Shown here piece by piece: positions 1 through 40,487 of a stretch of DNA of 40,487 nt. Position numbers and translations under genes: made by a program. The notes under the pieces were generated by a model, which saw only the letters and a list, made by a program, of their open reading frames with translations, had not been told where the DNA came from and ran no database searches. Position 1 is the stretch's first letter; each line of letters starts with the position of its first letter. The stretch comes from Elusimicrobiota bacterium (lineage in GTDB: Bacteria; Elusimicrobiota; Elusimicrobia; JACQPE01). Location of the stretch: positions 1-40,487 of the forward strand of contig JACPAN010000023.1 in assembly GCA_016180815.1 (NCBI GenBank). Reading direction: 5' to 3'.

Positions 1-128
1 TTTAGAGCCTTGGCCAATCGGGTGATATCTTGCCGGCCGGAAGCGGACAGCGGCCGTTCGGCATCCGAATCCACCCCCGCCTCAGCAGCCGAGGGGGACT
101 GGCCGTGGCGGATAATATAGACGCGCAT
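1..128 (-). CDS. SixA-like histidine phosphatase, N-terminal fragment
   Basis: Reading the minus strand from the ATG at 128 gives 42 residues beginning MRVYIIRHGQSPSAAEAG, and the frame runs off the window edge. The RHG motif directly after a short beta strand is the phospho-accepting histidine signature of the histidine phosphatase (phosphoglycerate mutase-like) superfamily. The downstream D-AERPLSASG-R pattern is typical of SixA phosphohistidine phosphatases, which dephosphorylate phospho-His domains in the cytoplasm. The start codon lies 2 nt after the stop of the preceding membrane-protein gene, so the two are probably cotranscribed. Only the N-terminus is visible, so the substrate and full length cannot be judged. 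Confidence 0.75.
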   Translation of the reverse strand, partial: MRVYIIRHGQSPSAAEAGVDSDAERPLSASGRQDITRLAKAL

Positions 129-130
129 GA

Positions 131-583
131 TTAAAGGCAGGGGAAAATACGCGCAAAAATCAGGCCCGCCTGCTCCAGAATCATGCCGAAGGCGAACCAG
201 GACGGCCAATAATCGAGCCGGATATAGCCTTTAACGGACCATTTTGTTTTTCCGTAATCCCAGGGGCAAAAGCCTATGGTTTGATCCAAAAGCCAGCCCC
301 AAAAAAATTCGATGCCGAAAATGCCCGCGGTGTAGATCAGGCCCCTGAGCGGCCAGGTCAGGTCCGCGACGCCCGCCCATGATTGCACGGCCGGATGAAA
401 ACCGACGGCCGCGCTCAAGCCGTAAACCACGGGCGTCCAGAGCCAGGTTTCACAGGAGAGGTGCCAGTCGACCGGTTTTTTAGACTTCACGCTGCCTAAA
501 ATTTTTTTGACGCCCGTGAATACGGATTCCGAGGAAAACCCGATCATGCTGAAGAAAATCCAGGAATAAAGAAAATAGTTCAT
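131..583 (-). CDS. small integral membrane protein, CmpB/DUF1113-like
   Basis: A 150-residue hydrophobic protein with about four predicted membrane segments (roughly residues 3-20, 48-65, 80-100 and 125-147). The N-terminal GFSSESVFTG followed by a hydrophobic VYGLSA segment resembles the putative ABC-transporter permease family PF06541 (CmpB-like), whose biochemical role is not established. It overlaps the upstream synthase gene by 4 bp (580-583) and is followed 2 nt later by the SixA-like gene, so it sits inside a minus-strand operon. No ATPase partner is visible nearby, so a transport role is not supported by context. The family call is by pattern only. Confidence 0.55.
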   Translation of the reverse strand: MNYFLYSWIFFSMIGFSSESVFTGVKKILGSVKSKKPVDWHLSCETWLWTPVVYGLSAAVGFHPAVQSWAGVADLTWPLRGLIYTAGIFGIEFFWGWLLDQTIGFCPWDYGKTKWSVKGYIRLDYWPSWFAFGMILEQAGLIFARIFPCL

Positions 584-1632
584 CCCTGATCCCAGCGAAG
601 CAGCAAACCCTCGATGCCCAAGCCCGGTCCCATGGCCGCCAACAGCGCCAAATCGCCTGTTTTAGGCTCTTTTGATTCCATCACGTTTTTTAAAACCACG
701 AGGGAGGTGGCCGAAGCCAAATTGCCATGATGGCGAAAGACGTCGCGCGTGAAGCGAAGCTCGGTGTTATGAAAGTCCATCAAGGATTCGATGTGATCCA
801 GGATTTTCGGGCCGGCTGGGTGGATCATCCAAAATTTGACGGATTTTATTTTGGGGCCGATCGAGCGCCGGGCGAATTGTTGGAAGAGCCGCCCCATCAA
901 GGAGCGGATTTCCTTCGATAACGCGAAGCGCCTGGGGTTGGAGGTGAAGTCAAAGCGCATGAATCTGCCGTACTGCGGGGCCACAAGCGAGAAGCCCTTG
1001 AGAATTTCAAAGCCGGGCTTCGATGAATCTTTTGGGTGATTGGAGATCAGCACCGAGGCCGCCCCGTCCGCGAATAGGGCCTCGCCCACGGCGTCGCTTA
1101 AATTGCCGCCCGGCACGCGGCAGGCTGAGCAGATTTCAGAAGCCGTGATCAGGGCGCGCCCGCCGGGGTGAGCCAATAGATGATCCCAAGCGCGCTTGAC
1201 GGCCAAAACCCCGGCGGCTGATCCGATATCGCTGATATGCAGGCGTTCGACGCCCGTTTTTAAATTCAAGCCGCCGATCAAGGCCGTGTCAAGCGCCGGG
1301 CAAGCGCTGACCGTCGAGGTTGTCGTGGCCAGAAAATCGATCAAGCGCGCGTCAAGCCCCGTTGTTTTCAGCGCGGCCTTGGCCGAACGTTCGGCCAAGG
1401 CGGTCAACCCTTTTAAGCCCCGGCGATAGGCGTCCGGCGCCGATTCGTTGCGCGGGTTGAAATTTTTGGGCCAGAACAGCGCGCGTTGTTTGATGCCGCT
1501 TGATTCAAAAAAAGAACGGCGTAAACCGTCGTTGTAGCCGAGTTTGAGCGCAATATCTTTTTGAAGGAAACGATTGTCAGGGAAAGCCGCGACGCTCGCT
1601 AGAATTTTGACCGGGATGTTTTTATTGTTCAA
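580..1632 (-). CDS. FabH/type III PKS-like synthase with Ser at the nucleophile position
   Basis: A 350-residue thiolase-fold protein. The C-terminal catalytic His (IHPAGPKIL, His271) and Asn (HHGNLASAT, Asn304) motifs and the terminal GPGLGIEG loop match ketoacyl synthase III and chalcone-synthase-like enzymes. These condense acyl-CoA or acyl-ACP starters with malonyl units. The nucleophile elbow, normally G-C-x-A-G, reads DIGSAAGVLAVKRAWD, so the catalytic Cys is replaced by Ser138 (codon TCA). A loss of condensing activity, or an acyltransferase role as in DpsC, is therefore likely. The start is a TTG that overlaps the end of the preceding gene by 11 bp; no Shine-Dalgarno is visible, so the start is tentative. 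The neighbours give no clear pathway. Confidence 0.75.
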   Translation of the reverse strand: MNNKNIPVKILASVAAFPDNRFLQKDIALKLGYNDGLRRSFFESSGIKQRALFWPKNFNPRNESAPDAYRRGLKGLTALAERSAKAALKTTGLDARLIDFLATTTSTVSACPALDTALIGGLNLKTGVERLHISDIGSAAGVLAVKRAWDHLLAHPGGRALITASEICSACRVPGGNLSDAVGEALFADGAASVLISNHPKDSSKPGFEILKGFSLVAPQYGRFMRFDFTSNPRRFALSKEIRSLMGRLFQQFARRSIGPKIKSVKFWMIHPAGPKILDHIESLMDFHNTELRFTRDVFRHHGNLASATSLVVLKNVMESKEPKTGDLALLAAMGPGLGIEGLLLRWDQG

Positions 1633-2305
1633 GCCGGCGGTTGCGTTGAATCAGATCAAAAAAGCGGTCTTCATATTCTTCAAAAATATCGTTTTGTTTG
1701 AGGAACTCGGCCAACAAGCTCACGTTCTCGGCGGAACGTTCGGCTTTATTGAAAAGAAGCTCCAATTGATTTTTCAGGCGCTTCTCCGGATTGAAAAGCC
1801 CGCGTTCTTCTAGTTCCATGATATTGCCGGCGAAGGACGCGGCCGACATTTCTAGGGTGAATTTCATGAGGGAAATCCCCCAATAGGCGTCCGGTCCGCG
1901 CAAAACAGCGCAGCGGTTTTCATCGTTTAAGGAATCGAGGATTTCTTGATAGGCGTCATGGAACGGCCGTTCGGCGTCTCGCGAAGGTCCGGGCTCATGG
2001 CGGAATTTGTACCCCAGGGCCCGCAGCCGGTCGCCGAAATGCCGGAACAGCTCCTCGGCGAATTCGCGGGCTTGCGGCTCGAATCCTTGGAATGTTTGGC
2101 GCAGATCATTCGGCAAAATAATGGCCGGCCGTTCGGCGAACACCACGCCGGATCGGATGCGCGTGCTGCGTTCACTCAAGGCCGACAGACAGCAATAAGC
2201 GATATTGGTCGGGCCAAAGGTGGCCAGCGGGCGTTTGGGCATTTTCAGCACTTCGGTCGCATCCATAATGCGGCGCCATTTGGCCGTCTTCGAGGAGTTA
2301 TTCAT
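1622..2305 (-). CDS. unrecognised soluble protein (227 aa)
   Basis: I do not recognise this family. The protein has no signal peptide or membrane segment. It is rich in charged residues, and its C-terminal half is probably helical and possibly coiled (roughly residues 150-227, containing LLFNKAERSAENVSLLAEFL). The start chosen is the ATG at 2305, not an in-frame ATG at 2338, because a perfect TATAAT (2317-2312 on the minus strand) lies 6 nt upstream of it. The transcript would then begin at or next to the ATG, making it probably leaderless. It is the first gene of the operon leading into the FabH-like synthase and overlaps that gene by 11 bp. Its function may be tied to the synthase, but that is inference. 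Confidence 0.6.
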   Translation of the reverse strand: MNNSSKTAKWRRIMDATEVLKMPKRPLATFGPTNIAYCCLSALSERSTRIRSGVVFAERPAIILPNDLRQTFQGFEPQAREFAEELFRHFGDRLRALGYKFRHEPGPSRDAERPFHDAYQEILDSLNDENRCAVLRGPDAYWGISLMKFTLEMSAASFAGNIMELEERGLFNPEKRLKNQLELLFNKAERSAENVSLLAEFLKQNDIFEEYEDRFFDLIQRNRRLEQ

Positions 2306-2341
2306 AGCTTTATTATACCCCGGCCGGCTTATTGGCATACT
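2306..2341. promoter_or_regulatory. divergent -10 elements between 2305 and 2348
   Basis: On the minus strand TATAAT occupies 2317-2312 and is followed by 6 nt and the ATG at 2305. On the plus strand CATACT (2336-2341) is followed by 6 nt and the ATG at 2348. Neither gene has a Shine-Dalgarno sequence in this 42-bp gap, and neither -10 has a convincing -35. Both genes are best explained as leaderless. Transcript starts are not proven. Confidence 0.5.
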
Positions 2342-2347
2342 GTCGGT

Positions 2348-3310
2348 ATGCTGGGGAAGCCTTCTGTTTTTCTGTTGATTTTAAGCGCTCTTTTATTGGG
2401 GGCATGTTTTCAATCCGATCCCCCGGTTCTCAACCGGCCTCAGCGCGCGGGGGCGACTCCTTACGTTCAAAAAGACATTGTCGTCGATGGGATGCGCTTG
2501 CGTTATGTCGATGAGGGTTCGGGTTTTCCGCTGGTGTTGATCCCCGGTCACTCATCAAGAGTCGAGGAATACGATGCGCTGATTCGATATTTGCTGCCCA
2601 AGGGGGGTTGGCGCATCATCACGTTGGATTTTCCAGGTTCCGGATACTCGGATAAGCCCGATCGCGAATATTCGTTGGCCTTTTATGAAGACACGTTCCT
2701 GCACTTCCTTGACGCGCTCGGCATCGCGCATTGCCATTTGGCCGGCGGCAGTTTGGGCGGGCATTTAACGCTGCGTTTGGGCGCGCGCGATCCGGAGCGT
2801 TTTAGGCGGCTGATCGCGTTTTCTCCGGCCGGAGCTTGGGCGGCCCGTCCTTGGCTGGCTTGGGCTACCAGACTGATCGCAGGACGCCCGTTGTTTTGGC
2901 CCACGGTCAAAATCCAGTCGCGTTTTTGGTACAGCAAGCATTTTTCCGGCAGCAAGCAGGCGCTTGAGGAGACATTCGAACGTTATTTCCCGGAAGTTTT
3001 GTCGCGCGGCTTTCTGCGCATGTATTGGGGCATGGCCGCGGATCAAATCGGCCATTCCTTGTTTCCGATCGCCCCGGCCATTTCCCAGCCGACGTTGTTG
3101 ATTTCGGCGGATGAGGACCCTACTCCGGGTATGGTCGCGGGCGTGCGCCGTCTCAAAGAGCTGATTCCCAATTCTCAGCTGATTGAATTGACGGGCGTGG
3201 GCCATGCGGTGGCGACCGAGCGGACTCAAGAGTTGGCCCGGCTAATCGAGGCTTTTCTTAAAGAAGACCCCGGTAAAGCCCGCCGTCGACCTGAAGCACG
3301 GCCCCGGTAA
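2348..3310 (+). CDS. lipoprotein alpha/beta hydrolase
   Basis: A 320-residue protein starting at the ATG at 2348. This choice gives a lipoprotein signal peptide (MLGKPSVFLLILSALLLGAC) with a lipobox Cys at residue 20; a longer in-frame reading to 1946 would bury it. The alpha/beta hydrolase triad is visible: nucleophile elbow GGSLGGH (Ser135), an acid in SADEDPTP (about Asp255) and His286 in GVGHAV. The oxyanion-region motif LIPGHSS and the strand-loop DFPGSGYS are also typical. It is expected to act in the cell envelope on an ester or related substrate; specificity cannot be read. The last 53 bp overlap the end of the convergent SDR gene. Confidence 0.85.
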   Translation: MLGKPSVFLLILSALLLGACFQSDPPVLNRPQRAGATPYVQKDIVVDGMRLRYVDEGSGFPLVLIPGHSSRVEEYDALIRYLLPKGGWRIITLDFPGSGYSDKPDREYSLAFYEDTFLHFLDALGIAHCHLAGGSLGGHLTLRLGARDPERFRRLIAFSPAGAWAARPWLAWATRLIAGRPLFWPTVKIQSRFWYSKHFSGSKQALEETFERYFPEVLSRGFLRMYWGMAADQIGHSLFPIAPAISQPTLLISADEDPTPGMVAGVRRLKELIPNSQLIELTGVGHAVATERTQELARLIEAFLKEDPGKARRRPEARPR

Positions 3311-4049
3311 TAAAACTCGCGCGTTCCGAGGCCAAAAAAGCGATCACGGATCCGAGCTCTTCGGGACGGCCGATGCGCCCCAGCGGAATTTCCGAAGCCA
3401 TGCGCTCGGCTTCCTCAGCCCGCCTTCTCCCGGATTGTTTTCGCCGCCGCTCGATTAATTCTTCGAGACGGCCGGTCAGAAAAAGCCCGGGGCACAACGC
3501 ATTGACCAAAATGCCGTGAGGGGCGAGTTCCGTGGCCGTGGTTTTGGCGAATCCGGCGGCGCCGGCGCGCATGGTGTTGGAGAGGATCAGCCCATCGATG
3601 GGCTGCTTGACGCTGATGGAGAGGATGTGGATGATGCGCCCCCAGCGTTTTTTCATCATGACCGGGGCCACGGCCCGCGTCCAGTCCACGGCGACCATCA
3701 GGGTCGAAGAGACCGCCTTGGGCCATTCCCGATCCGGCAATTCGAGGCTTTTGCCGGGGACGGGTCCCCCTGAATTAGTCACCAAAATATCGATGCCGCC
3801 GTAGCGCTTGAGAATTTTACCGATCATGCGTTCGCGGGCGCGCTTGTTTTCTACGTCCATGGCTTCGGCCAGCACGGGGGCTCCGGTTATTCGTTTGATT
3901 TCTTTGGCTGCGGCGTTCAAGGTTTTAGGGTCGCGGCCACAGACGGCCAGGCGGCAGCCTTCGTTCGCCAAAGCCATGGCCGCGGCCTTGCCTAAGCCTT
4001 TGGAGGAGGCCAGCACCAGGGCGACTTTGTTTTTGAGTCCTAAATCCAT
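3258..4049 (-). CDS. SDR-family protein lacking the usual YxxxK catalytic pair
   Basis: A 263-residue Rossmann-fold short-chain dehydrogenase/reductase. The cofactor-binding loop ASSKGLG (14-20), NSGG (92-95, the NNAG equivalent), a catalytic-type Ser near 144-146 and a C-terminal GRIGRPEELGSVIAFLASE plus ITGAVLQVDGG are all canonical. At the active site, however, the expected YxxxK reads LSNTMRAGAAGFAKT (156-170), with neither Tyr nor Lys in register. A subgroup of SDRs annotated as 3-oxoacyl-ACP reductase-like shows the same LSN..RAG pattern, so this is probably a divergent family and not a damaged gene. The reaction is unknown. A -10-like AATAAT lies 6 nt before the ATG. Confidence 0.8.
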   Translation of the reverse strand: MDLGLKNKVALVLASSKGLGKAAAMALANEGCRLAVCGRDPKTLNAAAKEIKRITGAPVLAEAMDVENKRARERMIGKILKRYGGIDILVTNSGGPVPGKSLELPDREWPKAVSSTLMVAVDWTRAVAPVMMKKRWGRIIHILSISVKQPIDGLILSNTMRAGAAGFAKTTATELAPHGILVNALCPGLFLTGRLEELIERRRKQSGRRRAEEAERMASEIPLGRIGRPEELGSVIAFLASERASFITGAVLQVDGGLYRGLL

Positions 4050-4098
4050 GACTAGATTATTCTAAAAAGGAGAAGTGCGTTTTGTCATAATGGACGCC
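4050..4098. promoter_or_regulatory. divergent promoter region for the SDR gene and cinA
   Basis: Minus strand: GAATAAT precedes the SDR ATG (4049) by 6 nt. Plus strand: CATAAT (4086-4091) precedes the ATG at 4099 by 7 nt. An AAGGAGA string at 4067-4073 is badly placed for the candidate cinA starts (1 nt from a GTG at 4075, 16 nt from an ATG at 4090). Leaderless initiation is therefore preferred. Assignments are by eye. Confidence 0.4.
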
Positions 4099-5382
4099 AT
4101 GCCAGCATCGGTTATGGACGCGGAAGCCATTCATGTCGGCACCGAACTGTTGACGTTCCGGCACAACACGCATACCGCGTTTTTGTCGCGCGCGTTGGCG
4201 CCTTTGGGTTTTCGCATGGCGCGCGCCGCTTTGGTGGCGGACAATGAAGGTGAGATCGCGCAAGCCATATCCGCGGCGTTGGAGCGTTCATCCTTGGTGA
4301 TCGTTACCGGCGGGTTGGGCCCGACTTTCGATGATGTCAGCCGTGAAGCCGCGGCGCGTGCGTTGGGCCGGACGCTCAATCCTGCCCCCGAGTTGCTCGC
4401 AAAAATTAAGGCGCGCTTCGACAAGGTTAAGCTCGCCATGCCCTCCAGCAACGAGCGCCAAGCATTGGTTTTGGACGGCGCCTCGGTTCTGGATAATGAA
4501 GCCGGAACGGCTCCGGGGCAGTATTTAGATTTGGGCGAGCGGGTCCTTCTTCTTTTGCCCGGCCCTTCCAAGGAATTGGAAAGCGCGCTCAACGTCGCTT
4601 TGCCGTTGCTGCGCGGAAAATTTTCCGGCGATGGTATCGTCGTTAAATCTTTTCAAGTCGTTGGCTTCACGGAATCACGCGTTGAGGAGATGGCCAAGCC
4701 GCTGTTGGCGGCTTGGCCTAAGGACGGCGTCGAGCCGACGATCCTTGCCTCCTCTTATATCATCGATCTTATTTTTCAGGCTCGCGGACTTGAGTCCGGC
4801 GCTTTGTTGGACAAAATTACGCAGGAGATGCGAAAAATTTTCGGGGACGACTTATTGGGGGAAAACGGGATCACGCTTGAGGAACAAGTCGGCCGGATGC
4901 TCGCGGCCGCGGGCGCTAAATTGGCGGTGGCTGAATCCTGCACCGGAGGCATGATCGCGGACCGGCTGACCGATATCCCCGGAAGCTCCGCTTATTTAAC
5001 GGACGCGGTCGTGGCTTATTCCAACGAGGCCAAGACAAGATTTTTGGGGGTTTCCCCGGAAATCTTGCGCACGCAGGGCGCGGTCAGTGAATCCGCGGTC
5101 CGGCAAATGGCCGAAGGGCTTCTGATGCGCTCCAACGCCCAGTGGTCCGTGGCGGTCACCGGGATTTGCGGGCCGTCGGGAGGCACGCCGGAGAAACCGG
5201 TGGGCATGGCCTGGTTTGCGGTGGGCCATAAAGGCGCGGCGACCGAATCCGTCTGCCGGACGTTCTCCGGGGACCGCCTGAGGCTGAAGGAAAAAATGGC
5301 CTGCTACGCGTTGGATTTGTTGCGGCGTGAGCTGCTGAAAAAGCAGACGGCTGTTGCCGCTAAACAAACAGCAAAACCTTAA
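4099..5382 (+). CDS. cinA: CinA-family protein (MoCF domain plus nicotinamide-nucleotide amidase)
   Basis: About 427 residues. The N-terminal half carries the molybdopterin-binding-like COG1058 domain (IHVGTELL near the start, then VTGGLGPTFDD). The C-terminal half carries the CinA/PncC domain with AESCTGGMIADRLTDIPGSS and VAVTGICGPSGGTPEKPVG. PncC-type domains hydrolyse NMN to nicotinate mononucleotide in pyridine nucleotide salvage, and COG1058 domains are linked to ADP-ribose or NMN metabolism. Alternative starts exist at 4075 (GTG), 4090 and 4114 (both ATG). The family N-terminus (MDAEAIHVGTELL) fits 4114 best, while the -10 spacing fits 4099. The 3' end overlaps the convergent Yip1-like gene by 23 bp. 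Confidence 0.9.
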   Translation: MPASVMDAEAIHVGTELLTFRHNTHTAFLSRALAPLGFRMARAALVADNEGEIAQAISAALERSSLVIVTGGLGPTFDDVSREAAARALGRTLNPAPELLAKIKARFDKVKLAMPSSNERQALVLDGASVLDNEAGTAPGQYLDLGERVLLLLPGPSKELESALNVALPLLRGKFSGDGIVVKSFQVVGFTESRVEEMAKPLLAAWPKDGVEPTILASSYIIDLIFQARGLESGALLDKITQEMRKIFGDDLLGENGITLEEQVGRMLAAAGAKLAVAESCTGGMIADRLTDIPGSSAYLTDAVVAYSNEAKTRFLGVSPEILRTQGAVSESAVRQMAEGLLMRSNAQWSVAVTGICGPSGGTPEKPVGMAWFAVGHKGAATESVCRTFSGDRLRLKEKMACYALDLLRRELLKKQTAVAAKQTAKP

Positions 5383-5971
5383 GGATATCCCCCGGCAGAA
5401 TTTCAGCCAGGTAAAGCCCGAACAACAGGCACACAATCCCTAAGGACGACACCAACAGGCACACAAACACCCGGGGCGCCGTGCTTCGACCCAATGTTTT
5501 GATGCCGGCGATGGTGAAGATAAAACCTGCCAGGGAAAAAATAAATTCCGCGATTTTATAAAGCTCGGCGGACATCAATATGCACGCGGCCGCCAGGACG
5601 GCGAAGAGGATCAGGTACCAGACATGCGAGGCGAACAGCACCAGAAGAGTCTGGGGCAAGGTGATTTTAAACTTGCCCTCAAGAAAGCGCAGCAGAAGCC
5701 AGATCATGGCGCCGACTAAAACCGTCAGGCCCGCCCCCGCCGCGCCCATGGCCAGCCAGAATAAAATTGAATGGCTGCCGACTTCGGCGCTGAAGCCGTC
5801 TTTAGGGAAACCTTCGGGTTTCCATGTGTAAAAAATGCTGGCGGCAATGATGGAAGCGCCGTAAATGCCCAGGCAAAATCGCCAAATCGCGGGCGACGGC
5901 TTCTCCAGCCGTTTGAAAAATGCCCGGGGAGATTTAATCAGTTGCCAGAACAGGGACGCGGTTTCTCTCAT
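5360..5971 (-). CDS. Yip1-like integral membrane protein
   Basis: A 203-residue protein starting MRETASLFWQLIKSPRAFFK, a short amphipathic leader (xxxxIIxxPxxFF) typical of bacterial Yip1-domain proteins. About five hydrophobic segments follow. An upstream extension of the open frame exists but has no membrane-protein character and lies within the MFS gene in another frame, so the ATG at 5971 is used. It overlaps the MFS stop by 4 bp (ATGA), implying translational coupling. The molecular function of bacterial Yip1-like proteins is not established. It is convergent with cinA. Confidence 0.65.
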   Translation of the reverse strand: MRETASLFWQLIKSPRAFFKRLEKPSPAIWRFCLGIYGASIIAASIFYTWKPEGFPKDGFSAEVGSHSILFWLAMGAAGAGLTVLVGAMIWLLLRFLEGKFKITLPQTLLVLFASHVWYLILFAVLAAACILMSAELYKIAEFIFSLAGFIFTIAGIKTLGRSTAPRVFVCLLVSSLGIVCLLFGLYLAEILPGDILKVLLFV

Positions 5972-7305
5972 GCCGGCGTTTCCTCCATGATCTTGCGTCC
6001 AGGCTCCCGGACGCCGACAAGCAGAGCCTGGCCCAGCGCGAAAAAGATCAGCATCGATAGAATGCCGATCCTGGGACTGCCCGTTAATTGGCGGCTTAAA
6101 CCGTAGGTCAACGGCCCTAGCGTGGCCGAGACTTTGCTTGAGAGATTGAGGAAGCCGTAAAATTCGGCCTCCGATCCTTGAGGGATCAGTTTGCCGAACA
6201 GGCTTCTTGAGAGCGATTGACTGCCGCCTAAAACAACGGCGATGGCGGCGCTGGCCATCCAGAATTCCGTTTTTGTCTGCATGATGACGGCCCACCCCAG
6301 GACGATGGCCCAAAGGGTCAACGACAACTGCAGCGCTTTTTTATTGCCCCATCTGTCGCCCAGCCGGCCGAAGCCCAGCGCGCCGAAAAAAGCCACGAAT
6401 TGAATCATCAGAAAGCAGCCCACGATTTCACCTTGGCCCATGCTCAAAATTTCGCTCGCGAAAACCCCGGCCATGACGATTGCGGTTTCAATGCCGTCGT
6501 TATAGAGAAGATAGGCGATCAAATAGCGGAAGAGGTTCTTATTGGCGGTGCGCGCCGTGGCCAGACTTTTTTTGACGCCGGTCAGGGCGGCCGCCCACGC
6601 GGCCCGGCCGAGGAGGGCGTTGCCATGCCTGCGTTCCGGGACCCAGAATAAAATAGGCAGGGTAAAGACAATCCACCAAATACCGCACATCGCAAAGGTC
6701 AGGCGCACCGGCCAATGCGCGTCCGTGGGTAGACCCAGGGCGCCGGGTTTCTCGATCATCAGGAGATTGACGGCCAGGCATAACCCGCTGCCGATATAAC
6801 CCAGGGCCCAGCCCAACCCGGAAATTCGGCCGATGGTTTCCTCCGTAGAGAGGTCATTCAAGAAGGCATTATAGAAGGCCAGCGAACAGGAAAAGCTCAA
6901 GCTGGCGACAAAGTAGAGCGCGGAGGACAATAGAAGCGTTCCCTCTTGGCTCCAGGTCAGGCCGATCGTGGCTGCACCGCCCAGGATGGCGAAACAGGCC
7001 AGGAGCGGTTTGCGGACCTGGCGTTTATCCGCGAAGGCGCCTAGGACGGGTGAACAAACGGCTGAAGCGAGCGTGGCCGCAGCCACCAGGTATCCCCACA
7101 GCGTGTCTCCGGGAAAACCGGCGTCCTGGGCCACCACTTTGGCGTAGTAGACGTTGAAGACCACGGAAACGACCGTGGTTGAGAAAGGGCTGTTGGCAAA
7201 ATCATAAAAAGCCCAGGCCCAAGTTGCGCGACTATGATGAGGGCGCGCGCTCGCCGGCGGCCGGTTAGATTTTATAGACCCGGTCACCCTTTCGGCAACG
7301 GTCAT
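5968..7305 (-). CDS. MFS transporter, UMF1/Atg22-like
   Basis: About 445 residues with some twelve membrane segments. The opening WAWAFYDFANSPFSTTVVSVVF is the hallmark of the UMF1 (Atg22-like) family of major facilitator transporters, and SPVLGAFADKRQVRKP matches the MFS loop 2-3 motif. The substrate is unknown; yeast Atg22 exports amino acids from the vacuole. The start is uncertain: the ATG at 7305 has an AAGG just upstream and overlaps the previous gene by 41 bp. A longer start at 7335 and a GTG at 7287 are possible. It is the middle gene of an EF-Tu-D2-like / MFS / Yip1-like run with overlapping ends. Confidence 0.8.
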   Translation of the reverse strand: MTVAERVTGSIKSNRPPASARPHHSRATWAWAFYDFANSPFSTTVVSVVFNVYYAKVVAQDAGFPGDTLWGYLVAAATLASAVCSPVLGAFADKRQVRKPLLACFAILGGAATIGLTWSQEGTLLLSSALYFVASLSFSCSLAFYNAFLNDLSTEETIGRISGLGWALGYIGSGLCLAVNLLMIEKPGALGLPTDAHWPVRLTFAMCGIWWIVFTLPILFWVPERRHGNALLGRAAWAAALTGVKKSLATARTANKNLFRYLIAYLLYNDGIETAIVMAGVFASEILSMGQGEIVGCFLMIQFVAFFGALGFGRLGDRWGNKKALQLSLTLWAIVLGWAVIMQTKTEFWMASAAIAVVLGGSQSLSRSLFGKLIPQGSEAEFYGFLNLSSKVSATLGPLTYGLSRQLTGSPRIGILSMLIFFALGQALLVGVREPGRKIMEETPA

Positions 7306-7681
7306 TGACCTTGATGCCGACGCCTTCTCCGGCATTGGCCGAAGCCACAGGTTTGTGATCGATCTGCAAGCTTTCTATTTTTTGAACGAGATCGGTGGTG
7401 TGCCCTTTGATCCTGATCGTGTCGCCGACCGTCAGGGCCGCTTTCAGCGTCAGGGCCGCGACCTGAACATGCGCGAAATAATCCTCGACTTTGCCCAGGA
7501 GAATCCCTTGAACGACCTCGGCCGGAGGTTTTTGAGGGGTTTTTTTGGCGGCTTTGCCCGGCGCGGCAGGCTTGGCTTTTTTGGTTGTTGTTTTACGGGC
7601 GCTGGTCGCCTTTGCGGCCGGCCGTTTGATTTTTTTAGGCGATTTTTTCGCCGTTTTTTTCTTGGTTTTCTTTTTCGGCAT
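7265..7681 (-). CDS. EF-Tu domain-2-like protein with a long Lys/Ala-rich N-terminal tail
   Basis: A 138-residue protein in two parts. Residues 1-54 are a low-complexity basic tail (lysine, alanine, proline, threonine) resembling histone H1 or other nucleic-acid-coating tails. Residues 55-138 read as a small beta barrel of the translation-factor domain-2 type (VQVAALTLKAALTVGDTIRIKGHTTDLVQKI, then IDHKPVASANAGEGVGIKV and a RVYKI end). Stand-alone proteins of this kind are annotated as translation elongation factor-like. The role is unknown; RNA or ribosome binding is a reasonable inference. A perfect AAGGAGG lies about 10 nt before the ATG inside a possible RNA switch, and the gene follows mnmE. 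Confidence 0.7.
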   Translation of the reverse strand: MPKKKTKKKTAKKSPKKIKRPAAKATSARKTTTKKAKPAAPGKAAKKTPQKPPAEVVQGILLGKVEDYFAHVQVAALTLKAALTVGDTIRIKGHTTDLVQKIESLQIDHKPVASANAGEGVGIKVNDRCRKGDRVYKI

Positions 7682-7688
7682 GATGCGT

Positions 7689-7752
7689 GTCCTCCTTCGC
7701 AGAGCTCCGGAGGACGCCGGCCCGTCAAGAGACGGGACCCCTGCAGTCCTCC
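7689..7752 (-). promoter_or_regulatory. candidate RNA switch with two mutually exclusive stems over the Shine-Dalgarno
   Basis: In the minus-strand RNA between mnmE and the EF-Tu-D2-like gene, GGAGGAC occurs twice (7752-7746 and 7695-7689). The second copy is the Shine-Dalgarno of the downstream gene. One complementary GTCCTCC (7715-7709) sits between them. It can pair upstream, closing a stem with an inner perfect CCCGTC-TCTT-GACGGG hairpin (7736-7721). Alternatively it can pair downstream across a 13-nt loop and hide the Shine-Dalgarno. There is no U-tract, so this is not an intrinsic terminator. The ligand or trigger is unknown. Confidence 0.45.
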
Positions 7753-7759
7753 CTCCGGT

Positions 7760-9142
7760 CTATTTTCCTATGCAAAATTTAGAAAATATTTGAGCCAAAA
7801 TTTCTTCGGCCACATCGCCGGCGCCTAAAATAGCGTGCGTATCGGCGAGGGCATGGCGCAGGTCCAGGCTCGCCAATTCAAACTCCTCCCGCTTGATGCG
7901 CTCGATCGCTTTGGCCGCGTCTTCGTGGGCGCATTGAAGCAATTGGGCCTGGCGCTCTTCGGTGACCAACGCCTCTCCTTCTTTGGGCTGCGCCGATTCC
8001 GTCAATGAGGCGAGGCCGAGCCTGAGCTCGTTCAAACCGTCGCCGTGAAGCGCCGAGATCGCGGCGCTGCCCTGCGCTTGTTCGTGGGCGTTGCCGTGCC
8101 CGGGATTGAAACCCGGTTTGTCTTTTTTATTCCAGATGATGAAAAACGGTTTGTGTTCCTCATTGATGGCGCGTTCCAGCGTTTTTTCCTGCTCATCGTC
8201 GGGCGCCGAGCAGCCGTCTTTGATCCAGAGCAGGCCGTCCGCCCGGCGGATGGCCCGGCGCGTGCGCTCCAGGCCCATGGCTTCGATGCTTCCTTGAGCC
8301 TTGCGCCAGCCTGCGGTGTCGATCAAGCGCACCAGATGGCCGTTGATTTGCAGAGCTTCTTCCACGGTATCGCGCGTGGTCCCCGGCTCCGGAGAAACGA
8401 TGGAACGGTCGTCGGCCAACAGGGCGTTAAACAGCGTTGATTTGCCGGCATTCGGCGAGCCGACTAAAGCCAGGGTCAGGCCTTCCTTGATTTTTCGGGC
8501 GCCGAGAAAACCGTTGATGAGCCCGTTCATTGCGCATTTGGCTTTTTCCACGTCCGCGGCCAATCGTTGCGGATTGACGCCGGCCGCAATATCCGTTTCT
8601 TCCGGATGATCGATCAATGCCTCGACGACGGCTAACGCCGAGGCCAGGGCGTCGGCCAGGGAGCGGATGCGCGCGCTCAAGACCCCGGAGACGATCTGCG
8701 CGTGCAGGCGGCTGGCGCGTTCCGAGGAGGCGCGGATCAATTGGCACACCGCTTCAGCCTGGACCAAATCGATTTTGCCGTTGATAAACGCTTGCTGGGT
8801 GAATTCCCCGGGCAGGGCCTCGCGCGCGCCGTGCGCCAGGGACAGGGCCAGAATTTTTTTCAAAATGATCGGCGAACCATGGCTGATGATTTCCACCATA
8901 TGTTCGCCGGTGTAGCTTTTGGGCGCCGCGTATTTGACGGCGATCACCCAATCAATGAGCGACGGCGCGTCTTGCGCATCTTGAATTTTGCCGAACAGGG
9001 CTTGGCGGGGCTGGGCGTCTTCAATCCCGGGATTGCTTTGAAAAAACCGTCCGGCGACGGCAAAGGCATCGGGGCCGCTTAAACGCACGATCCCCAGGGC
9101 GCCGACGCCCGGCGGGGTGGCGATGGCGGCGATGGTTTCCAG
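7760..9142 (-). CDS. mnmE: tRNA modification GTPase MnmE
   Basis: MnmE, with MnmG, installs the carboxymethylaminomethyl group on U34 of tRNAs. The N-terminal folate-binding segment is present ([18 protein letters not shown] before RLSGPDAF). G-domain motifs are GSPNAGKST (G1), PGTTRDT (G2), DTAGW (G3) and NKKD (G4). The C-terminus ends FCIGK, the conserved CIGK that holds the catalytic Cys. The first standard start codon (GTG at 9088) would remove part of the conserved N-terminal domain. In frame upstream there is no ATG, GTG or TTG, so a CTG at 9142 is proposed. The jag stop lies 5 nt before that CTG. Confidence 0.9.
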
Positions 9143-9147
9143 GCCCG

Positions 9148-9657
9148 TTACCGGCGGTATCCGCCGCCTTTCTTTTGGATGATGATTCTTTTCCAGGTGC
9201 CTTCGCCTTCGGAAACGGTTTCGACTTGGGGGTCGTTTTGCATGGCCTTGTGCAGGAAGCGCCGCAGCATCGGGTGCATGGGTTCGAGCCTGACCGGCCG
9301 GCCCGTGCGCATGGCGTCATCCGCGGCGCGCTTGGCGGCTTCCAGCGCTTTGACCTCGATTTTGGTCCAGTATTTTCCGATGTCGAGATAAATATCGACG
9401 CGTTGTCCAGTGGCCCGGCTGGCCACCGCCTCGATGATTTCCTTTAGGGCTTCGAGCATGCGGCCTTCTTTGCCGATCAAAAACCCGTTGTCTTGCCCGG
9501 CTTCGATATTGACGTAGATGCGCTCCTGCGAATCCTGCCATTCGACGTTTAATTCCGTGACTACAGCGCTCATGGCGTCGAAGAGCCGCCGGGTGACGTC
9601 CTCGATTTTTTTCAGCGTTTCTTCATTCATCGTTTTTATCTGAATTTGTTCATCCAC
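9148..9657 (-). CDS. jag: Jag/KhpB-type RNA-binding protein (KH plus R3H)
   Basis: A 169-residue protein with a KH-type motif ([21 protein letters not shown]) followed by an R3H-like C-terminus ([15 protein letters not shown]...[18 protein letters not shown]). This layout is that of the C-terminal part of Jag/KhpB, an RNA-binding regulator found beside yidC in many bacteria. The GTG at 9657 is chosen because GGGGGAGG lies about 8 nt upstream; the internal ATG at 9630 has no ribosome-binding site. The N-terminal Jag domain is absent, so this is a short form. It lies between yidC and mnmE in the classic rpmH cluster. Confidence 0.85.
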
Positions 9658-9695
9658 GGATTGAACCTCCCCCGATAATGGTTTCAAATTGTCAT

Positions 9696-11195
9696 TCAAG
9701 AAATTTTGTCCAAAATTTTCGGCAGGGCTACCGTCAAGCCCAGGCTGATCACGTTGCTGGTCAGCCAATAAAGAACCAGGCCGGAGGGAAAACGCAGGAA
9801 CATAAAGGTGAACATCACCGGCATCACGTAGAGAAAGATTTTTTGGGACGGATCCGTGGAAACGGCTTGGGTGCGTTTTGATTGAACGAACATCGCCAAG
9901 CCCATTAAAATCGGCAGGATGTAGGTCGGATCATGAGCCGCCAGATTTTTGATCCACAGAATGAAATCAGCGCCGTAAAGCTCGTAGCTGTCGTTCAACG
10001 CTCCGTAAAGCGCGATAAAAATAGGCATTTGCAGCAGCATGACCAAGCATCCGCCCAAGGGGTTGGTGCCGTGCGAGCGGTAAAGCTGCATCGTCTCCGC
10101 GTTCATTTTTTGGGGGTCGTTTTTAAATTTTTGCTGAAGCTGTTGGATTTTCGGCGCGAGTTCCTTCATTTTGCTGGAAAATTTTAAATTTTTGACGGTA
10201 AAGGGCAGCAGCAAAACTTGAAAGGCGATGGTCAGGAGAATGATCGCAAAGCCGTAATTGCCGGTGATTCTGTAGAAAACGGCCAACGTTTCGCGGATGA
10301 TTTTTTTAAGAGGGCCCAGCAGCCCGCCGTAAAGCATGTTTTTAAGATCGAGAGCGCTCATGGCGTGTTCGGTTTTAACACCGACATAAAAGGGGATTTC
10401 AACCGTCTGGCCGCCGGCCAGCGTTAGGACCGTTTGCCAATGGCCGTTGGGTTTGTCGACAACGGCCGAAACCGTCCGGCCCCATGTTCCCAGCTTACGG
10501 ATCAAGGCCAAATGATAGCGCCCAGCCAAACCCAGGGCGTCCAATGGCAGCTCTCCTTCGAGAGCCGCGGCCACGGTGCGCTCTTTTTTCTTGGGGTAGT
10601 TCACCACCAGCGATTTTTTCCCCAGGTAACCGGCGAACAGTTGCTGTTGTTGATTCCGTGCATGCTCAAAGCCCGCGCTTAAGCCGACGTTCACTTGAAC
10701 CGCGGTTTTTTTGTCGCCTTGGAAGCGAAGCCGCATCATCCCGAAGCCGGGCTGCCCGGTGGTGAATTCGTACTCCTTAATAAGCAGGCCGCCGGGCACG
10801 GGCAATTCAAGCCGAAGGGTTTCCGGATCAGGTTGCAATGTCCAGGATGAATCAGGCGCCGCAGGCACGCTTGTTTCCAAAAAAGCGCTGCCTGGCGCGA
10901 GCACCGTTTCCCCGGCGGTTTCTCCGATTTTGGGCAGACGCAATTCAGCAATCGCCGCTCCATGCGCTAAATTGATTTTTCCAGCCTCGCCCCAGGCTAC
11001 AAAGCTGATATTGTCGATGCGGGGGGTTGCCTGCGTTTGAGCCGCGGCCGGGGTTTGAGCGGCTTGAGGCGCCTGGCTTGGGCGCGCCTGAGCCGGGAAG
11101 AATTTGGGCACCAGCGCGGACCATAGGAAATAAAAACCAAAGGCCAGGGCCGCGGCCAGGATGATGTTTTTTTTCGGAAGTCCTTCAGGTTCCAT
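9696..11195 (-). CDS. yidC: membrane protein insertase YidC
   Basis: A 499-residue Oxa1/YidC insertase that inserts proteins into the inner membrane alone or with Sec. An N-terminal anchor (KNIILAAALAFGFYFLWSALV) precedes an Ala/Pro/Gln-rich linker and a periplasmic beta domain (about residues 55-270) found in Gram-negative YidC. The C-terminal core has the conserved NYGFAIILLTIAFQVLLLP segment and further helices including GCLVMLLQMPIFIALYGAL and the FPSGLVLYW signature. Its start overlaps the yidD end by 11 bp. The long periplasmic domain supports a diderm host. Confidence 0.95.
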   Translation of the reverse strand: MEPEGLPKKNIILAAALAFGFYFLWSALVPKFFPAQARPSQAPQAAQTPAAAQTQATPRIDNISFVAWGEAGKINLAHGAAIAELRLPKIGETAGETVLAPGSAFLETSVPAAPDSSWTLQPDPETLRLELPVPGGLLIKEYEFTTGQPGFGMMRLRFQGDKKTAVQVNVGLSAGFEHARNQQQQLFAGYLGKKSLVVNYPKKKERTVAAALEGELPLDALGLAGRYHLALIRKLGTWGRTVSAVVDKPNGHWQTVLTLAGGQTVEIPFYVGVKTEHAMSALDLKNMLYGGLLGPLKKIIRETLAVFYRITGNYGFAIILLTIAFQVLLLPFTVKNLKFSSKMKELAPKIQQLQQKFKNDPQKMNAETMQLYRSHGTNPLGGCLVMLLQMPIFIALYGALNDSYELYGADFILWIKNLAAHDPTYILPILMGLAMFVQSKRTQAVSTDPSQKIFLYVMPVMFTFMFLRFPSGLVLYWLTSNVISLGLTVALPKILDKIS

Positions 11196-11394
11196 AAGAT
11201 TTTGAAAACGGATGGCAGGCGGACAAACGTTTGAGGCCTAAACGTATCCCGTGGACCGGCCCATGCTCTTGAATCGCCCGCAACATGTAATCCGAGCAGC
11301 TAAGCGGGTACCGGCAGGCCGCAGGCAAAAGCCCCCGGCCTAACATCTGATAGGCCATGACCAGGGCTTGGGCCATGAGGCCGAGCAAACCCAT
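11185..11394 (-). CDS. yidD: membrane protein insertion efficiency factor YidD
   Basis: A 69-residue protein with the YidD core: a hydrophobic N-terminus, LLPAACRYPLSCSDYMLRAI and the HGPVHGIRLGLKRLSACHPF pattern with three conserved cysteines. YidD assists YidC-dependent insertion at the inner membrane. The ATG at 11394 is chosen because it forms TAATG with the rnpA stop, a coupling overlap; an in-frame ATG at 11436 would lie deep in rnpA. The 3' end overlaps yidC. Confidence 0.9.
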   Translation of the reverse strand: MGLLGLMAQALVMAYQMLGRGLLPAACRYPLSCSDYMLRAIQEHGPVHGIRLGLKRLSACHPFSKSYGT

Positions 11395-11720
11395 TAATCC
11401 AATAGGCGGCGTTTTTTGAGTCCTGATATCAACCATTCCTGTGCCTCTTTAAGTTTCGTCCGTTTTAAATCGATTCCTTTCTGAACGCTGATCAAAATAT
11501 CCCAGGGCTTGCCCTTGGGCGCTTGCCGCCAGGCTTCGCGAAACAGCCTGCGCAAGCGGTTTCGGTCCACGGCTTTGCGATAGGCCTTGCGGGAGATCAG
11601 TATCCCCATGGCCGGCCGTCCCTCCGCGCGAGGCTGGGCGAAAAACCGTAGCGGCCCATGCCCCCATTTCAGGCCGCGATCAAGCAAAATCCCGATTTTA
11701 CGCTTCGTGCCTAGTTTCAC
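11394..11720 (-). CDS. rnpA: ribonuclease P protein component
   Basis: A 108-residue basic protein with the RNase P protein signature RKAVDRNRLRRLFREAWR and the DILISVQKG strand that follows. It binds the RNase P RNA and pre-tRNA leaders during 5' maturation of tRNA. The start is a GTG at 11720; no clear Shine-Dalgarno is present and no in-frame ATG was found just upstream, so the exact N-terminus is less certain. It sits 86 nt after rpmH and is coupled to yidD. Confidence 0.92.
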   Translation of the reverse strand: MKLGTKRKIGILLDRGLKWGHGPLRFFAQPRAEGRPAMGILISRKAYRKAVDRNRLRRLFREAWRQAPKGKPWDILISVQKGIDLKRTKLKEAQEWLISGLKKRRLLD

Positions 11721-11806
11721 GAGGCCGCTCTCATTGAGCCGATGCGGTCGTCGTTGTTAACCTTGCGCCCGATGGAATGACAATCAATCCGGGCGGCCCG
11801 CCCGTT

Positions 11807-11944
11807 TCAGGCGAGGGTTATGCGGCGGCGTCCTTTGGCCCGGCGCCGGCTTAATACGCGGCGGCCGCCTTTTGTTTTCATGCGCGCGCGAAAACCGATT
11901 CTCTTTTTGCGTTTCCTGACATTCGGTCGAAAAGTAGGTAACAT
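11807..11944 (-). CDS. rpmH: 50S ribosomal protein L34 (45 aa)
   Basis: A short gene read directly on the minus strand: [17 protein letters not shown], then [20 protein letters not shown] and a GRRRITLA end, stop TGA at 11809-11807. This is the full-length, very basic L34 pattern (T-F-x-P-x-x-R-K-R-x-x-x-GFRxRM-T-GR-VL-RRRAKGR). L34 is part of the large ribosomal subunit. It heads the rpmH-rnpA-yidD-yidC-jag-mnmE cluster. TATAAT lies 8 nt before the ATG and there is no Shine-Dalgarno, so the mRNA is probably leaderless. Confidence 0.95.
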
Positions 11945-11990
11945 TGAATACTATTATAGATATTCGGAGGGCTCGCTTGCTATCTCTACT
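11945..11990. promoter_or_regulatory. divergent promoter region for the rpmH cluster and the plus-strand run
   Basis: On the minus strand TATAAT (11958-11953) precedes the rpmH ATG by 8 nt, with no recognisable -35. The 46-bp gap separates the long minus-strand cluster from the long plus-strand run. No DnaA boxes were seen, and it is too short to be an origin. Confidence 0.5.
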
Positions 11991-12890
11991 GTGAGACATA
12001 TCGCTTTTATGTTGGCGGCGGCTTTGCTGGCCGGCTGCCAAGCCGGAGAACGTTTGTCCGCGCTCAAACCGCCGCCGGTTCCTACCGTTGTTTTTATTTC
12101 CGATTTCGGCCTTAAGGATGATTCCGTGGCCGTGTGCAAGGCGGTGATGTTTGCCGTTGAACCCCGCCTGCGCATCGTCGACTTGACGCATGACGTGACG
12201 CCTTACGATATCGAAGGCGCCGGCCGGTTGATCGCTTCCTCCGCCGGCTATTTCCCGCCCGGGACCGTTTTCACGGCGGTCATTGATCCGGGTGTGGGCA
12301 GCCGGCGCCGGGCCGTGGCCTTGCGCACCAAGAAAGGGCGTTTTTATGTCGGCCCGGACAATGGGCTCTTCACCAGGGTTTTGATGGAGGAGGGTTTGCA
12401 GGAGGCGCGCGCGCTGGAGAATCCCGCCTACTATATTCAGGGAGCTTCGATTTCATCCACATTCCATGGGCGGGATATTTTTTCTCCGGTGTCCGCGCAC
12501 TTGGCGCGGGGGGAACCGCTGGCGGCTTTAGGTCCGGTCGCGGCCGAGTTGATCCGTCTGCCCTATCAACCTGCGGCGAAGGACAGCGGCCGCCTCAAGG
12601 GCCAGGTGGAATTTATCGAGGAGCCTTACGGCAATATCATCACGAATATCCCGGCGGCCTTGCTGGCCGAGGCCATGATGCAAAAAGGCGAAGATCTGTT
12701 GGTTAAGATCGGGGACAAGAAATTCGATCTTCCTTATTTAACTACCTTCAGCGACGTCGGCGTCGGGCGCCCCTTGGCGGTGATTTCGAGCCGCGGGTAT
12801 CTTTGCCTGGCCGTTAATCAGGGCCATTTCGGGCGCCGGTATCAAATAGCGCCCGGCGCGCCGGTTGAGATCGCCAAAAAGGCGCGGTAA
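11991..12890 (+). CDS. SAM hydroxide adenosyltransferase-like lipoprotein (DUF62)
   Basis: About 299 residues. Family motifs are FISDFGLKDDSVAVCKAV, DLTHDVTPYDI, VIDPGVGSRRRAVAL, GPDNGLFT and HGRDIFSPVSAHLA. These match the SAM hydroxide adenosyltransferase family (PF01887), in which the Asp-Arg-His set supports hydrolysis of SAM to adenosine and methionine; related members are halogenases. Unusually for the family, an N-terminal lipoprotein signal is present (FMLAAALLAGC), implying export, where SAM is not expected. The GTG at 11991 gives a charged n-region before the hydrophobic stretch and is preferred to the ATG at 12009. Upstream in-frame sequence overlaps rpmH and is ignored. Confidence 0.8.
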   Translation: MRHIAFMLAAALLAGCQAGERLSALKPPPVPTVVFISDFGLKDDSVAVCKAVMFAVEPRLRIVDLTHDVTPYDIEGAGRLIASSAGYFPPGTVFTAVIDPGVGSRRRAVALRTKKGRFYVGPDNGLFTRVLMEEGLQEARALENPAYYIQGASISSTFHGRDIFSPVSAHLARGEPLAALGPVAAELIRLPYQPAAKDSGRLKGQVEFIEEPYGNIITNIPAALLAEAMMQKGEDLLVKIGDKKFDLPYLTTFSDVGVGRPLAVISSRGYLCLAVNQGHFGRRYQIAPGAPVEIAKKAR

Positions 12891-12909
12891 CGGACGTTTG
12901 AATTTGAGG

Positions 12910-12915
12910 TATAAT
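12910..12915 (+). promoter_or_regulatory. -10 element of the rpsF operon
   Basis: A perfect TATAAT lies 8 nt upstream of the rpsF ATG and after the previous stop codon. No Shine-Dalgarno precedes rpsF, so the transcript should start within a base or two of the ATG. No good -35 is visible. Confidence 0.6.
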
Positions 12916-12923
12916 CGACCGGT

Positions 12924-13205
12924 ATGACGACGTACGAAACGCTTGTTTTAGTCGATCCTGTTTTAAGCGACGACGAGTTGACCAAGCTGATGAATCAGCT
13001 CGGAAAAATCGCCGCGGAGCGCCACGGCAAAATCGTCAAAGAAGACAGAATGGGCCGGCGCCGATTGGCTTACCCGGTTCGCAAAAAGGCCGAGGGAAAT
13101 TACGTTTGCCTGCATCTCGAGCTCCCTTCCCAAGAATTGGGGGAGTGGCAGCGTCAGCTGCGGCTTCATCCGAATATTCTGAGGCAATTGACTTGCCTGC
13201 CGTGA
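12924..13205 (+). CDS. rpsF: 30S ribosomal protein S6
   Basis: A 93-residue protein with the S6 opening MTTYETLVLVDPVLSDDEL and the basic GRRRLAYPVRKKAEGNYVCLHLE strand. S6 binds S18 on the platform of the small subunit. It is the first gene of the conserved rpsF-ssb-rpsR-rplI-dnaB order. It is slightly short at the C-terminus, ending RQLTCLP, without an extended tail. Confidence 0.95.
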   Translation: MTTYETLVLVDPVLSDDELTKLMNQLGKIAAERHGKIVKEDRMGRRRLAYPVRKKAEGNYVCLHLELPSQELGEWQRQLRLHPNILRQLTCLP

Positions 13206-13221
13206 GAAATAAGGAGGTCGC

Positions 13222-13707
13222 ATGACATCGGGAATCAGGTTGCCGGAAATTAATCTTGTCGTATTGTCCGGGCGTTTGACCAGGGACCCGGAATTGCGTT
13301 TTATTCCGTCCGGCCGTCCGGTCGGACGCATCAGCATTGCCGTCAATCGCCGGTTTTTCAATAAAACCAGCAATGAGTGGCAGGATGAAACAGCTTTTGT
13401 CGATATTAATGTTTGGGGCGATGCCGCTCAACGGGTCAAAGACCGATTGAGAAAGGGTTCTCCCGTTCTTGTCGAGGGGCGTTTGCGGTTCCGCCAGTGG
13501 GAAGCCAAAGACGGAACCAAGCGAAGTTCGCTGGAAGTCGAGGCGCGACGCGTCCAATTTCTGGAGACCGCTCCTTCGGCTGCAGCCGGCCAAGCAGCGG
13601 CCGCAGAGACGGCCGCCGACGCCGCGGCTGACTCCGAATCCGTGCCCGCGACTTACGGCGCCGCCGACGCCGATGCGACAAGCGACCTAGAGGAAGTGGC
13701 GCTCTAG
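13222..13707 (+). CDS. ssb: single-stranded DNA-binding protein
   Basis: A 161-residue SSB. The OB fold spans about residues 8-115 ([17 protein letters not shown], then [11 protein letters not shown] and [16 protein letters not shown]). A disordered Ala-rich tail follows. The tail ends SDLEEVAL, acidic but without the terminal Pro-Phe of the usual DDDIPF-like tip that recruits repair and replication partners. AAGGAGG lies 6-7 nt before the ATG. It sits between rpsF and rpsR. Confidence 0.93.
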
Positions 13708-13711
13708 ATTT

Positions 13712-14083
13712 ATGGCAGAAGAGACGAGTCCGACAGCAACAACAGGAACAGCCGTCGGCGCCGAGGGGCCTAAGCCTCCGATCCGGGGTCCGTCCTCGGG
13801 TTTTCGCGGGCCCGGCGGGCCGCGTCCGGGAGGTCCTGGGCCGTTTCGTCGCGGAAGATTTTCCGGCGGCCGCGACGCGCGGCCGCGCAAGGCCTGCCGT
13901 TTCTGCGTCGAGCGTAAAGATACTCTCGATTATAAAGACATTGTTTTTTTGAGGAGTTTCACGACCGAACGGGGAAAAATTCTTTCCGGGCGCACCACCG
14001 GCACTTGCGCCTGGCATCAGCGCAAAGTTCGTACGGCCGTTAAGAGGGCCCGGCTGATCGCGCTCATGCCTTTTGCCGTCTAA
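13712..14083 (+). CDS. rpsR: 30S ribosomal protein S18 with a long disordered N-terminal extension
   Basis: A 123-residue protein. Residues 58-123 are S18, with a zinc-type set CRFC (Cys62, Cys65) and CAWHQR (Cys99, His102) around [21 protein letters not shown]18 pairs with S6 and binds 16S rRNA. Residues 1-57 are an added tail, acidic/Thr-rich at first and then Gly-Pro-Arg-rich, which the typical S18 of about 75 residues lacks. The ATG lies 4 nt after the ssb stop. Confidence 0.93.
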
Positions 14084-14101
14084 AGCGTTTTATTATTGAT
14101 C

Positions 14102-14563
14102 ATGAAAATTATTCTTGAAAAAGATGTCCCCAAACTGGGCCGCGCCGGCGATACTAAGGAAGTCGCCGACGGTTTTGCCCGCAATTTTTTAATTCCCCGG
14201 CGTCTGGCCGCCCCTCATTCACCCGGAGCCGAACGCGCCAATGAGGCGCGCCGAAGCGTGCGGGCGAAAAAATCGGGGGAAGAGATTAAAGCGGCTCAGG
14301 AATTCAAAGCCAAAGTTGAAAAAGTCGAATTGGCCTTTTCGGTCTTGGTGGACGATAAAAACGAGCTTTACGGCTCGGTGAGCAAGGGGCAAATCTTAAA
14401 AGCATTGCGCGTCAAAGGCGTCGTCGTCAACCGGGAGGCCAAATTGGAGCTCCCTTCGCCGCTGAAAGCGCTCGGCACGTTTTCCGTTCCCTTGCGGCTT
14501 CACTCTGAAGTTGTTGCGGACATTCGCGTCACCATCGCGAAGAGCGAACCCGCAGCCCCGTAA
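14102..14563 (+). CDS. rplI: 50S ribosomal protein L9
   Basis: A 153-residue protein with the L9 N-terminal rRNA-binding domain (MKIILEKDVPKLGRAGD, then VADGFARNFLIPRRLA), a connecting helix rich in Ala, Lys and Glu, and a C-terminal domain with LYGSVSKGQILKAL and the LHSEVVADIRVTI ending. The ATG at 14102 is the conserved start; a TTG six bases earlier is not needed. Part of the rpsF-dnaB operon. Confidence 0.94.
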   Translation: MKIILEKDVPKLGRAGDTKEVADGFARNFLIPRRLAAPHSPGAERANEARRSVRAKKSGEEIKAAQEFKAKVEKVELAFSVLVDDKNELYGSVSKGQILKALRVKGVVVNREAKLELPSPLKALGTFSVPLRLHSEVVADIRVTIAKSEPAAP

Positions 14564-14664
14564 ACCCGCCGACAGCCCGTACGCCGGTTCGATTATGATT
14601 TCGTCGTTTTGGGGGAGTGCGATAAAATAATGATCTTGATGACAGGCGCGGGGGTTGGTTCTTA

Positions 14665-16116
14665 ATGCCGGAATCGATGGTTCCCACGCTTCCCGGCGCC
14701 AAAAGCGGAGCCCCGCGTTCGCCTGAGGCGGAAAAAGCCTGCCTGGGCGCCCTGCTCCTTGATCCCGACGGAATTTCCAAACTCGACGGCGTTCTTGAAG
14801 ACAAGGATTTTTTCGAAGAAGTCAACCGCAGGATTTTTCGCGCCCTGACCAGGCTTTACGGAGCCGGCCGCCCCATCGACATCATCACCATCAATAACGA
14901 GCTTCAAGGCGATTCTCTTTATCAGGGGGCCGGCGGCGAAGCGTACCTAACCGACCTGATGGAGAAAGTGGGCTCGGCGGCTCATATCCACGATTACGCC
15001 CGCATCGTCCGCGAGAAGGCGGTCAAACGCGAGCTTTTGCGCGCGGGCATTAAGATTTGTGAAGACGTTTATCGCGAGGATTCCAAAGCGGACAGCCTGC
15101 GGCCGACCTCGGGCGTTTCGGAATTGCTGGATCGCGCGGAATCGCTGATTTTCCGGTTGTCGCAGGAGCGCTCGACGAGCGGCATGGTCAAAATGAGCGA
15201 ATTCGTCCATCCCTTGATGGAAAATTTGGAGAAAGCGCGCGGCACGGATCGCGTCATCGGTTTGTCGTCGGGGTTCGCTAAGCTCGACGAATACACGGCG
15301 GGCCTGCAGAAAGGCGAATTCATCATCGTGGGCGCGCGCCCGGGCCAAGGTAAAACCGCTTTAGCCATGAATATAGCCTGTCATGCCGGCTTAACCCAGA
15401 AGAAAGCCGTAGCCATTTTTTCCTTGGAAATGAGCAAAGAGGCCATCTTGCTCAGAATGCTTTGCGCCGAAGCCAGGATCGATTCTCATCGTTTGCGAAA
15501 AGGCTATTTAGACCGGGAACGTTTCGGGTATTTGACCGAAGCGGCCAGCCGCGTTTTGGAGTCCGACATTTATATCGACGACACCGCGGGGCTATCCTGC
15601 CTTGAAGTGCGTTCGCGCGCTCGGCGTTTGGCCCATGAGCTGAACACGCAGAAAAAAGAGCTGTCATTGGTCATTGTCGATTACCTTCAATTGCTGCGCC
15701 ACGGCGATTCGCGGTTTGAAAACCGGCAGCAGGAAGTCTCCGAAATCTCCCGCAGCCTCAAGGCGTTATCCAAGGATTTGAACGTTCCTCTGGTGGCTTT
15801 GTCCCAGTTTTCCCGCCGGCCTGAAGAGAGAGATCGCAGCGGGCGACCCCAGCTTTCGGATTTAAGGGAATCGGGATCGCTGGAGCAGGACGCTGATGTG
15901 GTGTTGATGATTTATCGCCCCGGACTTAAGAAAGATAATCCTACCGATGAAGAGCGCCGCGCAGTTGAGCTTATTATCGGCAAACAAAGAAACGGCCCCC
16001 TGGGCACCATCCCCTTGGTGTTTCTCGATTACTGCACGCGCTTCGTGGAGCCGGTTTCCGACGGAGCGGTCTCGGTGATGGAGGAAGCGCAGACGCTTGA
16101 CGAGGCGATCGGGTGA
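14665..16116 (+). CDS. dnaB: replicative DNA helicase DnaB
   Basis: A 483-residue hexameric helicase. The N-terminal domain begins PEAEKACLGALLLDP. The RecA-like C-terminal domain has Walker A GARPGQGKT (about 223-231), FSLEMSKEA, Walker B LVIVDYLQLL and RSLKALSKDLNVPLVALSQ, then SDLRESGSLEQDADVV. No intein is present. The 101-bp gap before it contains a TAAAAT hexamer but no clear promoter. Its TGA overlaps the GTG start of alr by 4 bp. Confidence 0.95.
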   Translation: MPESMVPTLPGAKSGAPRSPEAEKACLGALLLDPDGISKLDGVLEDKDFFEEVNRRIFRALTRLYGAGRPIDIITINNELQGDSLYQGAGGEAYLTDLMEKVGSAAHIHDYARIVREKAVKRELLRAGIKICEDVYREDSKADSLRPTSGVSELLDRAESLIFRLSQERSTSGMVKMSEFVHPLMENLEKARGTDRVIGLSSGFAKLDEYTAGLQKGEFIIVGARPGQGKTALAMNIACHAGLTQKKAVAIFSLEMSKEAILLRMLCAEARIDSHRLRKGYLDRERFGYLTEAASRVLESDIYIDDTAGLSCLEVRSRARRLAHELNTQKKELSLVIVDYLQLLRHGDSRFENRQQEVSEISRSLKALSKDLNVPLVALSQFSRRPEERDRSGRPQLSDLRESGSLEQDADVVLMIYRPGLKKDNPTDEERRAVELIIGKQRNGPLGTIPLVFLDYCTRFVEPVSDGAVSVMEEAQTLDEAIG

Positions 16117-17234
16117 CCTCTGTTAACGTCCGCCAGGATTTTTATCGCCCCACGCGCCTTGAAATCGCCCTGGGGCTTTTGGAACAGAATTTTTTAAAGC
16201 TTAAAAGCTACCTCGTTTCTTCCTCTACGCAGATCATGGCCGTGGTCAAAGCCAATGCTTATGGGCACGGCGCCGGCGCCCTGGCCGGGCCGCTTGAAAA
16301 ACTCGGCGTGCGCTGGCTGGGCGTGAGTTCGGTCGAGGAAGGCATTGCGTTGCGCGCGGCCGGAGCCCAAAGCCGTATTTTAATTTTAGGCAGCGTTTAT
16401 CCTTTCGGCGAATCCTTGGAGGCGGCCCTGGAGCACGGCTTGACGCCGACCTTGTCGAGCCTTGAAGCGGCCCAGGAGCTTATTCGCGTGACCGGCGTCC
16501 GGAATTCTCGCGTGAACGTTCACATCAAAATGGAAACAGGCATGGAACGCATCGGCGCCAGGCCGGAGACATGTGTGCAAATCGCGCGCTTGCTGTCGAA
16601 CTCGGCCAGCGTGACGCTGGAGGGCGTGTATACGCATTTTGCAAGCGCCAAAGACGAAGAGGCGACGCGCCGGCAATTGGCCGAGTTCGAACGCGGACGC
16701 CGGCTTCTTGAGACCGCGGGAATCAAGGTTCCCTGCGTGCATGCGGCCAATTCCGCGGCCATAACGCGCTATCCGGAGTCCCAGTTCGATCTGGTTCGCT
16801 CCGGTCTGGCGTTGTACGGAGGCGCTCCCGGCTTTGAGCCGATCGCCGCGCTGAAAACCTGCGTCGTTTTTTTGAAGAAAGTTCCGGCAGGACGTCCGGT
16901 CAGCTATGAAGGCAGGTTCGTCACGCGGCGGGATTCGGTGCTGGCCACGTTGCCGGTCGGCTACGGGGACGGTTTGCCCATCGGCGCTTGGCCCAGGGCG
17001 CATGTCCTCATCCGCGGACGCAAGGCGCCGATTGCGGGTTTGATCACCATGGATATGACCATTGTTGACGTCACCGATATCGCCGATGTTCATGTGGGCG
17101 ATGACGTTGTCGTGATCGGCCGCTCGGAAACTCAAACCGTGACGCCCAATGATTGGGCCGGATGGGCCAAAATGAGCGTGTATCAATTTTGTTGCGGCTT
17201 AGGCGCGCTCAGGCTGGCAAAAATTTACCGATGA
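16113..17234 (+). CDS. alr: alanine racemase
   Basis: A 373-residue fold-type III PLP enzyme converting L-Ala to D-Ala for peptidoglycan. The PLP lysine is Lys46 in IMAVVKANAYGHGAG. Other conserved pieces are HIKMETGMERIG, VRSGLALYGG, the VSYEGRF region, LPVGYGDGLP and GLITMDMTIVDVT. The GTG start overlaps dnaB (GTGA). Its last codons share ATGA with mlaE. No MurF fusion is present. Confidence 0.94.
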   Translation: MTSVNVRQDFYRPTRLEIALGLLEQNFLKLKSYLVSSSTQIMAVVKANAYGHGAGALAGPLEKLGVRWLGVSSVEEGIALRAAGAQSRILILGSVYPFGESLEAALEHGLTPTLSSLEAAQELIRVTGVRNSRVNVHIKMETGMERIGARPETCVQIARLLSNSASVTLEGVYTHFASAKDEEATRRQLAEFERGRRLLETAGIKVPCVHAANSAAITRYPESQFDLVRSGLALYGGAPGFEPIAALKTCVVFLKKVPAGRPVSYEGRFVTRRDSVLATLPVGYGDGLPIGAWPRAHVLIRGRKAPIAGLITMDMTIVDVTDIADVHVGDDVVVIGRSETQTVTPNDWAGWAKMSVYQFCCGLGALRLAKIYR

Positions 17235-18010
17235 CAAACTATTTAAAAAATCGCTGGCTTCAAGTCGTGACCACGACGGGCGACGCCACTTTATTGGTGG
17301 GCGATTTATTGCGCTCGATGGTCAAATACCGGGTCGATATCGACCTGTTTTTAGCTCAGGCCTCCAGGATCGGCGTGGATTCCTTGCCTGTGGTGGGCAT
17401 TACAAGTTTGTTCGTGGGCATGGTTTTGGCTCTCCAAACCGGGTATTCCTTCAAAAATGTTTTCAACGAGCCCATGTACGTGGGCACTGTCGTGAGCTTC
17501 TCGATGCTCAAGGAATTGGGCCCGGTATTCACCGCGATCGTTGTTTCGGGGCGCATCGGCGCCGCCATCGCCGCGGAACTCGGCACGATGAAAGTGACCG
17601 AGCAAATCGACGCTTTGTATACCCTGGGCACCAACCCGATCCGTTATTTAGGCGTGCCCAGATTTTTGGGCGCTTTTTTGATGCTGCCCTTGCTGACCAT
17701 TTACGCCGATTTTTTGGGCATTGCGGGCGGGTATTTGATCGCGACCACCAAGCTCGGGATTCCGGGCGTCACCTATTGGGAGGACATCGTCACCAATATT
17801 GAGATGGACGTGGTGGTTCACGGCGTTTTGAAAACCTTCTTTTTCGCGGCCATCGTGGCCACCACCGCCTGTTACGTGGGTTTCAGAACCTCCGGCGGCG
17901 CGGAAGGCGTGGGCCGCGCCACCACGCGCGCGGTGGTCTTTTCCATGGTGGCGATTTTGATCTCGGATTATTTTTTATCGGCTATTCTGGTCGCTTTCGG
18001 GATCGGTTAA
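17231..18010 (+). CDS. mlaE: MlaE-family ABC permease
   Basis: A 259-residue inner-membrane permease of the Mla/MCE transport family. Typical stretches are LPVVGITSLFVGMVLALQTGYSF, ELGPVFTAIVVSGRIGAAIAAELGTMKVTEQIDAL and ATTACYVGFRTSGGAEGVGRATTRAVV. It forms the membrane channel for phospholipid movement between the inner and outer membranes. The ATG overlaps the alr stop (ATGA). The ATPase and MCE-domain genes follow at 4-bp spacing, so this is one transport operon. MlaC and MlaB genes are not beside it. Confidence 0.93.
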   Translation: MTNYLKNRWLQVVTTTGDATLLVGDLLRSMVKYRVDIDLFLAQASRIGVDSLPVVGITSLFVGMVLALQTGYSFKNVFNEPMYVGTVVSFSMLKELGPVFTAIVVSGRIGAAIAAELGTMKVTEQIDALYTLGTNPIRYLGVPRFLGAFLMLPLLTIYADFLGIAGGYLIATTKLGIPGVTYWEDIVTNIEMDVVVHGVLKTFFFAAIVATTACYVGFRTSGGAEGVGRATTRAVVFSMVAILISDYFLSAILVAFGIG

Positions 18011-18014
18011 ACGG

Positions 18015-18782
18015 ATGATCCAATTGCGCGACGTGTGGAAAAGTTTCGGCCCCCGGAAGGTTCTTCAGGGCGTGGATTTGGATATCCCCGAAGGAGAAAC
18101 CATGACCATTATCGGCGGCTCCGGCACCGGCAAAAGCGTGACCTTGAAACACATGGTCGGCTTGTTGAAGCCGGACCGGGGCCAAGTCATCATCGACGGC
18201 GTGGATATCGCGGCGTTGGATGATGAGGAGGAGATTTTTAAGATTCAGAATAAATTCGGTTTTTTATTTCAGGGCGCGGCGCTGTTTGACTCCATGACCG
18301 TGGGAGAAAACGTGGGTTTTGGTTTAAGGAATCTTAAAAAGAATTTGCCGGAGAGCCAAATCCGCAAAATCGTGCGCGAGCGGCTTCACCTGGTCGGCCT
18401 TCCCGACGTGGAGCATATGCGCCCGGCCGAGCTTTCCGGCGGCATGAAAAAGCGCGTGGGCTTGGCCCGGGCCATCGCCCATGACCCAAAATATATCGTT
18501 TATGATGAGCCGACCACGGGTTTAGACCCCATCACCGCCGACATGATCAACGAGCTCATTATCGATATGCAGAAAAAACTGGAAGTTACTTCCATCGTGG
18601 TCACGCATGACATGGTTTCCGCATATAAGATTTCCAACCGCCTGGCGATGATTTATGAGGGTAAAATTATCGAGGTCGGCACCCCGGCCGAAATCAAGAG
18701 CACCGATAATCCTTTTGTTAAACAGTTCGTCACCGGTTCCAGCCATGGTCCGATTAAGGTTAAATTAAGGGAATGGGACTAA
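18015..18782 (+). CDS. mlaF: MlaF-family ABC ATPase
   Basis: A 255-residue ATPase with Walker A GGSGTGKS (34-41), a Q-loop in FLFQGAALFDSMTVGENVGF, signature LSGGMKKRVGLARAIAHDP, Walker B YIVYDEPTTGLDP and the switch His in VVTHD. It powers the MlaE permease. The C-terminal extension after the ABC core is of the usual MlaF kind. Intergenic spacings are 4 bp on both sides. Confidence 0.93.
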   Translation: MIQLRDVWKSFGPRKVLQGVDLDIPEGETMTIIGGSGTGKSVTLKHMVGLLKPDRGQVIIDGVDIAALDDEEEIFKIQNKFGFLFQGAALFDSMTVGENVGFGLRNLKKNLPESQIRKIVRERLHLVGLPDVEHMRPAELSGGMKKRVGLARAIAHDPKYIVYDEPTTGLDPITADMINELIIDMQKKLEVTSIVVTHDMVSAYKISNRLAMIYEGKIIEVGTPAEIKSTDNPFVKQFVTGSSHGPIKVKLREWD

Positions 18783-18786
18783 ACCT

Positions 18787-20088
18787 ATGAATGAAAACAG
18801 CAAGAAATTGAAAGTCGGCGTTTTTGTCTTGATGGCGACGTTAATTTTTGGCTTCGGCATCCTTAAACTCGAAGACGTATCTTTTGAGCGGACCTATAGG
18901 ATGTACGTGTATTTCGACGACGTGGCCGGCATGGCGGAAAAATCCCCGGTCAAAATGGCCGGCGTTCAGGTGGGCAAAGTGCGGCGCATCATCCTCGATG
19001 AAGGCAAGGCCCGGGCCGAGCTCTCGATTAGAAGGGGCGTGGTTATTTATAAAGACTGCAAGCCGCGCGTGGCTTCAACCGGCATTATCGGCACCCGGTA
19101 TCTTGATATCGCGGACGGCAGCCCTTCAGCCGGCGTTGTCGAGGAAGGGGATATGATCACGGGCTTGACCGTATTAGGTTTGGAGGAGTCCGTTTCCCAG
19201 GCCTTGGAATCCGTCAAAGGCCTGACCGAATCCGTGCGCGGCCCGAAAGACGATCTGGGCCGCAATCTAAACGCCACCATGGCCAATTTAAATTCAGCCA
19301 CTTTATCCGTCAGAGAAATTTTGGAGGACCGGAAGCACGATATCTCGGCCGCGCTGTTGAATTTGCGCCAAATAACCTTTTCGTTAAACGAAATTTTGGA
19401 TAAAGCCGACCGCATTTTGGCCAAAGTCGAAAAAGGGGAGGGCGCCGTGGGCGCTTTGCTGACGGACGCCAAAACCGGCGACGAGGTCAAGGCCTCGGTT
19501 GCAAGTCTTAAAGAAGCCAGCGCGGGCGCGGCTGAAATGTTCGGGCGTTTTACCCGCATCCGGGCTTTTTGGGATTATCGTTTCCGCTATGACGCCGAGG
19601 CCGCCCAAGGCCGCAGCGATTTTGGCATCAAACTTTCGCCCCGGCCGACCAAATATTATTTCTTGGGCGCCTCCAACGTAGGGGATAAAAAGGCGCCTCT
19701 AAAACCTAAAGATTTCGAAAAGAAAAACACGTTCAGCGTGGGCATGGGCAAGGAATTCTTTCCTTGGCTCGATCTTTACGCGGGCGTCATCCGATCGGAG
19801 GGCGGTTTCGGGGCGCGCGCGCGCCCCTTCGCCTATATTCCTTATGCCGATCGCATCAGAGTGGAGGCCGAGGCTTTTAGTTTCGGCCGCGATACCACGT
19901 TCAACAATCGCGAGTTGAAAGGGGTTAATTACAATATCGGCTTGGCCGCGCAGATTTTTCCCTGGCTGTCGTTGGTTGGCCGGGGCGAAGATATGAATCA
20001 AACCAAACATTTTCATGGAGGCTTGAGCGTGACGCTCGAGGATAAAGATTTGGCTTATCTCATCGGACTCATTACCGCGACCCGCTAA
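18787..20088 (+). CDS. mlaD: MlaD-like MCE-domain protein
   Basis: A 433-residue protein. An N-terminal membrane anchor (KVGVFVLMATLIFGFGILKL) is followed by one MCE domain (about 36-120: YRMYVYFDDVAGMAEKSPVKMAGVQVGKVRRI). A helical region (about 130-250) probably forms a trimer or hexamer needle. The C-terminal 180 residues, from about residue 258, have a beta-rich look (RPTKYYFLGASNVGD, PFAYIPYADRIRVEAEAFSFG, a repeat LSLVGRGEDMN pattern) reminiscent of a small outer-membrane barrel and ending LAYLIGLITATR. This tail is longer than in E. coli MlaD (183 aa). Confidence 0.88.
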   Translation: MNENSKKLKVGVFVLMATLIFGFGILKLEDVSFERTYRMYVYFDDVAGMAEKSPVKMAGVQVGKVRRIILDEGKARAELSIRRGVVIYKDCKPRVASTGIIGTRYLDIADGSPSAGVVEEGDMITGLTVLGLEESVSQALESVKGLTESVRGPKDDLGRNLNATMANLNSATLSVREILEDRKHDISAALLNLRQITFSLNEILDKADRILAKVEKGEGAVGALLTDAKTGDEVKASVASLKEASAGAAEMFGRFTRIRAFWDYRFRYDAEAAQGRSDFGIKLSPRPTKYYFLGASNVGDKKAPLKPKDFEKKNTFSVGMGKEFFPWLDLYAGVIRSEGGFGARARPFAYIPYADRIRVEAEAFSFGRDTTFNNRELKGVNYNIGLAAQIFPWLSLVGRGEDMNQTKHFHGGLSVTLEDKDLAYLIGLITATR

Positions 20089-20121
20089 ATCATTCCTCGG
20101 CTCATTTGACAGTTAACGATC

Positions 20122-21498
20122 GTGAAAACGAAAACTTTGTTTCGTTGCCGGGAATGCGGCCGGGAAGCGGCTCAGTGGCTGGGCCAGTGCCCCGCGTGTT
20201 CGGCTTGGGGCGCGTTAGAGGAGATGAGTTTCACCCCGGCTCAAACCCGCGAGCGCCGCATCATCGAACGCAAGCGCTCCGGTGTTGCGCTTGACCTGAA
20301 GCCTTTTTCTGAGGAAATTGCCTCAGCGGTTAATTTGCGCCGGTGGGCGAGCGGTTACCCGCTGCTCGATCAAGCGTTGGGCGGCGGTTTTCTTCAGGGT
20401 TCCATGGCCCTGATGGGGGGAGCTCCGGGCGTGGGCAAGTCGACGCTGGTGGCTCAAGTCGCCGGCCGTCTGATCGCGGACGGGGCGCGCGTGCTCATGG
20501 TCAGCGGAGAAGAGGAGACGGGCCAAATCGCCGAGCGCCTGGTGCGTTTGGGCCTGCCGCGTTCGGAAAACCTTCTCTTGGGATCTTCGTTGACCTTGGA
20601 GGAGATTCTTTGGAAAACCGAGGAGACGGCCCCGGATTGCCTGATCGTTGATTCCGTCCAAACCGTCAACGCCGAGGAAGGCCCTTATCCTGCGGGCAGC
20701 CCGGCCATGATCCGTTTGGTGACCGGCCGGCTTCTTTTTTTGGCCAAGAAGAAAAACATTACCGTGATTTTGCTGGGCCATGTCACCAAAGAGGGGACGC
20801 TGGCCGGCCCCAAACATTTGGAGCATATGGTGGACGTCGTGCTCAGTTTGGAAAAGCCGCGCGCCGAAGAAATACGTTTTCTGAGGGTTTTGAAAAACCG
20901 TTTCGGGCCCACCAACGCGTTGGCTGTTTTTGAAATGAGCGGCGGCGGGTTTAAGGAAGTGGCCGATCCTTCGGCCAGTTTTATTTCAGCGGATTGGAGG
21001 GCCCGCTTGGCTGCGGAAAATAAACGCACGGGATTGGCCAGTTCGTTCGCCTTAGACGGCGGGCAGGCATTTTTGATCCAGGCCGAAGCATTGATCGGCA
21101 AAAAAAAGCTCGCTCCGGGCAAACGGGCGGCTTTGGGCATTGACGGCAATCGTCTGCAGATTTTGATCGCGGTGCTGGAGCGCTCGTTGAACGTGACGCT
21201 CGAGTTCTGCGATGTTTTTCTTTCGCTTGTCGGAGGAGTCCGGGTTCGCGATCCGGGCATCGATCTCGCGCTGTTGATGGCTTTGGGTTCGCTGGTGTTG
21301 GACTTCGGTTTGCCCACGGATGCGGCGTTTTTGGGAGAGGTTTCCCTCTCCGGCGATGTTCTGGCCCCCAAGGATTTAGCCTTGAGGATTAAGCAAGCGC
21401 AGGCTCTGGGCTTTACGAAAATCATCCACGCGCGCCCCGGTTTTTATCGCGCCCGGGACTTCCTCTCAAGCTTCAAACAAGGAGGATCGGTTTCATGA
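20122..21498 (+). CDS. radA: DNA repair protein RadA
   Basis: A 458-residue recombination helicase acting in branch migration of recombination intermediates. The N-terminal zinc finger CREC...CPAC (Cys9, 12, 23, 26) is intact. The Walker A is GGAPGVGKST (99-108), the RadA-specific KNRFG motif is at 258-262, and a Lon-protease-like C-terminal domain carries DLALLMALGSL. The start is a GTG at 20122, immediately before MKTKTLFRCRECGR. It overlaps the next gene by ATGA. Confidence 0.94.
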   Translation: MKTKTLFRCRECGREAAQWLGQCPACSAWGALEEMSFTPAQTRERRIIERKRSGVALDLKPFSEEIASAVNLRRWASGYPLLDQALGGGFLQGSMALMGGAPGVGKSTLVAQVAGRLIADGARVLMVSGEEETGQIAERLVRLGLPRSENLLLGSSLTLEEILWKTEETAPDCLIVDSVQTVNAEEGPYPAGSPAMIRLVTGRLLFLAKKKNITVILLGHVTKEGTLAGPKHLEHMVDVVLSLEKPRAEEIRFLRVLKNRFGPTNALAVFEMSGGGFKEVADPSASFISADWRARLAAENKRTGLASSFALDGGQAFLIQAEALIGKKKLAPGKRAALGIDGNRLQILIAVLERSLNVTLEFCDVFLSLVGGVRVRDPGIDLALLMALGSLVLDFGLPTDAAFLGEVSLSGDVLAPKDLALRIKQAQALGFTKIIHARPGFYRARDFLSSFKQGGSVS

Positions 21499-22490
21499 TT
21501 CTTATCTGGACGTTCCGCGTTCTGGTGATCGTTTTGGGCCCATCGATCGGTTATTTTCAATTCATGCCTCATTGGCAGGGCGCTTTATTGGGCTTGGCCA
21601 TCAGTTTGCTCGTGGTAGGTATCGAATATTCGCTGGCCCGGGTGCCGTTGGTGCAGATCGTTTTGGGTCTTTTGGGCGCGGTGCTGGGCATTATCGCCGG
21701 AGGTTTGTTGGATTTCGTGGTCGGGCAATTGGGCCAGCAGGCCGTGGTCGGATTTTGGTCGGACTTTTCGCTTCTGGTGAAAATCTTATTGGCTTATTTG
21801 GGGTTGGTTCTCATCGTTCAGAAATATGCGGAAATCGACACCGTGGATCAAAAGCTTCTCTCCGCCTGGTCCAAGCAGCGCGGCGAGAATCTTTTTCTTT
21901 TGGATACGTCGGCGTTGATCGATGGGCGCATCACCGATATTTTAAAGACCAAGTTCATCGCCAATGGAACGTTGCTGGTGACGCGTTTCGTGTTGGATGA
22001 GCTTCAACGGCTTTCCGATGATCAGGACGGCCAGAAAAGAACGCGCGGGCGGCGCGGGCTGGATATGCTGTCAAAAATTCAGGAAGACGGATATCTGCCC
22101 ATGCGCATCGTGGATACGGATTACGCCGATATCAAGGAAGTGGATCAAAAACTTGTGCGCTTGGCCAGAGATTTGAAGGCCAGGCTCATCACCACGGATT
22201 ACAACCTCTACAAGGTTTCCAATATTCAGGGCATCGAGGTGTTGAACATCAATGATTTGGCCCAGGCCTTAAAGCCGGTGGTCTTGCCGGGCGAAGCGCT
22301 TCATGTTTATCTCTTGAAAGAAGGCCGTGAGAAAGAGCAGGGCGTCGGTTATTTAGACGACGGCACCATGGTGGTCGTGGAAGCGGCTAAAGCCATGATC
22401 GGCAAACGCGTCGAAGTTTTTGTAACCTCGATTCTTCAAACATCGGCCGGGAAAATGGTTTTTTCCCGCTTAAAAAACCATCGTGAGTAA
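21495..22490 (+). CDS. PIN-TRAM membrane protein (YacL-like)
   Basis: A 331-residue protein with about four N-terminal membrane segments (residues 5-110), then a PIN nuclease domain (LLDTSALIDGRITDIL, Asp137; VLDEL, Glu169; further acidic residues in ITTDYNLYKVSNI) and a C-terminal TRAM domain (about 265-325: HVYLLKEGREKEQGVGYLDDGTMVVVE). Proteins of this type (Bacillus YacL) are predicted membrane-anchored RNases; activity is not established here. It sits between radA and ispD as in several other bacteria. Confidence 0.9.
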   Translation: MILIWTFRVLVIVLGPSIGYFQFMPHWQGALLGLAISLLVVGIEYSLARVPLVQIVLGLLGAVLGIIAGGLLDFVVGQLGQQAVVGFWSDFSLLVKILLAYLGLVLIVQKYAEIDTVDQKLLSAWSKQRGENLFLLDTSALIDGRITDILKTKFIANGTLLVTRFVLDELQRLSDDQDGQKRTRGRRGLDMLSKIQEDGYLPMRIVDTDYADIKEVDQKLVRLARDLKARLITTDYNLYKVSNIQGIEVLNINDLAQALKPVVLPGEALHVYLLKEGREKEQGVGYLDDGTMVVVEAAKAMIGKRVEVFVTSILQTSAGKMVFSRLKNHRE

Positions 22491-23208
22491 CCGCGCCCTT
22501 TTTATTCTTCTGGCCGCCGGCTCCGGACAGCGCTACGGAGCGTACAAGCCGATGGTCAAGCTGGCGGGCCGTCCCCTCATTTATTGGTCTTTAAAAAGAA
22601 TCAGCGAGCAGGCGCGTTCGGTAGCGGGCGTTGTCGTGGCCTTGCCTTCCGGGTGGACGTGGCGCCGTCTCGAGCGCGCGGGCGCCGTGCCCGGGAGGTT
22701 CTCTTGGCAGCCTGTCGTTGTGCGCGGCGGGTCCACGCGTTTTGAGTCGCTTAAAAATTGCCTTAAAGCCATCAGGCAAAACCCTTCGGTTTGGGCTGAT
22801 TTTGTTTTTGTCCATGACGCGGCCCGGCCCCTATGGCCGTCCGTTTGGATCCCTAGAATGCTGGCGTCCTTAGGTAAGAATCCGTCCGCCTCCGGCGTGG
22901 CGCCCCTTGTCCCCGTCAGGGAAACGGTCAAATCAGTCAACGGAAAAATGAGCACGCTCGACCGGCGCGAATATTTGAGGGCCTCGCAAACGCCTCAACT
23001 TGTGCGCCTGAAGGATTTTACCCGGGCCCTGGCCGTTTGTTCGCCCCGAACGAATTTTTTGGATGAAGCCCAGATTTTGGAGCTCGCGGGTTTACGCGTG
23101 CTTCCTTTCGAAGGGTATTTCGGCAATATCAAAGTGACCTATCCGGTGGACACCGCCATGCTGGAAGGGTTGCTGCGATCTTCTCATGCGCATCGGTCTG
23201 GGGTTTGA
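22483..23208 (+). CDS. ispD: 2-C-methyl-D-erythritol 4-phosphate cytidylyltransferase
   Basis: A 241-residue MEP-pathway enzyme that joins CTP and MEP. The nucleotide-binding loop LLAAGSGQRYGAYKPMVKLAGRPLIYW and the VHDAARPL and PVRETVKSV motifs are present, as is the final YPVDTAMLE region. The start is GTG at 22483, overlapping the PIN-TRAM gene by 8 bp. The end overlaps ispF by 23 bp, an unusually long coding overlap within an isoprenoid pair. Confidence 0.92.
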   Translation: MSNRALFILLAAGSGQRYGAYKPMVKLAGRPLIYWSLKRISEQARSVAGVVVALPSGWTWRRLERAGAVPGRFSWQPVVVRGGSTRFESLKNCLKAIRQNPSVWADFVFVHDAARPLWPSVWIPRMLASLGKNPSASGVAPLVPVRETVKSVNGKMSTLDRREYLRASQTPQLVRLKDFTRALAVCSPRTNFLDEAQILELAGLRVLPFEGYFGNIKVTYPVDTAMLEGLLRSSHAHRSGV

Positions 23209-23656
23209 TCTTCATCGCATCAAAACCGCTGCGCGCGGTTATTTGTTGTTAGGCGGAATAAAAATCCCGGCCCCTTACAAAGTCGCGGCTCATTCGGACG
23301 GGGATTTGTTGTTTCATGCGCTGGCCGACGCCCTGGCGTCGGCTTTGGGCTTGGGCGATATCGGGGAGTTTTTTCCGCCCGGCAGTTCCGCCACGCGCGC
23401 TATGAATTCCCGGCGCATTTTGGATTTTTATTTAGGCCGTATGAAAAAAAGTCGCAAAAAACTTTTGAGCGTGTCTGCCGTGATCGTGGCGGAGCGGCCT
23501 AAGTTGGGACCTTATCGCGAACGCCTGCGCCGGGCGCTGGCCCAATCCTTAGGCTTGCCCTTGGATGCGGCCGGGCTCACATTCAAAACCTTCGAAGCCA
23601 TGCCTGCGTTGGCCGAAGGCTCCATTGCTTGTTGGGCCAATTGCCTGCTTAAATAA
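23186..23656 (+). CDS. ispF: 2-C-methyl-D-erythritol 2,4-cyclodiphosphate synthase
   Basis: A 156-residue MEP-pathway enzyme making MEcPP. Zinc-binding residues lie in GFDLHR (Asp8, His10) and further His in [20 protein letters not shown], and DIGEFFPP is canonical. The C-terminal AEGSIACWANCLL is slightly altered from the usual IGAEGIAVLAV but keeps the shape. It supplies isoprenoid precursors together with ispD directly upstream. Confidence 0.92.
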   Translation: MRIGLGFDLHRIKTAARGYLLLGGIKIPAPYKVAAHSDGDLLFHALADALASALGLGDIGEFFPPGSSATRAMNSRRILDFYLGRMKKSRKKLLSVSAVIVAERPKLGPYRERLRRALAQSLGLPLDAAGLTFKTFEAMPALAEGSIACWANCLLK

Positions 23657-23660
23657 GCCG

Positions 23661-25094
23661 ATGCCGCCAAAAATTTCAAAACAAAGCGCTCCGTCCGTGG
23701 CGGACGTCCATTTGACCAACACTCTTTCCGGGCGCCTGGAAAAATTTGAGCCCATCGATCCTGCCCGGGTCGGGCTTTATGTCTGCGGTTTGACGCCTTA
23801 TGATTCAACGCATTTGGGCCATGCCCGCTGCTATGTCACGTTTGATTTAGTCCGCCGGACATTTGAAGCCGCCGGGTACAAGCTCACGCATGTCCAAAAC
23901 TTCACGGATATCGACGATAAAATCATCGCACGGGCCAAAGAAAAAAAGATGTCCCCGTTCGCTTTGGCGACGAATTTCATGGAGGAGTATTTCGAGGCGA
24001 TCGATCCGCTCAATGTGCTGCGGGCGCATCATTACCCGCGCGTCACCCAGCATATCCGCGAAATCGTTGATTTGACCGATCGCCTGGTTAAAAAAGGATT
24101 TGCTTATCCGGCGGAAAACGGCGACGTTTATTTTGCGGTGGCGCGTTTCGCCGGCTACGGGAAATTGTCCAAACGCAATACCGAGGAGCTGTTATCCGGC
24201 GCCCGGGTCGAGGTGTCCCCGCATAAAAAAGACCCGTTGGATTTTGCGCTATGGAAGGCGTCGGCCGAGGAGGGAGCTTCATGGGAATCTCCCTGGGGGC
24301 GGGGGCGTCCGGGCTGGCATATCGAGTGCTCGGCTATGTCCTCAAAATATCTGGGCCAGCCCTTCGATCTGCACGGCGGCGGCCAGGACCTGATTTTTCC
24401 GCATCATGAAAATGAAATCGCGCAAAGCGAAGCGGCCCAAGACACTCCGTTCGCGCGGTACTTCATGCACAACGGCTTCGTTACGGTGAACAAGGAAAAA
24501 ATGTCCAAATCCTTGGGAAATTTTTTCAGCTTAAAGGACATTTATAAAAGCTTTCCGCCGCGCGTGGTGCGTTATTATTTGTTGACCGAGCACTACCGGC
24601 GTCCGCTGGATTTTTCAGACGCGGCTCTTCAAGAAGCAGCGGCGGCTTTATCCAGGCTTGACGAAGCCGCGGAACTTCTTTTATTCATCGGCGGGACGGG
24701 TAAAATTTCCGCCGCCGAGGCCAAATCGATTTTGAAGGAGAAAATGCTGGCTTGCCTAACCCGTGATTTTCACAGCCCTTCGGCTTTGGCCCTTCTTCAG
24801 GAATGGGCTGGACGGGTTTTTGACGCGTTTAAAAAGAGAGCCCTGTCGGCAGAAGCGGCGCAACAGTCGCTTCACGAAGCCTCGGCCTGCGCCCGTTCGC
24901 TTTTGGGCATCGAGTTCCCCGCTCTTCCCCGGGAACATCCTAAAGGAGCCCTGGCGCTTCTTCATGAGAGAGAGCGTCATCGAACCGGCAAAAAATTTCA
25001 AGAGGCGGACGCCATCCGGCGGCGGCTTCTTGAGGAATTCGGGCTGTTGGCCGAGGATACGCCCTATGGGCCCCGGCTGAAGAACAAAAATTAA
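23661..25094 (+). CDS. cysS: cysteinyl-tRNA synthetase
   Basis: A 477-residue class I synthetase. The HIGH motif is HLGHAR (51-56), the KMSKS motif is KEKMSKSLGNF, and zinc-binding Cys42, Cys in WHIECSAMS and His/Glu in HHENEIAQSEA are intact. The chosen ATG at 23661 is 4 nt after the ispF stop; an in-frame extension back to 23565 lies within ispF and is discarded. Its stop overlaps the rlmB start as TAATG. Confidence 0.95.
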   Translation: MPPKISKQSAPSVADVHLTNTLSGRLEKFEPIDPARVGLYVCGLTPYDSTHLGHARCYVTFDLVRRTFEAAGYKLTHVQNFTDIDDKIIARAKEKKMSPFALATNFMEEYFEAIDPLNVLRAHHYPRVTQHIREIVDLTDRLVKKGFAYPAENGDVYFAVARFAGYGKLSKRNTEELLSGARVEVSPHKKDPLDFALWKASAEEGASWESPWGRGRPGWHIECSAMSSKYLGQPFDLHGGGQDLIFPHHENEIAQSEAAQDTPFARYFMHNGFVTVNKEKMSKSLGNFFSLKDIYKSFPPRVVRYYLLTEHYRRPLDFSDAALQEAAAALSRLDEAAELLLFIGGTGKISAAEAKSILKEKMLACLTRDFHSPSALALLQEWAGRVFDAFKKRALSAEAAQQSLHEASACARSLLGIEFPALPREHPKGALALLHERERHRTGKKFQEADAIRRRLLEEFGLLAEDTPYGPRLKNKN

Positions 25095-25918
25095 TGTTTC
25101 CCATCTGCGGTAAACGCGCGGTGGCCGAGGCTTTGCGCTCCAAACGCGCTCATGCGTTTAAAAATCTTCTCATCGCGGAAAGCCGCGACCGAGTCCGGGC
25201 GCCCGCTCGGCGGGCGGATGAGGAAACGGTTGAAGGTCGGCAGACCGAAAACCGCGACAGCGACGTCGAGGAAATCTTTCATTTGGCCAAACAACGCGGC
25301 GTCGGCGTCAAAACCGCGTCCGCAGAAGAGTTAACGCGTTGGGCGCCCGGCTGGACGAGCCATCAAGGGATGGTTTTGCTTCTGGCCAAGGAGCCCCGGC
25401 CTTTAAGCCTCGATGATTTGATCGGGAAAATTTCCGGCCAAGAGAGGGCTTTCCTGGTCGCGCTTGACGGCGTTACGGATCATCAGAATATCGGCGCTAT
25501 TGCGAGGTCCGCGGCTTGTTTCGGCGTCGCCGCCATTCTTGCGCCCGAGGACAGGGCTGCTCCTCTTATCCATCCCGCGACATGGCGTGTGGCTCAAGGC
25601 GCGGCCGAACATTTGGAATTTTGCAACGTGGTCAACTTATCCCGCGCGCTTCAATCCTTGAAGGACGCCGGCTTTTGGATTGTGGGCGCCGCCTCCCAAG
25701 GGGGCAAGGGCCCGGAGGCCTTGGGCGGCTGGCCGAAAAAATTATGCCTGGTTTTAGGCAGTGAAGAAAAAGGGTTGAGGCGTTTGGTTGCGGAGACCTG
25801 CGATTTCTTGTTGACGTTCCCGCAGGAGCGGCCCGGAGGCCTTGATTCTTTGAATTTGGCGTCGGCCGCCGCGATTTTATTTTGGGAAGTATACCGCAGC
25901 GAGAAAATAAGACGATAG
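25094..25918 (+). CDS. rlmB: SpoU/TrmH-family RNA 2'-O-methyltransferase (RlmB-like)
   Basis: A 274-residue protein with an N-terminal substrate-binding domain (ICGKRAVAEALRSK) and a SPOUT methyltransferase domain. The three SpoU motifs are DHQNIGAIARSAACFG, LVLGSEEKGLRRLV and SLNLASAAAILFWE. RlmB methylates 23S rRNA G2251; the exact target of this homologue is inferred. Residues about 37-56 are a charged insert. It is the last gene of the plus-strand housekeeping run, coupled to cysS, as in many genomes. Confidence 0.88.
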   Translation: MFPICGKRAVAEALRSKRAHAFKNLLIAESRDRVRAPARRADEETVEGRQTENRDSDVEEIFHLAKQRGVGVKTASAEELTRWAPGWTSHQGMVLLLAKEPRPLSLDDLIGKISGQERAFLVALDGVTDHQNIGAIARSAACFGVAAILAPEDRAAPLIHPATWRVAQGAAEHLEFCNVVNLSRALQSLKDAGFWIVGAASQGGKGPEALGGWPKKLCLVLGSEEKGLRRLVAETCDFLLTFPQERPGGLDSLNLASAAAILFWEVYRSEKIRR

Positions 25919-25964
25919 ACCGACCTCTGGCTTTAACTACCGGCCGTGTTTTTGACCCCCGGTT

Positions 25965-26969
25965 CTATTTGACGTAATTGCCGAAACTCCAGGAGATAGA
26001 AAAAGTGGTCACCTCTGGATCCCTATTTTCCTTTGCGAGGCCGCTTTTAAGGATGGGAGCGGTGATATTGGCTGAAAGCCCCCAGGGCTTAAAGACGATA
26101 TTGAGCCCTGCGCCGCTCAAAGATTGATCATATCCCATAAAGCGGCTGCGTGTTCTGGCACGCGGAGGAGTTCCAGTGGTCCCCCCGCACTCGGGAGTGG
26201 ATTCATTGGCTAAGTCCAAATCGCTGCTGGTTCCCGGCCCTGCAACCCTGATCGTAGTGACGTTGAAAGACCGGCATTCATCCCCCAGTGTTTTTCCAAG
26301 GATGAAGAAAGGATTCAATTTTAAATTCTTCCCGATATCGATACCTGCCTGGGCTCCGACGAAGAAACCGGAGAATGTGGGAGACGCTTCCATATCAAAA
26401 TCTTCCCGGATCCCTGATGTCGTGTCCGAATTGAGGATGTTTTGAGAAAATTTGGCCTGCATAAAACTCGGTCCGGCAAAGAGCGGGAGGCTGAATCCTG
26501 AATCGGTGCCGCCGAAAAGCTGGTAAACCAGACCTCCGCTGACTGCGACGAGAGAGGCGTCTGTATTTTTCATGTCGACCGTACAAATTCCCCTGGCCCC
26601 GCAAGAAGGGACATTGTGTTTGAAATTCCCCGAGAGAGCGTTTCCTAGTCCCCAAAGGAACAATCCCCATCGGTCTGCGAAAGCGTAGCTGAGGCTCGCC
26701 GCTCCGCCGAAACCTTCGAAGTCTCCCGTATCTTGCGCCAAAGAATCGGAAACATCAAGATCTCCCGTGATGAAATTGGGCTGAACGGAAATGCGGTAAG
26801 ACCCTTTTTTATAGTAGAGCATGGGAAGCGGAGGGTTGGTCATCAAAAGCCGGTTGGTGAAATGAGAGGCTTCGATCCCCAGTCCAGCCTCATGAAATCC
26901 ATGGGTAAAATGCGGTATCAAGCTGAGGGAAAGCAAAAACGTCAAAAATCGGAAAGATTTTCTCTCCAC
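25965..26969 (-). CDS. predicted outer-membrane beta-barrel protein
   Basis: A 334-residue protein with an N-terminal signal peptide (RFLTFLLSLSLIPHFTHG) and a pattern of alternating amphipathic strands separated by turns (GGAASLSYAFADRWGLFLWG, FFVGAQAGIDIGKN, GLSANITAPILKSG). It ends in strand-like FSISWSFGNYVK. I do not recognise the family. The likely place is the outer membrane. The start is GTG at 26969 with GGGGGTG about 5 nt upstream. Four or five cysteines are present, unusual for a barrel. It is convergent with rlmB and is the first gene of the accessory region. Confidence 0.6.
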   Translation of the reverse strand: MERKSFRFLTFLLSLSLIPHFTHGFHEAGLGIEASHFTNRLLMTNPPLPMLYYKKGSYRISVQPNFITGDLDVSDSLAQDTGDFEGFGGAASLSYAFADRWGLFLWGLGNALSGNFKHNVPSCGARGICTVDMKNTDASLVAVSGGLVYQLFGGTDSGFSLPLFAGPSFMQAKFSQNILNSDTTSGIREDFDMEASPTFSGFFVGAQAGIDIGKNLKLNPFFILGKTLGDECRSFNVTTIRVAGPGTSSDLDLANESTPECGGTTGTPPRARTRSRFMGYDQSLSGAGLNIVFKPWGLSANITAPILKSGLAKENRDPEVTTFSISWSFGNYVK

Positions 26970-27015
26970 GAGAACACCCCCTGTATTTAGCGTCGATTGA
27001 CTTTAGCACAAAATT

Positions 27016-27194
27016 GGGCAATCGCTATAATGATGGAGCTTTTTATGGAAAACCGCATGATCGTCCCCATAGCTCAATGGATAGTGGAAAACTTTCTCCC
27101 TACTTTTTATAAGGAGAAATCACCTTAGACGATTCTCCCGTGCGCCCGCGTAACCCCACGATTTTGTCCTAAAATAGACACTTTTCGGACGCCA
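27016..27194 (+). repeat. tRNA-Arg-derived repeat, copy A
   Basis: On the plus strand this 179-bp gene-less stretch starts with GGGCAATCGCTATAATGA, identical in copy B (28878). A 31-nt leader then precedes the first 22 nt of a tRNA-Arg-like gene (27063-27084), also identical in copy B. The tRNA part breaks off in the D arm. Unrelated sequence with a TTTCTCC/GGAGAAA hairpin follows. The unit ends in the 18-bp motif GACACTTTTCGGACGCCA (16 of 18 shared with copy B), 4 bp from the hipA stop codon. It may be an attachment-site remnant. Confidence 0.6.
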
Positions 27195-27198
27195 ACTT

Positions 27199-28446
27199 TT
27201 AACTTAAAGAACTAATCAGACGTCCTGTCATAAGGGCGATATTTTTGTTAATTTTATCGACAGTTTCTTGATTACCATAGCGAGCGTAAAATTCATTGGC
27301 TAAGGTAGCCGCCACATCGGGAAGCTTGCCGGCGATTTCTTTGCCTGTAGCCGCGATAGCTATAAAACTCATACCGGCATCAGTAGCCAGCCGTTCCCAA
27401 TTTTTCCTAGTCACATAATTAGGATCGTTTTGACCTCCAATTTTCATGGCTAAGTTACGAGAAAGACGGGGATAAATTTGGGTGGATAGCAGATCGTAGA
27501 AGGGAGCCAATCGGTAGTCTTTTTTGGTGATTAACAGAGAAATATTTTTAGCGTGAGCATCGCAATTTCCGATCAAATAATTAAAAAATACCCATAGCAG
27601 GGTGTAATTTTTATCAATTGCGGGTTGGGTTCCACTCTCTGATAGAAGGGTAAAACATTTCGCAAGGCTGGGACCGCCCTCAAATTCATATTTTTGAGAA
27701 TAGCCAAGACCAAGCGCTTGGCAGAAGTCCTCCTGATGGATCCGCACCAGTTTTCCCTGTTCATTTTTTTTGCGATCGTAACGTTCAATAAAATAAACAG
27801 AGTGCTCAATTTTGGTAAAGATGAATGATTTCGGAACAGGCAGGCCGCAATTTCCAGCTAATGCCATGCAGAAAGCCTCGTTTTCTACCGCTGCCTCAAT
27901 GTCGGCGATTTGGGGCTTGAGAATATGGGAGCTGGGAGCGCCGCTGACAGGAAGATAAATTTTTTCATCCTCAATATAAACGGGTAGTTTTTGCTGAGCG
28001 CCTGCCAAAGACAGTCTGATCTCCTGTCGAGGAAAAAGAAGAGGGATTTTCTCCATGTCTCGGATCATGCCGCTGAGTTCTTGCGTAGACAGAGGAACAT
28101 AATCGCCGTTTCCCGACGGAGGTTCATCCTCCGGAAATAAAGACACGGCGCCCGCGCATTCCCTACCCAATTCTTTTAACAGCGCGAAATCATTGGATTC
28201 GGAGACGCCTAATTTTTGCGCCACATAAGTGCGCACGCTGCCTTCGGGCAATAGATTGGCAAAAAATAGCCGGCAAACCTGATCGGGATAAGGTTCTGCC
28301 TTTAGACCCATTCTGATTGAAAGAGGGAAGGCTTCCGGGTTGGATAACCACTCTGGAGCATACTGGAATACAAAATTTTTGTTATTTTCATAACGCAAAT
28401 AACCTATCAGGCTTTTTGCCCAATAAACCAAAAGAGTTTCACTCAT
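27199..28446 (-). CDS. hipA: HipA-like serine/threonine kinase toxin
   Basis: A 415-residue HipA-family kinase; in E. coli HipA phosphorylates GltX and induces persistence. The N-terminal couple_hipA domain spans about residues 5-105. The kinase part has the regulatory Ser in RLSLAGAQQK (Ser146, equivalent to autophosphorylated Ser150 of E. coli), the ATP-site Lys177 in SHILKPQI, the catalytic loop GNCDAHAKN (Asp296) and the metal-binding FYDLLS (Asp318). All key residues are present, so it is probably active. It overlaps hipB by 8 bp. The sequence is AT-richer than the housekeeping genes, suggesting acquisition. GltX is only an inferred target. Confidence 0.9.
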   Translation of the reverse strand: MSETLLVYWAKSLIGYLRYENNKNFVFQYAPEWLSNPEAFPLSIRMGLKAEPYPDQVCRLFFANLLPEGSVRTYVAQKLGVSESNDFALLKELGRECAGAVSLFPEDEPPSGNGDYVPLSTQELSGMIRDMEKIPLLFPRQEIRLSLAGAQQKLPVYIEDEKIYLPVSGAPSSHILKPQIADIEAAVENEAFCMALAGNCGLPVPKSFIFTKIEHSVYFIERYDRKKNEQGKLVRIHQEDFCQALGLGYSQKYEFEGGPSLAKCFTLLSESGTQPAIDKNYTLLWVFFNYLIGNCDAHAKNISLLITKKDYRLAPFYDLLSTQIYPRLSRNLAMKIGGQNDPNYVTRKNWERLATDAGMSFIAIAATGKEIAGKLPDVAATLANEFYARYGNQETVDKINKNIALMTGRLISSLS

Positions 28447-28681
28447 CGCTAATTTCCTTTCTCTTCATTACTAGACGCAAGCCCAGTCCATTTAAGACCT
28501 GAATAGTTTTTCCTAAGTGGATAGACGATTTTCCGTTTTCCAAATCCGAAAGAAACCGGATGCCAACGCCGCATGCCCTGGCTGCTTGGATTTGAGTGAG
28601 CCCAGCGGCTGCTCTAGCCTGACGGACCAGCGCGCCTATATCCGATGGATTTTTAATGATTGCCTTGGTGTTTTGTTTCAT
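28439..28681 (-). CDS. hipB: HipB-like antitoxin / XRE repressor
   Basis: An 80-residue helix-turn-helix protein: IGALVRQARAAAGLTQIQAARACGVGIRFLSDLENGKSSIHLGKTIQVLNGLG is the y4mF/HipB pattern. It is expected to neutralise the HipA-like kinase and autorepress the operon. The ATG at 28681 is preferred over one at 28717 because the extra 12 codons would span an operator palindrome and add nothing conserved. Four GATC-centred palindromes lie just upstream. The order antitoxin then toxin, with an 8-bp overlap, is standard. Confidence 0.88.
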   Translation of the reverse strand: MKQNTKAIIKNPSDIGALVRQARAAAGLTQIQAARACGVGIRFLSDLENGKSSIHLGKTIQVLNGLGLRLVMKRKEISDE

Positions 28682-28684
28682 TTT

Positions 28685-28847
28685 TCCCGATCGGGAGTAT
28701 TTAATAAAAAATATCAATATATGGAATTTTATTCCCGATCGGTAATATTTTAGATGATAAACGAAAATTTTTCAATACTTTTCCCGATCGGGAATAAAAC
28801 GTTAAACTGCCCCTGCATCTTGGTTCAAACCCAGCTCCGATCGGGGA
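28685..28847. promoter_or_regulatory. four GATC-centred palindromic operators of hipBA
   Basis: Perfect TCCCGATCGGGA occurs at 28685-28696 and 28782-28793. Near-perfect copies are TCCCGATCGGTA at 28733-28744 and the core CCGATCGG at 28837-28844. Centres are about 48, 49 and 53 bp apart. One site touches the start codon, one covers the predicted transcript start, one lies just upstream of the -35 and one further upstream. They are the obvious binding sites for the HipB-like protein; E. coli hipBA likewise has multiple operators. This covers most of the gene-less stretch 28682-28877. Confidence 0.7.
28747..28775 (-). promoter_or_regulatory. hipBA promoter
   Basis: On the minus strand TTGAAA (28775-28770) and TAAAAT (28752-28747) are separated by exactly 17 bp. 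This is a much more canonical promoter than those of the neighbouring chromosomal genes. The expected transcript start falls in the second operator, leaving a leader of about 55-60 nt. Confidence 0.7.
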
Positions 28848-28877
28848 TTTTTTTAATGCGCAAATCATTTGGGTTAT

Positions 28878-29090
28878 GGGCAATCGCTATAATGAGAAGA
28901 CTTATTCCTGAAAATCAGATGATTGTCCCCATAGCTCAATGGATAGAGTGTTGCCCTCCGAAGGCTTTAAAAAATTTTTGCCCATGTGCGCCTGAGCCCG
29001 CCCTCCGACGACAAACCGTCTCCGAGCGTTCTCCCGATTGCCCCAGTTTTCCGCAGTTTTTACTAGGGAGTGGACACTTTTTGGACACCA
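28878..29090 (+). repeat. tRNA-Arg-derived repeat, copy B
   Basis: A 213-bp gene-less unit homologous to copy A. It has the same 18-bp promoter block with TATAAT (28888-28893), the same 31-nt spacing to the tRNA-like part, and an end motif GACACTTTTTGGACACCA (29073-29090). That motif lies 1 bp from the stop codon of the unknown 352-residue gene. The region between the tRNA part and the end motif holds nothing else I recognise. Confidence 0.6.
28925..28965 (+). pseudogene. tRNA-Arg(CCG) 5' part, truncated
   Basis: The acceptor 5' strand GTCCCCA, TA, a D arm with GCTC/GAGT pairing, a 5-bp anticodon 5' strand TTGCC and the loop CTCCGAA with anticodon CCG are all present. GGC of the 3' anticodon strand follows, after which the sequence stops fitting. 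No TWGGGGAC-type acceptor 3' end lies downstream, so no complete tRNA can form. Confidence 0.65.
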
Positions 29091-29091
29091 C

Positions 29092-30150
29092 TTATGAATG
29101 AAAAATACGATGCAAGACAGAAACCACAACAGTTAAAGTGAATACGATTTTTAGCAGACTCCACGAAATAATTGACCCCAAAGTCTCTTCGATTTTTACG
29201 TTTTCTTTAATCAGCGGTCGATACCATGACTGGATTACGATTGTTTTTTCTGAATTCTTTTCCATCTCTGTAAATTTCATGCGAATATCCCATTTGGTGT
29301 TAGACAAAATATTGCCCCCCATCGCTGCGATTAGTGGTTCTGGCAACGCTTTAACCCAAGGAGATTTAACTTGTAGAAAGTACGATTTGTTTTCATGTTT
29401 TGATGAATTGGTCAAGGTGACTGGATTCCAGAAAACCCGGACTTTTTGCAAGAGCAAATAAGCATTGGTTTTTGATTCACGGTCAGACAGTTGTTCGATG
29501 CAATCATATATCGGATCTCCCGGAAAGGCATAACCTAGCTCTGGGTTTGAGTGTATGTCGACCCCATTGTATTGCAACCATGCACCAAAAGAAGCCGCAT
29601 CTGTAAATTTTGTTTTTTCAATTTCCTCTAAGAGCAAATTTTTAAGCTCTCGGCCATAACCCGCCTTATATTTGGCTTCCAAATATTCATATTGTTGTTC
29701 TTGCTCAGGATCATCTATGTAATATAACGTCGGGGGTTCCGGAACCCTTTTGTTATGTTCCAAGGTCGGGTTATTCAAAAAATGAATCCATCGAACTATG
29801 TTGTTACTTTGATTTTTCACGGGGAATACAGCATCTTTTGGAAATGGCTTTCGTAGGCATTTGTCCATTTTTGATTTATTACTTATTTCTCGGTAGAAAT
29901 GAGTCATATCATCTACAACAACGGGTTTTTCTAGACGAAACTGCACTTCCGGTTTGTTGTAAAAATATCGCAAAAGAGTCACTATGGCGACGGCGAAACC
30001 CGTCAGTTTTATAAAGAAATCAAAGGAATCTAAATTTCGTTTAGAAAATATCCATTGGAAAGCCAGGCTGATTAAATTTTTAATTTTGTCGAGCACATCG
30101 AAGACAGTAAGTTTTAGATCAAAACATTTTTTTAACTTTTCGAAGTTCAT
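29092..30150 (-). CDS. unknown two-TM protein, AT-rich accessory gene
   Basis: A 352-residue protein of no family I recognise. One membrane segment near residues 45-64 (FFIKLTGFAVAIVTLLRYFY) and one near 328-347 (LLKIVFTLTVVVSVLHRIF) flank a soluble, charged middle domain of about 260 residues. It is much richer in Lys, Asn, Ile and Phe than the neighbours, so its composition looks foreign. Its ATG is 1 nt after the PorV-like stop, and an AGGAG lies 12 nt upstream. Its stop is 1 bp from the end motif of repeat B. It could be cargo of the same mobile structure as hipBA; a defence or envelope role is only speculation. Confidence 0.7.
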   Translation of the reverse strand: MNFEKLKKCFDLKLTVFDVLDKIKNLISLAFQWIFSKRNLDSFDFFIKLTGFAVAIVTLLRYFYNKPEVQFRLEKPVVVDDMTHFYREISNKSKMDKCLRKPFPKDAVFPVKNQSNNIVRWIHFLNNPTLEHNKRVPEPPTLYYIDDPEQEQQYEYLEAKYKAGYGRELKNLLLEEIEKTKFTDAASFGAWLQYNGVDIHSNPELGYAFPGDPIYDCIEQLSDRESKTNAYLLLQKVRVFWNPVTLTNSSKHENKSYFLQVKSPWVKALPEPLIAAMGGNILSNTKWDIRMKFTEMEKNSEKTIVIQSWYRPLIKENVKIEETLGSIISWSLLKIVFTLTVVVSVLHRIFHS

Positions 30151-30151
30151 A

Positions 30152-31144
30152 TTAGAAACGGGCTCCTAGGCTCACCCTATGCGTATCCCCTAAAAGCCCG
30201 AATGGCTTGAAAGCATAATCAATCTGAGCCCCCATCAAACGGAATCCCACGCCGCCGGAGATTCCATCTAATCCACCGTTGCCGGCCAGCGGAATTTGTT
30301 GGCCGAGGGCCGCGATATAGCCGCCGCGCAGGCTCAGGACCGGCAGGGCCTGGTACTCGGTGCCGATATTGATATTGGTTTTATGGCTGATGAGTTGTTG
30401 TTTGACGTCCAAGGCCAAGGCAATGCCCACCGGCAGTCGGTAGCTTAATCCTCCGGAAAGACTTAACGGCAATGGATCGCGCTGCTCGATAAATCGAATC
30501 CCTGGGCCCACGTTCTGCAGAGCTAAGCCCAGGGATATGGGAGAATGGGAACGTGCAAAAACCATCAATCCCAAATCAAAGGCGAAAGTATTAGCCCGAT
30601 ATCCCGCAATCTCGCTTTGAATCAGCTTGGTATTTAATCCTGCTTGTATTGACCCGATCCTTCGGCCATAACCTAAAGCTAAAGATTGATCCTGGGCTTT
30701 GATGGAGCCTGTTCGTTCCCTGTTTTGTCCCCTGGCTTCGGATTCTCCCTGGGATAAAACGCTGATCGAACCTGCAAACGTTCCTGTTTTGGCCGGATAC
30801 CCAAATCCCAGGAAATTATATTGACTGTCCAACAGCCATTGAGAATACATGGCCCCGATCTCAGGCTGGTTCATTAAAGCCAGTCCTGCCGGGTTCCAGT
30901 GCAAAGAGGAAATGTCATTGGCCAAGGCCGTGTAAGCCCCGCCCATGCCCACGGGCCGGGCTCCCACGGGAATATTCAAAAACTCGGCCCCTGTTTTCTG
31001 CGTTGTTTGGGCAAAAAGGGACAAGGCCATGGTCAAAATCCAGGCTAAAGCAACCAGCGCAGCCACCAGCCAAACCTTGCTCTTTCGCGCCGGCTGCTCC
31101 GGCGGATACACATGTTTGGTTATAAAACGTTCACCTGACCACAT
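30152..31144 (-). CDS. PorV/PorQ-family outer-membrane protein
   Basis: A 330-residue protein with an N-terminal hydrophobic signal (about residues 24-46) and the PorV/UPF0164 opening TGAEFLNIPVGARPVGMGGAYTALANDISSLHWNPAGLALM. Beta-strand repeats follow, ending YAFKPFGLLGDTHRVSLGARF. PorV-type proteins are FadL-like outer-membrane barrels. In Bacteroidota, PorV shuttles type IX secretion substrates to the attachment complex. Its ATG at 31144 lies inside the end of the giant gene (14-bp overlap) with AAAGGA 8 nt upstream, so it is coupled to that gene. Confidence 0.85.
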   Translation of the reverse strand: MWSGERFITKHVYPPEQPARKSKVWLVAALVALAWILTMALSLFAQTTQKTGAEFLNIPVGARPVGMGGAYTALANDISSLHWNPAGLALMNQPEIGAMYSQWLLDSQYNFLGFGYPAKTGTFAGSISVLSQGESEARGQNRERTGSIKAQDQSLALGYGRRIGSIQAGLNTKLIQSEIAGYRANTFAFDLGLMVFARSHSPISLGLALQNVGPGIRFIEQRDPLPLSLSGGLSYRLPVGIALALDVKQQLISHKTNINIGTEYQALPVLSLRGGYIAALGQQIPLAGNGGLDGISGGVGFRLMGAQIDYAFKPFGLLGDTHRVSLGARF

Positions 31145-34100
31145 GGAATTTTCCTTTAGCTCTCAGTATTTCCGAGCCTTTTTTGGCTTCAATCAGATAG
31201 AAATAAGTCCCTGATGGAATATGCCCATCCCAGCCCCATTCATAGGCGTATTGGGGGCCTTGGCCGTCATCAATAACTTGAGGCAATCCGCTTAAGCTTC
31301 CCTCTTTGATCAGCTCCCCGGCTATCGAATAAATCAGGATGCGTGCGGAATCAGCTAGACCAGCTTCTATGTGGATGACAGGCTTGGCCCCGCTTACGGC
31401 GGGATTAGGATAAGCGTAGACTTCGCCTAATTGGAATTTTGGATCAGGCCCAAAGGTTTGCGGCGTGGTTGTGGCTGCCGCTGTTTTGACGCCGCCTTTT
31501 TGTTTCTCGCCGTCTTGTATTTGAGCGGGGATTTGACCGGATAAACCGTCGGCTTGGACAAAGAGCGAAGCCCCTTGAATCGTGATGTCTTTAGCGAAAA
31601 GATTGCCGGTAATCGAGCTGTTGCCCGCGGCTTTCACCGAGGAGTTCGGCGCATAAAGAATAACCGCGGCCCGCGATCCTCCGGCAAATTCATGAGTTTG
31701 CTCAAAATCCGAGAACACGGCGCAATCGATCGAGCGTCCCGAGGCGTTCATCGACCCCCCGCCGGTGATGGCCAACGCTCCTGTCAGAAAAATGCGCACC
31801 GGGCCGCTGGAAATTAAAGCCGCTTGAGAGTCGATAGTCATCCCGGAGAAAAGATAGCTGCCCGCGCCCAACGTCAAGGTCGCGCCCTTGCTCACAACAA
31901 GGGCTCCCTCCGGACTCAGGAATTGGCTTGGGATTAAGCCGTTGTCATTGGATTGAATCAGATCAGCCTTAATGGAAGCTAAATTAATGGGAGAGGCATG
32001 AACGGAATCTGAAGCGATGGTTTGCGTGCCGATGATAACGCTGTTTCCTTTAAGCTCGATGGCCGGAGCGATCACGCTTCCCGTAAGGCGGACATTACCG
32101 GAGGCGTTGTAGGCGCCGTTGGAGACGATTTTTCCGGTAATATCCGCTGTTCCTGATGCTGTGATGGTCGCCGTCCCTGCCGCGATCATGGCCGTCTCCC
32201 TTAAAGGCGTCACGGACAGAGCGAATGTTTTGACCGTTTCAAAATTTCCAAGATTATCGCGGCTTCTGTATTTGACGGCATGCTCCCCCTGGGCAGGCAG
32301 GGTAAACGCGGCAGAATAAACCTGAAAAGCGCCGTTATCAACGGCAAACTCCGTCTGCGCCCAGCCGGAGCTTGTCCCGTTGACCTCAGGATCGATTGCC
32401 AAAAGGGTAATGAGGGTGTTGGGCGTGATCATGGTCCGGCCAAAAGCGCTGAAAGCGCTTTCCTCCAAGCTCAATTGAGTGACGGGTGGGGTGTTATCCA
32501 CCGCGATTTGAACGGTTTTGAGCGTTTCTTGATTGCCCACCACATCCACGGAAAAGAATCTCATTTCATGAAATCCTTCAGCAGAAATAGCGAATGTGGC
32601 GCTAAATACGGCAAACGACGATTGATCTACGCTGAATTGGGTTTTAGCCACGCCCAAGCCGATGCCGTCGCCCATCTCGACTAAATCATCAACAGCGGAA
32701 AACCCGATGAATGTATTGCTTGTGATAAATACCGGGTTCTCCCCGAATTTTGGCTCTCCAGCGACCAGGCTCGTTCTTGGCGGCAGAAGATCGTGGATGA
32801 CTTCAAAGACGCCGGAGACGGCGATTGTGGAATTATTCACCCAGTCCTTGGCCTCAACCTCCAAAACCCAGAGACCGTCATCAATCGAAAGGGGCTCAAT
32901 GATTTGCCCTTGATGGACGATGAGTCTGGTCGGACCTCTGATTGTTCCGGTATTTTGACGCTCAACTAATTCCAGGCGTAGGATGTCGGGCGCGGGGTCG
33001 AAATTGTCCGTCACCGAAGAAACGTCGATGGTGATCGAGTTTTGCGAAGCGATAAAGCGTTCGCCCCCTGCCGGGGAAAGGATGTTGACAGCAGGGGGCG
33101 TCCTGTCGATCAAAATCTTGGCGGTTCGATCTTCTCCTTGGTTTCTGGATAAATCCTTGCCGGAAATAATAATGGTTTGTTCGCCTTCAAGCGCGTCCTG
33201 GGCCGCGGAAAGCTTGAACGTCCAGGAAAAAGACGGCGGCTCGTTTCTGTCAAAAGCCTGCGAGCCGTCTGCTTTGACAACAGGCTCGCCTAAAAGCCTT
33301 TCTGAAGCGATAAAGCGTATCGTTGATGTGGACAAAGGGCCGGCAACAGCCGGGGAGGAAACATTCACCATGCGGATCAAATCAATCGACAAAGCCTCCA
33401 AAACAGGGCTGGCCTGTTCGGTCGTTGCTCTTGAGAGCGTGCTCCTAAACTTGATTTGGCGCTGAACGATATCCGCCGTAGACAAAAGCTCGATGGGAAA
33501 AAACATTTGGCCGTCTGTCGTAAACTCATGTTGGATGGCGCCCTGTGCCGGATTCTGCGCAGCCCGGAAATTGTCGATTCTGGATAGCTCCGGCAAGCTG
33601 ATAAACGGCGTTTCCAGCGTGCCCAGGAGCGTGCCTTGTCCGCCGCCTCCTCCATTGCCCGACGCGGTGATGATTCTAAAGCTCTGGACATCGAGTCCGA
33701 TGGGCACCGGCTCAAAGGTCCGGGCTTCCAAGCCGAATCCCGCGCCCCGAAGATCGGGATCGCCCGGCATAAGTTGACCTTGCAGAATTTCATTGCCGTT
33801 GGCGGACAACCGAATATTTCCCTGGTTAACTGTGACTAGATAGTCAAGGAAATCGAATGTCTGCGTCGGCGGCAGACTGATATTTCCGTTGGCTAATTCT
33901 TGTTCCCTGGAATTGTTGAGTAAGCGCGCCAGACCGGCGGCCGTGTCGATTTCCAAGACGCCTCCGAATTGATCGTCCTGCATAAAAATCAACAGCCTGG
34001 AATCCGATGTTTTAAGCGCGGCGCGCAGCTCCAAACGGTATTCCTGCGAGGCGCTCAATTCCTGCATAAACAAATAGTTGATATCCCCGTCATCCGGCGA

Positions 34101-37100
34101 GGAAAGCCTTAAAAACGACTCCATGGTCGCGCCTTCAGTCACGATTTCTTCTCTGGGAGGCTGGGTAAAGAAACGATTGATTCTTTTTTGAACCGTGAGC
34201 GAGAAATGCTCGGGCAGCACCGAGGCTTGGTAATCCACCAGCACCCCGCCCGGGGAGCCCCCATTGCCCGGAGGCCCTTCCGCAGGAAGCTCCGGGCCTC
34301 CGGTGAAGTACCGAAAAAACTCAAATTCCGCGTCCAGGGTTCCGCCGGGAACCAAAGTCCTCGCTCCGTAAGCCGCTTGAGGCATGGCTAGGAATGCGAA
34401 GGGCGACGGGGGCAACGTCGCTTCAAAAAGCAGCGCGCCGTCTTCAAAAACGCGCGCCACAAGCGCGCCGGCCGGATGATGAATATCAGGACCCACGCTT
34501 AAGTGATAAGTTCGGGTTTCTCCGGCGCCTGCGCCGGTCGCAAACTCGCCGATGGTTGCCGTCTCGGGAAACAATAAATCGCCATTTGTAAAGCGCAGCG
34601 TGCCCTGGCCGGGCTCGATCAATAGCTCCAGAGCCGTATCTTGCTCGTTGACAACGGTCATGCTCAAGGCCGTCTGTTCATTCATAGCCCGGCCCCGCAT
34701 CTCAGAGACAAAGCCTTGATCAATGTTTAATTCAAAATTCTCCTGGGTATAAAAGGCATGGGCGAAGCCGTGGCTCGTCAATCTTAAACCCGAGGGCGTC
34801 AATTCTTGGGATACGTTTAAAATAGGAATCGAGGCCAAGAATTGGAAAGGCGGAGCAAAGCCGGCGGGAAGCTCGGCAGCCCCCACGGCTTGATACTCCA
34901 CGGTCCACTGCCCGGTTCCCGGATCAGGACCCGGCCCCGGGCTCCCGCCGTCGATTAATTTCACCCCGCCGTTGAAGGCCGTCACCCCGTTGAACACATT
35001 GACCGGATCATTGGCCTGTATGAACAAGGGGGCAGTTCCCGAGAACGTGGGCGGCGTATTGTCCACCACGATCACCACGCTTTGGGCGGGGGAATGATTG
35101 CCCAGATTATCCGTCGCGTCAACGGTCAAGACAAAACGGCCCTCTTCGGGAAAATTCATGGGGAGCATAACAGGCTCTGAGTTGCCTTGATCAGGGGGGC
35201 ATTCATCTGTGACCGGGTCAGGCTCAGGACATGGCTGTTGGCCGTTTCCATTTAACCGCTCCAGCCTGAATACGGTTTCCCTGACTCCTGAGCCTGCGTC
35301 CGTGGACCTAAAATCAATGATGTCCGCGCTGTTTACATAAATCGTCCCGTTTTCCCGGAACACCCCGGGAGGCAGGACAATCTCCGTGACGGGCGGCGTG
35401 TTATCGACATGAATTTTAGCGGTCTGGGCGTTTTCTTGATGCCCCCTGATATCCACGGCGGCAAACGTTACGTTCGTTTCGCCATCGTCTAAGCCCAACA
35501 AGCCGATGGTTTGGGACAGGACCGGGGAAACGATGGGATCAGGGTTCGTAAAAATTTCGGAAAATGCCCCATTGATGGAAACGCTCAGGCTCGATACGCC
35601 TAATCCAAACCCGTCGCCCGGACCTAAGGCGTCATCCGTTGAGGTGCATCTTAAAGTACTGTTTCTATTCACAAACACGGGACTCTCGCCTAATCTGGGG
35701 CCTTCGATTTCCAGCGCTGTTCTGGGCGGCTGCTCGTCATTGTGGATGATTTCAAAAACGCCGGAGGCAAAGTCCGAGGCATTACCCGCCCAGTCCTTGG
35801 CGTTGACATTCATGACCCAAAGTCCGTCATCGAGAATGCGGGGTTCGATAACCTGATCGTTGACGACGACCATCGACGTCGTTCCTTCAAAAAGAACACC
35901 CCGGTTTTCCACTTGAAGCAATTGGGCCGCCAGGGAAGGTTGGGGATCGAAATTGTCTTGAAGCAGGATATCGGTTCGGAGCTTGAGCGAAACGAGAGTG
36001 AATGTTTGTCCTTCTGCGGGGGACAGAATTTGGGTTGCCGGAGCCGTTCGATCAACGACAATGGCGCCCGTGGCATCCTCACCCTGATTGCCGGCAAGAT
36101 CAGTTCCGGAAACTGCGATTGTTTTTAGGCTCTCGAAGGTATCGGTTGAGGTCTTAACGGTAAAGCTCCAGGAAAAGGAAGGGGGCTCGTTTTTGTCCGT
36201 GGCCGTCAACTCTCCCGCCTGGACGCTGGGTTGTCCCCTTAAACGTTCTGACGCGATAAAACGGATGGTGGCCGTTGACGGCGCACCCACGGCCGCAGGC
36301 CTGACCTCAATGCTGCGGATCAGATCGAGTATGAACGACTCAAGAGCAGGGCTCGCCTGAGTTTCATTTTCCCGCGAGAGCGTGCTTTTGAATTTAATCC
36401 GCCTTTGAGTCAAATCCGCCTGGGATAATTGATCGATCGGAAAGAAATTTTGTCCGTCCGTGGTGAATTCATGGGCAATGCTGCCTTGCCCGGGGTCTTC
36501 CACGGCCTGAAAATTGTTGATCTTGGTGATTTCCGGCAGGCTGATGAAGGGTGTCTCAACCGTGCCGGATAAAGCGCCCTGCCCTGTTCCTCCGTTGCCT
36601 GAAGGGCCTGCGATAATTTTAAAGTGTTGAACCGCCATTTCGATGGGAACGGGCTCCTCGGCCCGGGCCTCCAAGCCGAAACCAGCGCCTGGTGCACCGG
36701 GAAAAGGAAACAGCGCAACGTCGATGACATTGATGCCGCTGATGGATAGATGGGCCGTGCCTTCAAGAACGGATATGGAATATTCATTAAATCCAAAAGG
36801 CTCGATTAACGCCGCTACGGAAGCCGAAGCCAAAGTCGCCTGCCGGTCCGGGCTTAAGACATCGATCGTTTTCTCTTCGGGATCAACCTGAATAAGCCCG
36901 CCGAAGAGACCATCCATCACGGAGATGATAAGCCGTGAATCCGGGGTCTTCAAGGCAGCGCGTAGATTAATGTCGTATCCCTGTTGGGCATTTAGGTTTT
37001 GTGAGAAAAAATACCCAATGGCCCCATCCTGCTCGGAGCTCATCCTTAGGCCCTCGGGATGGATCTCCTCCGCGGGCTCAGTCATAAACGGAGCATGAAT

Positions 37101-39815
37101 TTGTTTTTGAACAAATGTGCCGTATTGCTCCGGCAAAACCGTGGCCTGATAATCCACAAGCGCGCCAGGAGCGGGAGGAGGCGGCTCAGGCGGGGGCTCC
37201 TGCGCTGAGGGAGCATCAGCGCCTCCTGTGTAATAGCGGAAAAATTCAAATTCCGCAGCCAAGGGCCCTGCCAAGACTCCCCCGGCCGTCCTGGCGCCGT
37301 AAAAAACCATGGGCGCTGTCGCTGCCGTTGGAAAAGGAGATGACAAGGGCAGTTGCTCCTCAAAACGTAGGTTGCCGTTTTCAAAGACTTTGACCAAGGC
37401 GATGCCGTTAACCTTAACGGATATTCGATAGGTCGCTGTTTCTCCGGGAAGCATGGCGGCAGGGAACTGCCGGATGTGTTGATTATTGTTATGCGGAAAT
37501 TGCTGATCAATGTATCTTAGCTGGGCATGCCCCAAGCCCGGAGAAACCAAAAGTTCGATCCCAAAGAATTCATTAAAAGTTCCCATGCTTAAAGTTGTTT
37601 CGGCGTTTATCGCCGAGGCCCTCATCTCCGTGACATAGCCGGTATGGGCGCTTAGAGCGGGATGCTGCTGGGTGTAAAAAATGGCAACGTTGGGATCGAG
37701 GCCGTCCACCCGCAACGTGCCGTTGGGCGTGATCATCTGATTGGGCATTCCCGCGACAATGGTTTGGAAAGGATTGCTGTATTCTGATGGCAGTTGAGCA
37801 TTGGGCATGGGGTTGTATTCCACGGTCCACTGGGCGCTTCCGGGAGGAGGCGGCTCAGGCGGGGGCTGCTGCCCGGAGGGAGGCTCGGAGCCTCCTGTGT
37901 AATAGCGGAAAAACTCAAATTCCGCTTCCAGCCCCAAAGGCGCTTGTCCCATGGGCTTGGCCCCGTAGGCCACCTTAGGCATACCGGCCGGGGAAAAAGG
38001 AGGCGCGGTCGCCGGCAGCTCATAAACTAAATGTCCGTCGACAAAAATTTTGATTCTTGCGGCCTGCGTGTCTGCGCCTTCAATATCCACGGCTAGGCGG
38101 TAAGTCTTGAACTCGAAGGGATTCTCCACCGGGAACACGGCGATCTCTGCGCCCCCCGCCCCAAAAAGATCGGTAATATAGCGAAGCTCGGCTTGCCCGC
38201 CGGCCGCTCCCTCAGGCCTGATCAAAAGCTCGATGCCCGCGGTTTCATCAATGGCAACCAAGCTCAAGGCCGTGTTATCATTGCCGACTCTCGCCCTCAT
38301 TTCCGAGACATGGCCTGTTTGCGCGCTTAATTCGTGGTTTTGTTGGACGTAATAGGCCGCGGCATCGGGATCAGAACCCGGGTTTGTCAGACGCAGCATA
38401 CCGGTGGGCAATAAATTCTGATCTGTTATGTGCAAAAAAATCGTGTCAAAAGGCGGATCATGCTCGAAGGGAAGCAGTCCCGATGAGGCGCTATACTCCA
38501 CCGTCCATTGCCCGGCAGGAGGCGGCGTGGCTCCGGAATCAGCCAGCTTGACCGCGCCGTTGACAATGACAACGCCGTTGAAGCTGTTGAGAGGGTCGAC
38601 AGCTTGAATGTTTAAGGGCTGGGTTCCCGTGAACGTGGGCGGCGTGTTGTCAACGATGACTTTCAATGTTTTGACCTGCTCCGTGTTGCCCAATTTGTCC
38701 CTTGAGAAAAACGTCAGATCAAAACGGCCTTCCGCAGCGAAATTTAACGGCCGGGCCGGTTCATAATTGGCCGGCCCTCCTGGCGGCAGTTGAGCAGGGT
38801 TTTGCGTCTGCCCTTCGGGCATAACGGCAAAAAGAATTTCTCCGGTTCCCGAGCCCGCATCCTGGGCCCCAAAATCAAGCGTCACTTGGCTGTTGATATA
38901 AATGGTTCCGTTTTCCCGGAATGTGCCCGTAGGAATAACGATCTCCGTTGTCGGCGGGGTATTATCAATCGCGATTTTTACCGTCTTGAGCGTTTCGACG
39001 TTGCCCTGAGTGTCTGAAGCGAAAAATTTAAGATCATAAGCTCCATCCGCAACGCCCAAAAGATTCATGCTTTGGGCGAAGAAAGGCACGGTTGACCTGG
39101 GATTAACGAACGTCTGCTCAAAAACAGAGTTCAGAGAAACCGTCAGGCTCGATACCCCGATCCCGGATTGATCGCCAATCTCATTGGCGTCGTCCTCCAC
39201 GTTAAAGTTCAAGCGGCTGCTTTGATTGATGAACACCGGTTCCTGCCCGAATTTTGGCTGATCGATGAGCAAAGTTGTTCTGGGCGCCAACAAATCTTTG
39301 AATCCGGCAGCCTGTATTTTGAAAATCCCCGGCTGCGCGCTCAGAGGATCAAATGCCGAGACATCGGTATCGACGGCAAAGGCATTATTGATGGTTATCG
39401 TGCTTGAAGAGGCCGGAGGACCCGAGGCCAGAAATGTTGATTCAAGAACGGAACCGAGCCCTTTGGGCGTTTGCAGGCTTTGCGCGTTGAAGGCGACCAT
39501 GCGCACCTTGCCTTGGCCCAGAATGCCGGGGTTAAAGAAGAAGTGACTGGAGAGTTCGCCCAACCCTTTGACGTTTTGAAGCGTGGCTGCGTTGGTGTCA
39601 AAGGACAATTCAAAATCAAAGGCTCCCAAAGCCTCGTTCTGGGTGTCCAGCGTAACAGTGGAAACGCTGATATCATTCGGGGTGAGCGTTTGATCTTGAG
39701 GATTGACGCTGATTGTCGCGGGGGCGGCGGACAAATCGGCTTGAGCCAAACTAATGGCCGCCAAGGTCCACAATAGGACCCTCAATAATCCCCTAACTAC
39801 CCTCAACCTGCTCAT
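31131..39815 (-). CDS. giant modular exported protein (2894 aa) with FlgD/T9SS-like C-terminal domain
   Basis: A signal peptide (residues 1-27, LLRVLLWTLAAISLAQA) is followed by a cohesin-like domain (about 32-170). Blocks then repeat. A/B are Ig-like units with PPRT...GPVF and DNTPPxTEI boundaries (about 175, 1365 and 2345). C is a lectin-like module starting QWTVEY (about 435, 662 and 1637). D starts VDYQA (about 887 and 1860). E starts ETPFISLPE (about 1092 and 2070). F has an RTAP boundary. After the third A/B comes a Gly/Ser/Asn-rich beta-helix-like stretch (about 2500-2750). The protein ends in a FlgD-like Ig domain (VYAYPNPAVSG, then WDGHIPSGTYFYLIEAKKG). It is probably a surface adhesin or cell-envelope protein; the ligand is unknown. 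Proline-rich linkers with PPPEPPPP separate modules. Confidence 0.85.
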   Translation of the reverse strand: MSRLRVVRGLLRVLLWTLAAISLAQADLSAAPATISVNPQDQTLTPNDISVSTVTLDTQNEALGAFDFELSFDTNAATLQNVKGLGELSSHFFFNPGILGQGKVRMVAFNAQSLQTPKGLGSVLESTFLASGPPASSSTITINNAFAVDTDVSAFDPLSAQPGIFKIQAAGFKDLLAPRTTLLIDQPKFGQEPVFINQSSRLNFNVEDDANEIGDQSGIGVSSLTVSLNSVFEQTFVNPRSTVPFFAQSMNLLGVADGAYDLKFFASDTQGNVETLKTVKIAIDNTPPTTEIVIPTGTFRENGTIYINSQVTLDFGAQDAGSGTGEILFAVMPEGQTQNPAQLPPGGPANYEPARPLNFAAEGRFDLTFFSRDKLGNTEQVKTLKVIVDNTPPTFTGTQPLNIQAVDPLNSFNGVVIVNGAVKLADSGATPPPAGQWTVEYSASSGLLPFEHDPPFDTIFLHITDQNLLPTGMLRLTNPGSDPDAAAYYVQQNHELSAQTGHVSEMRARVGNDNTALSLVAIDETAGIELLIRPEGAAGGQAELRYITDLFGAGGAEIAVFPVENPFEFKTYRLAVDIEGADTQAARIKIFVDGHLVYELPATAPPFSPAGMPKVAYGAKPMGQAPLGLEAEFEFFRYYTGGSEPPSGQQPPPEPPPPGSAQWTVEYNPMPNAQLPSEYSNPFQTIVAGMPNQMITPNGTLRVDGLDPNVAIFYTQQHPALSAHTGYVTEMRASAINAETTLSMGTFNEFFGIELLVSPGLGHAQLRYIDQQFPHNNNQHIRQFPAAMLPGETATYRISVKVNGIALVKVFENGNLRFEEQLPLSSPFPTAATAPMVFYGARTAGGVLAGPLAAEFEFFRYYTGGADAPSAQEPPPEPPPPAPGALVDYQATVLPEQYGTFVQKQIHAPFMTEPAEEIHPEGLRMSSEQDGAIGYFFSQNLNAQQGYDINLRAALKTPDSRLIISVMDGLFGGLIQVDPEEKTIDVLSPDRQATLASASVAALIEPFGFNEYSISVLEGTAHLSISGINVIDVALFPFPGAPGAGFGLEARAEEPVPIEMAVQHFKIIAGPSGNGGTGQGALSGTVETPFISLPEITKINNFQAVEDPGQGSIAHEFTTDGQNFFPIDQLSQADLTQRRIKFKSTLSRENETQASPALESFILDLIRSIEVRPAAVGAPSTATIRFIASERLRGQPSVQAGELTATDKNEPPSFSWSFTVKTSTDTFESLKTIAVSGTDLAGNQGEDATGAIVVDRTAPATQILSPAEGQTFTLVSLKLRTDILLQDNFDPQPSLAAQLLQVENRGVLFEGTTSMVVVNDQVIEPRILDDGLWVMNVNAKDWAGNASDFASGVFEIIHNDEQPPRTALEIEGPRLGESPVFVNRNSTLRCTSTDDALGPGDGFGLGVSSLSVSINGAFSEIFTNPDPIVSPVLSQTIGLLGLDDGETNVTFAAVDIRGHQENAQTAKIHVDNTPPVTEIVLPPGVFRENGTIYVNSADIIDFRSTDAGSGVRETVFRLERLNGNGQQPCPEPDPVTDECPPDQGNSEPVMLPMNFPEEGRFVLTVDATDNLGNHSPAQSVVIVVDNTPPTFSGTAPLFIQANDPVNVFNGVTAFNGGVKLIDGGSPGPGPDPGTGQWTVEYQAVGAAELPAGFAPPFQFLASIPILNVSQELTPSGLRLTSHGFAHAFYTQENFELNIDQGFVSEMRGRAMNEQTALSMTVVNEQDTALELLIEPGQGTLRFTNGDLLFPETATIGEFATGAGAGETRTYHLSVGPDIHHPAGALVARVFEDGALLFEATLPPSPFAFLAMPQAAYGARTLVPGGTLDAEFEFFRYFTGGPELPAEGPPGNGGSPGGVLVDYQASVLPEHFSLTVQKRINRFFTQPPREEIVTEGATMESFLRLSSPDDGDINYLFMQELSASQEYRLELRAALKTSDSRLLIFMQDDQFGGVLEIDTAAGLARLLNNSREQELANGNISLPPTQTFDFLDYLVTVNQGNIRLSANGNEILQGQLMPGDPDLRGAGFGLEARTFEPVPIGLDVQSFRIITASGNGGGGGQGTLLGTLETPFISLPELSRIDNFRAAQNPAQGAIQHEFTTDGQMFFPIELLSTADIVQRQIKFRSTLSRATTEQASPVLEALSIDLIRMVNVSSPAVAGPLSTSTIRFIASERLLGEPVVKADGSQAFDRNEPPSFSWTFKLSAAQDALEGEQTIIISGKDLSRNQGEDRTAKILIDRTPPAVNILSPAGGERFIASQNSITIDVSSVTDNFDPAPDILRLELVERQNTGTIRGPTRLIVHQGQIIEPLSIDDGLWVLEVEAKDWVNNSTIAVSGVFEVIHDLLPPRTSLVAGEPKFGENPVFITSNTFIGFSAVDDLVEMGDGIGLGVAKTQFSVDQSSFAVFSATFAISAEGFHEMRFFSVDVVGNQETLKTVQIAVDNTPPVTQLSLEESAFSAFGRTMITPNTLITLLAIDPEVNGTSSGWAQTEFAVDNGAFQVYSAAFTLPAQGEHAVKYRSRDNLGNFETVKTFALSVTPLRETAMIAAGTATITASGTADITGKIVSNGAYNASGNVRLTGSVIAPAIELKGNSVIIGTQTIASDSVHASPINLASIKADLIQSNDNGLIPSQFLSPEGALVVSKGATLTLGAGSYLFSGMTIDSQAALISSGPVRIFLTGALAITGGGSMNASGRSIDCAVFSDFEQTHEFAGGSRAAVILYAPNSSVKAAGNSSITGNLFAKDITIQGASLFVQADGLSGQIPAQIQDGEKQKGGVKTAAATTTPQTFGPDPKFQLGEVYAYPNPAVSGAKPVIHIEAGLADSARILIYSIAGELIKEGSLSGLPQVIDDGQGPQYAYEWGWDGHIPSGTYFYLIEAKKGSEILRAKGKFHVVR

Positions 39816-39896
39816 GGCACGAACCTTTTTATTTTTAAGCTACTTCATGGTGTCGGATATCCTTATCGGCTGACCTCCTTTTCCCTATTCATTGTC

Positions 39897-40412
39897 TTAC
39901 GGCCCCTCCATGGACAATCCCGGAGGGGGAGTGGTTAAAAACGGAATAAATTCGACGTTGTCCGACACCCGGTCCCCCGTGCCCTCCGGATTGGACGCAT
40001 GGGCCGGTCCCGAGGCCGATCCCCAGAAATTGTTGGTGGCGTCCACGGTCACAGCCGGGTCTTCGTTCGTCACGCCGAAATTCTGATTGCCGGATATAAT
40101 GGAATCGCGGTCCAAAAGAATGCCGCTGACGTTTCCTTCAATTTGCCCGAGGTTTAGAGCGAACGTGGAATTCTGTGCGCTGATTCCCGCTTGATTGGAA
40201 TTTTTGACGGTAACGCGGCTTAGAGAGACGTCGGCGCCGTTGCTCAAGGCTATTGCCGCGGTATTGCTTTCTTCGATCAAGAGCGGTCCCAGGATTGCGC
40301 CGGTCCCATTGAGGTTAAGCCCAACATTCGCAAATCGGATATTAGAATGAGCCATAGCGAGATTGGCATCGGGATCAACGGCACAAAGCCGCGATTCCAT
40401 TATATCCGGCAA
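39897..40412 (-). CDS. beta-helix repeat protein, C-terminal part (broken at 40388)
   Basis: Roughly 164 residues, up to the junction at 40388, of right-handed beta-helix type sequence: SNIRFANVGLNLNG, GADVSLSRVTVKNSNQAGIS, LDRDSIISGNQNFGVTN and a VDATNNFWGSASGP end module typical of polymorphic surface and pectate-lyase-like proteins. The stop is 82 bp before the giant gene, so they probably form one operon. Upstream of 40388 the sequence is an inverted copy of 40012-40110 and the frame runs into a TGA at 40415-40413. The true N-terminus is therefore missing, and the gene is treated as partial. Confidence 0.6.
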   Translation of the reverse strand: MPDIMESRLCAVDPDANLAMAHSNIRFANVGLNLNGTGAILGPLLIEESNTAAIALSNGADVSLSRVTVKNSNQAGISAQNSTFALNLGQIEGNVSGILLDRDSIISGNQNFGVTNEDPAVTVDATNNFWGSASGPAHASNPEGTGDRVSDNVEFIPFLTTPPPGLSMEGP

Positions 40413-40487
40413 TCAGAATTTCGGCGTGACGAACGAAGACCCGGCTGTGACCGTGGACGCCACCAACAATTTCTGGGGATCGGCCTC
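40012..40487. repeat. perfect 99-bp inverted repeat reaching the window end
   Basis: Positions 40389-40487 are the exact reverse complement of 40012-40110, with 278 bp between the arms. The match starts sharply at 40389 and continues to the last base of the window, so its full length is unknown. The right arm encodes, on the plus strand, the same DSIISGNQNFGVTNEDPA stretch as the beta-helix gene on the minus strand. Confidence 0.9.

Follow-up and report, generated by a model that had tools for sequence, protein, structure and literature searches.

Upstream of a predicted hipB gene in a 40,487-nucleotide contig of an Elusimicrobiota bacterium (hereafter the window) lies a series of palindromes at near-constant intervals, raising the question of which protein reads them and what sets their spacing. 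The initial annotation described four palindromes spaced 48, 49 and 53 bp centre to centre, and we reproduced both positions and distances: sequences of the TCCCGATCGGGA type occur at 28685-28696 (0 mismatches), 28733-28744 (1 mismatch), 28782-28793 (0 mismatches) and 28835-28846 (3 mismatches, CTCCGATCGGGG), the three strong ones giving the consensus TTCCCG-N2-CGGGAA. Predicted operator 1 (TTCCCGATCGGGAG, 28684-28697) adjoins the hipB start codon, 2 bases before the ATG (28681-28679), and predicted operator 2 (TTCCCGATCGGTAA, 28732-28745), 48 bp from operator 1, begins 1 base past the -10 hexamer of a candidate promoter and covers the inferred transcript start, both as annotated. Predicted operator 3 (TTCCCGATCGGGAA, 28781-28794) follows 49 bp from operator 2 and immediately upstream of the -35 element. 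The array thus has three strong sites, but the membership of the fourth is doubtful: this possible weak operator (GCTCCGATCGGGGA, 28834-28847), 53 bp from operator 3, was picked up by its core match and deviates from TTCCCGNNCGGGAA at 4 of its 12 informative positions, outside the 3-mismatch limit used for homologues. Over the window as a whole, palindromes with up to 3 mismatches are no more frequent than chance gives (23 versus 29.9 ± 5.6 in shuffles); it is their cluster here that is in excess. With at most 1 mismatch, TTCCCGATCGGGAA recurs in the whole 2.85 Mb genome only as the three strong sites of the array, and the 8-mer CCGATCGG has 64 copies in the 2.85 Mb, four of them inside the array's 163 bp, the chance of four copies in any 163-bp stretch of the genome being ~1e-7 by a Poisson estimate.

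The genes behind the array are, judged from their sequences, a standard hipBA type II toxin-antitoxin module with both genes intact. The hipB antitoxin/repressor gene (28439-28681, minus strand, 80 aa) is an open reading frame (ORF) with matches to HTH_31 (3.3e-9) and HTH_3 (6.9e-9); it lies directly upstream of the co-directional hipA kinase gene (27199-28446, minus strand, 415 aa; HipA_C 1.2e-51, Couple_hipA 2.4e-28), which overlaps its end by 8 bp. The predicted HipA has the N-terminal and the C-terminal (kinase) domain with the catalytic motifs, keeping S-x-AGAQ-x-K, D-x-HAKN and PFYD, and shares 35% identity with E. coli HipA over the alignment; among solved structures it is related to E. 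coli HipA (2wiu, E 2.1e-46) and to the 4pu3 HipA family, while HipB matches the HipB chains 4pu3_D and 8ezt_A. Against the TIGR03070 model of couple_hipB/Y4mF antitoxins, HipB covers all 58 positions and scores 71.0 bits, formally just below the cut-off of 71.65.

Palindromes lost from homologous hipBA loci would, by the initial annotation, have spoken against the array; motif and step proved to be kept, also across phyla. From 98 related genomes of the class, 35 with any HipA match, we took 12 close homologues (39-56% identity over most of the length; loci L016-L027), and all 12 have at least two sites with no more than 3 mismatches to TTCCCGNNCGGGAA, 48-50 bp apart and upstream of hipB, one of the arrays (L020) being weak, its sites having 2 and 3 mismatches. 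An unbiased scan of 235 class genomes in which pairs at 34-64 bp were allowed returned 16 genomes with a pair, and their 21 distinct adjacent steps (one locus, G054, counted once) measured 48 bp (2), 49 bp (14) or 50 bp (5); the reversed pattern gave 0 pairs in the same 235 genomes. The fetched stretch contained hipA in 14 of the 16, and several of the class promoters are conspicuous when the individual matches are read, for example TTGACT-...-TATAAT directly against a site. The two stretches without hipA (L456, L457) have pairs nearly identical to those of the hipBA loci L458/L459 and are perhaps lost modules or integrated viral DNA. At one further locus (L466, G071:C26), a hipBST-like locus sits directly upstream of a hipBA operator array on the same contig.

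Scanning 84,980 species genomes revealed at least 117 stretches with such pairs, a lower bound and no random sample, which by their record titles come from Pseudomonadota, Acidobacteriota, Spirochaetota, Verrucomicrobiota/Lentisphaerota and other phyla. Among the matches listed, 155 of 175 pairs are 49-50 bp apart, and a HipA-like ORF starts within 700 bp downstream in 84 of the 117 listed stretches, lies elsewhere in 3 and was found in none of the other 30; on visual inspection, about 13 of these 30 have an HTH ORF resembling HipB behind the array, and several are clipped by the end of the stretch. A few matches with spacings of 41-52 bp (L196, L218, L228, L264) are probably unrelated repeats. 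Three of them (L196, L218, L264) come from Bacteroidota; their contigs carry TTCCCG-type palindromes 41-46 bp apart and show no hipBA.

As motif and 48-50 bp step recur in homologues and in many phyla, the palindromes are best read as HipB operators, and the array very likely comprises the operators through which a type II hipBA module, here of the Y4mF/couple_hipB branch, regulates itself, the sites probably regulating the hipBA promoter and being bound cooperatively by the HipB-like protein. HipB dimers carrying HipA would bind TTCCCG-N2-CGGGAA next to the hipB ATG, across the transcript start and at the edge of the -35 element, thereby repressing the promoter, and the step of about 49 bp would be set by contacts between neighbouring HipB2-HipA2 complexes and not by the promoter; we infer binding, repression and protein-protein contact alike. 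Several observations count against this reading: the promoter match in the window alone does not exceed chance, the motif differs from that of the characterised HipB operator, site 4 fits poorly, 2 of the 16 class arrays have no hipA nearby and the couple_hipB score is under its cut-off. The window array, one of the TTCCCG-N2-CGGGAA arrays that we define by a minimum of two sites, 48-52 bp from each other, in front of hipB, is ordinary in kind as a hipBA promoter; what it shows is which operator code and which spacing are used by a large hipBA branch that spans many phyla and has received little study.

The best-known counterpart is the hipBA promoter of E. coli K-12 with its operators O1-O4, which shares with the window the serial palindromes across the promoter and the hipB-hipA order, but differs in motif (TATCCN8GGATA, for which the window array has no match with up to 2 mismatches) and in its steps, which we measured as 28, 39 and 28 bp versus 48 and 49 (53) bp. 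In the passages cited here, HipB is described as binding the four E. coli operators cooperatively (PMC3920265, PMC3376134) and as bending its operator by 70 degrees, HipA being held inactive on the DNA (PMC3920265), while operator DNA slows the degradation of HipB by Lon to a half-life of over 200 min (PMC3376134) and HipA dimerisation in promoter complexes is thought to restrain HipA (PMC7029023). Sections of two reports on Caulobacter crescentus likewise describe a series of identical inverted repeats, three operators, at the hipBA1 and hipBA2 promoters (PMC7029023, PMC8545095). The hipBST locus of Legionella pneumophila resembles the window in having three evenly spaced operators bound by HipB, according to the part of PMC10653801 used here, which gives 53-bp gaps between 18-nt sites (by arithmetic ~71 bp centre to centre); it differs in being a tripartite system with another motif and a larger step.

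Scanned with the TTCCCG pair pattern, the viral collection IMG/VR gave at least 120 stretches (L045-L164), which are parts of contigs and no random sample. Among the matches listed, 119 of the 120 stretches are without a HipA-like ORF (the exception is L094), and 117 of 121 pairs are 49-51 bp apart, with 1 at 52 and 3 at 39 bp. Many of the listed stretches come from related viruses and fall into 64 flank clusters, whose representatives have the pair at 49-52 bp (61) or 39 bp (3). In all 30 whole records that we examined from these 120 (15-96 kb), exactly two sites were present, forming one pair with no stray site, and the reversed control gave 0; none of the 30 encodes a couple_hipB protein over the cut-off, and 2 have weak partial matches. 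Phage arrays have two sites in 117 of 119 loci, versus three sites in 56 of 85 hipBA-linked arrays, and promoter-like matches occur in 11 of 117 phage-pair spacers (9%; shuffled 18%). The surroundings of the viral pairs vary: one is near a terminase gene (L058), another lies between genes for ribonucleotide reductase and DNA polymerase (L096), and some are seemingly inside long ORFs (L070), 53 of the 120 listed pairs falling within an ORF of at least 80 aa on either strand, although many such ORFs may be spurious.

As an independent test, IMG/VR was scanned with the E. coli operator pair, the 27-28 bp unit that, in the passage cited, was used as O1O2 in binding work (PMC3376134), the native O1O2 duplex having a reported Kd of 0.6 nM there. 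At least 120 stretches (L283-L402; again no random sample) were returned, and among the 126 pairs listed a spacing of 28 bp is seen in 88 and one of 27 bp in 28, 118 of the 120 stretches being without a hipA-like ORF; of the two with one (L318, L399), L318 is a true hipBA promoter with steps of 28/39/28. The listed stretches form 36 flank clusters, with 30 representatives at 27-28 bp, and all 30 whole records examined have the pair: two sites and no more are present in 25, 4 contain an additional stray site and 1 contains two pairs, against 0 for the reversed control. HipB-like proteins in 3 of the 30 match at about 30% identity and 20 bits, a level at which we judge them to be ordinary HTH proteins. 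Ten E. coli prophage loci picked by flank similarity and not by motif all have both sites 28 bp apart, although the query itself came from the motif scan and the family is not wholly independent of it; site 1 is perfect in 9 of the 10 and site 2 has one terminal change in all 10, and the eight inner bases of site 2 vary while TATCC and GGAT are constant in all. The pair lies between converging gene ends in the seven prophage stretches annotated on both sides (L474-L480) and in L481, which speaks against promoter control there. Named carriers are Enterobacter phage ENT1 (an unverified, unannotated record with an exact pair at L434:2562/2590, spanning 2562-2607), Klebsiella phage ST846-OXA48phi9.1 (where the lysis genes are followed by an exact pair at L421:4097/4125, spanning 4097-4142) and an E. 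coli E47 prophage (L437:1882/1910). Phage lambda has no pair, only one site with 1 mismatch, and Salmonella phage Oslo, Escherichia phage SKA5 and CobraSix gave a flank match only, the fetched stretches containing no site with up to 1 mismatch.

Control motifs behaved differently: a permuted E. coli-type motif yielded 16 stretches with scattered spacing in the complete viral collection, and a permuted TTCCCG-type motif yielded none. Complete scans with the true motifs at the wider spacings of 65-95 and 54-84 bp gave 11 and 12 stretches, most of the 12 at 54-84 bp being three- or four-site arrays. A third code, TATACC-N6-GGTATA, was taken from hipBST loci of the class, where the palindromes are 71 bp (L034) or 57 and 76 bp (L032) apart. 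It returned 7 viral stretches with spacings of 59-84 bp and no peak, which speaks either against generality or for a poor motif.

Since two unrelated codes each keep the spacing of their own promoter, binding by host HipBA in trans is the simplest reading of the orphan pairs, and we consider it likely that they are sites of this kind. Binding in trans is compatible, if weakly, with the observation that 10 of 13 bacterial genomes whose arrays are orphans or have no hipA encode a HipA_C protein, versus 4 of 14 control genomes. What the pair does for the virus is less certain than binding in trans, and why a virus keeps one pair we can only infer. It is conceivable, at somewhat less than even chances, that the pairs are operator decoys, with one promoterless HipB-operator pair per phage or prophage genome, copied at the host hipBA spacing in at least two unrelated codes, keeping HipA from shutting down translation during infection. 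On viral DNA, as it replicates, HipB2-HipA2 complexes would be captured in their paired, inactive form and HipB would be shielded from Lon; because operator DNA reportedly slows Lon degradation of HipB and HipA is reported to be inactive on DNA, a replicating pair would keep HipA silent and unable to shut down translation, acting as a DNA-based antitoxin. If true, viral counter-defence would be directed at HipBA, and the spacing rule would be the signature of HipA-HipA contact. The orphan pairs bear on the natural role of HipBA: a dedicated DNA element by which viruses counter HipBA would be an argument that phages confront the classical module as well, and HipA-family kinases have, in the passage cited, recently been validated in phage defence in the related system HipAD (PMC13092281). 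A search of the open-access PMC literature turned up no account of phage genomes carrying HipB operators.

The strongest competitor of this trans reading, though still unlikely, is that the phage pairs are binding sites of a phage protein that escaped recognition, remnants of hipBA loci since lost, or control elements of a phage promoter. About half of the viral protein families are unknown and a few class arrays have lost hipA, as this would have it, but a HipB-family protein over the cut-off was found in 0 of 30 TTCCCG records and only the weak HTH matches in 3 of 30 E. coli-type records; moreover, phage arrays have two sites where hipBA-linked ones mostly have three, the spacers of the phage pairs are promoter-poor, and converging gene ends flank the pair in at least seven E. 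coli prophages. A further rival is that host HipBA controls a neighbouring phage gene.

That the step simply reflects the room that a promoter of about 30 bp needs between its flanking sites is improbable. The initial annotation placed a consensus promoter here, and a sigma-70-like match (TTGAAA-17-TAAAAT, 28775-28747, minus strand) is indeed present between operators 2 and 3, but taken alone this pattern match is at chance level (1 versus 1.1 ± 1.1 in shuffled sequence). Spacers of hipBA-linked arrays are enriched for promoter-like matches (48 of 134, 36%; shuffled 17%), as the promoter-fit explanation would require, yet sites 1 and 2 of the window are also 48 bp apart with no promoter match between them, the phage pairs keep the step around promoter-poor spacers, and E. 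coli-type pairs, 27-28 bp apart, are too close for a promoter. Even less probable is another, general regulator that owns the sites and counts hipBA as one target of several: orphan pairs, present in viruses and some bacterial contigs, would suit it, but cellular arrays follow hipBA (84 of 117 among the matches listed; 14 of 16 class genomes), no further copy exists in the genome to which the window belongs, and orphan pairs occur in the same pattern for the independent E. coli HipB motif, at that motif's own spacing. Hardly credible, finally, is a switch in which the GATC cores, present in all four window sites, are targets of a Dam-like methylase modulating hipBA, as the initial annotation had suggested while proposing a search for a GATC methylase: the centre dinucleotide of 224 hipBA-linked sites is AT in 68, AA in 44, TT in 38, CT in 24, AG in 24, TA in 15 and rarer others in the rest, GATC occurs in 68 of these 224 (30%) and in 41 of 239 phage sites, and the MethyltransfD12 family search found no Dam-type protein in the 99.5% complete genome. 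With neither a conserved GATC nor a Dam-type methylase, we rejected a GATC-methylation-controlled promoter; because the palindrome centre is free, GATC in the array is a by-product.

Returning to HipB operators, the spacing does not amount to five helical turns with all proteins on one face, as had been proposed, since 48-49 bp are 4.6-4.7 turns at 10.5 bp per turn. As the E. coli steps are 28/39/28, the feature common to E. coli and TTCCCG arrays looks like a fixed fractional helical phase and not a common face: at 10.5 bp per turn, 28 bp are 2.67, 39 bp are 3.71 and 49-50 bp are 4.67-4.76 turns. A period near 10.85 bp, fitted post hoc, accommodates spacing classes of 28, 39, 50, 72 and 82 bp. 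Against such a ladder, only 3 of the 11 stretches at 65-95 bp are clean two-site pairs at 72 bp, and among E. coli-type pairs the spacings of 30, 31, 36 and 60 bp fall outside it. The geometric rule is now testable as steps near 28, 39, 50 and 72 bp, about 11 bp apart.

In the neighbourhood of the module, a 352-aa protein (29092-30150) adjoins hipBA and has no Pfam or PADLOC match, and an Rfam search of 26900-29100 gave nothing over the gathering score. The tRNA-derived repeat that the initial annotation had placed near the array (repeat B) is real. Tested as a common context of phage pairs, tRNA adjacency was rejected (5 of 120 versus 6.5 expected and 1 of 120 versus 1.1 among the listed stretches). 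Site 4 as a remnant of a tRNA-Arg(CCG) gene was also rejected; because the 3' part of this tRNA does not match it, the site stays a weak operator candidate. Direct repeats at 27015-27084 and 28877-28946, about 1.9 kb apart and 85% identical over ~70 bp, flank hipBA and end in the first part of tRNA-Arg(CCG); the intact tRNA-Arg(CCG), matching at 93% over 59 bp, is found on a different contig at G000:C28:20985-21043. The window's hipBA may be a small mobile cassette.
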